In this document: positions 1 to 64,000 of the stretch, one piece after another | How positions within the stretch are numbered: the first letter of the stretch is position 1 | Layout: each line of letters opens with the position of its first letter | Source of the DNA: an uncultured Anaeromusa sp. | Lineage (GTDB): Bacteria > Bacillota > Negativicutes > Anaeromusales > Anaeromusaceae | NCBI RefSeq assembly: GCF_963676855.1 | Contig: NZ_OY781460.1 | Span: 124,001-188,000 of the forward strand | Length of the DNA: 64,000 nt | Direction of reading: 5' to 3' | The notes under the pieces: model-generated | What the model saw: the letters and a program-made list of their open reading frames with translations, nothing else | Told to the model about the DNA's origin: nothing | The model's database searches: none | Translations under genes and position numbers: made by a program

Positions 1-147
1 CCAGTAAACTGTGTTTACGTCATCCGCAACAGCGATAAACGCTCCGCCCATCCCCATGGCGCGAACGCCATAACAAGCAAATGCAGGCGTACTTGAACCG
101 AACACAAGCGAAATCGTAGTCAAAATCCCAATAACCTTTTTCATCAT
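1..147 (-). CDS. Outer-membrane protein, FadL/UPF0164-like (N-terminal 49 residues only)
   Basis: Only the 5' end of this minus-strand gene lies in the window; it runs off the left edge with an open frame. The visible part is a signal peptide (lysines at 3-4, a hydrophobic core, an AFA cleavage site near residue 24) followed by YGVRAMGMGGAFIAVADD and VYW. Gly-rich RAMGMGGAF..ADD..xVYW is characteristic of the mature N-terminus of FadL/TodX and UPF0164 outer-membrane beta barrels, so an outer-membrane location is likely. A GGAGGAG ribosome site precedes two adjacent ATG codons (147 and 144); the second has the better spacing. The substrate cannot be judged from this fragment. Confidence 0.7.
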   Translation of the reverse strand, partial: MMKKVIGILTTISLVFGSSTPAFACYGVRAMGMGGAFIAVADDVNTVYW

Positions 148-204
148 ACTCTCCTCCAATATAGTTCTTGTTTATATTGAATAATTCTTCAACTCACCAC
201 AACA

Positions 205-372
205 TCATATGCTAAACCCAATTGTTTTACCTTCATTCCCCAAAAGAGCGAAAATTCCTGCTAAGCCGCTTAATTTAGACGGGAATTCTACTTTCGTCCT
301 TACATTACGTTTGCCGCCTTTAGCAAGACAATATTCTAACCCCACGTTTGCGTACACCACTGACCAAAAGAG
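205..372 (-). pseudogene. Possible remnant of an outer-membrane beta-barrel C-terminus
   Basis: The minus-strand frame ending at 205 reads like the last strands of a beta barrel (a YANVGLEY stretch, alternating polar and hydrophobic residues, ending in KTIGFSI). It lies directly upstream of, and on the same strand as, the outer-membrane protein start at 147. No ribosome site or convincing start is visible, and its 5' end runs into the divergent acetolactate decarboxylase gene. It may be the tail of a lost tandem copy. The left boundary of the remnant is approximate, and it could be chance. Confidence 0.25.
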
Positions 373-426
373 GTTCTTGTAAAAAAGAAGCGAATGAATA
401 AAAATAAAATCACGGGAGGTTTTATC

Positions 427-1206
427 TTGAAAACTGTAGTACATACTATAACCATAGCATTCGTATTTTTACTTTTCTTCAACACATTTACTTATGCACA
501 ATCTTCAAATGAACTTTATCAATTTTCTACCATCAATGCTCTCTTGCAAGGAGTTTATGATGGGGAACTAACAATTAAGGATTTAAAGAATCAGGGCTCT
601 TTTGGCATCGGGACTTTAAATGGGCTAGACGGAGAATTAATTGGCCTAGACGGCGACTATTATCAAGTAAAAGCCAATGGAGACGTATTGAAGCTAACGG
701 ATGATGCTAAAATTCCATTCGCAACCTCCTTAAACTTTAAATCCGACAGGGTTGCCAAGTTTCATGATTTGGATTACGAAAACTTACAAAAATCTTTAGA
801 TCAAATGAAAAGCGACACCAACTATTTCTACGCCATACGCATTGATGGAGTTTTTACAAAGGTTCTAACAAGAGCGATACCAAAACAAAGCAAACCCTAT
901 AAACCATTAGCTGAAGCGGCAAAAGACCAGCATGTATTTGAGCTTAACAACATTAAAGGCACCGTCATTGGATTTTGGTTCCCGCAATATATTAATGGGA
1001 TTAATGTTCCTGGCTATCACCTGCATTTTATTTCCGAAGACCGTAAATTTGGCGGACACATTTTGACAGCCTCCTTGCAATCCGGCAACGTGCAGATGGC
1101 TCACATCCATGCATTTCGCATGGAATTACCCCAAGGTACGAGTGATTTCGGAACCGCTGCTCTAAATAAAGACTATAGTAAAGAACTAAAAGCAATTGAA
1201 CAGTAG
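427..1206 (+). CDS. alsD: Secreted acetolactate decarboxylase
   Basis: This enzyme converts 2-acetolactate to acetoin. The 259-residue product starts with a signal peptide (LysThr, a long hydrophobic run, then TYAQS), so export is predicted; a secreted homologue is known from Brevibacillus brevis. Family features include GTLNGLDGE and DGxYYQ in the N-terminal half, GTVIGFWFP, and the metal-binding segment GYHLHFISEDRKFGGH with HIHAFRMELP. An upstream in-frame ATG at 394 exists, but GGGAGG at 414-419 sits seven bases before TTG 427 and the signal peptide begins there, so TTG is chosen. No acetolactate synthase or alsR is adjacent. The gene is noticeably AT-richer than the core genes in the window, which suggests acquisition by transfer. 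Confidence 0.88.
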   Translation: MKTVVHTITIAFVFLLFFNTFTYAQSSNELYQFSTINALLQGVYDGELTIKDLKNQGSFGIGTLNGLDGELIGLDGDYYQVKANGDVLKLTDDAKIPFATSLNFKSDRVAKFHDLDYENLQKSLDQMKSDTNYFYAIRIDGVFTKVLTRAIPKQSKPYKPLAEAAKDQHVFELNNIKGTVIGFWFPQYINGINVPGYHLHFISEDRKFGGHILTASLQSGNVQMAHIHAFRMELPQGTSDFGTAALNKDYSKELKAIEQ

Positions 1207-1238
1207 TCGGATATAACAGACCGATTATTTTAGAATAC

Positions 1239-1283
1239 AAAACTCCTGCAAAAATTCACTCTAGAATTCTTGCAGGAGTTTTT
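1239..1283 (+). terminator. Rho-independent terminator after alsD
   Basis: AAACTCCTGCA and TGCAGGAGTTT pair across a 20-base loop and run into TTTTT. The hairpin begins about 30 bases after the alsD stop. Confidence 0.85.
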
Positions 1284-1447
1284 GGCGTTACCAGTGATCT
1301 TTATTTTCTTCCATGGGAGCACGAAAATCGCCCCCCCGCTCCAAAAGGAACGTCCCCGTTGTCCTATATTCTAGCATAATAGAGGGGTTGCCTATTTATT
1401 GACTTTTTAGTGGTTTCGGACGATCCCTCCGCTTTTTACCACGCCAA

Positions 1448-2458
1448 TCAGAAATCAAATAAACTGCCGATCGCGCCGTCAACAACCCTCTGTGCAGCAG
1501 CTTCAAGTGCAGCATCCGTCGCTTTTTGCAACGGGTCGGTTTGATTTACGGCGGTGTTATTGTTTATCCCGCTTTCCAGCGCTTCAAAACTGCCGCACTT
1601 AGTGTAACCGGCCGGTATTGTAAATAAAGAATCGTCCTGTGGACCGATTTGATGATTTTGATAAACTGTAACAAAGGAATACCCTTTCACATCACTTTGG
1701 TACTTGAGCGTACACTGGGATACCGGATCAACCCACTCCGTTTGAACATACGTGTAGTTTGAATCCGGATATACCGAAGTAATACGCACTTTTTGTACTG
1801 TTACTCCATTTAGTTGCTCCATACCGACCAGCTCTTTTTTTCGAGTGAACTTTTGCGACTCAGACTCATAGTATTTGTTGTTTTTCAAATACCAAGTACG
1901 TTCGGTGATCACACCATTCTTTTTTTCATACTTGCAGATTGTCGTACTCCCTTGGACAACACCACTCACATTCTGCGTCCGACACCAGCCATTTTTCGTC
2001 CAGCTTCTGTATCTTCCGGTTTCTTTGCCATTTTCATAAGAAATGCCTTCATCATAGTACTCCATCGGGCCGCCCCAGATAGGATTAACCGATTTTAAAG
2101 CAGTTTCTAGCTGGTCAGGTTTGACAAGTACCTTGATCTGCATCCAATAAGCCAACCGGTTATCATTCACGGTTTTCTTTTTATCCAACACCGTAACGAA
2201 AAACACAGTTTCCGGAAGATTGCCGATATCCTCTACTGATAAATTGGTTACACCTGCCTGGGCCAACGCATTTTGTTCAGCCAACAACAACGCCTGGGTT
2301 TCTGCCTTGGCCAAGGTATCGGAAGAGCCGAGCGGATACACCGCTTCAGCAACTATCTCCTGGAATTCTCCCTCAGCATAAGCGTTCGGCTGCAGCGATA
2401 CCATGCCTGCCAGCATGAGCAAGCAGCAAATAACGCGCAATAATGATTTCATCATCAT
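1448..2458 (-). CDS. Exported protein, FlgT-N/LPP20-like N-domain plus LolA-like middle (paralog B)
   Basis: Function unknown. The 336-residue product has a signal peptide (basic start, leucine-rich core, AYAEG cleavage region). Residues about 30-120 resemble the small domain seen in exported LPP20/FlgT-N-type proteins (xxIVAEAVYPLG..DTLAKAETQALLLAEQNAL). The middle, about 125-285, resembles lipoprotein-sorting LolA-like or DUF4412 folds, ending in GPQDDSLFTIPAGYTKC. The last 31 residues are an Ala-rich amphipathic helix, QTDPLQKATDAALEAAAQRV, and are almost identical to the neighbour's tail. Three ATG codons are adjacent (2458, 2455, 2452); AAGGAG lies 5 bases before 2458. It is the second gene of a two-gene unit, 53 bases after its paralog. 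Confidence 0.75.
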   Translation of the reverse strand: MMMKSLLRVICCLLMLAGMVSLQPNAYAEGEFQEIVAEAVYPLGSSDTLAKAETQALLLAEQNALAQAGVTNLSVEDIGNLPETVFFVTVLDKKKTVNDNRLAYWMQIKVLVKPDQLETALKSVNPIWGGPMEYYDEGISYENGKETGRYRSWTKNGWCRTQNVSGVVQGSTTICKYEKKNGVITERTWYLKNNKYYESESQKFTRKKELVGMEQLNGVTVQKVRITSVYPDSNYTYVQTEWVDPVSQCTLKYQSDVKGYSFVTVYQNHQIGPQDDSLFTIPAGYTKCGSFEALESGINNNTAVNQTDPLQKATDAALEAAAQRVVDGAIGSLFDF

Positions 2459-2511
2459 CAATACTCCTTTTCCATAAATAAAATCCGCAATCAATAATCC
2501 ATCAATGTCGA

Positions 2512-3528
2512 TCAGAAATTGAGCAAGCCGCCGATAGCGCCGTCAAGAACCCGCTGCGCAGCTGCTTCAAGCGCAGCGTCTGTCGCTTTTTGCAGCGGAT
2601 CGGTTTGAGTCGATTGCGAAGTGCCGACATTGCCGACAGTAAATAGCTCAGCAAAAGTAGCGCATTTTGTATAACCAACCGGAATTACAAATAATGCGGC
2701 ATTTTGCGGACCAAGTTTTATATTCCGGCATTCTGCAACAGCAGTTTTGTTTGCGGTAGAAACACTGGTTTCCCGTTTAATTACCCAGTTTGTCGCCGGA
2801 TCATTCCATTGCACTTCTTTTAAAACCTTGCCGTCCGCATAGGTTTGCGTACGCAAGCGTTTCTGCGCCGTTATGTCAAAAATCGTTTCGTTACCAAGCG
2901 ACTTGACCTCGACATTAATTGGCAGATCATCAATAGGTGTATCCTTTTTCTTTAACGTTTCTTCATAATATTTATTATTGCAAAGAGCCTGAACAACCTG
3001 GTCATCTGATCGTTTAATGATAGTAAGCGGCATACCGTAGTAAAGCCGATCTTCACGATACAAATTTTTGCTACTCCAGACTCTTGTGCGGATTTTTTCG
3101 TCTCCGCCCTTAAGGTAAACGGTACCCTCAAAGAAATACTCGTCATAACCTCGCATTTCTTTTAAGGCTGCTTCCAGCTTTTCTGGTTGAACAGCGACTT
3201 GGATCTGCATCCAACATTCGATCACGGTTCCATTGAGCTTGCTTTTTTTGTCCAAAACAGTGACCTTAAGAATATCATTAGGCAAACTCGCAACGTTCTC
3301 CATGGTAACCGAAGAGGAAGTGACCTTTTCCACGGCGTTTTTTTTCGCACGCAGCCAGGCTTGCGCTTCCGCCTGGCTTAGAGTATCATTGTCATTCATT
3401 TGATAAGTTGCTTCTGCAGTGACTTCTTGTACCTCACCGCCGGATTCGGCAAGGCAGGGAAAACAAAACGCAAGCAGAATGGAGCAAAAAAGCAGGCTCC
3501 TGACTAGCAAATTTCTGGGGAAATTCAT
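2512..3528 (-). CDS. Exported protein, FlgT-N/LPP20-like N-domain plus LolA-like middle (paralog A)
   Basis: Paralog of the next gene downstream, with the same order of parts: signal peptide (CFPCLAESG region), an N-domain with EVTAEATYQMNDNDTLSQAEA, a LolA-like middle ending GPQNAALFVIPVGYTKC, and a C-terminal helix QTDPLQKATDAALEAAAQRV. The product has 338 residues. An ATG at 3543 overlaps the ribosome site GAGGAGGT itself, so ATG 3528, which has good spacing, is chosen. Similarity to the LolA fold suggests handling of lipids or lipoproteins in the periplasm of a diderm cell, but that is inference; no substrate can be named. Confidence 0.75.
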   Translation of the reverse strand: MNFPRNLLVRSLLFCSILLAFCFPCLAESGGEVQEVTAEATYQMNDNDTLSQAEAQAWLRAKKNAVEKVTSSSVTMENVASLPNDILKVTVLDKKSKLNGTVIECWMQIQVAVQPEKLEAALKEMRGYDEYFFEGTVYLKGGDEKIRTRVWSSKNLYREDRLYYGMPLTIIKRSDDQVVQALCNNKYYEETLKKKDTPIDDLPINVEVKSLGNETIFDITAQKRLRTQTYADGKVLKEVQWNDPATNWVIKRETSVSTANKTAVAECRNIKLGPQNAALFVIPVGYTKCATFAELFTVGNVGTSQSTQTDPLQKATDAALEAAAQRVLDGAIGGLLNF

Positions 3529-3802
3529 GATATACCTCCTCAAGCATACTTAGATTGGGCTTTTAGCTGAGTAGAAAGTAGCATACGACAAAATCCACTT
3601 TATAGATTGTTGTTTATTCGCCCCATAAATTCCAAGTCCTACCAGAAGCTAAGTCCATAAAAAGTATACTTTTTCGTACCATCTTGATAAAACGTTACCG
3701 CCCGATAAAGATTATCCTCTCTCAGAATACTCCGGGTAGTAGGCTCAGGCTAAACGCCTTGATACGCGCAAAAATGACCGAATGTAAAAAACCTGTTGCA
3801 AA

Positions 3803-3847
3803 AAAAGCGTCCTGAACTCTCAAATACTGAGAATTCAAGACGCTTTT
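3803..3847 (-). terminator. Terminator, probably for the DUF4127 gene
   Basis: A long imperfect stem (AAAGCGTC..TGAA..CTCTCA against TGAGA..TTCA.GACGCTTT). On the minus strand it is followed by seven T. It lies about 290 bases past the DUF4127 stop, so the assignment is tentative. Confidence 0.6.
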
Positions 3848-4103
3848 CGCCGTTACCAACGATACGGCTCTCCGTATCATCGTAACAGCAAAACTTTTTT
3901 CCATAGAATCAAAAGCAACCGTCCCCCTTGCTTCTGGAACTTCCAAGAAAAAAAGCATAGTCACTCTCATCTTCAAAAATGTGCTGATGATTGATTTCAT
4001 GAACTACGATATGATAAAATCCACTACCGCTTAACTGTATCGCGCCGACCCATTCAGCATCACCTTTGACCTAATTATAACAATTTTTTATAAAACGTGA
4101 CAA

Positions 4104-4128
4104 AAAAGGAACGTCCCCAATGTCTCTT
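4104..4128. repeat. REP-like repeat, GGAACGTCCCC family
   Basis: AAAAAAGGAACGTCCCCAAT here is repeated as AAAAGGAACGTCCCCGTTGTCC near 1343-1364. It appears in inverted and degraded form as GGACAATGGGGATGGTCTTT near 5769-5788, on the other side of the DUF4127 gene. Such short GC-rich pieces resemble REP sequences mobilised by REP-associated tyrosine transposases, but no such transposase is present here. Confidence 0.5.
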
Positions 4129-4136
4129 GCTTCCAA

Positions 4137-5693
4137 TTAGTCAGGCAAGTCGATCTTTACTTCAAACATCCGATTCCAAGGAAACGATACTTGGAACCGC
4201 TCCAACGGATATGCGGGGAAATAGGAATGCGCAAACCCCCTCAGCCGTCGCTCCGTCTCCGTCACCAAGCGAGGCGTCAGCTTGCCCAAATCAGCCCACT
4301 GGCCGCCAAGTGGAAAAAGAACTTCCACCCCCACCGCATCTCGGACATTGGCTTGATACGCCCAATCATCCAAAAATCTCACCGCCAAAAGCCTATTTTT
4401 ACTTGCAGGAACCATTCTATCTGCCAGCATGCCCTGAGCGATTGCATAACCAATGGTATTACTGGCCGTGTTCCAGCCCGAGTAGGCGTCTACTCTAAAT
4501 AACAAGCCCTTCTTGCTCAATTCGGACATAAACGCGTTGTCAGCACCATTGGCAAAAGCAATATCTGCCACTGTCAACCGATGCCCGGCCTTCAATTCGC
4601 GTGCCACATCTTCTGCCAACACTGCCGTGACTTCCCTAGAACGGCTATGATTAAATGCGCTGTCCGCCTCCCGCGTGACACCATTCTCTGGTGTATTTAC
4701 CGCCAATACCAACTCAGCTCGCTGCGAATTGAGCGGTATGCCACCAGCAGAAAGAATATGGGCATTGATGGTCTGCCCCACAGCCACATCCTCATAAGAA
4801 GGTACTGTGTTCGGACCAACTCCGGGAGCAAATAAAGTCCGTACAATGGGCACTCGGAAAGTGTTATTGTTGATGGCTCGCGTCATCATCAGCATGCCAA
4901 ATTCATCAGCTCCTGGAAAGCAGGCATACTTGCTAGTCGGCAATCCGACTGTCTCTGCGGCCAAATGACGAAACTCCATATGGGACTGAGAGAACGGCGC
5001 ACAATCATCCTTCCCAAGTAAAAAATAAGCGACAATATCTTGTTTGGCATAACCGATCAGACGCTGATTGGCAAGCAAGTTCTTCTCCCGTCGGCTATAC
5101 CAATCGTTCAATATGGCTGGAGGCACCTTACCCAGCAAGCCGCGCAACTCCTGGTCTTCCCTGCGCGTCAACCCCTGGCTGTCCATCTGATCCCGCAAAG
5201 CTGTAATACGAAAAATAGCAGGACCATATCGTTCATAATAAGAAGGTTCCTCTCCGCCTTCTGTCGTTTTAGGTGTTCGCATAATGGTACCGTACACATA
5301 CAGCATCATTCCTGGATTAATGGACTTCAGCTTAGCAAAATTAGCAAGCCGCTCTTCGACAATATCCATCGAAAGGTTATGCGTGCGAGAAGCCACCAAA
5401 CTACCATATAACAGCGAGTCCGTCGATGCGACAACCGCATCCGCAGTACGTGAATGAGCAAATAGCCACGCCCACAAGCCCTCTGGATCGCCCATCTCAC
5501 CGCGAGTGCCTAAAAGTGCTTTTGGAGGCACAACAATGTCTACGCCAGCTGCCTGAGTCGTATCAACGACATACTCCAAGTTAACCGGTCGATCATCCAT
5601 CGGTATATACACAATAGTCTGAGCGCTAACCGGAGTCACGAGTAACCAAAAACTGATGCATAACATGAGCGGAAAATATTTGTACAGGTTCAT
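4137..5693 (-). CDS. Exported DUF4127 family protein
   Basis: Recognised as DUF4127 from the N-terminal pattern YIPMDDRPVNLEYV, the ASTDSLLYGSLVASR segment, YGTIMRTPKT, the FPGADEFGMLMMTRAI segment, and a C-terminal region containing FPLGGQWADLGKLTPRL. The product is 518 residues, close to full length for the family. It begins with a signal peptide (LYKYF basic start, hydrophobic core, VSAQT cleavage), so it acts outside the cytoplasm. The family has no established function. ATG 5693 is chosen over ATG 5699 because AAGGGGG directly abuts the latter. It stands alone on the minus strand and is flanked by inverted copies of a REP-like repeat. Confidence 0.85.
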   Translation of the reverse strand: MNLYKYFPLMLCISFWLLVTPVSAQTIVYIPMDDRPVNLEYVVDTTQAAGVDIVVPPKALLGTRGEMGDPEGLWAWLFAHSRTADAVVASTDSLLYGSLVASRTHNLSMDIVEERLANFAKLKSINPGMMLYVYGTIMRTPKTTEGGEEPSYYERYGPAIFRITALRDQMDSQGLTRREDQELRGLLGKVPPAILNDWYSRREKNLLANQRLIGYAKQDIVAYFLLGKDDCAPFSQSHMEFRHLAAETVGLPTSKYACFPGADEFGMLMMTRAINNNTFRVPIVRTLFAPGVGPNTVPSYEDVAVGQTINAHILSAGGIPLNSQRAELVLAVNTPENGVTREADSAFNHSRSREVTAVLAEDVARELKAGHRLTVADIAFANGADNAFMSELSKKGLLFRVDAYSGWNTASNTIGYAIAQGMLADRMVPASKNRLLAVRFLDDWAYQANVRDAVGVEVLFPLGGQWADLGKLTPRLVTETERRLRGFAHSYFPAYPLERFQVSFPWNRMFEVKIDLPD

Positions 5694-5897
5694 AGACATC
5701 CCCCTTGTCGCATACGTTTATTTTGCTAAAAAATTACTGGCTATATGTATGTCTCCTGCTCTCTGGAAATTGGACAATGGGGATGGTCTTTATTTTTTGT
5801 ATTTCCGTATTTATTCTTATACATTGCTGGGTGACCAGGGGCGGCCTCACTGCCCTGTAAAAAACTAAAAAGACCAGCACCTCAATCCCATTCTAGC

Positions 5898-6245
5898 TTA
5901 CGGTTTTACGTAAGAATAACCTTCGGATTGTTTCTTTATAATCCTTGTTATCCCTGCAGGAACAACAGTTATATAACTCGGCAATGTATCTTCGTTAATA
6001 GCATTTGCTCTTAAAGCATTTCTACACGCAATAATTTTAACATTATGATTTGATAGCTCTTTCATCTTTTCGATTACACTTGCCACCTCGGACTCTGTAG
6101 AGCCAAATATTTTTACCGCTGCTGCATTTGCAATAATTTCCAAAGTAACATTTTCTAAGCCTACGTCTGCAATAAGATTTTCTGTATTAGCTAAAGTTAA
6201 CTGCCATTTAATTGGTTCATCAACATGTAAAACTGCCTTTAACAA
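5898..6245 (-). CDS. DsrE family protein (YchN-like)
   Basis: A 115-residue cytoplasmic protein of the DsrE/YchN fold. The family pattern is clear: LKAVLHVDEPIKWQLTLANTENLI, VTLEIIANAAAVKIF, IIACRNALRANAI, and TVVPAGITRIIKKQSEGYSYVKP. A conserved-position cysteine (the C of ACRNAL) is present. Relatives include sulfur-relay proteins, but single-gene DsrE proteins in anaerobes have no fixed role. The start is TTG, with GGAG just upstream in a tandem AGGAGG..AGGAG context. It follows the small zinc-ribbon gene on the same strand after 109 bases. Confidence 0.8.
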   Translation of the reverse strand: MLKAVLHVDEPIKWQLTLANTENLIADVGLENVTLEIIANAAAVKIFGSTESEVASVIEKMKELSNHNVKIIACRNALRANAINEDTLPSYITVVPAGITRIIKKQSEGYSYVKP

Positions 6246-6354
6246 TTCTCCTACACCTCCTAGGCACTCTTTTCCCTTCTTTAAGCCGCCTAATTAAGGA
6301 AACAGAGTCATCCCTATGCTTCTGTTGCGGGACTAGGTTGACTGTGCAGCTTTC

Positions 6355-6528
6355 CTAATACCCTTCCCATTTTCTATCATCGTCGCTTTGGAAACCGTCC
6401 ACACAATATACACTCGTGCTCCCGCATTTTGGACAACATTCTAAATATCCACCATCGCCTATCGGTTTTAGTATTGCTCCCTCTGTATTAAACACTCTTC
6501 CACATTTTGTGCATTTTACAACTGCCAT
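6355..6528 (-). CDS. Small zinc-ribbon protein, 57 residues
   Basis: Found by reading the minus strand. An AAGGAG ribosome site lies six bases before ATG 6528, and the frame is open to TAG at 6355. The product begins MAVVKCTKCGRVFN, continues with GGYLECCPKCGS, and ends DDRKWEGY. The two CxxC-type knuckles (C6/C9 and C32/C35, plus C31 and C42) make a zinc ribbon or rubredoxin-like metal site likely. The charged C-terminus and small size fit a cytoplasmic metal-binding protein. The function is unknown. It precedes the DsrE gene in the same direction and may be cotranscribed with it. Confidence 0.7.
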   Translation of the reverse strand: MAVVKCTKCGRVFNTEGAILKPIGDGGYLECCPKCGSTSVYCVDGFQSDDDRKWEGY

Positions 6529-6691
6529 TTTTCTCTCCTTTTAGCTATTCTCCCTATTGGGTCAAGCGACGAAACAGATAATAATCGAAGGACAGTAGTG
6601 ACGTTCCTTTTTTGCCAACATTCACTGCCGTCCCCCCTACCGCTTCGCTGACACGTTTTTTCAAGCCTTACTCTTAAATAGCTTTTTACAT

Positions 6692-6748
6692 AAAAACACC
6701 AAATTCCTGCAAATAGCAAATACTATTTCCAGAAATTTGGTGTTTTCG
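6692..6748 (-). terminator. Terminator downstream of rlmH
   Basis: AAAACACCAAATT and AATTTGGTGTTTT form a 13-bp stem with T-runs on both sides. It could serve the rlmH operon on the minus strand. Confidence 0.7.
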
Positions 6749-6813
6749 TATTTTTTCCTATGCATTTCCCCGAGGCCGTTCAGAATTACCCAGATACTAG
6801 GCAGCTGCGAGGA

Positions 6814-6930
6814 AGCGCGCGCAGGCAGTACAGTTGTGTACGGCAAGCGCGCTCCCGGAGCAGCAACAAAGGTCGAGCAACTATGCCATCCATGGCGCGC
6901 TCGACACTAGCGCGTCCTGCGCGTCGCAGG
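6814..6930. repeat. Three consecutive hairpins, possible structured element
   Basis: Hairpin 1 (6814-6853) has an AGCGCGC/GCGCGCT outer stem and a GTACA/TGTAC inner stem. Hairpin 2 (6872-6905) has GTCGAGC/GCTCGAC with GCCAT/ATGGC inside. Hairpin 3 (6916-6930) has CCTGCG/CGCAGG. All were read directly from the sequence. No known RNA family was recognised. Confidence 0.5.
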
Positions 6931-6952
6931 GGTGATTATGGGCGGCCTCAAA

Positions 6953-7432
6953 TCAATGATGATAGTTTTCTCCACGACTAATCTTAAACGCCCGATAAAC
7001 CTGCTCCACCAGCAGCAACCGCACCATTTGGTGGGTAAAGGTCATGCGGGAGAAGGATAGCTTGAGGTTAGCCCGCTGGCGCAGCTGCGGAGCTAGGCCG
7101 AAAGCGCCGCCGATGAGAAATACGATGTCGCTTTTGCCGTCCAAGGCACAGCGATCTATATGGGCGGATAGTTCTTCAGAAGACAGGTTCTGTCCAAACA
7201 CATCGAGGACGATGCAATAGCTGTTGTCTCGAACATGCTTTAAGAGGCGCTCGCCTTCTTTGACCAAAGCCTGGGCTCGCTCGGCGTCCGATGGACGGTC
7301 GGGCAGCTTTTCTTCGTCCACTTCAACAATGGAGAGCTTGCAGAAGGGTCCCAGGCGTTTGGTAAATTCGGCAATGCCCATGGTGAGATATTTTTCTTTG
7401 ATTTTGCCGACAGCGGCTATGGTTATGCGCAT
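6953..7432 (-). CDS. rlmH: 23S rRNA (pseudouridine1915-N3)-methyltransferase RlmH
   Basis: RlmH methylates pseudouridine 1915 in helix 69 of 23S rRNA. The 159-residue length is standard. The N-terminus MRITIAAVGKIKEKYL, the VDEEKLPDRPSDAERA segment, the SAM-binding FLIGGAFGL loop and the C-terminus LSFSRMTFTHQMVRLLLVEQVYRAFKI are all family signatures. Its start overlaps the htrA stop by one base (TAATG), so it is translationally coupled as the last gene of the operon. The order walJ-htrA-rlmH matches the end of the Bacillus walRKHIJ-htrA cluster. Confidence 0.97.
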   Translation of the reverse strand: MRITIAAVGKIKEKYLTMGIAEFTKRLGPFCKLSIVEVDEEKLPDRPSDAERAQALVKEGERLLKHVRDNSYCIVLDVFGQNLSSEELSAHIDRCALDGKSDIVFLIGGAFGLAPQLRQRANLKLSFSRMTFTHQMVRLLLVEQVYRAFKISRGENYHH

Positions 7433-8553
7433 TACTGGGCCGCCGGAGTTTCTTCAAAAAGAATGTTCACGGTGATATTGCGTCCGCCTCGCTGCAGGAC
7501 CACATCGGCTCGGCTTCCAGGAGCCAAGCTGTCAATGGTTCCGCGCAATTCGGCTACGGTATTGGTAGCAACGCCGTTAATGGATAGCACCAAATCTCCA
7601 ATACGCATTCCTGCTTTGGCAGCCGGTCCTTGCGCATCCACTTTAGCGACATACACGCCTTGGTCGGTAGTAAGCTCATAGCCGTACCGAGCTGCTGTAT
7701 TCTTATCTAAAATACCTACACCCAGATAAGAACGTACAACGCGTCCCTTATCGATAATGGATTGCAAAATCGGCCGAGCTGTATTGATGGGGATGGAAAA
7801 ACCGATGCCTTCGACGCCTTCTCGGGCGATCTTCGCGCTATTGATGCCAATCACTACGCCGTCGGCATTGACCAACGCACCGCCGGAATTGCCGGGGTTG
7901 ATAGCGGCATCGGTTTGAATGAGTTTAAAACGACGCTCGCCGATTTCCAACGAACGATTCACAGCGCTGATCACGCCAGCGGTGACGCTGCCTTTAAATT
8001 CAAGGCCCAGAGGATTGCCGATAGCAATAGCCGGTTCGCCGACTAATAGCGAATCGCTGTCTCCCAGCGCCGCTACGGGCAGGTTATCCGCCTCGATCTT
8101 TACAACGGCCAAATCCGTGATGGGATCGACGCCCAACACCCGTCCGTCCACGGTTCTTCCGTCAGCAAGAGAGACTACGATTTCCTTGGCTTCTTCTACT
8201 ACATGATAGTTCGTAGCGATATAGCCGCGCTTATCAAAAATCACTCCCGAGCCGGTGCCGCGCTCGACGACTACCTTGCGGTTGAAAAAGTCGCGGGCAT
8301 ACGCTTTGTTGGTAATCCCGACTACCGCTGGCCCTACCGCTTGCGCCGCACGGACAATGGCAGTATTACGCGCTTCCGAGACATTGGTAGCATTGGCCCC
8401 TGGAATAACAATGCTTTCTTGCAACGCCGTCGAGGGCGGCTTTTCGGCAAATTTCTGGCCGTAGGCCATCACTAAGCCGCCGCCTATTAAAGCGCCAATG
8501 ACGCCAATGACGAAAAAAGGCGCCCATTGGCGGTAGGTTTCTTTCCAACTCAT
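7432..8553 (-). CDS. htrA: HtrA/DegP-type serine protease, membrane anchored
   Basis: S1C family protease for envelope quality control. The 373 residues comprise a short cytoplasmic start, one membrane segment (FFVIGVIGALIGGGLVMAYG, about 13-32), a trypsin-like domain (about 60-260) with His in NYHVVEEA, Asp in DPITDLAVVKI and Ser in NPGNSGGALV, then one PDZ domain (about 270-365). All three catalytic residues are present. AAGGAGG precedes ATG 8553. It lies 12 bases after walJ and overlaps rlmH by one base. Confidence 0.96.
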   Translation of the reverse strand: MSWKETYRQWAPFFVIGVIGALIGGGLVMAYGQKFAEKPPSTALQESIVIPGANATNVSEARNTAIVRAAQAVGPAVVGITNKAYARDFFNRKVVVERGTGSGVIFDKRGYIATNYHVVEEAKEIVVSLADGRTVDGRVLGVDPITDLAVVKIEADNLPVAALGDSDSLLVGEPAIAIGNPLGLEFKGSVTAGVISAVNRSLEIGERRFKLIQTDAAINPGNSGGALVNADGVVIGINSAKIAREGVEGIGFSIPINTARPILQSIIDKGRVVRSYLGVGILDKNTAARYGYELTTDQGVYVAKVDAQGPAAKAGMRIGDLVLSINGVATNTVAELRGTIDSLAPGSRADVVLQRGGRNITVNILFEETPAAQ

Positions 8554-8565
8554 ATTTTTACCTCC

Positions 8566-9345
8566 TTATAAGCTGGTCATTTGGTCGGGATAGGTCAGCA
8601 ACAGGCGAATGTGGTTTTCTTCTTCCCCCACGCTTTGGCTGCGCAAAATGGTTTCTACTGTTTCTAAAGCCAGTTGGGGACGATTATTTTCCTGGCTGAG
8701 ATGAGCCAGGAAGACTTCCATCTGCTTTTTTTTCGGCAGTTTCGCCAAAAGCCAAGCCGCCGCGTCGTTAGACAAATGGCCTCGGTTGCTTAAAATGCGC
8801 TGTTTTAAGTACCATGGGTAGCTGCCGCCTTCCAACATGTTTAGGTCATGGTTGGCTTCCAGCACCAATATATCCGAATATGCCAGCGCCCGCACTACCG
8901 TTTCTGTTGCAAAGCCCAAGTCAGTCGCTACGCTGCATTTTACATCATGGTGAAAAAAATTAAAGCCCACCGGATCTGCCGCGTCATGAGAAATTGGAAA
9001 GGTGTGAATATCCACGCCGCCGATATGTAAGCGTTCCGGCAGCTCCCGGCAACAAGACGCCTCCATTTTATCCTTGCCCTTCATCGCCTGCCAAGCCCCT
9101 GGCCGGGCGTACACAGGCACACCGTGACGCCGCGTCAAGGTCCCCAGCCCCTGCACATGGTCGCGATGCTCATGGGTCAGCACCACGGCGTCCAGCTCGG
9201 AGACCGCTACGCCGATGGATTCCAGTCCTTTTTGAATGCGCCGAGCACTAATACCGGCATCCACAAGCACCTTGGCTCCGCCCAACGCGACGTACGTAGC
9301 ATTGCCTGTACTGCCGCTGGCCAACACATGCACCTGCGCACTCAT
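8566..9345 (-). CDS. walJ: MBL-fold hydrolase, WalJ/YycJ family
   Basis: A cytoplasmic metallo-beta-lactamase-fold protein of 259 residues. The binuclear metal site is visible as THEHRDH (about 57-63), with further ligands in PISHDAADP, and SGSTGNATYV opens the domain. WalJ/YycJ proteins have been linked to DNA metabolism and to coordinating cell division, but the substrate is unsettled. The start overlaps the preceding phosphomannomutase stop by four bases (ATGA), and htrA follows after 12 bases. The two-component genes walRK that usually head this cluster are not here. Confidence 0.92.
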   Translation of the reverse strand: MSAQVHVLASGSTGNATYVALGGAKVLVDAGISARRIQKGLESIGVAVSELDAVVLTHEHRDHVQGLGTLTRRHGVPVYARPGAWQAMKGKDKMEASCCRELPERLHIGGVDIHTFPISHDAADPVGFNFFHHDVKCSVATDLGFATETVVRALAYSDILVLEANHDLNMLEGGSYPWYLKQRILSNRGHLSNDAAAWLLAKLPKKKQMEVFLAHLSQENNRPQLALETVETILRSQSVGEEENHIRLLLTYPDQMTSL

Positions 9346-10706
9346 AAAGCCACCCCGGCAGCCACAATCTTCTCGCGCACAGCCGTACCTACGTCAGGCC
9401 GCAACGCTTGCACCAGAAGTTCTGCAATTTCCGCGAGACGCGGTTGTGATTTGGCCTCAAAACGGAGCGTAAAGAGAGGCTCCGTCACCGAGGCGCGAAT
9501 CATCCCCCAGCCGTCGGCAAATTCCAGACGTACGCCGTCAATGCGGTTGGGCCGATAGGCTTCCAGCTTGGCTGCCGCTTCATCTAAAAGTACATCCTTA
9601 TCTGCTCCGGTATAGGGCACGCGAATATCCGGCGTCAAGGGGTAGCGCGGTATTCCGCTCACCAAGGACGATAAGGCGCCATGGCTAGCCACAAACTCGC
9701 AGACTTTGAGTCCTGCAAACATGCCGTCGTCATAGCCCAGCTCGGACAGAAAGAAATGCCCGCTAATTTCACCGGCAAAAAGCGCCTTTTCCTCTAAGAA
9801 GGCTTGCTTACTAAAGGTATGCCCCGCTCGGGCCATAATCGCTCTGCCGCCCGCTTGCGCCACGGCCTCCGGCACCACCATGGAGCATTTGGCGTCATAA
9901 ATAATCGCGCCAACCCCTTTTTGCTCAAGATAATGCCGCGCCAAAAGAACCATGATCAAATCATTGTCAATGGCGGCTCCTGTTTCATCAACAAAGCCTA
10001 CGCGGTCGCCGTCGCCGTCAAAGGCTACGCCCAAGGCCGCTTGATGCTGTCGCACCGCTTGCCCTAAAGCGGTAAGATTTTCGGCTAACGCCGGATTCGG
10101 CGCACGTCCGGGGAAATTCCCGTCCGCCTCGCAATACAGCTCCACTACCTCATAGCCCAAAGAACTATACAACGCCGGAGCAAAAGGCGCGGTCGCCCCA
10201 CAGCCTGCGTCGACAACTACTTTTAATTTGCCAGGAGCGGCTTGGGAGGCAGTAGCCTTCAGATAGGCGTCGGCTACGTCCCAGCTTTCCAGCGACCCTT
10301 CTGCACGCACGCACGCTTTCTCCCCAACCAACGAGGCAATCTGAGCCACCTCTTCTTCTCGCACCGGCAGGGGTCCCAAGACCAGCTTAAAGCCGTTATA
10401 CGGGGCTGGATTGTGACTGGCGGTAATCATAACGCCGCCTTCGGCTTCGCTTTGACGCAACGCATAATAAAATACCGGCGTCGCCACCGTACCAATATCC
10501 AGCACCCGACAGCCGGAAGCAGCCAGTTCCCGACACAAAATCGGCTTCAAGCGCGGCGTAGACAAGCGAATATCCCCGCCGACCACCACGGTTTTTCCGG
10601 TCAACATCACGCCCAGCGCTCTGGCAATATCCGTTACTGTCGCATCGTCTAAATCCCTATCGGCAATGCCGCGAATGTCGCAGGCATGATAAATGTTGTG
10701 CTTCAT
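9342..10706 (-). CDS. Phosphomannomutase/phosphoglucomutase
   Basis: Converts mannose-6-P to mannose-1-P and/or glucose-6-P to glucose-1-P for polysaccharide or LPS precursor synthesis. The 454 residues show the alpha-D-phosphohexomutase plan: CDIRG at the start, the active serine loop ITASHNPAPYNG (about 97-108), the metal loop DGDGDR (about 230), the sugar-binding GEISGHFF, and a C-terminal phosphate-binding region. It resembles AlgC/ManB more than GlmM. AAAAGGAG precedes ATG 10706. Both ends overlap neighbours by four bases (deoC upstream, walJ downstream). Confidence 0.93.
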   Translation of the reverse strand: MKHNIYHACDIRGIADRDLDDATVTDIARALGVMLTGKTVVVGGDIRLSTPRLKPILCRELAASGCRVLDIGTVATPVFYYALRQSEAEGGVMITASHNPAPYNGFKLVLGPLPVREEEVAQIASLVGEKACVRAEGSLESWDVADAYLKATASQAAPGKLKVVVDAGCGATAPFAPALYSSLGYEVVELYCEADGNFPGRAPNPALAENLTALGQAVRQHQAALGVAFDGDGDRVGFVDETGAAIDNDLIMVLLARHYLEQKGVGAIIYDAKCSMVVPEAVAQAGGRAIMARAGHTFSKQAFLEEKALFAGEISGHFFLSELGYDDGMFAGLKVCEFVASHGALSSLVSGIPRYPLTPDIRVPYTGADKDVLLDEAAAKLEAYRPNRIDGVRLEFADGWGMIRASVTEPLFTLRFEAKSQPRLAEIAELLVQALRPDVGTAVREKIVAAGVAL

Positions 10707-11365
10707 GAAGACTCCTTTTGTATTGCTTGCATAATAGCCACACCAGCGCTAGCGCCAATGCGGTCGGCGCCAGCATCAATCAACGCCCGCACCTGCTCCA
10801 GCGTGCGAATACCGCCGGAAGCTTTGATCTGCGCCGCATCACCCACGGTTCGCCGCAACAATTGTATGTCTTCCACCGTAGCACCGCCGCTGCCAAAACC
10901 GGTGGACGTTTTCACGAAATGAGCACCGCCTCTAAGAGCGGCCAACGCCGCCTGACATTTTTCGTCATCATCCAAGCAGCACGTTTCTAGGATGGCTTTG
11001 ACAATCTTACCTTCCGCCGCCTCCACCACGCTGTGCACATCGTTAGCCACGGCATCCCATTGACCGCTTTTCGCCGCCCCTAAGGCGATGACCATATCGA
11101 TTTCATCAGCCTTGCATCGCACCGCTTGGCGCGTTTCTTCCTCTTTCACCCAGGTCAGATTCGCACCTAAAGGAAATCCCACAACAGTAGCCACTTTAAC
11201 GCCGCTGCCAGCCAGCAGATGCGCCGCCAAATCTACATAGACCGGATTAACGCACACGGCTGCAAACCCATACATGGCCGCTTCTTCGCACAAATCCCTA
11301 ATATCGTCGGGAGTTGCCGTCGCCTTAAGCAGAGTATGATCAATATAAGAAGCCAATTTCCGCAT
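10703..11365 (-). CDS. deoC: Deoxyribose-phosphate aldolase
   Basis: Cleaves 2-deoxyribose-5-phosphate to glyceraldehyde-3-phosphate and acetaldehyde in deoxynucleoside catabolism. The 220-residue product has the family features IDHTLLKATATPDDI, TVVGFPLGAN, the Schiff-base lysine in FVKTSTGFGSGGAT, and KASGGIRT. AAAGGAGG lies before ATG 11365. It is the first gene of the operon and overlaps the phosphomannomutase by four bases. Confidence 0.97.
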   Translation of the reverse strand: MRKLASYIDHTLLKATATPDDIRDLCEEAAMYGFAAVCVNPVYVDLAAHLLAGSGVKVATVVGFPLGANLTWVKEEETRQAVRCKADEIDMVIALGAAKSGQWDAVANDVHSVVEAAEGKIVKAILETCCLDDDEKCQAALAALRGGAHFVKTSTGFGSGGATVEDIQLLRRTVGDAAQIKASGGIRTLEQVRALIDAGADRIGASAGVAIMQAIQKESS

Positions 11366-11430
11366 GGTGATTCCTCCTTTACCTTATACACGATGATATT
11401 CTTTTATTTTACCAGAGGCGAGTAAAACAG

Positions 11431-11459
11431 AAAAGCCGTCCTTCGCAAGAAGGACGGCT
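11431..11459 (-). terminator. Terminator of the Fur-family gene
   Basis: A perfect 11-bp stem AGCCGTCCTTC/GAAGGACGGCT with a four-base loop, followed on the minus strand by TTTTCTGTTTT. Confidence 0.85.
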
Positions 11460-11510
11460 CGCAAAGCGGAGCATAAAGAAATAGTGCGATGACGCCATGC
11501 GTGAATACGA

Positions 11511-11954
11511 TTAATTTTGCGCTTGTGCTTGCTGCTTCTTCTGGCAGGCCGGGCACACTCCGTAGAAATAGAACTGCTGACCGGACAAAACATAATCGGT
11601 TTTATTACTTACCTGGGACACAAAAGCGGTAGCATCAATGTCATGCATATCATCCACGCGTCCGCAATCCATGCAACGCACATGTGGATGATTTTTCACG
11701 GTCGCATCATAGCGGAAGCTGTCTTCGCCTACGTTGAGCACCTGCACCATACCGATTTCCCGAAGAATTTCGATAGTCTTGTACACAGTAGCCAAACTCA
11801 TCGTCGGATAGTGCGGCTGCAGTTCGTTAAAGATCGCTTCTGCACAAGGATGTGCTTTCGTGTTAATCAAAACCTGATAGATCGCCAAACGCTGTGGCGT
11901 TACTTTGAACCCTTTTTCCCGCAAGAGAGCTGCTACGGAAAAATCCATTTTCAT
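11511..11954 (-). CDS. Fur-family metalloregulator, PerR-like
   Basis: A 147-residue DNA-binding regulator. The N-terminal winged helix carries KVTPQRLAIYQVL and PTMSLATVYKTIEIL. The C-terminal dimer/metal domain carries HPHVRCMDCGRVDD and a second zinc knuckle, CPACQ. The two CxxC pairs form the structural zinc site, and the His/Asp pattern fits a Fur or PerR regulatory site; sequence alone does not settle which. A PerR-box-like sequence lies about 30 bases before the start, suggesting autoregulation. If it is Fur, it could act on the Fur-like sites near 39600 and 41157-41228. Confidence 0.9.
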   Translation of the reverse strand: MKMDFSVAALLREKGFKVTPQRLAIYQVLINTKAHPCAEAIFNELQPHYPTMSLATVYKTIEILREIGMVQVLNVGEDSFRYDATVKNHPHVRCMDCGRVDDMHDIDATAFVSQVSNKTDYVLSGQQFYFYGVCPACQKKQQAQAQN

Positions 11955-11984
11955 CGCACCTACTTTATAAATATTTTAGCTTGT

Positions 11985-11999
11985 TAGTAATTATTATCT
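11985..11999. promoter_or_regulatory. PerR/Fur box-like operator
   Basis: The core TAATTATTAT (11988-11997) matches the centre of the Per box TTATAATNATTATAA, about 11 of 15 positions overall. It sits in the promoter region of the Fur-family gene. Confidence 0.4.
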
Positions 12000-12127
12000 C
12001 TTAATTATATGGCAATTTTACCATTATCTCTAGCGGGCTGTCAAGACATCCCATAAGGGTAATATTACCATTTCAAATTGTATCCGTCCAGCCGTCTCCA
12101 CATATTTTTACGTAAGCCGGCTTCCTA

Positions 12128-12156
12128 CTAACAACCAACGAAGTCTATGATATAAT
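12128..12156 (+). promoter_or_regulatory. Promoter of tex
   Basis: -10 TATAAT at 12151-12156, with CTAACA 17 bases upstream as a partial -35. Transcription would start about 30 bases before the tex ATG. Confidence 0.55.
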
Positions 12157-12194
12157 AAAAAGACTGCTTATGACAAGGTTGGTGAAATAAAAGT

Positions 12195-14369
12195 ATGAAA
12201 ATGGAACAAATTCCTGTGATCCTTGCGAGGGAACTTGGTATTGCTCCGCATCAGACTAGCGCAACTATCGCTCTTTTGGATGACGGCAATACAGTCCCCT
12301 TTATCTCTCGGTATCGCAAAGAAGCCACCGGAGAGCTGGACGAAGAAAAGATCAGACTGATCGAAGAACGCTTAGTTTATTTGCGTAACTTGGTCAAGCG
12401 TCAACAAGATATTGTAGCTTCCATTGAGGAACAGGGCAAACTCACGCCGGAGCTGCAAAGCGCCATCGAAACAACCACCAAGTTGCAGGAACTGGAAGAT
12501 CTCTATCTTCCTTTCCGTCCTAAAAAGCGCACCCGCGCTCAGATCGCCAGAGAAAAAGGCTTGGAGCCCTTAGCAGAACGCCTACGCAATTTGCCCGTCG
12601 GCTGCAGTGTCGAAGAAGAAGCTGCCGCTATGCTGGCGGAACTATCGGAAATCGAAACGATCGAAGATGCCTTGGCTGGCGCTTCGGATATCATCGCCGA
12701 ACAGACCTCTGAAGATGCGGCCATCCGCGCCTGGCTGCGCAAGGAGCTTTGGCAAAAAGGCGAAATCACAGCGGAATTTGCCGTTGAAGAAGAAGCTGCT
12801 AAAGAAGTTCTGGCCTATAAAGACTACCGCGAACCAGTCAAGCGCATGCCGTCGCACCGCATCTTAGCCATTAATCGCGGCGAGAAAAAAGAGCTGCTAA
12901 AAGTCCACCTAGTTGCGCCGCATGAAGAGTTCATCGCCGCCTTAGGCCGCCGCCTTATTTCGGAACCCAACGGCGCCTCTGAATGGTTAGAGACCGCCAT
13001 TGCCGACGGCTATAAACGCCTACTTTTCCCTGCCTTGGAACGGGAAATTCGCAATTTACTTACTGAACACGCAGAAAAGCAAGCCATCCGGGTATTCAGT
13101 CTCAACCTGCGCCAGCTGCTGCTGCAAGCGCCCTTAGCCGAGCACACCGTAATCGGCCTAGACCCTGGCTATCGCACAGGCTGCAAGGTGGCTGTCATCG
13201 ACCCTACCGGCGCTGTTCTGGAGACCACCACCATTTATATTACTCACTCGGCGGCGCAAAAACAGCAGAGCGCGCAAAAAGTACTGGACCTCTGCCGCCG
13301 CCATAAGATAACCTTGGCAGCCATCGGTAACGGCACAGCGTCCTTTGAAACAGAAGAGTTTGTCGCCGGCCTTATTGCCGAGCACAACCTGTCTCTTCGC
13401 TATCTGATCGCCAATGAAGCCGGCGCCTCAGTCTACTCCGCTTCCAAGCTGGCCCGAGAGGAAATGCCGGATCTGGATGTCTCTATCCGTGGCGCCGTTT
13501 CCATCGCGCGTCGCATTCAAGATCCTCTGGCCGAGCTGGTCAAGATTGAACCGAAAGCCATCGGCGTCGGCCAGTATCAGCATGATGTCGACCAAAAAGA
13601 ACTGGTGCACACGTTGGACGCCGTTGTTGAGTCAGCGGTTAACCATGTCGGCGTAGAGCTAAACACCGCCTCCGGTGCTTTGCTGCGTCATGTAGCCGGT
13701 ATTAATGCAACCGTCGCTAAAAACATTGTATCCCACCGCGAAACCAACGGCCCTTTCCGGCAACGCAAGGAGCTGCTAAAGGTCGCTCGTCTAGGTCCGG
13801 CTGCCTATACGCAATGCGCGGGCTTCCTCCGCTTAGCCGCTTCATCCCATCCTCTCGACAATACTCCGGTCCATCCGGAATCTTACACCTTAGCGGAAAA
13901 CCTACTCGCCAAGCTGGGCTTCACTTTGAAAGATTTAAGCAATAAAGACCGCCTGGCCGCGCTACAGGCGCAAGCGCCTCAGGCCGATGTCGCCAAGCTA
14001 GCCAAGGAGCTCGAAGCTGGAGAACCCACGGTCCGTGATATTCTGGCGGCTCTAGCCAAGCCAGGCCGCGATCCTCGGGAAGACGTGCCTCTGCCGCTCA
14101 CGCGTCAGCAAGTAGTCAAGCTGTCCGAGCTAAAGCCAGGCAGCATTGTCCAAGGAACGGTGCATAATGTTACTGACTTCGGCGTCTTCGTCGATATTGG
14201 CATCAAAGTCAAGGGTCTGGTCCATCGCTCGGAATTGAGTCGCAAACCGTTCCGACATCCTCTGGACGTGGTATCGGTCGGCGATATTCTGGAAGTGCTG
14301 ATTTTGTCCGTCGACGAGGAGCGCAAGCGTATCGCCCTCAGCCTCAAGCAAGTACCTGCGAAGGAGTAA
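12195..14369 (+). CDS. tex: Tex family RNA-binding protein
   Basis: A conserved cytoplasmic nucleic-acid-binding protein implicated in transcription and RNA quality control. The 724 residues show the full Tex plan: an N-terminal helical region (about 1-190), a YqgF/RNase H-like domain starting VIGLDPGYRTGCKVAVID (about 318), helix-hairpin-helix modules with LNTASGALLRHVAGI and VARLGPAAYTQCAGFLR, and a C-terminal S1 domain (about 645-718) with GSIVQGTVHNVTDFGVFVDIG. The ribosome site is weak. It is a single-gene unit with its own promoter and terminator. Confidence 0.97.
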   Translation: MKMEQIPVILARELGIAPHQTSATIALLDDGNTVPFISRYRKEATGELDEEKIRLIEERLVYLRNLVKRQQDIVASIEEQGKLTPELQSAIETTTKLQELEDLYLPFRPKKRTRAQIAREKGLEPLAERLRNLPVGCSVEEEAAAMLAELSEIETIEDALAGASDIIAEQTSEDAAIRAWLRKELWQKGEITAEFAVEEEAAKEVLAYKDYREPVKRMPSHRILAINRGEKKELLKVHLVAPHEEFIAALGRRLISEPNGASEWLETAIADGYKRLLFPALEREIRNLLTEHAEKQAIRVFSLNLRQLLLQAPLAEHTVIGLDPGYRTGCKVAVIDPTGAVLETTTIYITHSAAQKQQSAQKVLDLCRRHKITLAAIGNGTASFETEEFVAGLIAEHNLSLRYLIANEAGASVYSASKLAREEMPDLDVSIRGAVSIARRIQDPLAELVKIEPKAIGVGQYQHDVDQKELVHTLDAVVESAVNHVGVELNTASGALLRHVAGINATVAKNIVSHRETNGPFRQRKELLKVARLGPAAYTQCAGFLRLAASSHPLDNTPVHPESYTLAENLLAKLGFTLKDLSNKDRLAALQAQAPQADVAKLAKELEAGEPTVRDILAALAKPGRDPREDVPLPLTRQQVVKLSELKPGSIVQGTVHNVTDFGVFVDIGIKVKGLVHRSELSRKPFRHPLDVVSVGDILEVLILSVDEERKRIALSLKQVPAKE

Positions 14370-14464
14370 TAGGTACGAACAAGAGTCGCGGGAGTCGCGA
14401 GATGGCCCGCAAGAGAAGTAAAAGGACCGGTTTTGAACAAATATAATCGCAAACGATAACATAC

Positions 14465-14512
14465 AAAAAAAGAGAGACAGTAAAGCCATAAGCTTTCGCT
14501 GTCTCTCTTTTC
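14465..14512 (+). terminator. Terminator of tex
   Basis: AAAGAGAGACAG pairs with CTGTCTCTCTTT and is followed by TTCG and T-rich sequence. Confidence 0.8.
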
Positions 14513-14652
14513 GTTTCTACAATATAGTTCTTGTAAAAAGGAGTCGCCTGTTTAATGAACGCTCCGTAAAAGCAGGGGATTTTTTCACCAGGCGAGGAAG
14601 AAAACGCAGGCATAGCGGCGCTCTGCCGAGGCTTTCTGACGATGCCTGGCAG

Positions 14653-14696
14653 AAAAAGAGCCGCTTTGACGCGAGATGTTCATAAACGAGCGGCTC
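14653..14696 (-). terminator. Terminator of the PiT/DUF47 operon
   Basis: GAGCCGCT/AGCGGCTC stem with a 23-base loop, followed on the minus strand by TTTTT. It lies just past the DUF47 stop. Confidence 0.7.
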
Positions 14697-14704
14697 CGTT
14701 AATG

Positions 14705-15328
14705 TTAATGTAGTCTGAAGATGATGCGATGGAAAACGTCCACCACCAAATCCATGTATTCGGCAGCATCCTTGAAGCCTCGATAGACTTCGCGTTTTTT
14801 CATAGCGTCAATGGGATCGCCGACTTTGAAGAGCTGCGACATGGCATCGCGATACCGCGATTCCACCGCCAAGGAAGCTAGACGCATTTCCTCCACGCAA
14901 GCCTCGGCTTCGCGCGGGTTGCTGGACAAAAGGCCCGTGCCGCGCGAAAGTTCATACGTGCCGCGGCTAAGATTCCAGGCCAGCTCACAAATAATCAAGT
15001 CCGGTTTCACCTCAAACGCTTGCATAGACTGAATCGTTCCTTTGGATAATTCCAAAATGCGGTCCATGCGCACGGAGAAGGTGTAGATATCTTGACGGTC
15101 AAAAGGCGTAGTAAAAGCTTCCACCAGCTCTTCTTCCAATTTCATACGCACCAAGTCCGCTTCGCGGCTGGAATGCATAAACCGTTCAAAATGCTGCATT
15201 TGCGGGTCACTCAACCAGGCTACCATCGCGGAAATCCCCTGCGAGGTCACCCGGGCCTGCTCACTGAGGCGCCCGTAAAAATCATATTTCGGCGGCACTA
15301 GGCGATCCCATAGCTTCTTGCTTCCCAT
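14705..15328 (-). CDS. DUF47 (PhoU-like) accessory protein of PiT
   Basis: A 207-residue, mostly helical cytoplasmic protein of the DUF47/PhoU-like family. KLWDRLVPPKYDFYGRLSEQA opens the protein, and MKKREVYRGFKDAAEYMDLVVDVFHRII closes it; the DAAEYMDLV pattern is typical. DUF47 genes usually sit beside PiT transporters and are thought to modulate them. That is the arrangement here: the PiT stop is 11 bases upstream. The longer frame to 15412 lies inside the PiT gene; GGAGGAG just before ATG 15328 fixes the start. Confidence 0.9.
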   Translation of the reverse strand: MGSKKLWDRLVPPKYDFYGRLSEQARVTSQGISAMVAWLSDPQMQHFERFMHSSREADLVRMKLEEELVEAFTTPFDRQDIYTFSVRMDRILELSKGTIQSMQAFEVKPDLIICELAWNLSRGTYELSRGTGLLSSNPREAEACVEEMRLASLAVESRYRDAMSQLFKVGDPIDAMKKREVYRGFKDAAEYMDLVVDVFHRIIFRLH

Positions 15329-15339
15329 CTTGCTCCTCC

Positions 15340-16371
15340 TTATCTTGTCAGCCACTGCAACAGCCGGAATACTCCAGCCGCACAAAAAGCCGACGCCGGA
15401 ATCGTCACACACCAGGCAATCAGCATATGCTTGCCCACATCCCAGTTCACCATACGATAGTTGTCTGCCGCTCCTGCACCGATTACCGTTCCGGAGACAA
15501 TATGCGTCGTCGAAACCGGCGCGCCTACGAACGTAGCTAACGCCACCGAAGCGCCTGCGGAAAACTGCGAATTGAAGCTATGCAAGGGACGCAACGTAAA
15601 GATTCCTGTGCCTAGGGTTTTCATAATGGACCAGCCGCCAAAAAGCGTGCCGAAGAACATAATCAAACCGCAGGCAATCTTCACCCAAACCGGTACGCCT
15701 TCCACACTGCTCTGCACGCCAGACGCCAGAAGGGCTAAACTGATAATACCTACCATTTTTTGTGCATCATTCGCACCGTGTCCGTAAGCCAAAATGCCAC
15801 TCAACAACCATTGTGAGCGTTTTAAAGGTTTGTTCACCCAAAAGGTAGCCCTACGAAAAGCCAAAGACAAGACCTTTTGCACGATAAACGCCACCAGAAA
15901 ACCCAATACCGGCGAAATAACAAGACTGGCCACGATTTTGGCCACGCCCACCAACTCCGCATTTCCCATATACAGCTCGGTCCAGCCCCAAACAACAGCG
16001 GAAGCGCCATACGCCGCCCAAGCGCCGCCAACCAGGCCGCCAACCAAGGAATGCGTCGAGCTTGAAGGGATGCCTAATTTCCAAGTAAACAGATTCCAAA
16101 TCATAGCCGCCGTCAACCCTGCTAAAAGGACCAGCAGCAATTGATGGCTCACAGGCACGTCAAGAAGACCGATAATAGTTTGCGCCACCGCAGCGCCGCT
16201 AAAAATGGCCCCCACAAGCCCCACGCTGGCCGCCCAAAGCACTGCCTGCAACGGAGTCGCCGCGCCGCAGGCAATCATCGTAGCTACCACCGCGCTGGCG
16301 TCATTCATCCCATTGGTCAATAGAAAAACAAAGGCCACCAGGACAACCAAAGCCAACACGAGTTCCCACAC
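15340..16371 (-). CDS. pit: Inorganic phosphate transporter, PiT family
   Basis: A low-affinity, cation-coupled phosphate permease of the inner membrane. The 343 residues contain about ten hydrophobic segments. The duplicated PiT signature is present: GMNDASAVVATMIACGA near the N-terminus and YGHGANDAQKMVGI in the second half. SSSTHSLVGGLVGGAWA and APVSTTHIVSG are also typical. The start is GTG 16371, with GGGGAG about ten bases upstream, six bases after the stop of the secreted protein gene. The operon order is secreted protein, PiT, DUF47. Confidence 0.95.
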   Translation of the reverse strand: MWELVLALVVLVAFVFLLTNGMNDASAVVATMIACGAATPLQAVLWAASVGLVGAIFSGAAVAQTIIGLLDVPVSHQLLLVLLAGLTAAMIWNLFTWKLGIPSSSTHSLVGGLVGGAWAAYGASAVVWGWTELYMGNAELVGVAKIVASLVISPVLGFLVAFIVQKVLSLAFRRATFWVNKPLKRSQWLLSGILAYGHGANDAQKMVGIISLALLASGVQSSVEGVPVWVKIACGLIMFFGTLFGGWSIMKTLGTGIFTLRPLHSFNSQFSAGASVALATFVGAPVSTTHIVSGTVIGAGAADNYRMVNWDVGKHMLIAWCVTIPASAFCAAGVFRLLQWLTR

Positions 16372-16377
16372 TACGCA

Positions 16378-16983
16378 TCATCTCCCCAGCGTTTGTATCA
16401 TTTGCGCCGTTTGTGGCTGCCAAAATGAGCGATCACTATCCGGGCAGAGGAAAATCACTGCCGTAAAATGCCCTTTGCTGACAAAACCATAGACCTCGCT
16501 GTACATGGGCAAGGGCAGTTGCTCCGTCGCAATCAGCCGACACTTGAGCAATACAGCCTTGCGCCCTTTAAGATTAGCACTGCGTACCGGCTCCAAATCC
16601 AACACCCGCATGCCGTTTTCTTCCAGCGTACTTTTTACCTGCTCTTTGATTTGCCCAGCAAAAAAGCCCAACACTGGATCCAATGGCATTACAGCCAGCA
16701 TATCCGCCACTTGGCCCAACTTATTCTCTTCTCGGCAGATCAACAAACGCGAATAGTGCCAAACATCGCCGGACTGCACCGTTAGGTCATATTGCGCCCG
16801 AATGGCCGGATATTGCTGGGCCGCCTCTAATTCCTTGGCATTCTCTGCCTGCACTCCCGCCGCCACTTGCATGACGCCAATGGGGTCCACAGCTACTTCC
16901 GTAACAGCGCATTCACCGCCAACTGCCGACCAGCTCCATAAAACAGCAGCCAGCAGCAAGCCTTTTCCAAATTGTTTCATCAT
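16378..16983 (-). CDS. Exported protein of unknown function upstream of PiT
   Basis: Not recognised. The 201-residue product begins MMKQFGKGLLLAAVLWSW and has a signal peptide ending near GGECAV. The mature part is an alpha/beta mixture with no clear family motif. The DPIGVMQVAAG and QTAQMIQTLGR ends suggest a compact periplasmic domain. GAGGTG precedes two adjacent ATG codons (16983 and 16980). It is the first gene of the phosphate operon, so a role in phosphate handling or in sensing at the envelope is possible but only by context. Confidence 0.7.
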   Translation of the reverse strand: MMKQFGKGLLLAAVLWSWSAVGGECAVTEVAVDPIGVMQVAAGVQAENAKELEAAQQYPAIRAQYDLTVQSGDVWHYSRLLICREENKLGQVADMLAVMPLDPVLGFFAGQIKEQVKSTLEENGMRVLDLEPVRSANLKGRKAVLLKCRLIATEQLPLPMYSEVYGFVSKGHFTAVIFLCPDSDRSFWQPQTAQMIQTLGR

Positions 16984-17163
16984 TTTTCACCTCGTTTGCA
17001 CAATTACGTTTATTATACCCTACCATCGTTAAGGATGAAATGAGTCGATTGTCAGGATAAATGGTTTTTTCCACTGAGAAAATATTTTTGTCTCACAGGG
17101 AAACGCCTCCACCACGTCGAAGTTTATAACTATACAAAAGTTCAACGCGAGGGAGGGTTTTCT

Positions 17164-17550
17164 ATGGAACCGACAGGAAAAACCGTTATTCATGAAGATG
17201 TTTTCGCTGAAGTAGCGCGCAATGCCATGACGCAGGTCAATGAGGTATTCACAGACACTTCCAAAAAAGGGCCGGTCGCAGGCTTGGCCCAGATTGTCTC
17301 GGAACGCTTCGCTCCGCAAATCACGGTAAAGAAAAACGAACCTGAAGATGCGGAAGGCTCGGCTGGCAAAGTCTCCTTCGAATTAAAAGTGGAGCTTCTC
17401 TATGGTGTGAATATTCCCGAAGTGACCCAACGCCTGCGGGAAACCATGGTCAAGGAAGTAGAGTCCCTTACAGGGTACACTGTAGAAAAAATCGACATCA
17501 ACGTTGAACGACTGATACGACCAGAAAAACCGGAAGCTCTCAAAGCTTGA
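17164..17550 (+). CDS. Asp23/Gls24 family envelope stress protein
   Basis: A 128-residue cytoplasmic Asp23/Gls24 protein. The N-terminal GKTVIHEDVFAEVARNAM, the central VSFELKVELLYGVNIPEVTQRLRE and VESLTGYTVEKIDINVERL are family features. Such proteins attach to the membrane through partners or cluster with cell-envelope genes in Gram-positives; the role in diderm Firmicutes is not settled. A GAGGGAGGG ribosome site precedes the ATG. It is a single-gene unit, divergent from the phosphate operon, and ends in a strong terminator. Confidence 0.92.
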   Translation: MEPTGKTVIHEDVFAEVARNAMTQVNEVFTDTSKKGPVAGLAQIVSERFAPQITVKKNEPEDAEGSAGKVSFELKVELLYGVNIPEVTQRLRETMVKEVESLTGYTVEKIDINVERLIRPEKPEALKA

Positions 17551-17556
17551 CCAAGT

Positions 17557-17594
17557 AAAAGCCTCTTCGCCGCTTGCGGCGGAGAGGCTTTTTT
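17557..17594 (+). terminator. Terminator shared by asp23 and the convergent LysE gene
   Basis: AAAAGCCTCT.CGCCGC pairs with GGCGGAGAGGCTTTTTT. The LysE stop codon overlaps its edge. Confidence 0.85.
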
Positions 17595-18213
17595 ACTGCA
17601 CAATACTGCTCACCAAGGCGGCTACACCAAACAAAGCCAGCACGATGCCGGAAATCCGATTAATGACTTCCAGTACATGGCGGTTAAATTTGCCGCGCAA
17701 ATAATTAATAAGACCGCTCAAAAGAAACCACCACAACACCGCCCCCAGAAAGACACCGCCCACCAGCAACACTGCTGTTTGGTAGCTTGGTGTAAAGCGA
17801 TCCATGCCCACACTGGCAAAAACGGCGGCAAACAAAAACAAGGTCAGCGGATTGGCCAGTGTCAAGAGCAGCGTCGAGACATAGGTGCTCCAAAAGCCGC
17901 TGCTCGCTCCGGGAAGGCGCATACAGCTCACCGCCGAACGCCAAGTAGCGATGCCCATGCCCAAGAGAGCCACCCCGCCCAGCACACGCAGCAACGTATG
18001 ATATTCCAGCAACACGTTAGCCACCAGGGTCATGCCCAGCCCCGCCAGCATAGCGTACAGAGAATCGGCGGTTGCCGCTCCCACACCTGCCACCAAGCCG
18101 CTCAAGCGTCCAAAAACCAAGGTTCGCCGAATGCACAATACGGCGATAGGGCCCACAGGCGCCGACATGGAAAAACCAACAAGCATGGATTTTAGAAACA
18201 ATGCCAACTCCAT
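17593..18213 (-). CDS. LysE/RhtB family amino acid exporter
   Basis: A 206-residue inner-membrane protein with about six hydrophobic segments. The LysE family signature is in the first helix and loop: LVGFSMSAPVGPIAVLCIRRTLVFGRLSGL, followed by GAATADSLYAMLAG, and NPLTLFLFAAVFA in the fourth segment. It probably exports a hydrophilic amino acid; the exact substrate is open. ATG 18213 begins the conserved N-terminus; TTG 18237 is a possible but less likely start. Confidence 0.9.
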   Translation of the reverse strand: MELALFLKSMLVGFSMSAPVGPIAVLCIRRTLVFGRLSGLVAGVGAATADSLYAMLAGLGMTLVANVLLEYHTLLRVLGGVALLGMGIATWRSAVSCMRLPGASSGFWSTYVSTLLLTLANPLTLFLFAAVFASVGMDRFTPSYQTAVLLVGGVFLGAVLWWFLLSGLINYLRGKFNRHVLEVINRISGIVLALFGVAALVSSIVQ

Positions 18214-18281
18214 GTTTCTGGCATCCCCCTCCCGCAAGTTTCAAAGCTATTTCTTCTTTTTTTGCATCGTGCCTCTAAAAA

Positions 18282-18824
18282 TCATTCCGCGTTTTGCTGC
18301 AGTTCTTGCAAAATCGTTTCACCCTTGCTTACAGCAGCTTCCATCCGCTGTTGCAAAGTAAGTCTTTCGCCGCCTTCGGCAAGCAACGACAAATTCAAAG
18401 CAACAATCGCAGCGCCGCCGCGCAACGCTGCTGCCAATTGCCAAATAGCTACTTCCAAATCGCACTGCATATGCGCCGCCAATTGCGGCTTCAGCTTGTT
18501 TGCCGTCTCCAGCGCCTGTACCGCTATGTCTAGAAGCTGCAGCAAAGGCTGCACCGCTCCCAAGATTTCCTCTGGCGACAATAGCGCTCCACTAGAAAAA
18601 AGCTGCAAAAGACGACGCAGCACAGCTTCATCCGCCCCCGCCACTGTCAACGCTTTCTTTCGCCACACTTCCAGTTGTTCTGTCTCTGCCGCAACGGCGC
18701 GCGCCAGCATGATCAAAATCCCTAACGCCAACGCAGCTCCCACAGCGGCGGCGCTGCCGCCTCCCGGTGGAGGCCCTGACCACGCCAAGTCCCGGCTCCA
18801 ATCTCGGTTTTGTATGTCACTCAT
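18282..18824 (-). CDS. Cyclodeaminase/cyclohydrolase family protein
   Basis: A 180-residue helical protein of the FTCD-C family (formimidoyltetrahydrofolate cyclodeaminase or methenyl-THF cyclohydrolase type). WSGPPPGGGSAAAVGAALALG matches the conserved glycine loop. This suggests one-carbon/folate chemistry, but substrate residues cannot be checked without alignment. ATG 18824 follows the FakA stop by one base, so it is coupled as the last gene of the DegV-FakA operon. The FakA link has no obvious metabolic reason. Confidence 0.82.
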   Translation of the reverse strand: MSDIQNRDWSRDLAWSGPPPGGGSAAAVGAALALGILIMLARAVAAETEQLEVWRKKALTVAGADEAVLRRLLQLFSSGALLSPEEILGAVQPLLQLLDIAVQALETANKLKPQLAAHMQCDLEVAIWQLAAALRGGAAIVALNLSLLAEGGERLTLQQRMEAAVSKGETILQELQQNAE

Positions 18825-18825
18825 T

Positions 18826-20427
18826 TTATTCCACACTGACCAGCAATGGATATAAAGGCTGGCCTCCATCATATAGTTCTACCGTCAGCTCCGGAAATGC
18901 TTCGCGCACTTGCATCGCTAATTTCTCCGCCTCGCTGACAGTCACTTCACTGCCATAATACAAGGTCGCCACTTCGGCCGTCTCTGATACCAGCCGCCGC
19001 AGCAACGCCAAAAGCACCTCTGCGATACATTCCCCTTGAGCCGCCACTTTTCCTGCTTTGATGCCTAGAAAATGACCAGACTTAATCGCCTGACCGTCCA
19101 CCACGCTGTCCCGCACGGCCTTGGTCACGCTACCAGAAACGACCTCTTGCCGTCGCTCTTCCATCCAGCCTACATTCTCCTCTAACGAAGCCTCTGCCTT
19201 GAAGGCCAATAACGCCGCCAATCCCTGCTGTACATCCACTGTCGGCACCACTTCCACACGGTCACCCAACAATTTTTTCACCTGCTTGGCCGCCAGCACA
19301 ATATTCTTGTTGTTCGGCAGAATAATGTAGCGCTCTGCATCACCGCTGTGGATGGCGGCAATAAACTCTTCCACCGGCGGATTCATCGTCTGTCCGCCAC
19401 TGACAATGGCCGATGCTCCTAATTGGCGCAGCATGGCGCTTAATCCCTCTCCAGGCGACACAGCCAGCACAGACAGCGGCACTTGCGGCCGCGCCGCCGT
19501 ATGCAAGCGTTCCTGATGCTGGTCCGCCATATTGTCAATTTTAATATCATGCAGCGAGCCCCAGGTCAACGCCATTTCCAACACCTGTCCCGGATGCGCC
19601 GTATGAATGTGCACCTTGAAAAGCTCGTCCCCTTCCGCTAAGATCAGCGATTCTCCTAGGTTTTGCAGAGCCTGCCGCGCTTCACCGCCGCTGACCCGGC
19701 TTTTCTTTACTAAAAACTCCGTACAATACGGATGCGCTAAATTTGCCGTCTCTCCGTTTAAGGACGGCTTCGCCGTCAAGCGAAATGAAGAAATTCCCGC
19801 CGGCGCCGTCACTTCACCGTGCAAGCCTTCGGCGCAGCCCTGCAGAAAAACAAGCAAGCCCTTGCCCCCGGCGTCGACAACGCCAGCATCCCTCAATGCT
19901 TTTAAGAGCAACGGCGTTTTAGCCAGTTCCTCTTCCCCCACCTGCAGCGCCGCCTTCAACACTTCGCCAAAAGACCGCTCTTCTCTCACTGCACGTCTTG
20001 CGCCGCGAGCCACGCCTTTGGCCACCGTCAAAATAGTACCTTCCACTGGTTGCGCTACCGCCCGATACGCATACAAAACCCCGTACTGAAAGGCCTTGCC
20101 AATCTCGCAGGATGACGCTTCTTCTTTTCCCGCCAAACCACGGGCTATGCCGCGGAACAATTGCGCCAAGATAACCCCAGAGTTGCCTCTGGCGCCCATG
20201 ATCGCGCTGTCCGCCGTCCGTTTGGCCAACGTACCAATACCGCCGTCCGCCGCTTCTTGAAGTCCTCTGGATGCCGCGCCCAGCGTCAATAGCATATTCG
20301 TTCCCGTGTCGCCGTCCGGCACCGGAAATACATTCAGATTGTTAATTTCTTCGTAGTTGTGCAAAAAGGCGTCATAGGCGCCCAAAATCATGCGCCGGAA
20401 ATCAGCCCCGCTAATGCGTTCCGCCAT
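18826..20427 (-). CDS. fakA: DAK2 domain fatty acid kinase FakA-like
   Basis: Phosphorylates fatty acids held by a DegV-type carrier in the FakAB pathway. The 533-residue product has an N-terminal DhaL/DAK2 kinase domain (about 8-200) with NNLNVFPVPDGDTGTNML and the SAIMGARGNSGVILAQ loop, then the longer C-terminal part typical of YloV/FakA (FLVKKSR, HIHTAHPGQVLEMAL, ILPNNKNI). GGAGGTG lies before ATG 20427. It overlaps the upstream DegV gene by 17 bases, which supports the kinase/carrier pairing. Confidence 0.93.
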   Translation of the reverse strand: MAERISGADFRRMILGAYDAFLHNYEEINNLNVFPVPDGDTGTNMLLTLGAASRGLQEAADGGIGTLAKRTADSAIMGARGNSGVILAQLFRGIARGLAGKEEASSCEIGKAFQYGVLYAYRAVAQPVEGTILTVAKGVARGARRAVREERSFGEVLKAALQVGEEELAKTPLLLKALRDAGVVDAGGKGLLVFLQGCAEGLHGEVTAPAGISSFRLTAKPSLNGETANLAHPYCTEFLVKKSRVSGGEARQALQNLGESLILAEGDELFKVHIHTAHPGQVLEMALTWGSLHDIKIDNMADQHQERLHTAARPQVPLSVLAVSPGEGLSAMLRQLGASAIVSGGQTMNPPVEEFIAAIHSGDAERYIILPNNKNIVLAAKQVKKLLGDRVEVVPTVDVQQGLAALLAFKAEASLEENVGWMEERRQEVVSGSVTKAVRDSVVDGQAIKSGHFLGIKAGKVAAQGECIAEVLLALLRRLVSETAEVATLYYGSEVTVSEAEKLAMQVREAFPELTVELYDGGQPLYPLLVSVE

Positions 20428-21283
20428 GCACCGGCACCTCCTCCAAGTTCTCTTGGTAAATAAAGCCGATCAGCCCCGGCCCCGTATGCGCGCCAATTAC
20501 CGGACTAATTAAAAATACTTCCACCTGTGATTCCGGTTGATCCTCTTTCACCTGCGCCGCCATCTGAGCCGCCAATTCCGGATTGTCCACATGGCCCACG
20601 CCGACATAAGTCGGCCGTTGCAAAATCCGAATGTCCTGCATCGCCCGCTCCAAGGCCCGTTTTTGTGTACGCACTTTATCTAGAACCTGTACTTTGCCGT
20701 CTTGGAGATACAAAACGGGACGAAGTTGCAAAATGCCGCCGAACAACCTAGCCGCACCACCAATTCGACCGCCTTTATGTAAATATTCCAAAGTCCCGGG
20801 AATAAACACCGTATGTGTACGCCGCACCATGGCGTCCAAGAGACGTACCACTTCGGCCAAGCTTTTTCCTGCCTCCGCCGCCTGCAGCGCAGTTTTGGCC
20901 ATCTGCACCAAGCCAATAGCCGTTGTGCCGGAATCAATGACTCGAATGAGTCTAGGGTCCACCTGCGCTGCGGCCATGCGCGCTGTACTAGCCGTACCGC
21001 TCAACCCGCCGGACAAGAGAATGCAGACCACTTCCTGCCCTCTGGCGGTCAATTCTTGAAACAATTGGATAAACTGCCCTTGCGCCGGCTGAGAGGTCTT
21101 AGGCATTTCTTTCGCCTCACTGGCTCTTTGGAACAATTCAGCACCGCTTATTTCTGTATCCAACCACTCTTGCTCTCCGATTCGCACGGACAATGGCACA
21201 ACATGCAAATTCTCATGCTGCCCCAACCATTCCTTATCGACCATCGCCGTACTGTCAATTACCACCTGCAACTGTGTATTATT
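20411..21283 (-). CDS. fakB: DegV family fatty-acid-binding protein (FakB-like)
   Basis: A 290-residue DegV protein. VVIDSTAMV and the PLSVRIG segment open the EDD fold, TSQPAQGQFIQLF and LLSGGLSGTASTA line the lipid pocket, and GTLEYLHKGGRIGG is the family hallmark. It likely presents a bound fatty acid to FakA, whose gene overlaps it by 17 bases. ATG 21283 is chosen because DegV homology begins there; AAAGGA is about ten bases upstream. Confidence 0.92.
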   Translation of the reverse strand, partial: NNTQLQVVIDSTAMVDKEWLGQHENLHVVPLSVRIGEQEWLDTEISGAELFQRASEAKEMPKTSQPAQGQFIQLFQELTARGQEVVCILLSGGLSGTASTARMAAAQVDPRLIRVIDSGTTAIGLVQMAKTALQAAEAGKSLAEVVRLLDAMVRRTHTVFIPGTLEYLHKGGRIGGAARLFGGILQLRPVLYLQDGKVQVLDKVRTQKRALERAMQDIRILQRPTYVGVGHVDNPELAAQMAAQVKEDQPESQVEVFLISPVIGAHTGPGLIGFIYQENLEEVPVHGGTH

Positions 21284-21563
21284 CATATCCGCAACGTCCT
21301 TTCTGACCACACAATTATGTGGTCCGGCGCTTCCGGCTACCGTGCATTCTTTTCTGAAAACAACTGGAAAAGCCGCGCAACCTCGCGTATACTGATACCA
21401 AGACAGTCTTGCCGCGGCACTGCCTTATTTTAGCGTAGCCGCACAAGGTCTTCTTTTCTCATTGTAACAAAATCACACCGGAAAAACATCTCCCAATTCA
21501 TGGGAGCACTGGCCTGTCGCCTCTCAGCGCAGCAGCCTATAACAAAAAGCGGAGGATGGTTTC

Positions 21564-23714
21564 ATGGAAAATAATGAACGGTCCAGGCTTTTCGCTCTGG
21601 ACATCGGCACACGCAGTGTCGTGGGTCTAGTAGGTGAACGCGAAGGCCTCCACACTCGCATTTTGGGGTATGAGCGCCAAGAACATCACACTCGTTCTAT
21701 GATGGATGGTCAAATCCACGATGTCCAGGAAGTAAGCCGCATCTTGGCTTCCGTCAAGGAACGCCTGGAAGAAAGCTATGGCACCTTAACTCAAGTTTCC
21801 ATTGCTGCCGCTGGCCGCGCTTTGTGCACCATCCGCTCTGAAGCCGAAATTGAGACCAATCTTAAGGGCCCTCTCAGCGCAGACGATGTGCGGACGCTGG
21901 AACTCGCCGCCATCCAAACGGCGCAGCAGCAATTATCCACCTCGAAAACCGTTAAAGATCCTACCGACTACTATTGCGTCGGTTACAGTGTCATACATTA
22001 TAGCTTGGACGAAACCAAGCTGTCTTCTTTGGTCGGACAAACCGGCAAAAGCGCCCAAGTAGAACTTATCGCTACCTTCCTGCCTCGTCAGGTCATTGAT
22101 TCGCTGCAGACAGCAGTACAGCAAGCCGGCATGGAAATTGCCACCCTTACACTGGAGCCTATCGCAGCCATCAATGTTTTGATTCCACCTACGATGCGCC
22201 ATCTTAATCTCACTTTGGTTGACGTCGGCGCCGGCACCTCAGACGTAGCCATCACCCGCGACGGCGCGGTTATTGGCTACGGCATGGTGCCTTCGGCAGG
22301 AGACGAGATCACCGAAGCTATTTCCCAGCAGTATTTGCTCGACTTTAATGTCGCCGAAGAAGTCAAACGCTCCTTAAACGAACAAAAAGAAGTCCGTTTT
22401 CAAGATATTCTGGGTTTTGAGCAGGTACTGCCATCCGCCCAGATCACCGAGACCATTTTGCCGCAAGTCACTCAACTAGCCAGTGAAATCGCCACTCAGA
22501 TTCTAGAGTTGAACACCGAACCACCGCAAGCGGTGCTGCTTGTAGGCGGTGGATCTCTGACTCCGCAACTGCCACAAGCGCTGGCTCAGGCGCTGAACAT
22601 GCCGCCAGCTCGCGTAGCCATTCGCCGCCCGGATATGGTGCAGGAAATCATGGACATTCCCGAAGCACTCCACGCACCTGACGCGATTACACCACTGGGA
22701 ATTCTTAAGCTGGCTTCCGGCAATTTGCTACATTTCGTACATGTAACATTGAACGACCGTCCTCTGCGCCTCTTCAACCTCGGACAACTGACCGTGGCCG
22801 ACGCTTTGCTTGTAGCCGGCTTCGACATCCGCACCCTCAAAGGTCGTCCCGGTCTGGGCATCACCGTCACCGTCAACGGCCAAAAACATTTTCTTCCCGG
22901 CAGCGCCGGAGAACCGGGTACCTTGGCTCTAAACGGCCAACCTGCAACGGTTTCCGATTTACTGCATGATGAAGATGTCTTAACCGCCCTTGCCGGTACT
23001 ATCGGCTCCACGCCGCAGGTCACCCTGGCGGATCTGGCCGACTTGCCTGGCGAAATGTCATGCACGATCAACGGACGCAGCCATATATTTCAGCCAATTG
23101 TCACCATCAATCAAGAGGCGGCTTCCGTACAGACGGTGCTCAATGACCGCGCCGTCATCACCTACTCTTTCCCGCCCACTCTGCGTCAAGTGCTAAAACA
23201 AGCTGGCCATGAAGAAAACGACTTTCATTTTCGCTATTTCATCAACGGCCAGGAGCGCACCTATACCGTCTGGCCCGAGTTTTTCATCGGCCACGATTCG
23301 GCCACTTTGGAAACGCAGGTATCTAACGAAGCTGTTATTCGCATTGTCGCTAAGCAAACCCCCAAGTTAGAAGACGTTCTGGGACTTCGTGACACTTCCA
23401 CACACATTCAAGTACAATTCAACGGTACTATTTGCAAGGTTCCCACTTGCCGCTTGCGCCTTCATGTGGATGGCCGCGCAGCGCAACAAGGCGAAGAAGC
23501 TCCCGACGGCAGCCATATTGAATTCCAACTGACTGAAGCGCTGACTCCTATCATCAGTGACGTTCTACTGGCGGCAGAATTTGACGCCATGAAGCTGCCG
23601 CTGGGAAAAATTAATATTTTGTGCAACGACTGCGAGGCAGAGCTCACTACCCCCGTCAAAAACGGAGATTCCATCCGCATTGAAAGTGAGCCACTGCCTA
23701 CAAGCAAGCTGTAA
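21564..23714 (+). CDS. FtsA/PilM-like actin-fold ATPase with long repeat-bearing C-terminus
   Basis: The 716-residue product begins with an FtsA/PilM-type actin fold. RLFALDIGTRSVVGLVGE is the phosphate 1 loop, VDVGAGTSDVAITRDG (about 222) is phosphate 2, and VLLVGGGSLTPQLPQAL (about 325) is the adenosine loop. Residues about 390-716 are an extension not found in division FtsA. It contains several short beta-rich units built around a NG turn (TVNGQKHFLPG, TINGRSHIF, FINGQERTYTV, QFNGTICKVP). It is probably a cytoskeletal or membrane-associated factor of Firmicutes; it lacks a genomic partner such as ftsZ or pil genes here. GGAGGATGGTTTC precedes ATG. Confidence 0.85.
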   Translation: MENNERSRLFALDIGTRSVVGLVGEREGLHTRILGYERQEHHTRSMMDGQIHDVQEVSRILASVKERLEESYGTLTQVSIAAAGRALCTIRSEAEIETNLKGPLSADDVRTLELAAIQTAQQQLSTSKTVKDPTDYYCVGYSVIHYSLDETKLSSLVGQTGKSAQVELIATFLPRQVIDSLQTAVQQAGMEIATLTLEPIAAINVLIPPTMRHLNLTLVDVGAGTSDVAITRDGAVIGYGMVPSAGDEITEAISQQYLLDFNVAEEVKRSLNEQKEVRFQDILGFEQVLPSAQITETILPQVTQLASEIATQILELNTEPPQAVLLVGGGSLTPQLPQALAQALNMPPARVAIRRPDMVQEIMDIPEALHAPDAITPLGILKLASGNLLHFVHVTLNDRPLRLFNLGQLTVADALLVAGFDIRTLKGRPGLGITVTVNGQKHFLPGSAGEPGTLALNGQPATVSDLLHDEDVLTALAGTIGSTPQVTLADLADLPGEMSCTINGRSHIFQPIVTINQEAASVQTVLNDRAVITYSFPPTLRQVLKQAGHEENDFHFRYFINGQERTYTVWPEFFIGHDSATLETQVSNEAVIRIVAKQTPKLEDVLGLRDTSTHIQVQFNGTICKVPTCRLRLHVDGRAAQQGEEAPDGSHIEFQLTEALTPIISDVLLAAEFDAMKLPLGKINILCNDCEAELTTPVKNGDSIRIESEPLPTSKL

Positions 23715-23774
23715 AAATGAGACGTTAGGAACGGAACACAGAGAAACTACGATTGAGCAGTATTTCTCTGAAAC

Positions 23775-23822
23775 AAAAAAGACCGACAGTATCGCCACTT
23801 AGGCGTACTGCCGGTCTTTTTT
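23775..23822 (+). terminator. Bidirectional terminator between the FtsA-like gene and cobO
   Basis: AAAAAAGACCG.CAGTA pairs with TACTGCCGGTCTTTTTT, and both flanks are T/A-rich for convergent transcripts. Confidence 0.85.
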
Positions 23823-24360
23823 AAAATTCAATGCCTTGCTGGGCTTTAATGCCTTTTTGATACGGATGCTTGATTTCTCGCATTTCCGTTACCAAGTCGG
23901 CTTTCTCAATCAATTCCTCGCGAGCGTTGCGGCCAGTTAACACCAAATGCACTGTCGAGGGTTTGGCTTCCACCAATTCCAGCACTTGTTCCACAGAAAC
24001 CAGGCCAAAGTGAACTGCGTAATTGATCTCATCTAAAATAACCATATCCCAGTCGCCAGACGTCAAGGCATCTTGCGCTTCTTGCAACGCCTCCACAGCA
24101 GCCGCCTGATGCGCTTCTTTTTCCTCGCGCTGCTCTTGCGTCCGCTGCACAAAGCCTTCTCCTAACGGACGGATAACCAACCGCGGCGCTAATGCCTCCG
24201 CTGTCTTAAGTTCGCCGTATTTCCAGTTTCCTTTAATGAATTGCAACACCAAAATACGCAATCCTTGGCCCCAGGCGCGAAAAGCCAGTCCCAGTGCCGC
24301 CGTCGTTTTCCCTTTGCCATTGCCGGTATGCACAATCACTAAACCTTGCCGTTCCTTCAT
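23821..24360 (-). CDS. cobO: Cob(I)yrinic acid a,c-diamide adenosyltransferase
   Basis: Transfers the adenosyl group from ATP to the cobalt of corrinoids in B12 synthesis and salvage. The product (179 residues from ATG 24360) has the BtuR/CobO P-loop GNGKGKTTAALGLA, LQFIKGNWKYGEL, the Walker-B-like WDMVILDEINYAV, LVLTGRNA, and the terminal MREIKHPYQKGIKAQQGIEF. GGAGG lies three bases before ATG 24363 and six before ATG 24360. It follows the siroheme reductase gene by about 20 bases; no other cobalamin genes or riboswitch are nearby. Confidence 0.94.
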   Translation of the reverse strand: MKERQGLVIVHTGNGKGKTTAALGLAFRAWGQGLRILVLQFIKGNWKYGELKTAEALAPRLVIRPLGEGFVQRTQEQREEKEAHQAAAVEALQEAQDALTSGDWDMVILDEINYAVHFGLVSVEQVLELVEAKPSTVHLVLTGRNAREELIEKADLVTEMREIKHPYQKGIKAQQGIEF

Positions 24361-24382
24361 CATGCTCCTCCACTACCTCTTT

Positions 24383-25999
24383 TTACAATTGATAGGCGTT
24401 AAAGCGTTCTTGAAACGCCGCCAGTCCTTGACGCGCCACAAAGTCGCCAAAGAATTCTTGTCCCTTCTTTTCGCTTTCAAAAAAGCGAATAAACTCTTCT
24501 AACACGCTTTCAAGCTGCGCAGTCGGCAGCCGCCCCTCCAAGCGTTGCGCTAAAACGGCCTGTTCACCGCCACCGCCACCGCCACCGCCACCGCCACCGC
24601 CCAGAAGTATCTCAAAGCCTTCTTCCGCTTTCCCGCCAACATTCACAAACACGCCTTGCAGGCCAATATCCGCCATTTGTGGACGAACGCAAGAGTTAGG
24701 GCAACCACTGACATGAATACGCAGAGGCGTTTTTCCTTGCACACGCTGCTGCAGCGATGCCATCAGGGCTGGCACCCACTCCTTGGTAGACACAACCGCA
24801 AAAGGACATACTTCTTTACCAGGACACGTCAACGCCAGCCCTTCCAGCGCCGAGGGAAAAGGAGACAACCGTAGCAAGACCGGTTCTTGCAAGATTTCCG
24901 TCTTGCGCGAGGAAGCCAAATTCAACAACACCACGTTCTGATCCGCGGTGACGCTCAAGGATCCGTCTCCATAACGACAAGCCATTTTTCCTAAAGCTTC
25001 TAGTTCCTTTGCAGTCAGACGTCCTGCCGGTACAGCCAGTCCCAACCAAGAACGGCCCGCTTGTTTTTGCGCCTGCCATCCCAGCCAACCTGGCGACGCA
25101 AGCGGTACTGCCGCTAGGGAGGTTCCTTTGTGCAACAAAGGCCCTGTATGGCGCAGCAACTCTTCTAGGAAGCGCGTCTCTCCCCAGTCTGCCAGCAAAT
25201 ATTTTAAACGGCAATGGTTGCGCCGCTCCCGATAGCCATGCTCTTTAAAAACAGTGGCAACACCACGGGCTACCGCTAAAACCTCTTCCGGACGCACAAA
25301 TAAGTCCAATTCCTTCGCCAACTGCGGCTGTGTCGCCAGCCCGCCGCCAACGCGCACGTGAAAACCAAGAATGCGTTCAGAACTCGCCACCTTTTCCGCC
25401 GGCGAAAAAGATAAATCATTGCTTTCTCCCTGCGCAGCATAAGCCGGATGGCCGCTTATCGAAATCTTAAACTTACGCGGCAAATTAGAAAAGTCACGAT
25501 TGCCGTCAAAAAAGCTGTTCAATTCTCGCAGCAACGGCCTCACGTCAATCACTTCCCCAGGCTCAAAACCGGCCACTGGGCTGGCAATAATATTGCGCGG
25601 CCCGTCGCCAGCGGCCTGGCGTGTTGTTAAACCGCAGGCGTTTAGCGCCGCGAAAATAGCAGGCAGCTCTTCAAAAGATAACCAATGCAGTTCCAAATCT
25701 TGCCGGGTTGTGATATCGACCAAGCCTCGCCCATAATGCCGGGCCAGTTCAGCCACCACCACGACCTGATCCGCTCGCATCGCGCCACCAGGCAGCTTAA
25801 TTCGCAGCATAAGCTTCTTATCTTCCCGCGAACGCTGTACATATACGCCATACCATTTAAGCCGCTCCAAGACGGCTGGCGGCATAGCAGCAAACCCGTC
25901 ACGCACGTAAGTAGGCAATGCGCCAAGAACCTCCAACCCATCCTGTTCCGCCTTGATTGCTTCCACATGATTCTTCGGGGCTTCACTCACCTTTTGCAC
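24383..25999 (-). CDS. Nitrite/sulfite reductase, siroheme-4Fe4S type, with a 12-glycine tract
   Basis: A cytoplasmic siroheme and iron-sulfur reductase of the ferredoxin-dependent nitrite/sulfite family. The ferredoxin-like half-domains are visible, with TTRQDLELHWLSFEELPAIF and the second half in the middle. The cluster ligands are LTCPGKEVCPF (C-x5-C, about residues 385-391) and SGCPNSCVRPQ (C-x3-C, about 430). Near the C-terminus, where relatives have a few glycines, 12 consecutive Gly come from a pure six-copy hexanucleotide repeat. GTG 25999 is chosen as start with AGGAGG ten bases upstream; a longer GTG start at 26023 would precede that site. Sulfite versus nitrite cannot be decided. 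Confidence 0.9.
   Translation of the reverse strand: MQKVSEAPKNHVEAIKAEQDGLEVLGALPTYVRDGFAAMPPAVLERLKWYGVYVQRSREDKKLMLRIKLPGGAMRADQVVVVAELARHYGRGLVDITTRQDLELHWLSFEELPAIFAALNACGLTTRQAAGDGPRNIIASPVAGFEPGEVIDVRPLLRELNSFFDGNRDFSNLPRKFKISISGHPAYAAQGESNDLSFSPAEKVASSERILGFHVRVGGGLATQPQLAKELDLFVRPEEVLAVARGVATVFKEHGYRERRNHCRLKYLLADWGETRFLEELLRHTGPLLHKGTSLAAVPLASPGWLGWQAQKQAGRSWLGLAVPAGRLTAKELEALGKMACRYGDGSLSVTADQNVVLLNLASSRKTEILQEPVLLRLSPFPSALEGLALTCPGKEVCPFAVVSTKEWVPALMASLQQRVQGKTPLRIHVSGCPNSCVRPQMADIGLQGVFVNVGGKAEEGFEILLGGGGGGGGGGGGEQAVLAQRLEGRLPTAQLESVLEEFIRFFESEKKGQEFFGDFVARQGLAAFQERFNAYQL
24565..24600 (-). repeat. Hexanucleotide microsatellite (CACCGC)6 inside the reductase gene
   Basis: Six perfect copies of CACCGC on the plus strand, read as alternating GGC/GGT glycine codons on the coding strand. 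The six-base unit preserves frame when copy number changes. Confidence 0.95.
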
Positions 26000-26213
26000 T
26001 GTGTATCCGCCTCCTAACCACACTCCATGCTAAAACAACTTCTTGCTATATATTTTCCCATGTTTCTACACGGTTGTATACGCCAAATTCCCGTCTCTCT
26101 CTGATCCTTACTATTTTTATGAAATCCAGTAATCTAAAGCAGGATATTCGTCCTTAAGGCCGAATAATTTATATTTATTTTGTCCTTTTTTTCACCGCCC
26201 AAGGAGTGTGTTT

Positions 26214-28394
26214 ATGAGTCTTTCGACCTATGTTTCTAACGAAAAAGCTACTCCACCCTCTAACAATGACCTCCCCCTCGTATACAGTCGGTTGTTAAAT
26301 ACCGCTCCCTGGAAAACGCTTGTAGTAACCAAAGACCGGCTTTGGTTTAACCGCAGCTTGCAAGCATCTTTGGATTCCTACGGCATCACTAAGTTTCAGC
26401 GCAGCCAACTGTGGCAATTGGTATGCCCCCAAGACCGCCGTTTGCTGCTGCGCAGTCTCGCCAATGCCTTCCAAGCACCGGGCATCCCCTTGCATTGTGA
26501 GCTTCGCCTTGAACTTCAGCCCCAAGAACTTTCTTTTTTCGAAACGTCCGTCATACGACCGGAAGATAGCGACGTTATTTGCCTATTCCTTCTAAACCTC
26601 ACCGAAGAACGCCGCCTGCAAGAACGGCTTTCCCACCGTGAAGAGCAGTGGAAACTTATCTCCACTACCTCTGAAGACGGGTTTTGGGAGTGGGATTTGC
26701 AATTGCAGCAAGGCTATCTATCTCGACGCGGCCAGACCCTGCTCGGCTATAAACCAGGCGAGCTTTCTTTCGATCTGGATGCTGTGCAGCAATACATTCA
26801 TCCTTCTGATCATTCGCGATTTTACCATTGCCTGGCAGAGCATCTGACGAACAGAAAGCCTTATTTCCACTGTGAATATCGCATGTTAGCCAAGGACCAA
26901 TCTTGGCGCTGGGTTCGCAGCCGCGGTTTGGCTTTTCGCAATGAAGCAGGCCAATTGCTGCGCCTTCTTGGTACACTTCGGGACATTCACGAAAAACGCC
27001 TTGCCGAAGAACACCTGCTTTTGCGCAATCGCCTGTTGGCGGATCTGCACGAAATTGCGTTAGGCCTGTTGCAATCGCATACACAGCATGAACTGCTTGA
27101 TGTTATTTTAGACAAGGCTTCGGCCTTTATGAATGTGACCAACAGTCTGCTTGTCTTAGACGAGAAAAAAACCGGCCCCAAGTTCATGGCTACCCGCGGT
27201 ATGTTGCGTTTTCTAGAAGGCCAGACTTCTTCCGCTGTTTGCAGCTTGACACAGCTGATTCTGCAAAGTCCTGATGCTATTTGCATTGAAAATTATACGG
27301 CTTGGCCCAAACGCCATCCCGAGCTTTCTACGTTAGGCGCAGCTCTAGGAATCCCCCTACGCCTTGAAGAGCGCACCATTGGCGCTTTTCTCTTCTTCAC
27401 CTCCGATTCTGAGCAACACTTTTCCTCAGAGGAAATACAAGGTGCTAAACATTTAGCCGATCTAGCCGCCGCAAGTATTCGCAATACCGCCTTGAGCGCC
27501 TCTTTAGAAAAAGAAGCAAAAGAACGCCTTCAGGCTGAATCTGAGCTGCAAGAAAGCCAAAATCGTTATGCGCAGTTGCTTTCTTTATTACCTGATGCAG
27601 TCTTCCAAATTGATCGAAAAAGTCAAATTATTTTGGATGCCAATGAACAATTCGCCCAGCTTCTTGGCTATACTCGCCAAGAAGTCATCGGCAAGCCCAT
27701 TCTCACTTTTATTGACACTACCGTTCATCCGACCTGTGAAATGGAACACTTCTACACAACCATTCCTGACGCTGGTCCTATCCCTCGCGAAACGAAGGTA
27801 TATCTTCACAAAAACGGCTCTCAGGTGTATCTGGAACGAAGCGGATCCACCTCGCTCCAGCAAGAACATTGCATCATCCTCTTTGTAGCTCGCGACGTTT
27901 CAGCGCAGTTAGCCAAGGAAGAACGCTTGCGTTACTTGGGATTCCACGATGCTCTCACAGGCCTGTGCAATCGCGCTCGTTTGGAGGATATGCTCTCGGA
28001 AATGAAAGATTCTCCCGCCTTTCCTCTCGGGGCCATCCTCTGTGATTTAGATCGGTTGAAGAAAACAAACGATTCATTAGGACATGCCGCCGGAGATCTA
28101 GCGATTATGGAGGCGGCCTCCATCCTGCGCCGCTGTTTTCGCCAAAACGATCGGATCATCCGTTTTGGCGGCGACGAATTTCTTATCCTTCTCCCTCATG
28201 TGACGCCGGAGATTATTTCTCAAAAGTGCAACAACCTTCTCTGCGAAGCCGAAAAAATTGGTCAACACTGGGCCTACGGCCACTTTGGCTTATCGGTAGG
28301 CTGGGCCTACGACGACAGTGGTTCCTTGAATCCTCAACAGCTGATTCAACAAGCAGACCAGCAAATGTACGCTAACAAACATCGTCATGCTTAA
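26214..28394 (+). CDS. PAS-PAS-GAF-PAS-GGDEF diguanylate cyclase
   Basis: A soluble multi-sensor diguanylate cyclase of 726 residues that should make c-di-GMP. In order: an N-terminal PAS-like region (about 20-125), a PAS/PAC domain (about 135-262; DGFWEWDLQLQQGYLS and YRMLAKDQSWRWVRSRG), GAF (about 275-425), PAS (about 445-560; PDAVFQIDRKSQIILDANEQF), then GGDEF (about 565-722). The active loop is intact (FGGDEFLIL), and CDLDRLKKTND carries the metal-binding Asp. No membrane segment is seen, so the signal is cytoplasmic. AAGGAG lies seven bases before ATG 26214; GTG 26208 overlaps the spacer. Single-gene unit, divergent from the siroheme reductase. Confidence 0.93.
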   Translation: MSLSTYVSNEKATPPSNNDLPLVYSRLLNTAPWKTLVVTKDRLWFNRSLQASLDSYGITKFQRSQLWQLVCPQDRRLLLRSLANAFQAPGIPLHCELRLELQPQELSFFETSVIRPEDSDVICLFLLNLTEERRLQERLSHREEQWKLISTTSEDGFWEWDLQLQQGYLSRRGQTLLGYKPGELSFDLDAVQQYIHPSDHSRFYHCLAEHLTNRKPYFHCEYRMLAKDQSWRWVRSRGLAFRNEAGQLLRLLGTLRDIHEKRLAEEHLLLRNRLLADLHEIALGLLQSHTQHELLDVILDKASAFMNVTNSLLVLDEKKTGPKFMATRGMLRFLEGQTSSAVCSLTQLILQSPDAICIENYTAWPKRHPELSTLGAALGIPLRLEERTIGAFLFFTSDSEQHFSSEEIQGAKHLADLAAASIRNTALSASLEKEAKERLQAESELQESQNRYAQLLSLLPDAVFQIDRKSQIILDANEQFAQLLGYTRQEVIGKPILTFIDTTVHPTCEMEHFYTTIPDAGPIPRETKVYLHKNGSQVYLERSGSTSLQQEHCIILFVARDVSAQLAKEERLRYLGFHDALTGLCNRARLEDMLSEMKDSPAFPLGAILCDLDRLKKTNDSLGHAAGDLAIMEAASILRRCFRQNDRIIRFGGDEFLILLPHVTPEIISQKCNNLLCEAEKIGQHWAYGHFGLSVGWAYDDSGSLNPQQLIQQADQQMYANKHRHA

Positions 28395-28454
28395 GAAACC
28401 ATCTGCACAGTCTTTACTGAGTAAAGATTGAACAAGGGCCGCAGTGAGAAACCA

Positions 28455-28495
28455 AAAACCCCAGCCGGCAGCACGTTGCTGCCGGCTGGGGTTTC
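28455..28495 (+). terminator. Bidirectional terminator
   Basis: A near-perfect 17-bp stem, AAACCCCAGCCGGCAGC/GCTGCCGGCTGGGGTTT. It lies between the convergent GGDEF gene and leucine dehydrogenase gene. Confidence 0.85.
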
Positions 28496-28515
28496 TTCAC
28501 AAGTTCTTCGCTTTC

Positions 28516-29583
28516 TTAACAGCGCAATTTCAGCAAGTTACGCATCTGACGCAACCGTTCTTCCGCTACCCGTTCCGCCGCCTTATGAGGCGGCAATTTT
28601 TCTTTACGGGCCATCGCTAAAACGCGCCCCATATTTTCATAAATGGTCTCCACCCGGCGCGTGGCTCTGTCGCGATGGTAGCCTCCTGGCTGCAGCTCAT
28701 CATAGACATTGATAACGCCGCCAGCATTGATGATGAAATCCGGCGCATACAGAATGCCCTTTTGCTGCAATAATTCGCCATGATGCGCTTCTTGCAGTTG
28801 GTTATTGGCAGCTCCCGCTACGACACGGCAGCGCAGACGTTCTATGGTCCGTTCGTTTAAAACACCACCAAGAGCGCAAGGTGCAAAAATATCGCAGTCC
28901 ACGTCATAAATAACTTCCGCCGCAACTGCCTGGGCTCCGGTTCTATCGACAATCGCCCGCACCCGTTCTTCCCGGACATCTCCTACTACTAATTTGCATC
29001 CTTCCTTGTGCAGAATATCGCAGAGTGCCGCCCCCACATGCCCCAGCCCTTGCACTGCCACGGTCTTGCCCCGCAAGCTTTCCTGCCCCCAGACTTCTTT
29101 GGCGCAAGCCAGCATCCCCCTATAAACGCCTAACGCCGTCAAAGGAGAGGGGTCTCCACTGGACCCACGGTTTTTGAGACCTACCACTGAGTTAGTCTCC
29201 ATGTGAATGTATTCCATATCTGCCGGAGAAGTACCTACATCTTCCGCCGTAATATACCTTCCGCCCAAGGTTTGTACAAACCTGCCAAAAGCACGCCACA
29301 AGGCCTCACTCTTATCTTTCGCCGGATCGCCAATAATGACAGCTTTAGCGCCCCCCAGATTCAACCCAGCGGCGGCATTCTTATACGTCATGCCCCTGGC
29401 TAAACGCAGCGCATCTTGAATCGCGTCTTCTTCATGCTCGTACGGCCACATACGCGTGCCACCCAGCCCTGGGCCCAACGTCGTGTCGTGAATGCAAATA
29501 ATGGCTTTCAAGCCAGATTGGGGCTCATGACAAAACACAAGCTGTTCATACTGGCCGCGCGCCATTTTACCGAAGATCTGCAT
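28516..29583 (-). CDS. ldh: Leucine dehydrogenase (Glu/Leu/Phe/Val dehydrogenase family)
   Basis: NAD-dependent oxidative deamination of branched-chain amino acids. The 355 residues fit leucine dehydrogenase well. [14 protein letters not shown] and [19 protein letters not shown] hold the substrate and catalytic lysines, [13 protein letters not shown] follows, and the NAD-binding Rossmann motif is GLGHVGAAL (about 181). [12 protein letters not shown] and AANNQL are also standard. AAGGGGG precedes ATG 29583. It suggests amino acid fermentation or interconversion. Phenylalanine or valine specificity is possible but less likely. Confidence 0.92.
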
Positions 29584-29667
29584 AATCTCGCCCCCTTATG
29601 AAACGTCGGAAAATACTGTTATCTCTATAATTGGACAAGTGTTACATAATTTCCTGCGAGAAAAAAG

Positions 29668-29689
29668 AAAAACCGCTTTCGCGGTTTTT
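29668..29689 (-). terminator. Terminator of the methyltransferase gene
   Basis: AAAAACCGC/GCGGTTTTT symmetric stem with a four-base loop. Confidence 0.75.
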
Positions 29690-29725
29690 GACGGGACTTG
29701 AATGAGAGTCGCAAATCTTACATTT

Positions 29726-30310
29726 TTATTTTTTGCTGAAACAAAGTATAAAAAGTTCTTCATCATCAGCTAGCACTTCAGTGGCAAAGCCGGCTTCTTC
29801 GCCCCAGGCACACAGCACAGCCGCTTCAGGCAGTCGATCTTGCGCTACTGGCGCCAGCACTCCATGCAGTGCATTAATGGCCGCCCGGCTTTCGCCATGA
29901 GCCACCACCAAGCGTCCTCCAGAACGCAGCACCCGAAAAAACTCACGCAACACAGCTTGAGGCTGCTCAAAATGTGGAAATACAGAATAACAAAGGATGG
30001 CGTCCACGCTATTTTCTGTCTGCGGCAACACCGCAGCATCAGCCTGCAGAAACAAGGCCAACTCGCTGTGTTTGGCCCGAGCCCGAGCTAACATTTCCTC
30101 CGCCACATCAATGGCCGTCAGCTCACCCAACATACCCAAAGCCTGCCGCAAATACGGCAGCATAACTCCTGTGCCTGTGCCAATATCCAGCACTCGCTCT
30201 CCCGACTGCAACGACAACGCCGCCACAATACGGGACAGCTTGCAGGCATCATGACGTACTTGTTCATCCCATTGCGGGGCCATTTGATTAAAAAATTCCC
30301 GGTAATTCAT
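29726..30310 (-). CDS. Class I SAM-dependent methyltransferase
   Basis: A 194-residue cytoplasmic methyltransferase. VLDIGTGTGVMLPYL is the SAM-binding motif I, ELTAIDVAEEMLARA follows, and VLRSGGRLVVAHGES is motif III. The opening FFNQMAPQWDEQ is typical of small UbiE/Methyltransf_11-like enzymes. The substrate is unknown. GAGGAG is seven bases before ATG 30310. It follows the TIM-barrel gene by 31 bases and is probably cotranscribed with it. Confidence 0.85.
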   Translation of the reverse strand: MNYREFFNQMAPQWDEQVRHDACKLSRIVAALSLQSGERVLDIGTGTGVMLPYLRQALGMLGELTAIDVAEEMLARARAKHSELALFLQADAAVLPQTENSVDAILCYSVFPHFEQPQAVLREFFRVLRSGGRLVVAHGESRAAINALHGVLAPVAQDRLPEAAVLCAWGEEAGFATEVLADDEELFILCFSKK

Positions 30311-30341
30311 CAATCTGCTCCTCAAAGCTTCTATCTATCAT

Positions 30342-31370
30342 TTAGCGCACTCCGGCGCCTGCCGCTCGCATACGAGCCGACCATCCCCGCTGCTTCCATG
30401 GAAGTTCTCCCAGCCCCCCGGCAGCTAAGGCTGCTTGTTGGCAAGTTACTTTCTTGGACACTTCTTCCAGTGAAGAATAGATAAATTCGTGCACCGTATA
30501 TGCCGGGCAAAGTCGCTGTACTAACCGCGCGGCTTCCCCGCTGCCAAAAGGTTGATGCTGATCAATAGCTGATACGTGTTTCCACAGGGTTTCTAGATCG
30601 CTGACCTTCATATCCCGCCGGCGACTGTGACGTACATACTCTCCTGATAAGGATGCATGCAAATGCAGTCCTCTCACTCGCGAAGCATAGACCCCCAGAG
30701 CATCAACGGTGCGCAATATATAATCGACTGCCTCTTGCTCGTTGCACAAATCCTGACAAGTATTCATCAGATGACCTGTATCCAGCATAATGCCAGCATT
30801 AGTCCGCCCCAAACCTTCAAACAGCAACGCCGCCATGCGCGGCTGCGTCAACCGCAAACCAGGCCACCAAAGGTTTTCAAACAAAAGCGCTACAGATGCA
30901 GGCAATTCCTGCACCAATAAGCGCACCAGTTCCAGCGTTGCGGTTACAACCTCTTCATCCTTGGCAGAAAACCGCCAATGCCCCGTTTCTTCCTGACGCA
31001 CATGGGCTACATGAAAAACGACATAACGCGCTCCCGCGGCTACCGCTTGCGCTAAATTTCGCCGCCAAACCGCCAGCCACCCAGCCGGAGTATCCGCTCC
31101 ATAATACAGGCGAATATTATCCCAGTTTCCAAACTGACGCAAAACTTCCGCTTCGTCACCGCGCCAAAAATCAAGCCACGCCGGCCAAAAGCGCAAATGC
31201 ACGCCGCAAATATGTTGGGCAGGCAACTGCGCATCGTCCCAGTCCTCACCCAGATAGGCCTCTACCCCATCCAAGCCATGGTCCGCTAAGAAGCCTTCCA
31301 GACCGCCGCCCCAACTGCGCCACATTGCGCAATCGTCAACATAGCTAGAGGTATTAATCAGCTGCAGCAT
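30342..31370 (-). CDS. Sugar phosphate isomerase/epimerase-like TIM-barrel protein
   Basis: The 342-residue product matches the xylose-isomerase-like / AP endonuclease 2 TIM-barrel superfamily. Likely metal ligands fall at strand ends: Glu in LLFENLWWPG, Asp and His in IMLDTGHLMNT, His in RGLHLHAS, and Glu in YTVHEFIYSS. The N-terminal strand is INTSSYVDD with VEAYLGEDW next. The substrate cannot be named. GGAGACCAGC precedes ATG 31370. It heads a two-gene unit with the methyltransferase. Confidence 0.75.
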   Translation of the reverse strand: MLQLINTSSYVDDCAMWRSWGGGLEGFLADHGLDGVEAYLGEDWDDAQLPAQHICGVHLRFWPAWLDFWRGDEAEVLRQFGNWDNIRLYYGADTPAGWLAVWRRNLAQAVAAGARYVVFHVAHVRQEETGHWRFSAKDEEVVTATLELVRLLVQELPASVALLFENLWWPGLRLTQPRMAALLFEGLGRTNAGIMLDTGHLMNTCQDLCNEQEAVDYILRTVDALGVYASRVRGLHLHASLSGEYVRHSRRRDMKVSDLETLWKHVSAIDQHQPFGSGEAARLVQRLCPAYTVHEFIYSSLEEVSKKVTCQQAALAAGGLGELPWKQRGWSARMRAAGAGVR

Positions 31371-31392
31371 GCTGGTCTCCTCTCTTAAAGAA

Positions 31393-31409
31393 GCCGCATT
31401 TTCTGCGGC
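31393..31409 (-). terminator. Weak terminator after the acetyltransferase gene
   Basis: GCCGCA/TGCGGC stem with a five-base loop; on the minus strand it is followed by TTCTTT. Confidence 0.4.
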
Positions 31410-31475
31410 AAACTCTTGTAAAAATCAATTCTAACCTTAGCAAAATAACTTTCAAAAGTCAACGCGCTCTTTTGT

Positions 31476-31928
31476 CTACTTAGGACTAGACATCGGCTGC
31501 AACCGCACCATAAATTTAGACTGATTTTCCGGATCATACACCTTAAACTCGGCAGGCATATAAAACTTAGGCGTCCGTGTAAATAAGCCCAGCCTTTTCA
31601 GACTACACAATTCCGGATGCTCCACTATCGTTTTTACCAGCCACTTTCCCAAGCCTTGCCCCCGGTATTCCTGCAAAATAAATACATCTGCCAAATAGCC
31701 AAACGTGGTCAAATCACTAATAACCCGGGCAAACCCCACTTGCTTTTCGCTCGCCTTATGCTGCTGATACACGCCAAAGCAGTACACAGAGTGTTCAATA
31801 GCTCGGTCCATCGCTTCTCTGCTGCGTCCATTTCCCCAATAGGATTCTTGAGAAACAAAAGTATGAATCAAATTTCGATCCAATCGCTCTCTATCCGTAG
31901 AAATGATAAATCCGTTCTTTCTCCACAT
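31476..31928 (-). CDS. GNAT family N-acetyltransferase
   Basis: A 150-residue cytoplasmic acetyltransferase. The acetyl-CoA pyrophosphate loop is clear in YRGQGLGKWLVKTI (motif A, about 85-98), preceded by the ADVFILQEY strand. YWGNGRSREAMDRAIEHSVYCFGVY in the N-terminal half is common in GNATs annotated only as such. The acceptor is unknown. A TAAGGAGGTG site precedes ATG 31928. Confidence 0.88.
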   Translation of the reverse strand: MWRKNGFIISTDRERLDRNLIHTFVSQESYWGNGRSREAMDRAIEHSVYCFGVYQQHKASEKQVGFARVISDLTTFGYLADVFILQEYRGQGLGKWLVKTIVEHPELCSLKRLGLFTRTPKFYMPAEFKVYDPENQSKFMVRLQPMSSPK

Positions 31929-32231
31929 CTTCTACACCTCCTTAGGCTTGATTTTAGCACACTCTTAAGAGCTTGCCGCATATTCTCGCAATGAAACGAA
32001 ATCATATTTATCGCAACACTGTGGGAATCGTGTAAAATGTACCATGATTAAAGGAAATTCCCCGAATAGGCCGAACCATTTCATACTAACCAAAACACAT
32101 CTAAAAACTTCAAGTCTTCCCGAAACGCAGCCACGGATGGCGCAGCAACCGACTTCTCTGTATCTCGCCAGCGTTTGCAGAAAGAATCTGTCAGGACGCG
32201 AAAGGCAAGAATTCTTTAAAAAGGAGCTGCC
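31929..32231. other. Divergent intergenic region, about 300 bases
   Basis: It contains the divergent promoters of the acetyltransferase and the PAS-EAL genes. No small gene, hairpin or clear operator was recognised; the minus-strand frame here is not supported. Confidence 0.4.
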
Positions 32232-34487
32232 ATGAATCTGCTGCCGGACGCCGCGCTTTCCAAAGACAACGAACATATTTTTCTATCGTGGCTCCTGAAG
32301 GAAGCCTCGCTGGGTATTTACATCATCAAAAGCATTGCCAAAAACCATTCCGTCATTCTGGCGGCCAATGATGTTTTTTGCCAATTGACCGGTTTAACCC
32401 ATGCTGAACTGATTGGTCAAAGCGCCTCGTCTCTTCTTGCCTTATTACGCGAAGAAGATCAACAAAAAATTCAAAACCTTTTGGACCAAGGCGCCCCCAT
32501 CACCGATTTGGAATTCCCCTGGCTGCAAAAAGACGGCTCCCAAGTCTGGGCCATCACGTCTTTACGCCGCTTCCCCTGCCAAAGCCACAGCCTTCTTGTA
32601 GGCATCTCCAAAAAGCTGCCTCTCCTCTCCTCTGACGATGCGGACAATGCCGAGTTCCGGCAGGAAGCACGCGCTGTCCATGCCAAAGTGCTGTTACTGG
32701 AACAACGTCTACAAGAGCAGCAAAAACGACTGCAGGAATCCCATGAACGACGAAACGCAGATGAAAAACGCTTCCACCTTGCTATGTCTTTTTCCGGCAT
32801 CGGTCTTTTAGATATCGACTGGGCCAAATCACCTGGAGCGTTTCGCCTTACCCGCAACTGGCTGAAAAAATTCGGCCTAGACCAATATTCCGGCGCTCTG
32901 GCCAAAGATTTATATGCCAGCCGTATCCACCCTGAAGACATCGCTTCCCATATTCAATCCTTGGCCATGCATCTTGAAGGAACGACCACGCTTTACGAAA
33001 ACGAGTATCGCATGAAGGATGCGCAAGGAAATTGGCTTTGGGTCTCTTTACGCGCCAAAACCCTGCGCAATAAAAATGGTCTTCCCGTACGCACAACTGG
33101 CCTTTTAACTGACATCACCGCGTTAAAACAACGCGACTACCAGGCCACCCATGACGAAGTAACCGAGCTATACAATCACCGCGGTTTCACAGAAAAAGTC
33201 TCGCAAATTTTAACTGCCAGTTCCGGCTCGCAAGGAGTACTTCTGTCTATCAATATTGATGACTTCAAGGTTATCAATGATGTCTACGGCTATGAGCAAG
33301 GCAATGAGTATCTGCTTAAGTTTGCGCTATATCTGCAGTCACTCTTTCCGCCGGGTACGCTTTTGGCCCGTTCCGGCGCCGATGAATATTTAGCCTTCTT
33401 TTTTGGCTCCTTGGAGGCCAGCCAGATTGCCGCTTACAGTTCTTCTTTCAAAAACATCTTCCTTGAAACCACTTTCGGATCTTTTTTCATTACAGCCAGC
33501 GGTGGCTTGGCACTAACTTCCGGCACTGCCGAAACAGCTCACGAACTAATCCAAAAAGCAAGTCTGGCACTCCATCAAGCGAAAGACCTGGGCAAATCCA
33601 CCTTCTGTCTCTATGAACCGGCCATGCAAAAAAAGAACGTCCGACGTCATGTACTGAAGGAAGGTTTAAACCACGCTTTTCGAAATCAAGAATTTTTTCT
33701 CGCTTTTCAACCCATCTATCAAGTCATAGAACAACAAGAACGCATTTACGGCTACGAAGTACTGTTGCGTTGGAAAAGCCCATCGCTGGGCCTAATTTCC
33801 CCCAACGAATTCATCCCTTTAGTGGAAGAGTCAAACCTCATTCTTTCCGTCGGCGAATGGACGCTTCGCGAAGCTTGCCGTGTTTCTGCACAGTTCCAGC
33901 AGCAATGCGGCGAGTATCTCAACATTTCCGTCAATGTATCAGTTCGTCAATTAGCCGCTCCCGGTTTTGTTAATCTGGTCTGCTCCATTTTGGAGCAAAG
34001 CAATTTGCCCGCAAGGTGTCTCACCCTGGAAATCACCGAAAGTATCATGATGGCCGACACGGAGAAAAATGTGGCCTTAATAAGCCAGTTGCGAAATCAT
34101 GGCGTTTCCATCGCGCTCGATGATTTCGGCACCGGTTATTCTTCGTTCACCTATCTGCAAAAGTTGCCCATTTCTATCTTGAAAATCGACAAATCACTTA
34201 TCGACGACATCACTTCTTCGCAAGGCAAAACGCAGCCCATCATTGCCTCGCTCATCCATATGTCCAAACTCCTTGGCTACCGAGTGGTCACCGAAGGAGT
34301 AGAAAGCCAAGAGCAATTGCAGTTGCTGCTACAAAATGGCTGTGAATACTTCCAAGGCTACTTTTTCAGTAAACCGCTGCCCCAAAGCGCCTTGCAAGAA
34401 CTACATCAACAAAAGCCAAAAAGCAGACTGTGTTTGCCGTTACCTTCTCTTAAAGGGGACGAAGAGAAACTACGCAATCTGGGCTAA
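32232..34487 (+). CDS. PAS-PAS-GGDEF-EAL protein, probable c-di-GMP phosphodiesterase
   Basis: The 751 residues have a PAS domain (about 20-130), a coiled-coil linker (about 150-180, rich in LEQRLQEQQKRLQE), a second PAS/PAC domain (about 180-300), a GGDEF domain (about 305-470) and an EAL domain (about 480-735). The GGDEF loop reads GADEY, so cyclase activity is unlikely. The EAL domain keeps its catalytic features: YEVLLRW (EVL form of EAL), NVSVRQL, LEITES, LDDFGTGYSS, LKIDKSLI, TEGVES and GYFFSKPL. It should therefore degrade c-di-GMP under PAS control. AAAGGAG precedes ATG 32232. Single gene. Confidence 0.93.
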   Translation: MNLLPDAALSKDNEHIFLSWLLKEASLGIYIIKSIAKNHSVILAANDVFCQLTGLTHAELIGQSASSLLALLREEDQQKIQNLLDQGAPITDLEFPWLQKDGSQVWAITSLRRFPCQSHSLLVGISKKLPLLSSDDADNAEFRQEARAVHAKVLLLEQRLQEQQKRLQESHERRNADEKRFHLAMSFSGIGLLDIDWAKSPGAFRLTRNWLKKFGLDQYSGALAKDLYASRIHPEDIASHIQSLAMHLEGTTTLYENEYRMKDAQGNWLWVSLRAKTLRNKNGLPVRTTGLLTDITALKQRDYQATHDEVTELYNHRGFTEKVSQILTASSGSQGVLLSINIDDFKVINDVYGYEQGNEYLLKFALYLQSLFPPGTLLARSGADEYLAFFFGSLEASQIAAYSSSFKNIFLETTFGSFFITASGGLALTSGTAETAHELIQKASLALHQAKDLGKSTFCLYEPAMQKKNVRRHVLKEGLNHAFRNQEFFLAFQPIYQVIEQQERIYGYEVLLRWKSPSLGLISPNEFIPLVEESNLILSVGEWTLREACRVSAQFQQQCGEYLNISVNVSVRQLAAPGFVNLVCSILEQSNLPARCLTLEITESIMMADTEKNVALISQLRNHGVSIALDDFGTGYSSFTYLQKLPISILKIDKSLIDDITSSQGKTQPIIASLIHMSKLLGYRVVTEGVESQEQLQLLLQNGCEYFQGYFFSKPLPQSALQELHQQKPKSRLCLPLPSLKGDEEKLRNLG

Positions 34488-34506
34488 GCAACACCTTCCC
34501 TACTAT

Positions 34507-34553
34507 AAGAGCCAAGGCTGACTGGAACTACTTTCCGGTCAGCCTTGGCTCTT
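34507..34553 (+). terminator. Bidirectional terminator between the EAL gene and the porin gene
   Basis: AAGAGCCAAGGCTGAC pairs with GTCAGCCTTGGCTCTT, a 16-bp stem. It closes the EAL gene and the long iron operon on the other strand. Confidence 0.85.
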
Positions 34554-34566
34554 GGCTTCTGCAGCC

Positions 34567-35523
34567 TTAAATACTATGTGTAAATGTGGCTTCCAATTTT
34601 GTGTTTTTTTCACCGCCAGCAAGAGATTTTTGATCTTTATACACCAATTCAAATGAGTTTTCTTTGCTGAATTGATGTTTAAGACCGTAATACATGCCTT
34701 TGTTATTGTTGTCAAAATCGCTTTGTTTCCCCATATCGCCGTTAGCTTCCACCCTGAAACCGGTAAGATATACCGCAGTTTTGTCATCAAACCCGTATTC
34801 CCAGGTCACCGCATACGCGTGATTCTCGTTGCTGCGATCAGATTGCGTATACTCCGCTGTCCAATTGTGCTTGCCTACTCGGTAAGAACTATCTACCGCC
34901 CAATGATTTGTATCTCCAGCAGCACTGTCTTGATACCGTCCCAACGTCATGCCCCACTGAAAGGGCTTCTCTTTTTGAAAGACGGTATGAATGGCATAAA
35001 GCCGGTTGTCCTGCTCTCCCGCATTATCTTCCTGGACAAAAGCGGCGGTAACATCCAAGCCGCCCATAGTTCCGTTTGCGGTTATACCATCTACAAAAGC
35101 CCGTTTGCCAATATTCGATTCCGAACGACTGTACAAAAGAGCCGTCGTACCTACGGTCAAATCCTGCCGGCCTATTTTTAGCAGCATGTCGCCAGCCTGA
35201 CGTGTAAAGCCAAACTGGTCAATCGTCATTACGGATTTTTTATCGCCGTATACAGCGGGATCTGTGTTATAATCCGCCAGCCCTGGCTGCGTAGCATGCT
35301 GCGCCCCAAAACGAGCATACAGGGACCATCCTTTTCCCAGATCCGCTTCCCCTTTTAAACGCACAGAACTCATCGTCCCGGAAACATCATCGGCGCCCTC
35401 GGCTGTATCTTTTTCATACTTGACCGTCACATCACCGCTAAATTTTACCGACTCCGCCGCCAACGCCATAGATGACGTCGTCAATACGGTTCCCGCCGCC
35501 AACATCGCCAACCATTTCTTCAT
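34567..35523 (-). CDS. Outer-membrane porin-like beta-barrel protein
   Basis: A 318-residue exported protein with a signal peptide (MKKWLAMLAAG start, MALAAES cleavage). The mature part alternates short amphipathic strands: VKFSGDVTVKYEK, SVRLKGEADLGKGWSLYARFG, FGFTRQAGDMLLKIGRQDL, WGMTLGRYQDS and YGLKHQFSKENSFELVY. This is the pattern of general Gram-negative porins, and IGRQDL is a common porin turn. No SLH domain is present, unlike the main porins of many Negativicutes. The start is 36 bases after the GGDEF gene stop, with no terminator between, so it may be the last gene of the iron operon. Confidence 0.82.
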   Translation of the reverse strand: MKKWLAMLAAGTVLTTSSMALAAESVKFSGDVTVKYEKDTAEGADDVSGTMSSVRLKGEADLGKGWSLYARFGAQHATQPGLADYNTDPAVYGDKKSVMTIDQFGFTRQAGDMLLKIGRQDLTVGTTALLYSRSESNIGKRAFVDGITANGTMGGLDVTAAFVQEDNAGEQDNRLYAIHTVFQKEKPFQWGMTLGRYQDSAAGDTNHWAVDSSYRVGKHNWTAEYTQSDRSNENHAYAVTWEYGFDDKTAVYLTGFRVEANGDMGKQSDFDNNNKGMYYGLKHQFSKENSFELVYKDQKSLAGGEKNTKLEATFTHSI

Positions 35524-35559
35524 AGAATCCCCTCACTTTTCTTTCTCTATCATTCTTGC

Positions 35560-36621
35560 TCAGCCGCGCCCTCCCACTTGTCGGTCTCTGCAGCAGCAGC
35601 GCGCAAGGCCTTGGCTAAGTACATCGTTTGCCCGCGTTTCTTCTTGTTCACTCTGTTTTCCTTTGCGTTTTTGCCACTCTTCCAAACTCACCGGCACGCC
35701 AGAAGAGCGAGCGCAGCAATACACACAGTTACGCCCTTCCCGCTTCGCCTGATAAAGAGCCTTATCCGCTCCCAGCAAAAATGGATCCGCCTGACATTCC
35801 TCTCCTTTTTGCAACGTATGCAAGCCAATGGAAACCGTAACCCCTTCAATACGTGCTCCTTGGTACAAAAAACAATAGCGTTGCACTTTTTGCAAAAGCT
35901 CCAACGCCTTGCGCGCCGCTTCTTCTGCAGTAAGTCCCGGCAAGATTACGGCAAACTCTTCGCCCCCTATGCGGGCCGCCATTTCTCTAGGAGATACTGT
36001 TTCAGCCAACAATTTCCCCATGCCTTGCAGCACGCAGTCGCCACCGGGATGACCATAGGTATCGTTGATCTTCTTGAAAAAATCAATATCCAAAATCAGC
36101 AGCGACAACGGGCGGCTGCAATCTTTGGCTACAGGAAGCTCCACCTGCAAATGTTCAAAAAAATGTCTGCGATTGGACAAGCCTGTGAGCGGGTCTACTA
36201 ACGCTAACTCCCGCATGCGTTGATAGGCCTCTTCCAAATCCACCGTACGCCGATTGAGTTCCTGCTCCCGCAGGCGAATGCGCCGTATCATCCATTGCAA
36301 ATCCCGAGACAAGCGCAGTAAATCATCCTCATCTTCGGCATCTGCCATTTCATTCGGGAGAACCGGCAAGTCAGCCAGTTCTCCCTTTTTCACATGTTCA
36401 CACCAAGCGTGTATGCGAGTCAGCGCCCGCCCCCAGAGCCACGGAGCCCCTAGGGAAGCCGCCATAAAGGCCAGTAGGCAAGCCGTCGCCAAAACCAACG
36501 AAAAGGTTGCCTCCAATTGCCGGTGCTCCCGCAGCAAGCCGCCAGCCAGAGCATAGAAAAGCAATAACGGCCCTAGGCCTGTCGCCAGGCAAAGCAGACG
36601 CAGCTTACCCCGCCCGGTCAC
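35560..36621 (-). CDS. Membrane-anchored GGDEF diguanylate cyclase in the feo operon
   Basis: A 353-residue inner-membrane protein predicted to make c-di-GMP. Two hydrophobic segments (LLCLATGLGPLLLFYALAGG and LVLATACLLAFMAASLGAPW) precede a HAMP-like linker and coiled coil (about 100-155). The GGDEF domain (about 165-325) has the LALVDPLTGLSNRRHF opening, ILDIDFFKKINDTYGH, and an intact GGEEF loop (ARIGGEEFAVI). The start is GTG 36621, overlapping the stop of the Cys-rich FeoB-associated gene by four bases (GTGA); the longer frame to 36702 lies inside that gene. This overlap ties a c-di-GMP source to ferrous uptake. Confidence 0.9.
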   Translation of the reverse strand: MTGRGKLRLLCLATGLGPLLLFYALAGGLLREHRQLEATFSLVLATACLLAFMAASLGAPWLWGRALTRIHAWCEHVKKGELADLPVLPNEMADAEDEDDLLRLSRDLQWMIRRIRLREQELNRRTVDLEEAYQRMRELALVDPLTGLSNRRHFFEHLQVELPVAKDCSRPLSLLILDIDFFKKINDTYGHPGGDCVLQGMGKLLAETVSPREMAARIGGEEFAVILPGLTAEEAARKALELLQKVQRYCFLYQGARIEGVTVSIGLHTLQKGEECQADPFLLGADKALYQAKREGRNCVYCCARSSGVPVSLEEWQKRKGKQSEQEETRANDVLSQGLARCCCRDRQVGGRG

Positions 36622-36797
36622 GAATGTTTTTCTCCGCAGCCTTGGCCGCAACCGCCGCAGCCGCCACTGCAACCACCCGCTGTGACGCTGGACTGCGCGC
36701 AAGCGCAGCTATCTTCACCACGAAGCTTGCGAATACCCAGCCATGCAAAATACGCTGCAGCCCCAGCACCGATTAGATATACCAGAACATCATTCAT
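36618..36797 (-). CDS. FeoB-associated Cys-rich membrane protein
   Basis: A 59-residue protein with one membrane helix (VLVYLIGAGAAAYFAWLGI) followed by a Cys-rich tail: CAC at about 35-37, then CSGGCGGCGQGCGEKHS. This matches the small FeoB-associated Cys-rich proteins found after feoB in Firmicutes and proposed to take the place of FeoC. AAGGAG precedes ATG 36797, 29 bases after the feoB stop. It probably sits in the inner membrane with FeoB and may bind iron or sense redox state. Confidence 0.88.
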   Translation of the reverse strand: MNDVLVYLIGAGAAAYFAWLGIRKLRGEDSCACAQSSVTAGGCSGGCGGCGQGCGEKHS

Positions 36798-36826
36798 AAT
36801 TTCTCCTTCTTTCCGCCAAGAAGCAA

Positions 36827-39199
36827 TTAGCCGCCCAGACCCAATAACAAGCCTCCCTGGTAGACAATAAACGCCATAAGCCACGCCAAGGTCATGGAGT
36901 ACGCCACACTGAAGCCAGCCCACTTCCAAGAATTCATTTCCCGCTTGATTACCGCCACTGTCGCCAAGCAAGGCGAGTAAATCAAGCAGAAAACCATGAG
37001 TGATATCGCAATCAGCGGACTGAACGAGGGATCTGCAGCCAGTACCTCCTGAAGCGGCGCCATCTCTTCATCGCTAGCCTCTACGCTATAAATCGTCGCC
37101 AGCGTACTCACCATAACTTCTTTAGCTGCAAAGGCACTGAACAAACCTACGCCTATCTTCCAGTCAAATCCCAGAGGCTTAATGATCGGTTCAATCGTCC
37201 GGCCTAACGAGCCGGCATAGCTTTGCGCCAAAAGCTCTGTTGCTTTCTCTTTGTTAAGTTTACTTTTCTCTTCTTCCGCTTCTTTTTTCAGCACTACGTA
37301 CTGCGCCGCAAAAGAAGACATTTGCTCTTTGCTGAACGTTTCGGGCGTCTTTTCCTTAGAGTCGTCTTCTACGGCAACAACCGCAGTTTCGTCTTCCGCC
37401 TTGGCGACTTCTTTTTCTGTTTCGTCAGCCTCTTCTGCCGTCGCTAATTCTTCCACCAGGGCGTTCAATTCTTCATTTTCTTCTACGGCAGTTATGCCCA
37501 ATGGCTCTAATACTTGCATTTGAAGCTGCTCTTCATAGCGTGTTTCCAAGGCCGACTGCAGGGCCTCGTACTTGCTGTTGACATCCTCGTTTTGCGGATA
37601 GTTGACACCGAACCAAACTAAAATAGACGCCGCTAAAATAATTGTCCCCGCCTTGCGCAAATAGATCAGGCTGCGCTCCCACATGTGGGTCAGCACACTG
37701 CGCAGCGTCGGCAAGTGATACGGAGGCATTTCCATAACAAAAGGCTCTGTATCTCCCGGAAACAAGGTTTTCCGAAACAAGAAGGCCATCCCGATTGCTA
37801 AAGCAATACCTAAAATATAAATGCCAAAGAGTACTGTTCCGGCCATGTCCTCTGTAAAGAAAGCGCCGATCAGCAACGTATACACCGGCAGTCTGGCGCT
37901 GCAGCTCATGAGCGGCGACACCAGAATTGTGATATAGCGATCTTTTTCATTTTCCAAGGTTCGCGCTGCCATTACAGCCGATACGTTGCACCCAAACCCC
38001 AGCAGCATCGGAATGAAAGACTTGCCATGCAAACCAAAGCCGCGCATGACCCGGTCCATCACAAAGGCCGCTCGCGCCATATAGCCGGAATCCTCTAGTA
38101 AAGCAATGGCGAAGAATAGCAACAAAATATCCGGCAAAAAGCTGACAACGCTGCCTACGCCGCCAATCATACCGTCTACCAACAAGGAGCGTAGATTTCC
38201 TTCCGGCAACGCCATCCCTACCGTTTCGCCTAACAACTTTACGCCAGCATCTAACATGTCTTTGGGAACGGCCCCCAAGGTGAACACCAAATTAAACAAA
38301 AGCCACATAAGTGCAAAGAAAATAGGCAGCCCTAAGACACGATGGGTCACAATGCTGTCAATGCGATCCGAGATTGTCCGAGTCTCTCTACGGTCTTGCG
38401 TTAAGCAAGATTCATAAATTTCTCCGGCCTTGCGATACCGGCGCCCGGCAATATAAATATCGACCTCTTCGTTCAAAGCAATTTGCAGTTCCCGTCGTTG
38501 CCGCTCGGCCTCTAAAACCACTTCCTCGCCGCCCGCAAGCAAGCGCAGCTGCGCCTCAACATCGTCATCGCGCTCCAACAACTTTACTGCCAGCCAGCGC
38601 GCAGGAAACGGCGAATCCAGATCTGCCAGTTTGGTTCCAAGGACCCCAAGAACGTGTTCAACCTGCTCGCCATAATCAATTCGGATTCGTGCGGTCGGCT
38701 CGCCTGCCATCTTTTCCACAGCCACCAGCAACTCGTCCATCCCTTTTTCCTGTCTCCCCACTGTAGGGATTACAGGAACCCCCAGTTGCGCTGCCAAGGC
38801 ATGTAAGTCATATACCAATCCTTGTTTTTCCGCCATATCCGCCATGTTAAGAGCCAACACCAAGGGGCGTTCCAATTCCAACAACTGCAGCGTCAGATAC
38901 AAGTGTCGTTCTAGGTTAGCGGCATCGGCTACATCAATCACCACGTCCGGCTTATCTTGAACGATAAAATTTCGTGCAACCACTTCTTCTAAGGAATAGG
39001 CCGTCAGGCTGTATGTACCTGGCAAATCAACCAGTACTGCCTCCCGCGCGCCAATTCGGCAATAGCCTTCCTTCTTCTCTACCGTTACACCGGGATAATT
39101 CCCCACATGCTGCCGCGCCCCGGTAAGAGCATTAAATACTGTAGTTTTTCCCGCATTGGGATTGCCTGCTAAGGCAATTGTCAGTCGTTCTTCGAACAC
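36827..39199 (-). CDS. feoB: Ferrous iron transporter FeoB
   Basis: GTP-dependent Fe(II) permease of the inner membrane; 790 residues. The N-terminal G domain has G1 GNPNAGKTT, the YPGVTVE switch region, G3 DLPGTYSL and G4 NMAD. The membrane part has the Gate motifs, with LLGFGCNVSAVMAAR and SARLPVYTLLIGAFF. A region of about 125 residues (roughly 535-660) between membrane helices is unusually long and acidic (runs of Glu/Asp near 568-616) before GRTIEPIIKPLGFDWKI. The start is GTG 39199, overlapping feoA by 19 bases, with GAGGGGG upstream. Confidence 0.97.
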   Translation of the reverse strand: MFEERLTIALAGNPNAGKTTVFNALTGARQHVGNYPGVTVEKKEGYCRIGAREAVLVDLPGTYSLTAYSLEEVVARNFIVQDKPDVVIDVADAANLERHLYLTLQLLELERPLVLALNMADMAEKQGLVYDLHALAAQLGVPVIPTVGRQEKGMDELLVAVEKMAGEPTARIRIDYGEQVEHVLGVLGTKLADLDSPFPARWLAVKLLERDDDVEAQLRLLAGGEEVVLEAERQRRELQIALNEEVDIYIAGRRYRKAGEIYESCLTQDRRETRTISDRIDSIVTHRVLGLPIFFALMWLLFNLVFTLGAVPKDMLDAGVKLLGETVGMALPEGNLRSLLVDGMIGGVGSVVSFLPDILLLFFAIALLEDSGYMARAAFVMDRVMRGFGLHGKSFIPMLLGFGCNVSAVMAARTLENEKDRYITILVSPLMSCSARLPVYTLLIGAFFTEDMAGTVLFGIYILGIALAIGMAFLFRKTLFPGDTEPFVMEMPPYHLPTLRSVLTHMWERSLIYLRKAGTIILAASILVWFGVNYPQNEDVNSKYEALQSALETRYEEQLQMQVLEPLGITAVEENEELNALVEELATAEEADETEKEVAKAEDETAVVAVEDDSKEKTPETFSKEQMSSFAAQYVVLKKEAEEEKSKLNKEKATELLAQSYAGSLGRTIEPIIKPLGFDWKIGVGLFSAFAAKEVMVSTLATIYSVEASDEEMAPLQEVLAADPSFSPLIAISLMVFCLIYSPCLATVAVIKREMNSWKWAGFSVAYSMTLAWLMAFIVYQGGLLLGLGG

Positions 39200-39444
39200 C
39201 TTGAAGCCCCCTCATTTTCCAGTTCTACGCAAATGAATGCCGCCTCGCGCTTACGCAATGATAAATTGCAGCCTTTTACTTTGATCTCCATGGGATCCCC
39301 CAGCGGCGCAAATTTACAAACCTCTATGGCCGTGCCACCTACCATGCCCATATCCACGATGCGCCGCTTAATGGCGCCAGCGCCATTCACGGACACAACA
39401 ATTCCCTTTTCTCCAGGTTGAAGCAAATGCAGCTCTTTGGTCAT
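39181..39444 (-). CDS. feoA: FeoA SH3-like protein
   Basis: An 87-residue cytoplasmic FeoA protein, the partner of FeoB. LLQPGEKGIVVSVNG, RRIVDMGMVGGTAIEVCKFAPLGDPMEIKVKGCNLSLRKREA is the classical SH3-like FeoA sequence. AGGAGG precedes ATG 39444. It overlaps the stop of the 44-residue Cys peptide gene (ATGA) and overlaps feoB by 19 bases, so the three are translationally linked. Longer upstream frames are not supported. Confidence 0.95.
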   Translation of the reverse strand: MTKELHLLQPGEKGIVVSVNGAGAIKRRIVDMGMVGGTAIEVCKFAPLGDPMEIKVKGCNLSLRKREAAFICVELENEGASRCSKND

Positions 39445-39575
39445 TGTTTTTCGCCTCCTTTTTGTTCTTGCCTCTGCCTGCAAGCGCAGCGATTTCCGCA
39501 AACGCGTCCACCACAGCGCCCTCCGCAGGCGCATTCTTGCTTAAGCGTTGGCAACTCTTTCTTGTTTTCAGCCAT
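39441..39575 (-). CDS. 44-residue cysteine peptide with mirror-symmetric CxC spacing
   Basis: Found by reading the minus strand. AAGGAG lies seven bases before ATG 39575, and the frame ends at TGA 39441, overlapping the feoA ATG by four bases. The core is ECACGGRCGGRVCGNRCACR: six cysteines at 15, 17, 21, 26, 30 and 32, spaced CxC-x3-C-x4-C-x3-CxC, so the pattern reads the same in both directions. Basic residues flank it. It is likely a cytoplasmic metal-binding peptide, perhaps an iron or zinc carrier serving FeoA/FeoB. No family was recognised. Good start signal, coupling and operon position support a real gene despite its size. Confidence 0.72.
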   Translation of the reverse strand: MAENKKELPTLKQECACGGRCGGRVCGNRCACRQRQEQKGGEKQ

Positions 39576-40275
39576 CACTACACTCCTTTATTTGATTTAG
39601 ATAATCATTCTCATTGTTTATTGCAAAAAAAAGATGGTCCGCAGGATACGAACGCCATTCTCGTTCTCTTTGTACAACAGGCCCAAAGGCCTTCACTGCC
39701 GCCGGATCAAACTGGCTGCCGCTGCAACGACACAACTCCTGCCAAGCCTCTTTAGCAGAAATCGCTTTTCGATAGGAACGCGCACTGGTCATGGCATCAT
39801 AGGAGTCCGCCACCGCAATTAACCGACTGGCCAAAGGAATGTCTTCCCCGCACATCCTGTCCGGATACCCGGTCCCGTCAAAGCGCTCATGATGATGACG
39901 CACAATGCGCGCCACCTGTTGAAACGAACTGATGCGCCGCAAGATCTGCCAGCCAATCACCGGATGCCGCTGCACCACCGCAAATTCTTCCGCCGTCAAA
40001 CGCGCCGCCTTATTCAATATCGCGTCAGGAATACCTATTTTCCCTACGTCATGCAAATGAGCCGCTACTTGCAATTCCGCCATTTGCGAGGCTCTCAGGT
40101 GTAACTGGTTTCCCAGAGCCATCGCCAGTTCGCCCACGCGGTGGGAATGCCCGTATGTGTTGCCATCTTTCGCATCAATGGCGCTGGCCAGCGCTTCCGC
40201 CAGTTCCCTCACCACACAATCAACGCCAAGCCCACAAAAAGCCTTTTCTTTTTCACCGCCCGGCGCAAACAGCAT
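39568..40275 (-). CDS. HD-GYP domain c-di-GMP phosphodiesterase in the feo operon
   Basis: A 235-residue cytoplasmic protein that is almost only an HD-GYP domain. YGHSHRVGELAMALG, HLHDVGKIGIPDAIL (HD site), HPVIGWQIL, IVRHHHERFDGTGYPD (GYP site) and VADSYDAMTSARSYR are all intact, so c-di-GMP hydrolysis is expected. A short N-terminal segment has no sensor domain. GGAGGTG lies seven bases before ATG 40275. The gene overlaps DUF3793 by 23 bases and the 44-residue peptide gene by eight. The last dozen codons contain a Fur-box-like sequence, so the tail DYLNQIKECSDG is shaped by an operator. Confidence 0.9.
   Translation of the reverse strand: MLFAPGGEKEKAFCGLGVDCVVRELAEALASAIDAKDGNTYGHSHRVGELAMALGNQLHLRASQMAELQVAAHLHDVGKIGIPDAILNKAARLTAEEFAVVQRHPVIGWQILRRISSFQQVARIVRHHHERFDGTGYPDRMCGEDIPLASRLIAVADSYDAMTSARSYRKAISAKEAWQELCRCSGSQFDPAAVKAFGPVVQREREWRSYPADHLFFAINNENDYLNQIKECSDG
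39600..39618 (-). promoter_or_regulatory. Fur box-like operator before the feo genes
   Basis: GATAATCATTCTCATTGTT on the plus strand matches the 19-base Fur consensus at 14 positions. It starts about 25 bases upstream of the 44-residue peptide ATG and lies inside the 3' end of the HD-GYP gene. It may control an internal promoter; no strong -10/-35 was found. Confidence 0.6.
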
Positions 40276-40843
40276 ATTGTAACACCTCCACATCTGGCAA
40301 ACCGCGCCGCAATAATTCTTTGGCACGCTCTTTCAGACGCCCCCAGCGTTCCATACGCTCCAACGACGCTTTCGGATCTCCATATACATGCCAAAGTCCA
40401 CCGCCACTGCGCCCCTCCTGGCTCAACCCCATAAATCCCAGTACGTCTTTCAAGGGAATTCCTAAAAACAAGCCCATTTCATGAGGCACTTCCTGGCGAA
40501 AACGCGCCGTCAGGCGCTCCAACTGCGCTGCCAGGGGCGCCGCAGGATCATAGCCGCAATAACGCAACAATGCTGCATGTTCCACACGGTGAAAACACGT
40601 TTGCAGAACTTCCGGCCGAAAAAAGAACAACACCGCGCCATTATCCCATAAACGCAACACCCTCCATTGCAAAGGCAGCCCCTTTAAAACATTCCAATGG
40701 TGCCGACGCCACCAGGTCCAAAGAGCCCGTTGGCGGTTATCCCGCAAGCACAAAATAGTAGCTTCTTTTTCACCTGCCAGGGTAGGCGCCAACTCCACCG
40801 CCAGCCAAGAAGCCAATTTTTTCACTTCCCCGCTACTTTCCAT
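40253..40843 (-). CDS. DUF3793 family protein
   Basis: A 196-residue cytoplasmic protein. LAVELAPTLAGEKEATILCL at the N-terminus, the LLRYCGYDPAAPLAAQLERLTARF middle and PHEMGLFLGIPLKDVLGFM are the DUF3793 hallmarks. The family has no established biochemical role. It overlaps the zinc-ribbon gene by 22 bases and the HD-GYP gene by 23, so it belongs firmly to the iron operon. AGGGGA lies seven bases before ATG 40843; the longer frame to 41062 lies in the previous gene. Confidence 0.85.
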   Translation of the reverse strand: MESSGEVKKLASWLAVELAPTLAGEKEATILCLRDNRQRALWTWWRRHHWNVLKGLPLQWRVLRLWDNGAVLFFFRPEVLQTCFHRVEHAALLRYCGYDPAAPLAAQLERLTARFRQEVPHEMGLFLGIPLKDVLGFMGLSQEGRSGGGLWHVYGDPKASLERMERWGRLKERAKELLRRGLPDVEVLQYAVCAGR

Positions 40844-41007
40844 GCGCACATCCCCTCTCCGCATTGAACGACTTCTCCTGCCGCTGTTTCCGGCGGTTTG
40901 TCGCAAAACACCTGCACGCAGCCGCAGCGGCTGCATTTGAATTCTACGCAGCGCACCAGGCCACGTCCCAGTAATTTTTTGCAGCATAAACACCGTAATT
41001 CTTTCAT
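40822..41007 (-). CDS. Com-like zinc-ribbon protein, first gene of the iron operon
   Basis: A 61-residue protein. ELRCLCCKKLLGRG followed by VEFKCSRCGCVQVF matches the zinc ribbon of Mu-like Com proteins (CxxC..KLL..KCxRCG). The C-terminal third adds CDKPPE and VVQCGEGMCAW, giving more cysteines than in Com. It may bind nucleic acid or metal. The ATG at 41007 has AAGGAG about 14 bases upstream, which is distant, and GGGCGG nearer, so initiation may be inefficient. It is the first reading frame after the Fur-flanked promoter and leader hairpin. Confidence 0.72.
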   Translation of the reverse strand: MKELRCLCCKKLLGRGLVRCVEFKCSRCGCVQVFCDKPPETAAGEVVQCGEGMCAWKVAGK

Positions 41008-41035
41008 AGCCGCCCGCTTTGCTCCTTTCTTTTCC

Positions 41036-41076
41036 AAAAACAAAAATCCCGAAGCATGCCAAAACACACTTCGGGA
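41036..41076 (-). terminator. Rho-independent hairpin in the leader of the iron operon
   Basis: On the minus strand TCCCGAAG and CTTCGGGA form an 8-bp stem with a 14-base loop, followed by TTTTTGTTTTT. It lies about 95 bases after the predicted transcription start and ahead of the first gene. It therefore acts either as an attenuator or as the end of a short RNA. Confidence 0.75.
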
Positions 41077-41170
41077 CTCTAGGTCCTCTTAAAAACGCTT
41101 TTCATCCCTACTTTGCGAGAAAGAATTCGTTTTGTGAAGCTTGCCGCTTATGAGTTTGATAATTATTTTC
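41036..41170 (-). ncRNA. Candidate Fur-controlled small RNA or attenuated leader
   Basis: About 135 bases from the predicted start of the Fur-flanked promoter to the T-run of the terminator. It holds no long frame; an eight-codon frame, MKSVFKRT, ends at the foot of the terminator stem but lacks a spaced ribosome site. The layout (Fur site, promoter, short RNA, strong terminator) is that of iron-sparing sRNAs such as RyhB or FsrA, though no sequence likeness is claimed. Confidence 0.45.
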
Positions 41171-41171
41171 A
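41157..41171 (-). promoter_or_regulatory. Fur box-like operator, start-site proximal
   Basis: TGATAATTATTTTCA matches TGATAATNATTATCA at 13 of 14 specified positions. It lies at the predicted transcription start of the iron operon. Confidence 0.7.
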
Positions 41172-41176
41172 ATTGA

Positions 41177-41205
41177 ATTTTACAAAACCATTTATGCTTT
41201 GTCAA
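41177..41205 (-). promoter_or_regulatory. Promoter of the iron operon
   Basis: On the minus strand TTGACA (41205-41200), a 17-base spacer and TAAAAT (41182-41177), which is close to sigma-A consensus, bracketed by two Fur-like boxes. Confidence 0.8.
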
Positions 41206-41213
41206 TATCTAAT

Positions 41214-41228
41214 TGAAATTTATTATCA
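41214..41228 (-). promoter_or_regulatory. Fur box-like operator, upstream
   Basis: TGAAATTTATTATCA matches TGATAATNATTATCA at 12 of 14 positions, just upstream of the -35 element. Confidence 0.6.
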
Positions 41229-41237
41229 TCAAAAAGC

Positions 41238-42104
41238 TTACGCTTTCTCTTTTGCCGCCAGATAGGCGATCGCCGAATGAGCCGCTACATTCCCTTCGCC
41301 TACGGCTACCGTAATCTGCCAAGGCTTCCCTGTGCAATCGCCTGCAGCAAACACGCCGGGAACCGAAGTTTTCTGCTGATGTGAGACCTTAATCGCATCC
41401 TTGCAAAGTTCTACCTCCGCCAGCAAATTTTCCACCGGATCGGTTTCACGCAAAATAAAGATTCCATCCGCCTCTACCTGCCCTTTGGTATGCTGCAGCA
41501 CCAAACGCTCTTCTTTTGCCGCCACACCTTTAGGCTTGCCGCTGCAAACCTGCACCACCGGCGGCAAAGAACCTACCGGTTTGTACTGGGGAAAATAAAG
41601 AACCTTACTGCAAATTTCGCTCAAAAAAACCGCTTCATGTTCCGCCTCGGCGGCGTAAGCCACTACCGCTACTTCCTTTTCCCGGTACAACATGCCGTCG
41701 CAAGTGGCGCAATAGCTGACGCCCTGTCCCAGCAAGCCTTTTTCGCCCGCCAAAAGCTCTGCTGGCGAAACGCCGATGGCTAAAATCACCGCCTTAGCCT
41801 CGTACACATCCTGCGGCGTCAAAAGAGTAAACACGTCCCCAGGAAAAATCTGCGTCACTTTTTCTTTCACCAGCACCGGCCCGGCAGCCAGACAATGCTC
41901 TGCCATGCGCTCCATCAATTCTTTACCGCTCAAATTCGGCATTCCCAAATAATTAGGAATATCCGTCGCCCGCTGCAGTTTAGCGCTGAAGCCCATGTGT
42001 TCAAAAATCACAACACTTTTATTGCGAACCCGCGCTGTCAGCGCTGCTGAAAGCCCCGCTGGGCCGCCGCCGACAACGGCAATGTCATATACTTGTTTTT
42101 CCAT
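41238..42104 (-). CDS. Thioredoxin reductase-like flavoprotein, NADPH motif missing
   Basis: A 288-residue cytoplasmic FAD protein with the TrxR plan: FAD motif VVGGGPAGLSAAL, the redox pair in GVSYCATCDGMLYRE, and the C-terminal FAD motif PGVFAAGDCTG. The second nucleotide site is abnormal: where NADPH-dependent TrxR has GGGxSA and HRR, this reads VVAYAAEAEHEA and VLYFPQYK. That loss is described for ferredoxin-dependent flavin thioredoxin reductases of clostridia, so a ferredoxin donor is a reasonable inference. AAGGAGGG lies before ATG 42104; TTG 42107 is less likely. No thioredoxin gene is adjacent. Confidence 0.85.
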   Translation of the reverse strand: MEKQVYDIAVVGGGPAGLSAALTARVRNKSVVIFEHMGFSAKLQRATDIPNYLGMPNLSGKELMERMAEHCLAAGPVLVKEKVTQIFPGDVFTLLTPQDVYEAKAVILAIGVSPAELLAGEKGLLGQGVSYCATCDGMLYREKEVAVVAYAAEAEHEAVFLSEICSKVLYFPQYKPVGSLPPVVQVCSGKPKGVAAKEERLVLQHTKGQVEADGIFILRETDPVENLLAEVELCKDAIKVSHQQKTSVPGVFAAGDCTGKPWQITVAVGEGNVAAHSAIAYLAAKEKA

Positions 42105-42418
42105 CAATTCTCCCTCCTTAGGGTGCTCATGTTATAGGCATATTTTTTCTTTTCCTAGTTATTCTTTTGTATTTCATTTCGCGACCCCGCAGCGAGAATC
42201 CTTCTCCGCGGAGTCATACGAGCGCATTCTTATGATGACATTTTAGCAAGGTTCCAGCCACGCCTTATTTCTCACTTTTCCACTACCGCTGCCAAACTCA
42301 AGGTTTACAAAGCGCACTATCTTATCCGACCTACACGGCAATTTGTTGTATCAGTTTTTTGATGTTTTTTTCAAAAATACACTTGACTTTCTTCAAGAGA
42401 GCATCTTATAATAAGGCC
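42105..42418. other. Intergenic region between the flavoprotein and serA
   Basis: Divergent upstream regions. A hairpin lies near 42184-42215 (ACCCCGC..GAGAA against TTCTC..GCGGAGT) in the flavoprotein leader, and the serA promoter is at the right end. No gene was seen. Confidence 0.4.
42383..42412 (+). promoter_or_regulatory. Promoter of the serA operon
   Basis: TTGACT (42383-42388), an 18-base spacer and TATAAT (42407-42412). The start would be at about 42419, the beginning of the T-box leader. Confidence 0.85.
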
Positions 42419-42672
42419 AATGGTCTTGCATACAGAAAACACGATGCACGGGAAGCCTACTGTTCTTGTCGCCCAGAAAACCGGCGGTTGCTGCGAGCCG
42501 GAGGATAAGACGTATGGTTCCGCCCGGAAGTGTCTGACGAAGAGTCAGTACGGGTTCCGCCCGTTAAAGCGGTTCGAGGTGGTCGCTGTTTTAACCTAGG
42601 AAAACACGACACAAGTTGGGTGGCAACGCGGGAATCAATCCCGCCCCTTCACGGGGGCGGGATTATTTTTTT
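42419..42672 (+). promoter_or_regulatory. T-box riboswitch leader of serA
   Basis: A leader of about 250 bases between promoter and serA. The T-box core GGGTGGCAACGCGG is at 42618-42631. It is followed by a terminator, AATCCCGCCCC/GGGGGCGGGATT with a T9 run (42638-42672), whose 5' arm can instead pair with the core region as the antiterminator. Uncharged tRNA binding should allow read-through. Serine specificity is inferred from the genes controlled; the specifier codon could not be placed with confidence. Confidence 0.88.
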
Positions 42673-42713
42673 TACCTCAGTAACTTTAAATTTTATTTTG
42701 GAGGGGTTATATC

Positions 42714-44303
42714 ATGATGAAAGTACTTGTCAGCGATCCAGTATCGGAAAAAGGAGTGGCTCTGCTTAAAGAGCAATTTGAGGTGGACGTAAAAACCAAG
42801 CTGCCTGTAGAAGAACTTATTCGCATTATTCCTGATTATGACGGATTGGTTGTGCGCAGTGAAACCAAAGTCACCGCTCCAGTTCTGGACGCGGCGGTAA
42901 AACTCAAAGTCATTGGCCGCGCCGGTGTTGGCGTTGACAACATTGACGTAGAGTACGCCACAAAAAAAGGCGTCATCGTCCTTAATGCGCCTGAAGGCAA
43001 CACCATGGCCGCCACGGAACATTCCGTCGCCATGATGATGTCCATGGCCCGCAACATTCCCCAGGCTCATGCCACCATGCAAGACGGCAAATGGGAACGG
43101 GGCAAATTCATGGGCGTTGAGTTGCGCGGCAAAACGCTGGGCATCCTCGGACTGGGCCGTATCGGCACTGGCGTAGCCAAACGCGCGCTGGCTCTGGAAA
43201 TGCGCGTCCTCGCGTACGATCCCTTCATTAATGTCGAGGCCGCCCAATCTTTAGGCATCGAAGTAGCCGAAATGGATGAGATTTTCGCCCAAGCTGATTT
43301 CATCACTCTACACTTGCCGAAAACCGCTCAGACCAAAAATCTAATCACCAAAGACGTTTTCGCCAAAATGAAAAAAGGCGTTCGCATTGTTAACTGCGCC
43401 CGGGGAGGCGTCATTAATGAAGCCGATTTGGCCGCAGCCGTACAAGAGGGCATTGTCGCCGGCGCCGCTATCGACGTATTTGAAAGCGAGCCCATCCAAG
43501 AAGGCAATCCTCTCATCGGCCTGCCTAATGTCATTGTAACGCCTCACTTAGGCGCCTCCACCGTAGAAGCTCAAGTTGGCGTAGCCGTCGATGTCGCTCA
43601 CGGTATTGTCGCCGCTTTGAAAGGCGAACCCGTCACCACCGCCGTCAACATGGCTGCCATCCCGGCGCATGTACTCAAGAAACTGCGCCCCTACCTCAAC
43701 TTGGCAGAGCGTATGGGCTGCCTGGCTGTACATCTGGCTGAAGGCCGCATGACTGCCATTCACATCGAATACAACGGCGATATCGGCGATGTGGACACCC
43801 GCATGCTGACCACTGGCGTATTGAAAGGCTGCCTCAATCCAATCCTGCAAGAAGCCATCAACTACGTCAACGCTCCTGGCTTGGCGAAGGCCCGCAACAT
43901 CGAAGTCAAAGAAATCAAAACTAAGGAAGCGGCTAATTTCGCCAACCAAATTACCGTTCGCCTAGTTACCGACAAGGGCGAGCACAGCGTATCCGGTACC
44001 CTCTTCGGCAAAGCGGAAGCGCGCATCGTCATGATCGACGGCTATCGCGTTGACGTACAGCCCGGCGGCTGGCTCTTAACCTGCCCCCATGTTAATCGCC
44101 CCGGTATCATCGGTAAAGTCGGCACCATGCTAGGTGAAGAAGGCGTCAACATTTCCAGCATGCAAGTAGGCCTGACCGAAGTAGAAGGCACCAGCATCAT
44201 GGTTCTGGGCGTTGACAGCGACGTTCCTAACGCAGTTCTGCTCAAGCTCAAAGGCATTGACGGCATTTATGACGCCAAGCTGATTAATTTCGATGCTCGT
44301 TAA
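42714..44303 (+). CDS. serA: D-3-phosphoglycerate dehydrogenase
   Basis: First step of serine synthesis. The 529-residue long form has the substrate/NAD domains (about 1-315) with GRAGVGVDNID, the dinucleotide motif LGLGRIGTGVAKRA, VRIVNCARGGVINE and the catalytic His in TPHLGAST. An ASB/intervening domain follows, then a C-terminal ACT domain (about 455-528; NRPGIIGKVGTMLGEEGVNISSMQVG) that usually gives serine feedback. GGAGGGG precedes ATG 42714. It lies behind the T-box and starts the serA-DUF1015-serC operon. Confidence 0.98.
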   Translation: MMKVLVSDPVSEKGVALLKEQFEVDVKTKLPVEELIRIIPDYDGLVVRSETKVTAPVLDAAVKLKVIGRAGVGVDNIDVEYATKKGVIVLNAPEGNTMAATEHSVAMMMSMARNIPQAHATMQDGKWERGKFMGVELRGKTLGILGLGRIGTGVAKRALALEMRVLAYDPFINVEAAQSLGIEVAEMDEIFAQADFITLHLPKTAQTKNLITKDVFAKMKKGVRIVNCARGGVINEADLAAAVQEGIVAGAAIDVFESEPIQEGNPLIGLPNVIVTPHLGASTVEAQVGVAVDVAHGIVAALKGEPVTTAVNMAAIPAHVLKKLRPYLNLAERMGCLAVHLAEGRMTAIHIEYNGDIGDVDTRMLTTGVLKGCLNPILQEAINYVNAPGLAKARNIEVKEIKTKEAANFANQITVRLVTDKGEHSVSGTLFGKAEARIVMIDGYRVDVQPGGWLLTCPHVNRPGIIGKVGTMLGEEGVNISSMQVGLTEVEGTSIMVLGVDSDVPNAVLLKLKGIDGIYDAKLINFDAR

Positions 44304-44312
44304 GACGCTGCG

Positions 44313-45062
44313 ATGATTGATTTGCAAGCATTTAACGGCGTACGTCCCCTGCCGGAGGCAGCAGCCGCTATGGCGGCGCCACCTCCGCAGGGCCTAGCCG
44401 AAACAGCGGTTGTCCAAGAAGTGCAAACAAACCCGCTCAGTTTCTTGCGGGTAACACGCAGCGACGCTCTTGGTGATAACGACCAGTACCAGTTGGCGCG
44501 AAAGAACTTGGACGCCTTCCTGCAACAAGGACTGCTTCAACAAGACGCTTCGCCTTGTCTCTACTTATATCACCATCACACAGATGAGGAAGCGCAAATT
44601 GCGCTGATCGGTCTGCTGCCAGTCACGACCGTTTTAGAACTGGAAGAAGCGGACGAAACCCTAGCCGCCAAGCGAGCGACGCACATTCTGGCAACAGAGG
44701 CTCATACCAGTCTGCCTGTATTAACCTATGCGGCTACACGTCAAAGCGAGATGCTCCTTGGCGCCATCGCCGCCAGCCGTACGGCCGCATATGATTTCTT
44801 CACCTCGGATGGCCACAACCATACGCTTTATGTGATTGATGACGCCGACGACATTGAGGCTCTGCGCTCCATTCTCGCCGGCTCCACTCTTCAGGCCGCC
44901 GCGGGTGCGCATCTTATCGCCGCCGCCAGACAGGCCGCTCAGGCTCCCCATAGCCCGCCAACAAGCGCCTTTTTCCCGGCGTTGTTAACGGCCTTGCCGC
45001 CTCATCTCAAAAAGCCGGAAGTATTCGGCTTCCGTGACGCTTTGGTTCTACATTTATTGTAA
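44313..45062 (+). CDS. Short DUF1015 family protein
   Basis: A 249-residue product related to DUF1015: FNGVRPLPEAAAAMAAPP matches the family N-terminus (F.a.RP...a..aPPYD), and NPLSFLRVTRSDA and LYLYHHHTDE match the next blocks. DUF1015 proteins are usually about 400 residues; this one seems to lack much of the C-terminal part, and its SDGHNHTLYVI may be a changed form of the ADGHHRYETA motif. It sits between serA and serC, as full-length DUF1015 genes often do in anaerobic Firmicutes. The role is unknown. The ribosome site is weak, so coupling to serA is likely. Confidence 0.7.
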   Translation: MIDLQAFNGVRPLPEAAAAMAAPPPQGLAETAVVQEVQTNPLSFLRVTRSDALGDNDQYQLARKNLDAFLQQGLLQQDASPCLYLYHHHTDEEAQIALIGLLPVTTVLELEEADETLAAKRATHILATEAHTSLPVLTYAATRQSEMLLGAIAASRTAAYDFFTSDGHNHTLYVIDDADDIEALRSILAGSTLQAAAGAHLIAAARQAAQAPHSPPTSAFFPALLTALPPHLKKPEVFGFRDALVLHLL

Positions 45063-45083
45063 AGATTTAAGGAGGTTTCTATT

Positions 45084-46172
45084 ATGAGCGATCGTATTTT
45101 TAACTTTAACGCCGGTCCGGCTGTACTACCATTGGAGGTGCTGCAAGAAGCCCAAGCCGATTTTCTTAACTACAAAGGAACAGGCATGTCCATCACGGAA
45201 ATCAGCCATCGTTCCAAAGCCTATGAGGAAGTAAACAGCCAGGCCGAGGCCGACACCAAAGAACTACTCGGCCTTGGCAACGACTATCGCGTCCTCTTCT
45301 TGCAAGGCGGCGCCAGTACGCAGTTTGCCGCTATTCCTATGAACTTCTTGCCCCAGGGCGCTACCGCCGACTACATTCTTACCGGCTCTTGGTCGGAAAA
45401 GGCGCTTAAAGAAGCGCAACTTCTGGGCAATGCTCATGTCGCCGCTACCACTGCCGACGGCAACTACAAGCGCATTCCTAAAATGGAAGAAATTAAACTC
45501 AGCGAAAAGCCGGCCTATGTGCATCTTACTTCTAACAACACGATCTACGGCACCGAATGGCAGCAATTTCCCGCTTTCGGAGATATTCCTCTGATTGCCG
45601 ATATGTCCTCGGACATGCTCAGCCGCCCCTTTGATGCTTCCAAGTTTGCTATGATCTATGCTGGCGCCCAGAAAAACCTCGGCCCTGCAGGGGTTACTCT
45701 CGTCATCCTGCGCCAAGATATGATTGAGCGCTGCCCTAAAAACATTCCTACCATGCTGCGTTATGACATCCATGCCAAGAAAGATTCCCTCTACAATACC
45801 CCTCCCGCTTTCTCGGTCTACATGGTGCACCTAGTCTTGAAATGGCTGAAGAAAAACGGTGGGCTCACCGCTATGGCCGAACGCAATCAGGCCAAAGCCA
45901 AGCTGGTATACGATGTCATTGACGCTGCACCAGGCTTCTTTAGCGGTCATGCGGACCAAGACAGCCGCTCTTTAATGAATGTCACTTTCCGCTTGCCTTC
46001 GGAAGAATTAGAGAAACAGTTTGTCGCCGAAGCCACCGCTGCCGGTCTTGGCGGTCTCAAAGGCCATCGCTCCGTCGGCGGCCTGCGCGCTTCGATCTAC
46101 AACGCCATGCCGCAAGCAGGCTGCCAAGCGCTGGCTGATTTCATGAAAGAATTCCAGCGTAAAAACGGCTAA
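45084..46172 (+). CDS. serC: Phosphoserine aminotransferase
   Basis: Second step of serine synthesis: 3-phosphohydroxypyruvate plus glutamate to phosphoserine. The 362-residue PLP enzyme shows FNFNAGPAVLPLEVLQEAQ, MSITEISHRSKAY, LFLQGGASTQFAAIPMN, the PLP lysine in YAGAQKNLGPAGVT, and GHRSVGGLRASIYNAMP. AAGGAGG precedes ATG 45084. Last gene of the T-box operon. Confidence 0.98.
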   Translation: MSDRIFNFNAGPAVLPLEVLQEAQADFLNYKGTGMSITEISHRSKAYEEVNSQAEADTKELLGLGNDYRVLFLQGGASTQFAAIPMNFLPQGATADYILTGSWSEKALKEAQLLGNAHVAATTADGNYKRIPKMEEIKLSEKPAYVHLTSNNTIYGTEWQQFPAFGDIPLIADMSSDMLSRPFDASKFAMIYAGAQKNLGPAGVTLVILRQDMIERCPKNIPTMLRYDIHAKKDSLYNTPPAFSVYMVHLVLKWLKKNGGLTAMAERNQAKAKLVYDVIDAAPGFFSGHADQDSRSLMNVTFRLPSEELEKQFVAEATAAGLGGLKGHRSVGGLRASIYNAMPQAGCQALADFMKEFQRKNG

Positions 46173-46187
46173 AGCAGAAAAATTAAA

Positions 46188-46236
46188 GAAGAGGAACTCG
46201 TCTAACTTGTTAAAAGTTAAACGAGTTCCTCTTTTT
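46188..46236 (+). terminator. Bidirectional terminator after serC
   Basis: AAGAGGAACTCGT..TAAC pairs with GTTA.ACGAGTTCCTCTT and is followed by TTT. Confidence 0.8.
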
Positions 46237-46253
46237 AGTGCAAGAGCTCAACC

Positions 46254-48119
46254 TTATTTCCGCTTCTGCTTTAAACGCAGGAAAAGCTCCACCAGCATAG
46301 GATCGAATTGGCGCCCGCTATAGTCCCGCAGTTCCTGCAGCGCTGCTTCTTCGTTTAAAGCCTTACGGTAAGGCCGATCACTGCGCATCGCGTCATAGGC
46401 ATCCACAATCGCTAAAATACGACATTCTAAAGGGATCTCTTCGCCTTTTAAACCTATAGGATAACCACTACCATCCCACCATTCGTGATGCCGTAAAATA
46501 CTCTCCGCAATCGGATGCAGATCGGGAGCCACTTGGGCAATGCGATGACCAATTGCTGGGTGTTCCTTCATTAAAAAGAATTCTTCATCATCCAACCGTC
46601 CTGGTTTGAACAAAATCCGATCCGGAATACCCACTTTGCCGATATCGTGAAACTTGGCCAAGAGCCGTAAGTCCACCAAACGGTTCTCCGCCAACCCCAA
46701 GGAGCGCCCCATGGTTTCCGCCCATTCCTGCATACGTTCTGCATGCCCCTCGGTAAGGTAATCCCTCGCTTCTAATAGCTTCATCACAGTCTGCACAATA
46801 GCACTCTTAGCGCTGCGCCCGCTATGCAGCTTTTCGCGATACATATGGTTTTCTGATTCCCGATAGCATTGCAGCACGCCATCATCACCGCCACGACCAT
46901 CCAAGGCAAAGCCAATCGACACACTCAAAGAAACGCCGCGGCTTTTCTCTTCGGCCTCATGCTCGTTATACCAACCGATGCGCTGCTGCAATTGTCGTGC
47001 ATAATGGCTGACTTCTTCACGCGTCGTATTAGCAAATACCACAGCAAATTCATTGCCGCCAATGCGATGCACCAATGCCTCTTCCGGCATAACCTGACGA
47101 ATGAGCTCCGCTGTTTGCATTAATAGAACATCGCCGACTTCAATGCCCAACGTATCGTTAACCAGCTTCAGACCGTCGATGTCACAAGTAAGAATGCCCA
47201 CCGGAGAATAGTGGCTCTGCGCATAATTCTGCAGCACAGTTTCAAAATACAGCCGGTTATGAAAGCCGGTCACCATATCGTACATACTCAGATAATTCAA
47301 GTGCTCTTCCATCTGTTTGCGCGAGGTAATATCCTCATAAGACACCACAATCCGCAACGGCCCCTCGTCAGCAAAACGGTTGGCCTCCACCCGAAACCAC
47401 TGCATAGTCTCATCGCCATTGTCAAAGGGAAGCTCCATCGAAAACGTCTCTTCATCGCCTTCGAGAATATTGCGAATGCCATGGCTTAAGGCGACCGACC
47501 ATTTGCGCTGCCGCTCGCCCGCGCGTTGCTGTACAAATTCCACAAAGTCAACACCAAGAACTTCCTTGGCTTTTAAATTATAGACCATACGCGCCCGACG
47601 ATACCATGCTTTGTTGCCATACACAATACGCCCGTTTTCGTCCAGCACGGCGATATAGAGGCGCATAGCGTCCAAAGTGGATGCAATCAAACGTTCCTTT
47701 TCTTTTAGCTGCTGCTCCGCTTCTCGCCGTTGCCTCCTTGCAGTCACATCGCCCAGTTCGCGCTCCACCGCCGGCAGTAAGCGCAGCATTTTGCCTTTGG
47801 GGATGAAATCATGTGCGCCGGCTTTCAACAATTCTACCGCCGCTTCTTCGCCAATGGCGCCAGACTGAATCAAAAACGGGATATCCTGACCGGAAGCTTG
47901 GAGAACTTCCAATGCTTCTACCCCGCTGAACCCCGGCAAGGAGTAGTCCGACAAAATTACCTCCCAAGAACGTTGCTGCAAAGCTGCCTGCATTTCCTCC
48001 CGCGTTTCCACCCGCAAAGCATCCGGCTCATAGCCGCCTCGGCGCAACTCCCGGATCAACAGCAGTGCATCGTCTTCATTGTCTTCCACGATGAGAACAG
48101 CCAGTTTTTTCTCACTCAT
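46254..48119 (-). CDS. Response regulator with PAS, GGDEF and HD-GYP output
   Basis: The 621 residues comprise an N-terminal receiver (about 5-125) with acidic pocket VEDNEDD and phospho-Asp in LSDYSLPG, a PAS domain (about 145-275), a GGDEF domain (about 280-440) and an HD-GYP domain (about 445-612). The GGDEF loop is GGNEF, so cyclase activity is doubtful. HD-GYP keeps KFHDIGKVGIPD and HHEWWDGSGYP. It should act mainly as a phosphorylation-controlled c-di-GMP phosphodiesterase. It overlaps the upstream receiver gene by four bases. No histidine kinase is in the window. Confidence 0.93.
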   Translation of the reverse strand: MSEKKLAVLIVEDNEDDALLLIRELRRGGYEPDALRVETREEMQAALQQRSWEVILSDYSLPGFSGVEALEVLQASGQDIPFLIQSGAIGEEAAVELLKAGAHDFIPKGKMLRLLPAVERELGDVTARRQRREAEQQLKEKERLIASTLDAMRLYIAVLDENGRIVYGNKAWYRRARMVYNLKAKEVLGVDFVEFVQQRAGERQRKWSVALSHGIRNILEGDEETFSMELPFDNGDETMQWFRVEANRFADEGPLRIVVSYEDITSRKQMEEHLNYLSMYDMVTGFHNRLYFETVLQNYAQSHYSPVGILTCDIDGLKLVNDTLGIEVGDVLLMQTAELIRQVMPEEALVHRIGGNEFAVVFANTTREEVSHYARQLQQRIGWYNEHEAEEKSRGVSLSVSIGFALDGRGGDDGVLQCYRESENHMYREKLHSGRSAKSAIVQTVMKLLEARDYLTEGHAERMQEWAETMGRSLGLAENRLVDLRLLAKFHDIGKVGIPDRILFKPGRLDDEEFFLMKEHPAIGHRIAQVAPDLHPIAESILRHHEWWDGSGYPIGLKGEEIPLECRILAIVDAYDAMRSDRPYRKALNEEAALQELRDYSGRQFDPMLVELFLRLKQKRK

Positions 48120-48571
48120 ACCCCTTCCCTCCTCAGCGGCGGCTGTTCATTGAGCACCAGCCAATATAAGCCTAACTGCTGCACCGCCAAAATGAACTGA
48201 TTGAAATCGACCGGCTTGCGTATGTAGCTGTTGGCTCCCAACGCATAACAGCTGGCCAAATCCTGTTCCTCTTTGGAGGATGTCAGTACAACAACAGGCA
48301 GCAAACGCGTGGTCTCTGTTTCCCGAATACAGCGCAACACTTCTAAGCCATCTACCTTCGGCAATTTCAAATCCAACAAAATCAGTTGCGGTACATGAAA
48401 CGGATCCCGTTCTTCATAACTGCCTTTTGCTAATAAAAAATCCAAAGCTTCTGCACCATCACGCACCACTTCGATACGGTTTAAAATATTGTTTTTTCGA
48501 AAAGCTCGTTGCGTCAGCAGTTCATCGTCCGGATTATCCTCGACCAATAAAATGAATGGATCCTGCCCCAT
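48116..48571 (-). CDS. Single-domain response regulator, Rcp1-like
   Basis: A 151-residue stand-alone receiver. VEDNPDDELL gives the acidic pocket, LILLDLKLPKVDG the phospho-Asp, VVLTSS the Thr/Ser and YIRKPVDF the Lys. The long insert before the phospho-Asp (LLAKGSYEERDPFHVPQ) is typical of Rcp1-like regulators paired with phytochrome or hybrid kinases. GGAGGG sits before ATG 48571. The four-base overlap with the next gene suggests a phosphorelay feeding the HD-GYP protein. Confidence 0.92.
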   Translation of the reverse strand: MGQDPFILLVEDNPDDELLTQRAFRKNNILNRIEVVRDGAEALDFLLAKGSYEERDPFHVPQLILLDLKLPKVDGLEVLRCIRETETTRLLPVVVLTSSKEEQDLASCYALGANSYIRKPVDFNQFILAVQQLGLYWLVLNEQPPLRREGV

Positions 48572-48776
48572 GCCCAATCCCTCCAGCTCAACTGCATTTT
48601 TTTACGAAGCAATACGCTTCTTGTAGTAACGGCTAGTTTCACTATTACTTCTAAATATTTTCTCATTTCGCTTCACACTTTGAAAAACCCTGCTGCTGAA
48701 CAAGAGGAAGGCAACAAAAAAGAGCGAATACTTTAAGCATTGGCATCTCCAAGAAGCATTTATCGAAAGGAGTCTA

Positions 48777-49289
48777 ATGACTATGAAACCATTGGATTTT
48801 CACATTCCCGCTTCACAAGCATTGGAAATTTTACAAAAGGGGGCGTTCCTGACAACGCAGACCCAAGGGAAAGTCAATACCATGACGATTGGTTGGGGCA
48901 GCGTCTCTTTTCTCTGGCGCAAGCCCATGTTTCTCGTTATGGTGCGTCCTTCGCGCCATACTCACGGCATGATCGAAGCTGCTAAAGAATTTACCGTCAC
49001 TCTGCCGCTTGATGACCAATTAAAAGAAGCCTTGGCTTTGTGTGGCAGTAAATCCGGACGGGATATGGATAAATTGGCTGCCGCCGGCTTGACTGCACTG
49101 CCAGGACAGAAAATTTCCACCCCGGTTATTGCCGGTAACTGCATCCACTATGAATGCAAGGTTGTCTACCGTCAGGATATGGACCAAGACGCCCTAGCTG
49201 CTATGTTGCAGCATTCCTGCTACGCCAGCGGCGACTACCACACTATGTATTACGGCGAAATCGTCGCCTGCTACCAGACGGAAAAATAA
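48777..49289 (+). CDS. Flavin reductase family protein
   Basis: A 170-residue FMN-binding split-barrel protein. GAFLTTQTQGKVNTMTIGWGSVSFLWRKPMFLVMVRPSRHTH is the FMN-binding block, and FTVTLPLDDQ and GRDMDKLAAAGL follow, as in flavin reductase-like proteins of anaerobes. It may be a flavin or flavoredoxin-type electron carrier. ATG 48777 (four bases after AAGGAG) and ATG 48783 (ten bases after) are both possible. Single gene. Confidence 0.87.
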   Translation: MTMKPLDFHIPASQALEILQKGAFLTTQTQGKVNTMTIGWGSVSFLWRKPMFLVMVRPSRHTHGMIEAAKEFTVTLPLDDQLKEALALCGSKSGRDMDKLAAAGLTALPGQKISTPVIAGNCIHYECKVVYRQDMDQDALAAMLQHSCYASGDYHTMYYGEIVACYQTEK

Positions 49290-49290
49290 G

Positions 49291-49330
49291 AACGAACAAG
49301 AAAACCTGCGGATACGCAGGAGATGGAAAC
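49291..49330 (+). repeat. Small hairpin element after a stop codon
   Basis: ACGAACAAGAAAACCTGCG with CGCAGGAGATGG, directly after the flavin reductase stop. A related string, ACGAACAAGAGTCGCGGGAG then TCGCGAGATGG, follows the tex stop at 14375-14405 with different stem bases that still pair. Confidence 0.4.
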
Positions 49331-49354
49331 GAAACTCATTATATAATTCAAAAT

Positions 49355-49389
49355 AAAACCGGAAGGCTTAAAAAGCCTTCCGGTTTTTC
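49355..49389 (+). terminator. Terminator after the flavin reductase gene
   Basis: AAAACCGGAAGGC pairs with GCCTTCCGGTTTTT. Confidence 0.85.
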
Positions 49390-49392
49390 GTA

Positions 49393-49428
49393 ATAACTCC
49401 TCTGCTTACTCTGTTACTCTGTGTTCCG
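49393..49428. repeat. Dispersed repeat, TTACTCTGTGTTC family
   Basis: CTTACTCTGTTACTCTGTGTTC here matches GTTACTCAGTTACTCTGTGTTC at 63675-63696 at 20 of 22 bases, and both are preceded by ATAACTCCTCTG. The shorter GGAACGGAACACAGAG occurs at 23728 and 51840. Confidence 0.6.
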
Positions 49429-49443
49429 GTCTCCCAAATTTCC

Positions 49444-50817
49444 TTAGCGCACGCCAATGTTGCGGTACACCTGCCGACGTTTCCAGAATTGGCTGCGAAA
49501 CAGGCGGCTGCGACTGTCCCAGAAATCAAAAACAACGGCATCTTTCTTCCCGGCCGAAGGCCGCATAATGCGTCCCACTTCCTGTTCCACCGCAGCCGCC
49601 GCCCGCTTGGGCGTCGCCAAAAACAGGCGGTCCAAATGAGTCAGGTCCAAACCTTCCCGAGCTAGCTGCGTCGCCAAAAGAATATCTACCTGCCGCGCCT
49701 GAGATCGCTCCATAATTTCCTGGCGCTGGCTTTTTTTTAAATCCGCCGTCAATACCTCCACCCTCAAGTCCGGCAACGCCTCCTGCAGCCATAACGCCAG
49801 TTGGCGCAAATGCTCTTTACGTTCGGAAAGAACCAGGCTGAAATGCCCCGGCGCTTCACGGCGCAGCGTATCAACAATCAATCGATTTCGTTCATTATTG
49901 GCGGTCAGATACGAGAGCGCTTTGGAGTACTGCAGGCGGTCATCCTCCATGAAATCGTCAGCCAGCTCAAACTCGGTTTCCACTACCACCAATTGCGGTG
50001 AAAGCGTGCCGGTTTGGCAACGGCCAATTACATGCAGCACCGGCCCCCCTGCCGCCACAATCATGGGGGTTAAGCCATCTTCCCGCTGCGGCGTTGCGCT
50101 AGCCCACAGACGATATAATGCCGCAAAGCGACCCACCGTACGATAGAAACTGCCAGCCGCCAAATGATGCGCCTCGTCGACAAAGACCGCCCCAAAGGCT
50201 TTTTCCAACGGCTGCAAATCCGCTTTCGCCAAGGTCTGCACCAGTGCTAAGGTCAGATGAGACCCCAAGGCAACCTTGCCCTCAGCAATTTCGCCAATTT
50301 GTTCATCCGCAAGCCCCAAGCATTCCACCGCTCGCTGCCGCGTCTGATTCAACAGTTCCTTCGTATGGGTCACCCACAAGGCCGGTTGGCCAATACGCGC
50401 CATAGCCTCTAGCATAATAATTGTCTTGCCGGAGCCACAAGGAGCCACTACGCCCCCCTGGCGTCCCTGTAAGAGGGCCGTCACGGCTCCTTCTTGATAC
50501 GGCCGCAGGCAAATGCCGGATTGAAACGCCACCGGGTCTTTCAAACAAGTACGATTATCCCAGCTGGCTTCGACCTGCTGCCGGCCCAAATGGTAGCGTA
50601 GCGTCCGCGCATAGCCCCGGGGCAACGTCAAGGTCTGGCCGCGCCATTTATAAAGTTGAATATCCTTCGGCTTGCCCCAGACGGAATAGCCATGCCTTCG
50701 CGCCGCCTGATACTCAGGGTTGGCCAAGGTCAAATCCTGCAACACCGCTTCCATTAACGCCGGAAACTGCCGTATACCTGATACTTTCAGGCCCTGGTCC
50801 ACGCAAATCCGAACCAT
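49444..50817 (-). CDS. DEAD/DEAH-box superfamily 2 helicase
   Basis: A 457-residue helicase of the XPB/type III restriction-like SF2 group. The N-terminal region (about 1-100) is followed by LRPYQEGAVTALLQGRQGG, Walker A APCGSGKTIIM, LWVTHTKELLNQT, the DEAHH box in VFVDEAHHLAAGSF, SATPQRED (motif III), and the second RecA domain with LATQLAREGLDL and GRIMRPSAGKKDAVVFD (motif VI). It is likely a DNA translocase or helicase in repair or mobile DNA control. No nuclease or methylase gene accompanies it. AAAGGAGGGG precedes ATG 50817. Confidence 0.9.
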   Translation of the reverse strand: MVRICVDQGLKVSGIRQFPALMEAVLQDLTLANPEYQAARRHGYSVWGKPKDIQLYKWRGQTLTLPRGYARTLRYHLGRQQVEASWDNRTCLKDPVAFQSGICLRPYQEGAVTALLQGRQGGVVAPCGSGKTIIMLEAMARIGQPALWVTHTKELLNQTRQRAVECLGLADEQIGEIAEGKVALGSHLTLALVQTLAKADLQPLEKAFGAVFVDEAHHLAAGSFYRTVGRFAALYRLWASATPQREDGLTPMIVAAGGPVLHVIGRCQTGTLSPQLVVVETEFELADDFMEDDRLQYSKALSYLTANNERNRLIVDTLRREAPGHFSLVLSERKEHLRQLALWLQEALPDLRVEVLTADLKKSQRQEIMERSQARQVDILLATQLAREGLDLTHLDRLFLATPKRAAAAVEQEVGRIMRPSAGKKDAVVFDFWDSRSRLFRSQFWKRRQVYRNIGVR

Positions 50818-50908
50818 GCCGCCCCTCCTTTTCCCTGCAAAATCTTTCTATGTATAATTATAATATGCAAGAGCCTGGAAGAAAAGCATTTTCGAACATA
50901 TTTTCTCT

Positions 50909-51760
50909 TTAGCTTAAAGGTTGTAAGGTCCGCTGTCGCTTGGCAAAGACGGCAATTTGGTCATAGCCAACCGATTGGGCGTAGGCGGCGGCTTCCTCGA
51001 TATAACGGCCGCAGTCTTCAGGCTGGTGGGCATCAGACGACAAAATGACCGGCAGCCCCTGCGTCCGCGCTTCTTTCAGGAAATCCGGATACGGCGATAT
51101 TTCTTCAATAGGATACCGATACAGCGTACCGGTATTAATATCTGCAGCCATATCCGCCGCTTTCAACGCCGCCACGGCCTGCTTCACATAGGGCAGAGCA
51201 TCGAAAGTCGGTAAATGTTTGAACAAGCGAATGTTGAAGGGATGACCCAGCACATCATATAGGCCGGAAGCTGCCAGGTTCTTAATCGCCTCTACATACT
51301 GCCGATATAAATCCTCTAGATTCTTCGTGTCCCACACTTTCATCAATGCTGAAAAATCATAACCCCAGCCTTCCAGAAAATGCACAGAGCCAATGACATA
51401 ATCAAATTGGTACGGAGCCAGCACCTTGGCCACTTGGGCCTGATCCTTAAAATTGCAGACCTCAATACCGGTTTTCACCGGATATCCCAGCGCTTTGAGT
51501 TTGTCCATAAAAGTCAGATACTCTTCGAGGCGGTAGCGAAATTTCCCCTTCTTCAGCCATTCCTTTTGAAAGCGGCCAATCTCCGAATCGTCCAAAATCA
51601 AGTCCTGCTCGTAAAGGGGTTGAAACTCTACAAAAGTATGACTATGCTCGGAAATACCAATTTCATCAATGCCCCGCTTAGCGGCATGCTCAAAAAATCC
51701 TTTTACCCATTCTAAATCATAGCTTCCATATTCAAAATGCATGTGATAATCAATACGCAT
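50909..51760 (-). CDS. PHP-domain histidinol-phosphatase family protein
   Basis: A 283-residue PHP phosphoesterase. RIDYHMHFEYGS holds the first metal histidines, GISEHSHTF the next, KTGIEVCNF, YVIGSVHFLEGWGYD, DVLGHPFNI and ILSSDAHQPEDCGRY complete the metal site. It is like HisK/HisJ, which dephosphorylates histidinol phosphate, but with no his genes nearby another phosphate ester is possible. ATG 51760 with GGAGG eight bases upstream is the start; the longer frame to 51946 is not supported. Confidence 0.88.
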   Translation of the reverse strand: MRIDYHMHFEYGSYDLEWVKGFFEHAAKRGIDEIGISEHSHTFVEFQPLYEQDLILDDSEIGRFQKEWLKKGKFRYRLEEYLTFMDKLKALGYPVKTGIEVCNFKDQAQVAKVLAPYQFDYVIGSVHFLEGWGYDFSALMKVWDTKNLEDLYRQYVEAIKNLAASGLYDVLGHPFNIRLFKHLPTFDALPYVKQAVAALKAADMAADINTGTLYRYPIEEISPYPDFLKEARTQGLPVILSSDAHQPEDCGRYIEEAAAYAQSVGYDQIAVFAKRQRTLQPLS

Positions 51761-52099
51761 TTCCAATTCCTCCTCGCCATATCTCGGGTATAACGTTTTA
51801 TGTTTCGCCTGTTTTGCGGCAATCTCCTGCTTTGAGAAAGGAACGGAACACAGAGGAACAGCGACGGCACGTGAAGTGCCTAGTGCCGGTTGCGCCATGG
51901 ACGGCATAGCAACCGGTCTCCGCCATAGAAAAGCCAGAGGAGTCATGCGAGGGAACGAACGAGGCTATGGTGGCCGTGACTGTATTTGAGACTTTTTTGG
52001 AGCAAGACGGTCCGCAGGACGCAAAAACAGGAGACGACGGATAAATAAAAAAGCAAGAGGACCGGCAGCAAGCCGGTCCTCTTAGTTCTTTTATTTGAT
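51761..52099. other. Intergenic region with palindromes and a terminator
   Basis: No gene was seen. It holds GGAACGGAACACAGAG (51840-51855), a hairpin GGCAC/GTGCC (51866-51880), a second hairpin CCGGTTGC/GCAACCGG (51886-51916) and the permease terminator. The GC-rich hairpins resemble those at 6814-6930 in style, not in sequence. Confidence 0.5.
52050..52083 (-). terminator. Terminator of the amino acid permease gene
   Basis: A 12-bp stem AAGAGGACCGGC/GCCGGTCCTCTT; on the minus strand it is followed by GCTTTTTTATTT. Confidence 0.85.
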
Positions 52100-53482
52100 T
52101 CAGTCATTGCCTTCGAGCACCGGGGTCCTGCACCAAAGGCGGCGCACCTTATACCAAAGAATAGGCAGAACCAGAAAGGGAACACCTATGAATAATGCAT
52201 TGCGCAATTCGTCCACTAAAGCCATCACCAATAAACAGCCCACCTGCACCCAAATGCCGAAGTAAGTAACATACGGAAACAGGGGCACTTTGAAACGCAG
52301 ACTATCTTCTTCATCAGCAGCCTGCAACTGGTTACGAAAGTTCAACTGACTCCAGCAGATGGAAATCCAAGCCACAGCGCCGGAAAAGCCGGATAAGGCC
52401 AGCAAATATGTATAGATGGTTTCACTGGCATCCAGCGAATAGGCTACCACTCCGATCCAGCAGGCCAAAACTGACAACACCGTCGCATTTTGAGGCACGC
52501 CTTTGTCGCTCAGACGTCCTAACCAAGAAGGCGCCATACCCTCGCGAGCCAGAGCATACAACGCACGGCTGCAGCCGTACAAACCAGAATTAGAACAAGA
52601 AATGGCCGCCGTCAGGACCACAAAAGAAAACAATGCACCCGCCCATTCCAGATCGTACGCCGACAACGCGGCGGCAAAAACGCTTTCTTCCAAGCTGGCC
52701 TTATCCCACGGATAAATGGTAACTAAAAGTCCCAAGGGAATAATATACAAAGACAGAATTCGCCAAACAATATTTTTAATCGCCATCGGAATACTTTTCG
52801 CCGGATCTCGACTCTCGCCGGCAGCTAAGCCAATGATTTCCGAGCCCTGGAAATTCACCAAAATGATGACCATCGTCAAAAAGACCGCCCAATAACCATT
52901 CGGAGCTACGCCTCCACTGGAGAGAAGCACCGAAGAGCCCAAAAATCCTGCACTGCCAACAAGGCCAAGGAAAATCAGACAGCCCAAGACCACAAACAAC
53001 ACTAACGCCGCGACCTTGATTAACGCCAGCCAAAATTCTAGTTCCCCAAAGGTTTTAACATAGGATAAATTGATAAACGTGATCAAAAGACCAAAAAGCA
53101 CCGCCCACCACATCGTACTGATATCTGGAAAAAAATTATTCATAATAATGCCCCCGGCAATCATTTCCGAAGGCACATAGGTTACCCAAGTCAGCCAGTA
53201 ACACCAACCCACGCCGCAAGCCCAGGATGGAGAAATATACTCTTTGGCATAGGTGACAAAAGAACTGGCTACCGGTCTGGCTACGGCCAGCTCGCCCAGA
53301 CAAAACATCACCGCCAGCACAATTAAACCGCCCAGCAAGTAGGAAAAAATAGCAGCCGGCCCCGCCTTACTCAGGACATATCCTGTTCCCAAAAAATAAC
53401 CGCTGCCAATAATGCCGCCAAGGGCGATCATCTGCAAATGACGACTTTTCAAACCGCGGACCATAGTACGTTCTTGCTGCAT
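52100..53482 (-). CDS. Amino acid permease, APC superfamily
   Basis: A 460-residue inner-membrane permease with about 12 hydrophobic segments. GLKSRHLQMIALGGIIGSGYFLGTG is the diagnostic first helix of the AAT/GABA-type APC permeases, and NFQGSEIIGLAAGESRDPAKSIPMAI is the conserved loop before helix 7. The substrate is open; AnsP/ProY/GabP-like amino acids are likely. AAAGGAGG precedes ATG 53482; the 28-residue longer frame is not supported. Single gene with its own terminator. Confidence 0.93.
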   Translation of the reverse strand: MQQERTMVRGLKSRHLQMIALGGIIGSGYFLGTGYVLSKAGPAAIFSYLLGGLIVLAVMFCLGELAVARPVASSFVTYAKEYISPSWACGVGWCYWLTWVTYVPSEMIAGGIIMNNFFPDISTMWWAVLFGLLITFINLSYVKTFGELEFWLALIKVAALVLFVVLGCLIFLGLVGSAGFLGSSVLLSSGGVAPNGYWAVFLTMVIILVNFQGSEIIGLAAGESRDPAKSIPMAIKNIVWRILSLYIIPLGLLVTIYPWDKASLEESVFAAALSAYDLEWAGALFSFVVLTAAISCSNSGLYGCSRALYALAREGMAPSWLGRLSDKGVPQNATVLSVLACWIGVVAYSLDASETIYTYLLALSGFSGAVAWISICWSQLNFRNQLQAADEEDSLRFKVPLFPYVTYFGIWVQVGCLLVMALVDELRNALFIGVPFLVLPILWYKVRRLWCRTPVLEGND

Positions 53483-53688
53483 GCTTTTTTCCTCCTTTGT
53501 TGTCTTCTTGCAATGCACTTGCTTTATCATAAAAGAATCCGGCCTGCTTGTAAATACTTTCTCCATATTTTTTCAGCATTTTCAGCTGTATTTCTATGTT
53601 TTTTCAGAGTCAACTGCATTTGCATCATGTTATCAGTTGTTTATTTCTAGTTTCCTCTGTTTTTCACCAAAAAGCTCAATTAAACTTC

Positions 53689-53729
53689 AAAAGCCCCTAC
53701 AAGCCATTTTGTGGCCTGCAGGGGCTTTT
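53689..53729 (-). terminator. Terminator of the D-lactate dehydrogenase gene
   Basis: AAAAGCCCCT pairs with AGGGGCTTTT and is extended by CA.GCC/GGC.TG pairs inside. It lies about 70 bases after the stop. Confidence 0.7.
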
Positions 53730-53797
53730 GTGCCCAAAAACCTCAGTTAGGTGTCCCTCACATCCGCTAAAGACCCCTTAGTCTTTATTACAAGACT

Positions 53798-56635
53798 TTA
53801 CACGTTTCCCTTCGCTCTTGTCGCGCGATCCACCAAATATGCCACCGATTGATAGCTTAAGCCACTGGCGCTGGACAAGCCAATCTCACAGGTACGGCTG
53901 TTGGAGTAACCAGAGGTGGTTTCCGGAGGCAGCGCTTCTTTGATGCCTTCCAGTGCCGACGCATTCAATTCCGGCGTTTCAAAACCGGCGTCGCCCGCAA
54001 AACCGCAGCATTTGATTTTAGGCGGCCGCACCACTTTGGCCGCGCATTTCTCCGCTACCGCGATAAACTTGTCTTGCAGGCCCATCTTGATCGAGCTGCA
54101 GGTGACATGAGCGGCCACCGTTTCCGGCAGTTGCGTAAATTCTAGTTTATCCAGCAGGAAGTCGTAAATAAATTCCGCCGGTTCATACAATTTCAAATCG
54201 CTTTTAAATACCCGTCGCATCCGATACACGCAAGGGCTTGTGTCGCACAAAACAGGAATCTCGCCATTATTGCTGGCTTTGAGCAGCTTCTTCTCCAATT
54301 TCGCCGCCATGCGGTCACCGATATCAGGCAACCCTTTACTTTCAAAAGGCATGCCACAACAAAGCGCCTCCATATCCGAAGGATAAATCACCGCATAGCC
54401 CGCTTTTTCCAGCACAGATACCATCGCTTCTGTCAAAGAGCGAGCATCCCGGTCTTCTTTAGCTGGCCCCATATTGCGTCCCAAACAACTGGGGAAGTAA
54501 ACTACCTGATGCTGCGCTTTTTCTGGCTTAAGCTTGGTTTTAGCCAGAACCGCAGCTTTGGGCATCCATGGCGTCCACTGCGGTGAAGCACCGCCCGAGA
54601 CGGTATGTGCCATTTTAGAAAGGCTGTTCATGGCATTGGTTCCCAACAAGGAATGCGCAAAAGAAGCTAGTCCCAAAGCAATGCGAGCTGTCGAGGTAAT
54701 GCCGGCAAAATGGCCTGCCACAAACTCGGCAATGCGCCGTGCGTCCTGGGTCATATGCTGCGCCCGCCAATGCTTGGTATGATCGCCGGTATTGATCTTC
54801 ACCGGACACGGCAGCTGACACAGACCGTCCGTAGCGCAGGTCTTATCGCCAAAATATTCATAGCCCTTTAGCAGTTCCGCCAAGCGCTGCGGATCTTGCC
54901 CACTCTTTTGCAAACGCGCAATCTCCCGCTGCAACACAATGCGCTGGCGCGGGGTTACCGTGAGATTTCGCGAAGGACAGTTGCTTTCGCAATAGCCACA
55001 CTCAATGCATTTATCAATGAGAGGATGAGCCACAGCTGCAGGCTTGATGTTTTCCAAGTGCAAATTGGCTTTATCGGTGATAATTACATCGGGATTGATA
55101 AGCCCTTCCGGATCAAATAGCTTTTTAATGCGGCGCATGAACTGGTACGCCTGACGTCCCCATTCCATCTCCACGTAGGGCGCCATATTCCGTCCGGTGC
55201 CATGTTCCGCCTTCAAAGAACCATTGTAACGATTCACTACCAACTCCGCCACATCGTCCATTAAATCTGCATAACGCTTGATTTCCGTTTCATTGGAAAA
55301 ATCCTGAGAAAATACGAAATGCAAATTGCCGTCCAGGGCATGACCGTAAATGATGCCCTCATGATAACCATGCTTATCCATGGCGCGACGCAAATCAAGT
55401 GTAGCTTCCGCCAAATGCTCCAGCGGGAAAGCGACATCTTCAATTAGCACCGTCGTCCCAGCCGGGCGAACATTACCTACAGCCGGAAACACGTTTTTGC
55501 GAATGTCCCAAAACCGTTCGTACTCCGCCTTTACGGTTGTAAATTCGATAGGCATAACCGTCGAGATGCCATCCAGACGCTCTTTAACGCCGTCAATACA
55601 GCGATGCAACTCTTCATGATCGTTAGCCCGCACTTCCACCAAAATGGCGGTTACCTCTTCACCCAATTCCTTGAGATACGCCGGCATGCCTGGTTCATCT
55701 TCCACCGAGCGCAGACCGATGCGATCCACCATCTCCGTAGCCGATACCAACGGCCGATAGAGACGCATAACGCCCTGACAGGCGGTGCCGATATCCGGGA
55801 AGAAAATCATCGCCGAAGCTTTGTGCTCTTGCTCCACCACTGTACGGTAGGTGATTTCCGCAATAAAGCCCAAGGTGCCTTCCGAACCGATAAAGAGGTG
55901 ATTCAAAATGTCGAAAACGTCCTGGTAGTCTACAAATGCATTGAGGCTGTAACCGGTAGTGTTTTTAATTTTGAACTTATGCCGAATGCGCTCCACAAGC
56001 TCCGACTGCGCAGCGATCTCATCCCGCAAAAGCTCGATTTCCGCCAACAGTTCCTTATGGCTTTGGCGAAAAGCAATTTTAGAAGCTTCATCGCCTGTGT
56101 CAAGAAGCGTGCCATCCGGAAAAATAATTTTCATAGAGGCTACGGTTTTATAGCTGTTGTCGCTGGTGCCACAACACATGCCGCTGGCGTTGTTAGCGGC
56201 AATGCCACCGATCATGGCCGCATTGATCGACGCCGGGTCCGGGCCTATTTTACGCGCGTAAGGCTTCAGATACAAGTTAGCTTCTGCGCCAATAATCCCC
56301 GGTTCCAGCACGATTTTCTCTCCGTCTTCCAGCACTTCATAACGACCCCAAGCCCCAGTAAGCATGACCAGAACCGAATCCGTCACCGCTTGGCCGGACA
56401 AACTGGTACCTGCCGCCCGAAAGGTAAGAGGCACTTTGTGCAAATGAGCTGCATGAATGACAGCCGTAACTTCCGGCACCTTCCTCACTTTTACGACAAT
56501 TTTAGGAATCAAGCGATAAAAGCTGGCATCGGTACCATAAGCCAGGGTCCGCACCGGATCCGTAAAAATACGGCCTTCCGGGATGGTGCTGCGGATCTCA
56601 GCATAAAACTGTTGATACTGTTCCGGTAAATTCAT
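53798..56635 (-). CDS. FAD-binding and Fe-S D-lactate (2-hydroxyacid) dehydrogenase
   Basis: A 945-residue fusion of a GlcD-like flavoprotein and a GlpC/CCG iron-sulfur part, as in quinone-linked D-lactate dehydrogenases. The FAD (PCMH) domain, about 45-230, shows TFRAAGTSLSGQAV, PGIIGAEANLYLKPYARKIGPDPAS and NASGMCCGTSDN, and FIGSEGTLGFIAEIT is present. Ferredoxin-type ligands are CIECGYCESNCPSRN (about 540) and CATDGLCQLPCPV (about 600). Two CCG motifs follow (CCGMPFESKG, about 760; CCGFAGDAG, about 877). ATG 56635 is favoured over GTG 56644 by spacing from AAGGCGG. A Fur-like site lies just upstream. Confidence 0.93.
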   Translation of the reverse strand: MNLPEQYQQFYAEIRSTIPEGRIFTDPVRTLAYGTDASFYRLIPKIVVKVRKVPEVTAVIHAAHLHKVPLTFRAAGTSLSGQAVTDSVLVMLTGAWGRYEVLEDGEKIVLEPGIIGAEANLYLKPYARKIGPDPASINAAMIGGIAANNASGMCCGTSDNSYKTVASMKIIFPDGTLLDTGDEASKIAFRQSHKELLAEIELLRDEIAAQSELVERIRHKFKIKNTTGYSLNAFVDYQDVFDILNHLFIGSEGTLGFIAEITYRTVVEQEHKASAMIFFPDIGTACQGVMRLYRPLVSATEMVDRIGLRSVEDEPGMPAYLKELGEEVTAILVEVRANDHEELHRCIDGVKERLDGISTVMPIEFTTVKAEYERFWDIRKNVFPAVGNVRPAGTTVLIEDVAFPLEHLAEATLDLRRAMDKHGYHEGIIYGHALDGNLHFVFSQDFSNETEIKRYADLMDDVAELVVNRYNGSLKAEHGTGRNMAPYVEMEWGRQAYQFMRRIKKLFDPEGLINPDVIITDKANLHLENIKPAAVAHPLIDKCIECGYCESNCPSRNLTVTPRQRIVLQREIARLQKSGQDPQRLAELLKGYEYFGDKTCATDGLCQLPCPVKINTGDHTKHWRAQHMTQDARRIAEFVAGHFAGITSTARIALGLASFAHSLLGTNAMNSLSKMAHTVSGGASPQWTPWMPKAAVLAKTKLKPEKAQHQVVYFPSCLGRNMGPAKEDRDARSLTEAMVSVLEKAGYAVIYPSDMEALCCGMPFESKGLPDIGDRMAAKLEKKLLKASNNGEIPVLCDTSPCVYRMRRVFKSDLKLYEPAEFIYDFLLDKLEFTQLPETVAAHVTCSSIKMGLQDKFIAVAEKCAAKVVRPPKIKCCGFAGDAGFETPELNASALEGIKEALPPETTSGYSNSRTCEIGLSSASGLSYQSVAYLVDRATRAKGNV

Positions 56636-56667
56636 TCTCCGCACCGCCTTTGTAGAGATTTTTTAAG

Positions 56668-56686
56668 AAAAATGATTCTCAATATA
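56668..56686 (-). promoter_or_regulatory. Fur box-like sequence upstream of the D-lactate dehydrogenase gene
   Basis: AAAAATGATTCTCAATATA (plus strand) matches the 19-base Fur consensus at about 14 positions in reverse. It sits about 35 bases before the start codon. Confidence 0.4.
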
Positions 56687-56720
56687 TATTCTGCAAAGAT
56701 TCATTCTTTCCTGCCAAATA

Positions 56721-56744
56721 AAAAAACCGCTTTCGCGGCTTTTT
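56721..56744 (-). terminator. Terminator of the DUF4405-like gene
   Basis: AAAAGCCGC/GCGGTTTT stem with a four-base loop and a T-run on the minus strand. It touches the stop codon. Confidence 0.75.
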
Positions 56745-57051
56745 ACAATGATTTCATACCAACTACAGCAGCTAGCAGCAGCGCCGTTACAGCGCCCGCC
56801 TGCCAACAAGCAGCCCCGCTCAGGCCCAAATAGCGGCTTAAGGCCGCCCGATTCAGCCAACCATGAGCCAAGAAGATAACCGCCGCTCCCAAACTCAAAT
56901 AAATATGCACATCCTTATAAATTCCCTTAGACAGGCTCAAAAACTCCCCACGACCAGGCACTAACCACAAAACTAATCCCGTCACTAAGGAAATCAAAAA
57001 AAGGCTTAACGCCAATACGGTCACAGTCGGCCGCAGTCTTTCTAAATTCAC
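56743..57051 (-). CDS. Small three-helix membrane protein, DUF4405-like
   Basis: A 102-residue inner-membrane protein with three hydrophobic segments: VLALSLFLISLVTGLVLWLV, IYLSLGAAVIFLAHGWLN and AGAVTALLLAAVVGM. The histidines in DVHIYLSLG and FLAHGWLNR are spaced as in DUF4405 and cytochrome b561-like four-helix proteins, so heme binding is possible. GTG 57051 is the likeliest start (GGAAGGG eight bases upstream); the longer frame to 57105 lacks a ribosome site. Single gene. Confidence 0.65.
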   Translation of the reverse strand: MNLERLRPTVTVLALSLFLISLVTGLVLWLVPGRGEFLSLSKGIYKDVHIYLSLGAAVIFLAHGWLNRAALSRYLGLSGAACWQAGAVTALLLAAVVGMKSL

Positions 57052-57138
57052 TTTCAACACCCTTCCTTTTGTTCTTTTGCCTAGTATAAACAATGACTGT
57101 GACAACTTCGTTACAGCCTAATTACAGTTTACCCATCC

Positions 57139-58476
57139 TCAACATTTCTCATCCGGCCCTAACTGACCGGAGTCTTGGTAAATTTGACAAGCCTTTCCCT
57201 GAAAAGATGACAACTGTCGCAAAAAAAGAATGGCCGCTGCCAAGCACGCCCAACCGCAATATTGCAGCATAGGCAAGACCCCAAACAAGTCGGCTCCCTG
57301 TCCTGCAGCCAGGCCTCCCAATGGGGCCAATCCCAAAAAAGACATATTGTAAAAGCTCATAACCCGGCCTCTCAAGCGATCAGGAACCATGTGCTGCAGC
57401 AAGGTATTGACGCCGACGATCAAAAAAAGCAGACCTACTCCTAGGGCAAACAGCACGAGTCCGGCAACCTCAATCGGCACGCCTGTCGAAAGCACCAATA
57501 AGCTCAGCGCCGCCAAAAGAGCCGCCACGCCAACCCAGCGCTCCAGGCCGACAATGCTGCGCCGAAAAGACAGAATAAGCGCTCCGCATAAAGAGCCGGC
57601 TCCGGCCATAGCCATTAATGTCCCCAAAAGCGGCGCGCCACCGCCAAAATAACGCACCGCCAGCACTGGCAACAGCACGGTATAGGGCATAGCGGAAAGA
57701 CTCACCAGCGCCAAAAGCTGCAGCAATTGCCGGATCGGAGGATGTCCGAAGGTATACTTCCAACCGTCCCGAAAACCTCGGCGCCAGCTTTTTTTCTCCG
57801 TTTCTTTCTCTGCCACAGCCAGACGCAGCAAAACCAAAGAAAGCAACGAAAACAGATAGCTTACTGCATTGAGAGCAAAACAGACTGCTTCGCCGACCAA
57901 TGGAATCAAAAGTCCCCCTAACGCTGGCCCTACTAACCGTGTCGCATTAAACATGACGGAGTTTAAGGCAATGGCGTTACCGCGATCTTCACGGGCTTCC
58001 ACCAGTTCCACAACCAACGCCTGGCGTGCCGGCATGTCTGCCGCATTAATACAGCCTAATAGCAGGCTCAGCGCCAATAGATGCCAAACTTCTGCGTTGC
58101 CTGTCCAAACCAGCCAAGCCAGCACAAGGGCCTGCAATAAAGAAAGCGCCTGGGTAGCAACGAGCACCTGCCTTCGCGGCAGACGATCCACCCAGACGCC
58201 GATAAATGGCGAAAAAAGCAAACTAGGAATCTGTCCTGAAAAACTCACCAGACCCAACAGCAAGCCAGAGCCAGTTAGGCGGTATACCAACCAGCTCATA
58301 GCAATGCTTTGCACCCAGGTACCCAATAAAGACAGCCCTTGGCCGCAAAAAAACAAACGAAAGTTAGGGTAGGCCAGAGCACGCCCTAAGAGGTGCCCCT
58401 GCCTCCGCAACTGGTGAAGCTGTTTATTAATGATCGCTGCGATTTTGCGGTCTTCTGAGTTGGCTGGCCCTTTCAT
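57139..58476 (-). CDS. MFS transporter, EntS-like exporter
   Basis: A 445-residue inner-membrane major facilitator with about 12 hydrophobic segments. FFCGQGLSLLGTWVQSIAMSWLVYRLTGSGLLLGLV and the loop GVWVDRLPRRQVL match the EntS/MFS_3 group, and PDRLRGRVMSFYNMSFLGLAPLG is the matching motif in the C-half. That group exports siderophores, macrolides and other small molecules; the substrate here is unknown. AAGGAG lies before ATG 58476. It overlaps the thioesterase gene by 50 bases. Confidence 0.9.
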   Translation of the reverse strand: MKGPANSEDRKIAAIINKQLHQLRRQGHLLGRALAYPNFRLFFCGQGLSLLGTWVQSIAMSWLVYRLTGSGLLLGLVSFSGQIPSLLFSPFIGVWVDRLPRRQVLVATQALSLLQALVLAWLVWTGNAEVWHLLALSLLLGCINAADMPARQALVVELVEAREDRGNAIALNSVMFNATRLVGPALGGLLIPLVGEAVCFALNAVSYLFSLLSLVLLRLAVAEKETEKKSWRRGFRDGWKYTFGHPPIRQLLQLLALVSLSAMPYTVLLPVLAVRYFGGGAPLLGTLMAMAGAGSLCGALILSFRRSIVGLERWVGVAALLAALSLLVLSTGVPIEVAGLVLFALGVGLLFLIVGVNTLLQHMVPDRLRGRVMSFYNMSFLGLAPLGGLAAGQGADLFGVLPMLQYCGWACLAAAILFLRQLSSFQGKACQIYQDSGQLGPDEKC

Positions 58477-58870
58477 AGAGCTCCTTCTCTTCCTCCGTCT
58501 CCGGCACCACGACAATACCGTGCGGCGCCGAACGACCGGTCTCATCCACATGAATAAAGGTCAAAAAGCCGTCAACTACAAACTCTTCCTTATCAGCCGT
58601 TTCCACATCTACATATACAACCAGACTGGAACGCCCTGCATACACAACCCGGCTGTCAAAACGCAGAATACTGCCTTTTTTTACCGGACGGTTAAAAACC
58701 ATGCCATGCACAGTAGCACATACGGTCTCCGCCGTACAAGTCATGCTGGCGGCAGCGACAAAACCGGCTTCTACAAACCACGCAGCGCCGCGACCGGCAA
58801 ACAAGGTTCCGTGATGATTGGTATCGGCTCCGGTTATCAAATGATGAGTTTCAAATTTTTTCATGGCCAT
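58427..58870 (-). CDS. Acyl-CoA thioesterase, hotdog fold
   Basis: A 147-residue single-hotdog acyl-CoA thioesterase. THHLITGADTNHHGTLFAGRGAAWFVEAGFVAA carries the catalytic NHHGTLFAG segment, VCATVHGMVFNRPVKKGSILRF and YVDVETADKE complete the fold, and a short polar tail follows. It releases CoA from acyl-CoA in the cytoplasm; chain length cannot be inferred. ATG 58870 with AGGGGG upstream is the start. The following MFS gene begins inside its 3' end, so the two form an operon. Confidence 0.9.
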   Translation of the reverse strand: MAMKKFETHHLITGADTNHHGTLFAGRGAAWFVEAGFVAAASMTCTAETVCATVHGMVFNRPVKKGSILRFDSRVVYAGRSSLVVYVDVETADKEEFVVDGFLTFIHVDETGRSAPHGIVVVPETEEEKELYERASQLRRPQNRSDH

Positions 58871-58962
58871 CTGTTTTTTCCCCCTGCTTGTTAAATGATT
58901 TTTGCGAATTTTCACTTGTTTTAAGTGTAATGCAAAATACAAAGAATGACAAGCAGGCTACA

Positions 58963-60624
58963 TTATCCTTCATCAAAAGACAGCATCTCTCGGAATGCAT
59001 ACACCACATCCGCATCAAACTGGCTGCCGGCACAACGTTCTAACTCCGCCAGCGCCTGTTCTTGCGTCAGAGACTTCCGATGCACACGCGTACCGGTCAT
59101 AGACTCGTACGCATCAGCCACAGCTAGCACTCTGCTAAGGTAAGGAGTTTCTTCCCCTTGCAACTTGGCCGGATACCCAGCGCCGTCCCAACGTTCATGA
59201 TGATGCAAGATGAGATTGGCCAAAGAAGCTAGTTCCGGCATCATCCGTGCCAGCTGAGCCCCTTTTTCCGCATGGCTTTCCATCAAAGCTCGCTCTTCCG
59301 GCGTATATACATCATCCTTATTTACCAACACCTCCGGTAAGAGCAGCGTACCTACATCATGGAACATGGCCAATAAACGAAGCGACTCTTCGCTGTCCGG
59401 CAGCTCCAAATAGCGTCCGAAGCGAACCAAAATTCCTTCTAGCCTTTGCACATGCGGTCCTGTCCAGCGGCTGCCCACCTCCAGCATGCGCCGCAACCTC
59501 GCCAGTCCTCCTTGCTCATAGCGAGAGGAAAACTTGTATTTTTCCGCATACATAGCACTGTCCGCAGCCTGCAGCAAACTCTGGCTTGTTATCTGAAGCA
59601 AATCGCCCCAAGCCCAGCCGACAGACAAAGAAACACGCGCCGCTTCGGCCTCCTGCGCCAAAAGCTTTGCTTTCTGCTGCATTAATTCTTCCGGCTCATC
59701 ACAATATAACGCAACAAATTCGTCGCCACCGATGCGCGCCAACAACTCCGCCTCGCCGAACACACTCTGTAATACGCTGCTAACGCGGCGCAGCAATTCA
59801 TCTCCTGCCTCATGGCCTTCCAAATCATTAACCAGTTTCAAATCGTTGACATCAATAGCCAAAACTCCTAAGGTTCCCTGGGGCATCTCCGCCAACTCCT
59901 GACGCAGCCGTTCAAAACGCGAGCGGTTGGCCAGACCGGTCAGCGCATCCTTTTCGCTATAAATGCGCAGTTGTTCTTCCACTCGCTTACGCTCGATGAT
60001 CTCTTGGCGTAGTTTAGCATTAGCCTCCAATAACTGCTCTGTCCTCTTAGCTACGCGCTGTTCCAACTGGCTGTTTAAAGAACGTACTTCGTCTTCCGCC
60101 TGGCGACGCTCTGTCGCTTCCTCGCGCAGCCGCTCAAAAAGCAAACACGCTTCTACAGACACAGCAAACTTTTGCATCACCTGCGCTAACATACGCTGCA
60201 GGACTTTATTCTCCGCCAGCTCTTCTTGCACACTGTAGAGTTTGAGCACTCCCATTTTTCCCAAAGGATATAAAAAATAGCATCCGCCGTCAATCTGCCG
60301 CTCCTGCACCAATTCGTCAAAACCAGGCATCTGCGCAGTAATTACCAAGCCTTCGTCATTATCTATGCAAGCTTTAGCGGCAGCAGGCAGCACTCCCAAC
60401 ACATTTTCCACATAATAGCTTGGGTACCCGTAAATCAAGCGAGCCCGTTCCTGCTCCACGTCGTTCAGCCAGACCGCGCCGTAACGAAAACTCTTACGCC
60501 GCAATAGTACCTGCAAAAAGCGCTCACAATTATCCTCTAGCCCCAAAGTCCGGCCTACTGCCAGAGACAATTCATACAAAACCGCTAGTTCCCGTACCAT
60601 CTGGAGCCCTTGTACCGGTTTCAT
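58963..60624 (-). CDS. GAF-like, GGDEF and HD-GYP c-di-GMP protein
   Basis: The 553 residues have an N-terminal GAF-like sensor (about 10-165), a coiled coil (about 165-225), a GGDEF domain (about 225-380) with intact loop RIGGDEFVAL, and an HD-GYP domain (about 395-550). In the latter the GYP site HHERWDGAGYP is intact, but the usual HDxGK reads MFHDVGTLLLPE, with the lysine replaced by Thr. Cyclase activity is expected; phosphodiesterase activity is less certain. The start overlaps the FIST gene stop by four bases (ATGA), so FIST is probably its input partner. Confidence 0.9.
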   Translation of the reverse strand: MKPVQGLQMVRELAVLYELSLAVGRTLGLEDNCERFLQVLLRRKSFRYGAVWLNDVEQERARLIYGYPSYYVENVLGVLPAAAKACIDNDEGLVITAQMPGFDELVQERQIDGGCYFLYPLGKMGVLKLYSVQEELAENKVLQRMLAQVMQKFAVSVEACLLFERLREEATERRQAEDEVRSLNSQLEQRVAKRTEQLLEANAKLRQEIIERKRVEEQLRIYSEKDALTGLANRSRFERLRQELAEMPQGTLGVLAIDVNDLKLVNDLEGHEAGDELLRRVSSVLQSVFGEAELLARIGGDEFVALYCDEPEELMQQKAKLLAQEAEAARVSLSVGWAWGDLLQITSQSLLQAADSAMYAEKYKFSSRYEQGGLARLRRMLEVGSRWTGPHVQRLEGILVRFGRYLELPDSEESLRLLAMFHDVGTLLLPEVLVNKDDVYTPEERALMESHAEKGAQLARMMPELASLANLILHHHERWDGAGYPAKLQGEETPYLSRVLAVADAYESMTGTRVHRKSLTQEQALAELERCAGSQFDADVVYAFREMLSFDEG

Positions 60625-61697
60625 ACCATCACTCCAATAACAACGGTCTTATTGCACAATTCCAAAACTCCTTCTGACGGCAAGACGATTTCCCCGTAGC
60701 TCAACACGCCGTATAGTGCGTCCAGTTTCGGATTTCGCCGCTGCAGATTATGACGAATCGCTGAAAGTTCTTTCGTGAAAACTGCCCCTTCCAACTGCGC
60801 TCGAGCATAACAATTTACGATCAAGGCTCCCTGTGCAGCAGCAACTTCAACTTCTTCGGCTGCCAAAGCCGCCGAGGCCGCCATGGCCTCGCCTTCAGCA
60901 ACAAGCACGCTGAGAACGGCATTCTCCGGCACTTCGCCAGCGCAAACCAGACTGCCGTCCTCGGCTATTTCCACAATACTGCGCACCAAATCCACGCTCT
61001 CTTCACGTACCATCCCCAGGGGATAGTGGCCAAGGTCGTCCAAAACCATTCCATAGGCAGCCAATACCCCTTGGTAAGCAGTCAGCGCCGGCTGCCAGTT
61101 CAGCTCTAAAATACGATTTTTTTCCGCTTTAGTCACGACTAACACATCCGGCAGACTGCTAAAACCATAGCCCCGCGAAGTATGCAGCCCACAAGCGGCA
61201 AAAACAGCCAGGCCTGCAGCTTCACACCAGCCAGCTTGCGTAAACAACCCCGTGTCTGTTTCAGCCAAGTCGCATTCACCCACAGCGCCAATGCAGCGAA
61301 TCGAATGCCCTAGATAATCGTATAATCCTTCCAGTACATGCTCCGTTTCGGCGCGCTGGCAATTAAACAGCAAAAAAGCAGTCGTATTCTGTACGTCATG
61401 CCGCCACGGCGGTTCCTCTTGTTTCGGATACAGAGGCAGCACGGGAGCAGCTAAAGGAAAGCGAAGCCAACATGCACCTTCACTGACAACCTCTTCTCCG
61501 TGAATGAGAGCCGGAAACAGAGAGCCGGCTACAAGCAGCCCTTTATCACGCGCCCACTTCCATAACACAGGCAATGCCTTTTGGGAAGAAGATGCCACCA
61601 AGAGCACTAGTATTTCATTTTCTTTCCATTCGATATGTTTCAACTGCGCCAGCCACGCATCTCCGCGCGAACCGGACAGCCACCCTTGCATGCTCAT
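60621..61697 (-). CDS. FIST domain sensor protein
   Basis: A 358-residue cytoplasmic protein with FIST_N and FIST_C domains. ENEILVLLVASSSQ, AVGECDLAETDTGLFTQAGW and GLAVFAACGLHTSRGYGFS fit FIST_N; AYQGVLAAYGMVLDDLGHYPLGMVRE and ALIVNCYARAQL with YGVLSYGEIVL fit FIST_C. FIST domains are proposed to sense small ligands such as amino acids. AAAGGAG lies seven bases before ATG 61697. It is the first gene of a two-gene unit with the GGDEF-HD-GYP protein. Confidence 0.87.
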   Translation of the reverse strand: MSMQGWLSGSRGDAWLAQLKHIEWKENEILVLLVASSSQKALPVLWKWARDKGLLVAGSLFPALIHGEEVVSEGACWLRFPLAAPVLPLYPKQEEPPWRHDVQNTTAFLLFNCQRAETEHVLEGLYDYLGHSIRCIGAVGECDLAETDTGLFTQAGWCEAAGLAVFAACGLHTSRGYGFSSLPDVLVVTKAEKNRILELNWQPALTAYQGVLAAYGMVLDDLGHYPLGMVREESVDLVRSIVEIAEDGSLVCAGEVPENAVLSVLVAEGEAMAASAALAAEEVEVAAAQGALIVNCYARAQLEGAVFTKELSAIRHNLQRRNPKLDALYGVLSYGEIVLPSEGVLELCNKTVVIGVMV

Positions 61698-61906
61698 GGC
61701 TTGGCTCCTTTCCAACAAGTATTACCGCTTGCAAAAAAAAGACTGTTTCGTGTATGCTGAGACTAATAGAAAAACTCCGCAGGAAGCCTTCGTTAAATCT
61801 TTACAATGCGCCGCCCGCGGCAGCCCTTTTCACAGAAGTTATTTCTCTATATTATAAAAGATAGCTTTTCATTTGTCATTACGTTCCCTTAGTCAATTCC
61901 AATATT

Positions 61907-61925
61907 TGTCGGATTTTCTCCGACA
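61907..61925. promoter_or_regulatory. Perfect palindrome upstream of menG
   Basis: TGTCGGA-TTTTC-TCCGACA, 7-bp arms, ends nine bases before the AGGAGG ribosome site. It could be an operator or a small hairpin that affects translation. Confidence 0.4.
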
Positions 61926-61947
61926 TTCGTAATAGGAGGTGTTTGCG

Positions 61948-62676
61948 ATGCAATGCTTTCATTTTTACCGCAAAGAAGAAAAAATGCACGCTATTTTTCA
62001 AGCTATCGCTCCTCGCTACAACTGCCTAAACCGCATGATTAGTTTTTTCCATGACCAATATTGGCGGCGCAAAGCTGTAGAACAAGCAAACTTCCCTCCG
62101 CAGGCAAATCTCCTGGATATCTGTTGCGGCACCGGACGCCTGACTCAAGAATTGTTGCGCCACTGCGGCGCGGATGGCCGCATCACAGGTCTGGACTTTT
62201 CCGCCAACATGCTGCGCGAAGCCGAAGCCAATCTTCGCTACCATCCTCAATGCCGCCAAGTTTCCTGGGTTCATGGCAATGCACTGCACCTGCCATTTGC
62301 CGACGCTTCCTTCGACGGCGTCTCTATCTCCTTTGGGTTATACAGCGTCGCCGGCACAGAGCAAGCACTACAAGAAATGCTGCGCGTACTTCGCCCCGGC
62401 GGTAAACTCCTGCTGCTCGAGTTGTCTCAGCCTACCGACACCGCACTGACACCCTTGTTTCATTTTTATTTTGAACATGTTCTGCCCCTGGCAGGCAGCG
62501 TGTATCTAGGCCTTCCCATCACCTTCCAACGCTGGTTGCCAGAATCACTGCATACGCTTCCTTCCCGTGAAGCAATCTCTCAGATACTGGCACACCTAGG
62601 TACCACAAATGCATCTTGGAAAAGTCTGACGAATGGCATGGTCACCATCGGCACCGCCGTTAAAAGAGAGGTTTAG
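61948..62676 (+). CDS. menG: Demethylmenaquinone methyltransferase, UbiE/MenG family
   Basis: The last step of menaquinone synthesis, a SAM-dependent ring methylation. The 242-residue enzyme has FQAIAPRYNCLNRMISFFHDQYWRRKAV (UbiE family N-terminus), SAM motif LLDICCGTGRLTQELL, GLDFSANMLREAEAN, and the FADASFDGVSISFGLYSVA and LRPGGKLLLLELSQP blocks. AGGAGG lies before ATG 61948. The prenyltransferase gene follows after one base. Confidence 0.92.
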   Translation: MQCFHFYRKEEKMHAIFQAIAPRYNCLNRMISFFHDQYWRRKAVEQANFPPQANLLDICCGTGRLTQELLRHCGADGRITGLDFSANMLREAEANLRYHPQCRQVSWVHGNALHLPFADASFDGVSISFGLYSVAGTEQALQEMLRVLRPGGKLLLLELSQPTDTALTPLFHFYFEHVLPLAGSVYLGLPITFQRWLPESLHTLPSREAISQILAHLGTTNASWKSLTNGMVTIGTAVKREV

Positions 62677-62677
62677 T

Positions 62678-63538
62678 ATGCAGACATTGCGCATTTTTCT
62701 AGAAATGATCAAATTCAAACACACTTTATTTGCCCTGCCTTTCGCGTATGCCAGTGCGTTGTTAACAATGCAGCGTCTACCATCTCTTCACGATCTTTTC
62801 TGGATTACCATCGCCATGGCTGGCGCCCGCACCGCCGCTATGTCCTTTAATCGTCTGGCAGACCGGCACATTGATGCCGCAAACCCCCGTACTGCCGACC
62901 GCGCTCTGCCCCAAAAACGACTGAGTCTTTTTGCCGTATCTTTCTACACGCTGCTTTCCCTGCTATGCTTGACGCTGGCGGCTTTTCAACTCAGCTCGCT
63001 GGCCGTGAAACTACTGTTGCCAGTAGTCTTTTGCCTTACCTTCTATTCCTATACCAAGCGTTTCACCTGGCTATGCCATCTTTTTCTCGGCGCAACGTTA
63101 GGCCTGGCGCCGCTTTGCGCCTGGGCCGCCATTGCCGACACACTCAGCTCTCCGGCGCTCTCCTTGTGGGGCGGCGTCCTCTTCTGGGTGGCTGGTTTTG
63201 ATATCATTTATGCCTGCAGCGACATGGATTTTGACCGTCAAGCTGGACTGTACTCGATTCCGGCTTGCTTTGGCCTTACTCGTTCGTTGCGTCTAGCCGC
63301 TCTTTTTCATCTTTTTGCAGCTGGCTTCTTCGTGCTCACCGGCTGGCTTTTGGCCTTGGGACCCTGGTATTGGTTGGCTCTTACCACCGCCGCTTTTCCT
63401 CTTTGGTGGCAGCACCACCTGGTAAGCCCGGCGGATCTGTCCCGTAGCCAGATAGCTTTTTTCCACTGCAATAGTCTTTTAAGCCTGCTCTTCTTCGCCG
63501 GCGTACTTCTCGATGTGCTGACAAGATACGGAGTTTGA
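62678..63538 (+). CDS. UbiA-family prenyltransferase, MqnP/MenA-type
   Basis: An inner-membrane aromatic prenyltransferase of 286 residues with about eight hydrophobic segments. The first Asp-rich motif is NRLADRHIDAANPRTADRALP and the second is CSDMDFDRQAGLYSIP. The short UbiA form with ARTAAMSFNRLADR resembles MqnP of the futalosine menaquinone pathway more than E. coli MenA, but this is inference. It is coupled one base after menG, giving an attachment/methylation pair for late menaquinone synthesis. Confidence 0.88.
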   Translation: MQTLRIFLEMIKFKHTLFALPFAYASALLTMQRLPSLHDLFWITIAMAGARTAAMSFNRLADRHIDAANPRTADRALPQKRLSLFAVSFYTLLSLLCLTLAAFQLSSLAVKLLLPVVFCLTFYSYTKRFTWLCHLFLGATLGLAPLCAWAAIADTLSSPALSLWGGVLFWVAGFDIIYACSDMDFDRQAGLYSIPACFGLTRSLRLAALFHLFAAGFFVLTGWLLALGPWYWLALTTAAFPLWWQHHLVSPADLSRSQIAFFHCNSLLSLLFFAGVLLDVLTRYGV

Positions 63539-63589
63539 ACAGGAGTAGTGACGAATGCATTCTAATTTAATGATATTGCAAAAACATTG

Positions 63590-63631
63590 AAACCCAGGCA
63601 ACGAAGCTATGTTTTCATTGCCTGGGTTTTG
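63590..63631 (+). terminator. Bidirectional terminator after the menaquinone genes
   Basis: AAACCCAGGCAA pairs with TTGCCTGGGTTT, T-rich on both sides, between convergent genes. Confidence 0.85.
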
Positions 63632-63651
63632 TTATATGCCATTCCTTTCCT

Positions 63652-63700
63652 CATAACTCCTCTGGCACCCGCTGTTACTCAGTTACTCTGTGTTCGTCCC
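63652..63700. repeat. Dispersed repeat overlapping the end of addA
   Basis: ATAACTCCTCTG followed by TGTTACTCAGTTACTCTGTGTTCG. This is the second copy of the element at 49393. On the minus strand it supplies the last codons and stop of addA. Confidence 0.6.
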
Positions 63701-64000
63701 CTGCTCCATGGTCGCCCTCCTCCAAGAGAATGGTTTTCCCCAGCGAGAAGGAGTACAGCCAGCACTCTTTGACAGGCTGCCGCAGAATACCGCCTAACGC
63801 ACGAGCGTAGAGCTCCAACTGCAAACGATAGCGCCCAGCCAATTCTTCCGGCGACAAACCCCTGTCACTCTTATAGTCCACCAAAATCCAAGCATCGCCT
63901 TCTTGAAACAGCAAATCCGCCACACCTTGCACGAAGACGGTTTCTGCCTGGCCCGCCACTTCGGGATAAAATTCCTCCGCTGGCAACAGTACGCTGAAAG
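63675..64000 (-). CDS. addA: ATP-dependent helicase/nuclease subunit A, C-terminus only
   Basis: The last ~108 residues of AddA; the gene runs off the right edge with an open frame. VFVQGVADLLFQEGDAWILVDYKSDRG carries the RecB-family nuclease metal ligands (D of GVAD, DYK), and YRLQLELYARALGGIL with QPVKECWLYSFSLG is the usual AddA end. AddAB processes double-strand breaks for recombination. The final residues GDEHRVTE fall inside a dispersed repeat, which suggests the native C-terminus was rewritten by insertion. Confidence 0.9.
   Translation of the reverse strand, partial: FSVLLPAEEFYPEVAGQAETVFVQGVADLLFQEGDAWILVDYKSDRGLSPEELAGRYRLQLELYARALGGILRQPVKECWLYSFSLGKTILLEEGDHGAGDEHRVTE

Follow-up and report, generated by a model that had tools for sequence, protein, structure and literature searches.

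A ferrous-iron transport operon with its own putative c-di-GMP synthase and hydrolase in an uncultured Anaeromusa species

The feo operon described here, predicted to be Fur-switched at low iron, encodes its own putative c-di-GMP synthase and hydrolase and may turn iron starvation into a c-di-GMP signal. We assign this reading a probability of about 0.57. c-di-GMP usually governs settling and swimming, and the signal is unknown for many c-di-GMP enzymes. If the reading is true, iron supply would feed straight into the c-di-GMP signal.

Organization and control region of the operon

The window, which is the whole 64,000-nucleotide stretch of DNA that was analyzed, contains nine minus-strand genes in series from position 41007 down to 34567, the Com-like gene first and the porin gene last, in the order listed in Table 1. 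Successive genes are separated by -22, -23, -8, -4, -19, +29, -4, and +36 bases. The overlap of the gene for the 44-residue peptide (Cys44) with feoA is a 4-base ATGA if the ATG at 39444 is taken as the feoA start. Sequence matches identify FeoA and a FeoB that has its G-protein, gate, and C-terminal domains, and Fe(II) transport is predicted.

Table 1. Features of the operon and its flanks, in the direction of transcription
Feature	Position	Strand	Basis
Second Fur-box-like palindrome, upstream of -35	41214..41228	.	2 mismatches; kept in 4/4 genomes of the genus
Predicted sigma-70-type promoter, TTGACA-17-TAAAAT	41177..41205	-	11/12 consensus matches
Fur-box-like palindrome, TGAAAATAATTATCA, shortly after -10	41157..41171	.	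1 mismatch to TGATAATNATTATCA
Terminator-like hairpin in leader, between promoter and first gene	41043..41080	-	17 pairs
Com-like zinc-ribbon protein, 61 aa	40822..41007	-	Ten cysteines, some as CxxC pairs, judged by eye
DUF3793 protein	40253..40843	-	PF12672, 1.6e-31, 110 bits
HD-GYP protein, stand-alone, predicted c-di-GMP phosphodiesterase	39568..40275	-	PF13487, 7.8e-43
Internal Fur-box-like site, shortly before Cys44/feoA	39599..39613	.	2 mismatches
Cys-rich peptide, 44 aa (Cys44)	39441..39575	-	ORF; homologue in 3 same-genus genomes
feoA	39181..39444	-	PF04023, 5.4e-20
feoB	36827..39199	-	TIGR00437, 620 bits vs cut-off 316
Cys-rich protein after feoB, 59 aa, one hydrophobic stretch	36618..36797	-	ORF
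Predicted membrane diguanylate cyclase (GGDEF domain, GGEEF)	35560..36621	-	PF00990, 5.3e-41
Porin with OmpM1-like barrel	34567..35523	-	PF13609, 2.1e-13
Inverted repeat after porin, likely bidirectional terminator	34507..34553	.	21-nt arms, 95% complementary

An earlier sequence-only reading had described nine co-directional genes, running without a terminator from the GGDEF gene into the porin gene, behind a promoter flanked by Fur-like boxes. Gene calls and family matches confirm the gene set, whose members are spaced by between -23 and +36 bases. The terminator scan listed no site between the GGDEF and porin genes, and the promoter and its two flanking sites were found and are conserved in the genus. 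As to the Com-like label, the window ORF has no Pfam match, but a similar ORF that adjoins DUF3793 in another genome (G018) matches PF10122 barely above the cut-off. The Com-like protein formed one protein cluster in a large search. Cys44 likewise has no Pfam match, and the 59-residue protein has no family match above cut-off.

Both promoter hexamers are identical in three same-genus genomes, and the Fur-like site just downstream of the -10 hexamer is identical in all four genomes of the genus. We place the weight on this conservation because window scans for promoters (6 sites versus 7.3 expected in shuffles) and terminators (12 versus 9.8) gave no excess. Sites were scored against TGATAATNATTATCA as the presumed Fur-box consensus. 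There are 21 such places in the whole 3.53-Mb genome, compared with 12 for the reversed pattern. Three of the 21 fall inside 6.7 kb (Poisson probability about 1e-5, for a stretch preselected in the sequence-only reading). One of the three, the internal site, overlaps the 3' end of the HD-GYP gene and has the same position in three same-genus genomes, a conservation partly explained by codons because the site lies within coding sequence.

The leader hairpin and the internal site had not been mentioned in the sequence-only reading, and either of them may allow sections of the operon to be expressed separately. The hairpin is preserved in three same-genus genomes, and the whole leader folds with z = -2.66. 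It is a possible attenuator, or the end of a short iron-regulated RNA, and could stop many transcripts ahead of the first gene. A riboswitch in the leader was considered and rejected: there was no Rfam match at gathering score across the whole window, and positions 40800 to 41300 gave two chance-level matches only (best E 0.29, opposite strand). The leader occurs once in its own genome.

Recurrence of the gene set and of Fur-like sites

Conservation in related genomes had been set beforehand as a test of the proposed unit, and the arrangement does recur. The survey sampled 250 genomes of the bacterial class, with "near" meaning no more than 4 kb from a feoB match. Relatives of the HD-GYP protein (profile A3, at least 278 bits) were present in 41 of the 250 genomes, and at least 25 of the 41 were near feoB on the same strand, in 11 families; without the 11 profile-training genomes the figure was at least 14 of 30. 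For GGDEF relatives (profile A2, at least 212 bits) it was at least 24 of 35, or at least 13 of 24 without training genomes, in a distance count that omits the second row of one GGDEF gene in genome G068. Both enzymes were near feoB in at least 21 genomes, representing 8 families and 10 genera. The ends of the GGDEF and HD-GYP matches were 6 to 67 bp apart in 23 of the 30 genomes with both within 4 kb. Below the score gaps this association was absent: none of the 22 HD-GYP rows tested at 235 to 252 bits (28 rows in total), and none of 13 GGDEF rows scoring 200 bits or less, were near feoB.

The near-feoB counts are lower bounds because the feoB list is incomplete: it omits most rows of two families (f4 and f25), and low-scoring feoB pieces were taken for a few genomes only. 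Up to 16 of the 41 HD-GYP relatives are not near any feoB match. Conversely, of the 100 genomes in which feoB was matched at E of 1e-140 or less, at least 23 have the HD-GYP relative nearby and at least 24 the GGDEF relative. Only a minority of feoB genomes show the module arrangement, and the GGDEF and HD-GYP matches listed include none from families f4 and f25, in which feoB genomes are numerous.

The gene set recurs together with DUF3793, DUF2325, and the porin. Among the relatives that have the set is a cultivable one, Sporomusa sp. KB1 (locus L152). The inclusion of the porin in the set, as originally proposed, is supported by the finding that its best copy lies near feoB in at least 16 of the 32 genomes that have it. 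DUF3793 is mostly untied to the module because it is present in 169 of the 250 genomes; 13 of 26 tested DUF3793 places were near feoB, but these places were hand-picked and give no rate.

Fur-like sites accompany the genes in relatives, with 105 sites in 64 loci (four of which repeat contigs already counted) versus 3 to 10 for six scrambled palindromes. We also considered 13 detached units, each an HD-GYP gene alone or with its GGDEF gene, away from feo genes. A site was accepted with at most two mismatches, from 250 bp upstream to 20 bp inside the ORF start, with distances based on longest-ORF starts. Such a site precedes 9 of the 13 units, and the remaining four, all of one genus, have sites with three mismatches; in every one of the six genera, at least one member carries a site. 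Among the other genes of those loci, 8 of 177 have a site. Twenty control HD-GYP genes were picked from class rows below 252 bits. Only one of these has a site, and a second has one with three mismatches. The site-bearing control adjoins DUF3793, Com-type, and porin ORFs and is likely itself a module member. The difference between detached units and controls is significant with or without it (Fisher p of 1.6e-4 against all 20 and 2.5e-5 against the other 19).

The 13 units do not include one HD-GYP gene at a contig start (G142) and two loci with a feoB remnant and a feoA neighbor (L142 and L143). A search of 398 genomes of the phylum, some of them of the class, yielded one genome outside the class (G396) with an HD-GYP protein in the upper score range. 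Its gene is preceded at 59 bp by a Fur-like site with one mismatch, and the surrounding 19 kb contains no feo gene. Four more HD-GYP genes from this search (L195 to L198) have no site under four mismatches. The Fur-like sites before detached copies are the strongest evidence that these c-di-GMP enzymes belong to a putative iron regulon.

The predicted cyclase, hydrolase, and porin

The GGEEF active-site motif of the window cyclase is intact, and cyclase activity is predicted. RxxD is the product-inhibition site and is not essential for membership among cyclases. It is replaced by SPRE in the window and in two same-genus rows and is present in all eight rows from other families. A low-confidence structural model (pLDDT 67) has two predicted transmembrane helices and linker helices with no sizeable periplasmic part, and Pfam found no HAMP domain in the input region. 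This membrane input domain is common to the window cyclase and the feo-linked cyclases of other families: a profile built without the window genus matches the window domain with 104 bits (E 3e-30). In the input-domain search (7590 entries, none of them another GGDEF ORF from the surveyed loci), the best entry from outside the genus had an E of 0.04. PF00990 is on 65 of 66 proteins found with a Sporomusa copy of the domain. A GGDEF-domain tree, with five controls only, gave a p of 0.148.

The HD and GYP motifs and the metal ligands are present in the window HD-GYP protein, and phosphodiesterase activity is predicted. In the numbering of PmGH, taken from PMC4159591, residues H189, H221, D222, H250, H277, D305, K225, and D308 and the GYP motif are kept in 40 of 40 HD-GYP sequences, and H276 is kept in 39. 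None of the 40, the window protein included, has the E or D at the E185 position that would mark a trinuclear site. The residue there is N in the window and N, Y, C, F, or H throughout; therefore the site is predicted to be dinuclear, with seven ligands. Control HD-GYP proteins carry the identical ligand set, and thus the metal site is not special to the feo-linked group. HD-GYP metals can be Fe or Mn, and PmGH is active with both, according to PMC8177086. Because Mn can be used, the hydrolase need not lose its activity under iron limitation. In the HD-GYP tree the proteins of the window genus were placed outside the main feo-linked clade, and a single clade of all feo-linked proteins was not rejected (AU p 0.237). 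A profile built without the window genus scores its HD-GYP proteins at 263 to 267 bits and the controls, the G396 protein aside, at up to 262. The porin model (pLDDT 84) has OmpM1 (8byt) as its best PDB match, with a TM score of 0.71 and 17% identity.

Possible mechanisms and comparison with known systems

Recurrence and the Fur-like boxes support the earlier proposal of an iron-uptake and c-di-GMP unit to the extent of one probably iron-responsive unit. In the mechanism that we propose, low iron would lift Fur, and the cyclase and the HD-GYP hydrolase would be produced alongside the importer. The GGDEF protein would make c-di-GMP once the operon is derepressed, and in the iron-starved cell the dinuclear site of the hydrolase would be partly unfilled, raising c-di-GMP. 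FeoB, possibly fed by the porin, would then restore Fe(II), fill the hydrolase, and lower c-di-GMP. If hydrolase activity follows Fe(II) supply in this way, c-di-GMP would report iron status. The outputs would be the c-di-GMP receptors of the cell, whose genome contains nine matches to the c-di-GMP-I riboswitch along with two PilZ genes. The broader idea that c-di-GMP is an iron second messenger in outer-membrane-bearing Firmicutes, with the iron site of the hydrolase in a Fur-controlled enzyme pair sensing FeoB-imported Fe(II) and the pair acting on the cell by way of riboswitches and PilZ proteins, is tentative, and we consider it rather doubtful.

It is possible, though we lean against it, that the enzymes are members of the Fur regulon and not iron sensors. 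Low iron would then raise both, a global change in c-di-GMP would shift lifestyle, and the net sign would depend on what else feeds into the cyclase. The boxes ahead of detached copies favor this reading, as does the ability of Mn to serve HD-GYP enzymes, and the conserved membrane input domain could receive another signal. However, the close pairing of synthase and hydrolase would be left unexplained. Recurrence of the set with DUF3793, DUF2325, and the porin might instead suggest that the pair acts locally on iron transport, through FeoB, the porin, or DUF3793 and DUF2325 partners, and not on cell-wide c-di-GMP. This is very unlikely, since several units away from feo still have the box and Pfam matched no c-di-GMP-binding domain among the proteins of the operon.

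Alternatively, the leader could chiefly yield a Fur-regulated small RNA of about 125 nt ending at the hairpin, with Cys44-feoAB driven mostly from the internal site. The conserved terminator-like hairpin behind a Fur-flanked promoter and the existence of an internal site favor this arrangement, but the window promoter scan listed no promoter-like site at the internal place and the leader lacks an Rfam match, and we regard it as unlikely. Finally, the genome is rich in c-di-GMP genes, with 61 GGDEF-like and 49 HD-GYP-like first-look candidates, and the HD-GYP gene of the window genus may differ in origin from other feo-linked ones. A chance neighborhood is nevertheless hardly credible: the recurrence survey argues strongly against it, as do the boxes on detached copies.

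Across several families, the comparative data connect one cyclase family and a group of HD-GYP proteins with iron as their single input, which renders that input and the order of events testable. If the feo operon does convert iron starvation into a c-di-GMP signal, a membrane input domain that has no name would gain a functional context, some DUF3793 and DUF2325 proteins would be assigned to iron physiology, and in anaerobes such as Sporomusa the choice of lifestyle would be connected with the supply of iron.

No such feo/c-di-GMP module was found described in the open-access literature, as represented largely by abstracts. The sole paper combining feoB, GGDEF, HD-GYP, and operon, PMC8250860, was set aside; it concerns stalk formation, and the one "feoB" in it, which occurs in a reference, abbreviates iron oxidizers. 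In Pseudomonas aeruginosa biofilms iron supply is connected with c-di-GMP-linked behavior, and the accessible part of that report (PMC6344620) describes no cyclase and hydrolase pair in an Fe(II) transporter operon. The window HD-GYP protein shares with PmGH (PMC4159591; reviewed in PMC8177086) the GYP motif and all ligands but E185; unlike PmGH it is a stand-alone domain with a predicted dinuclear site and predicted iron-controlled synthesis. The barrel fold modeled for the window porin is similar to that of OmpM1 of Veillonella parvula (8byt), a general porin. Unlike OmpM1, the window porin is encoded in an iron operon and, by length and model, has little beyond a signal peptide and barrel.

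FeoAB(C) ferrous-iron transport operons are Fur-controlled. The window likewise has adjoining, overlapping feoA and feoB genes with Fur-box-like operators at the promoter, and beyond what those operons contain it has a predicted diguanylate cyclase, an HD-GYP protein, DUF3793, a porin, and a terminator-like leader hairpin.

The feo operon and its candidate control sites

The close-packed row of feo genes plus porin described by the sequence-only reading proved to be nine consecutive open reading frames (ORFs) on the minus strand (41007-34567), with successive gaps of -22, -23, -8, -4, -19, +29, -4, and +36 bases, thus from -23 to +36. The TTGACA-17-TAAAAT promoter that the same reading had placed between Fur-like boxes is present, and the genus's three other genomes conserve both this operon promoter and the Fur-box-like palindromes on either side of it. 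A search of the genome with the Fur-box pattern TGATAATNATTATCA found 21 places at no more than 2 mismatches versus 12 for the reversed pattern. Three of the 21 are in this operon. Two others precede the genome's second feoB-like match (at 1,359,916) by approximately 0.4 kb and provide an internal control for the pattern.

Two elements were absent from the sequence-only reading. One is a third Fur-like site, overlapping the HD-GYP gene's end immediately before the genes for the 44-amino-acid Cys peptide and feoA; the other is a terminator-like hairpin of 17 pairs between the promoter and the first gene. The hairpin is also found in the three same-genus genomes; it had no Rfam match and no second copy in the window's genome. 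Possible roles for the hairpin and the third site are attenuation, a short RNA, or a second start for feoAB. No terminator-like site was listed from the upstream thioredoxin-reductase-like gene to the feo promoter, and therefore the hairpin may also terminate that gene's transcript. The gene's product (TIGR01292 score under the cut-off) could act as a reductase, of ferric iron or of disulfides, and the three same-genus genomes also have the gene adjacent to the operon. On the other side, an ORF that looks like PAS-GGDEF-EAL by eye would, on that reading, be a further c-di-GMP enzyme bordering the operon. The leader of a serA-like ORF contains a GC hairpin and a T-box-like GGGTGGCAACGCGGG stretch; Rfam gave no match for this leader at the gathering score.

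Features of the operon, its surroundings, and related loci (G000, the window's genome; L numbers, fetched loci)
Feature	Position	Content or context
ORFs 1-3 of operon, 5' to 3'		Com-like zinc-ribbon protein, DUF3793, stand-alone HD-GYP protein
ORFs 4-6 of operon, 5' to 3'		44-aa Cys peptide, feoA, feoB
ORFs 7-9 of operon, 5' to 3'		59-aa Cys protein, membrane GGDEF protein, porin
Terminator-like hairpin	41080-41043	
Thioredoxin-reductase-like flavoprotein	41238-42107 (-)	directly upstream of operon
Putative PAS-GGDEF-EAL ORF	32232-34487 (+)	convergent with porin
Leader with T-box-like stretch	42400-42660 (+)	5' of serA-like ORF at 42714
Two Fur-box-like sites	G000:C1:1359459 and 1359526	upstream of second, distant feoB-like gene
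Small DUF2325 proteins	L152:7677-7964, L161:4924-5259, L156:6304-6627, L170:8528-8842	in or beside relatives' feo operons

Recurrence beside feoB in several families of Negativicutes

Matches to feoB and to profiles of feo-linked GGDEF and HD-GYP proteins were compared by position in 250 genomes of the class. The combination of feoAB with HD-GYP and GGDEF genes recurs, with both enzymes near feoB in 21 of the 250 genomes (8 families, 10 genera). HD-GYP scores separated into a higher and a lower group, the gap running from 252 to 278 bits. Above the gap, 25 of 41 had a same-strand feoB match no more than 4 kb away, and these 25 came from 11 families; at 235 to 252 bits, none of the 22 tested of 28 was near feoB. 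Cyclases were near feoB in 24 of 35 cases at 212 bits or more and in 0 of 13 at 200 bits or less. Each profile's sequences came from eleven genomes, and when these genomes were dropped, 14/30 HD-GYP and 13/24 GGDEF proteins were near feoB. Standing against conservation of the arrangement, among the 100 genomes that have a close feoB, only 23 had HD-GYP nearby and only 24 had GGDEF. Among 398 genomes of the phylum, in which the class is represented by the window's genome and at least 13 more, genome G396 was the sole one outside the class with an upper-range HD-GYP.

The gene set is conserved and its order shuffled. Many loci have the order feoAB-GGDEF-HD-GYP, L152 (Sporomusa sp. KB1) and L153 (a relative) have DUF3793-GGDEF-feoA-feoB-HD-GYP-porin, and HD-GYP precedes feoA in the window's genus. 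Of five small neighbors tested in the operons of relatives, four were DUF2325 proteins, and no protein of the window's operon matched DUF2325. At L142 (genome G126), an 81-aa feoB-like ORF lies between the DUF3793 and HD-GYP ORFs; feoB looks lost at this place and HD-GYP retained.

The porin occurred in 32 genomes, and in 16 of them its best copy had a feoB match no more than 4 kb away. The modeled barrel resembles OmpM1 of Veillonella parvula, suggesting an OmpM1-like porin; that Fe(II) passes through it is no more than plausible. An invariant T-N-H-W-A-x-D stretch is common to the window porin and the ten feo-linked porins aligned with it.

Fur-like sites at detached HD-GYP genes

In some genomes, the stretch fetched around HD-GYP, with or without a GGDEF partner, contained no feo gene. 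If feoB were the only link to iron, a Fur-like site would not be needed at these detached copies. At 9 of 13 detached units, a site carrying no more than two mismatches was found either at the start of the ORF or in the 250 bp preceding it, and the remaining four, from one genus, had a site with three mismatches. Detached units occur in six genera, and every one of these includes at least one member with a site. For comparison, sites with no more than two mismatches accompanied 8 of the 177 remaining genes in the loci of the detached units and 1 of 20 control HD-GYP genes of the class, a second control having a three-mismatch site. The control with the site (genome G018) faces DUF3793, Com-type, and porin ORFs in convergent orientation, and its protein falls inside the main clade of the HD-GYP tree on a long branch. 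The isolated HD-GYP gene of G396, with no feo genes in the 19 kb fetched, has a Fur-like site at 59 bp. We regard the sites at detached copies as the main result; they suggest iron control of the enzymes themselves.

The enzymes and a proposed circuit

The cyclase has the active-site motif GGEEF. The RxxD site is lost in the window's genus and kept in the aligned sequences of the other families. Residues 1-140 scored 104 bits against an input-domain profile of the other feo-linked cyclases built with the window's genus excluded, and the best entry outside the genus had an E value of 0.04 among 7590. This match indicates that the window cyclase belongs to the same family. A low-confidence model has two membrane helices separated by a three-residue turn, followed by linker helices; Pfam gave no HAMP match, and a HAMP-like role is a guess.

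PmGH, an HD-GYP phosphodiesterase with an iron center (numbering after PMC4159591), shares its metal ligands and GYP residues with 40 linked or detached HD-GYPs, with one H276 exception. None of the 40 has E or D at the E185 position, which, according to PMC4159591, predicts a dinuclear rather than trinuclear center. According to PMC8177086, dinuclear HD-GYP enzymes carry out one-step hydrolysis only, and Fe and Mn are the main activating metals. The HD-GYP of the window's genus is placed outside the main clade, at the end of a long branch, and a profile built without the genus barely separated it from other HD-GYPs; a single clade including it was not rejected (p 0.237). It may have diverged from the other feo-linked HD-GYPs or have been recruited independently to this position, and independent recruitment, if true, would itself argue for function.

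The gene set with its overlaps, the operator-like sites conserved in the genus, the recurrence of the arrangement, and the enzyme motifs were all observed and form the basis for a circuit in which Fur would repress the operon, transcription would continue past the hairpin, both enzymes would be active, and the hydrolase would depend on Fe(II). When iron is short, importer, cyclase, and hydrolase would all be made, and the hydrolase would stay unfilled, so that c-di-GMP would rise. Fe(II) entering via FeoB would then fill the hydrolase and lower c-di-GMP as Fur shuts the operon. Mn could substitute for Fe in the hydrolase, and the cyclase inputs could reverse the sign of the response. Iron influences biofilm behavior elsewhere (PMC6344620). 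Possible responders are the genome's nine c-di-GMP-I riboswitch matches and two PilZ genes.

In agreement with the sequence-only reading, which knew of no feo operon of such composition, none with its own cyclase and hydrolase was found described in full-text searches of open-access papers. Taken singly, Feo operons, cyclases, and HD-GYP enzymes are all familiar; the novelty would lie in a cyclase and a hydrolase within a feo operon.
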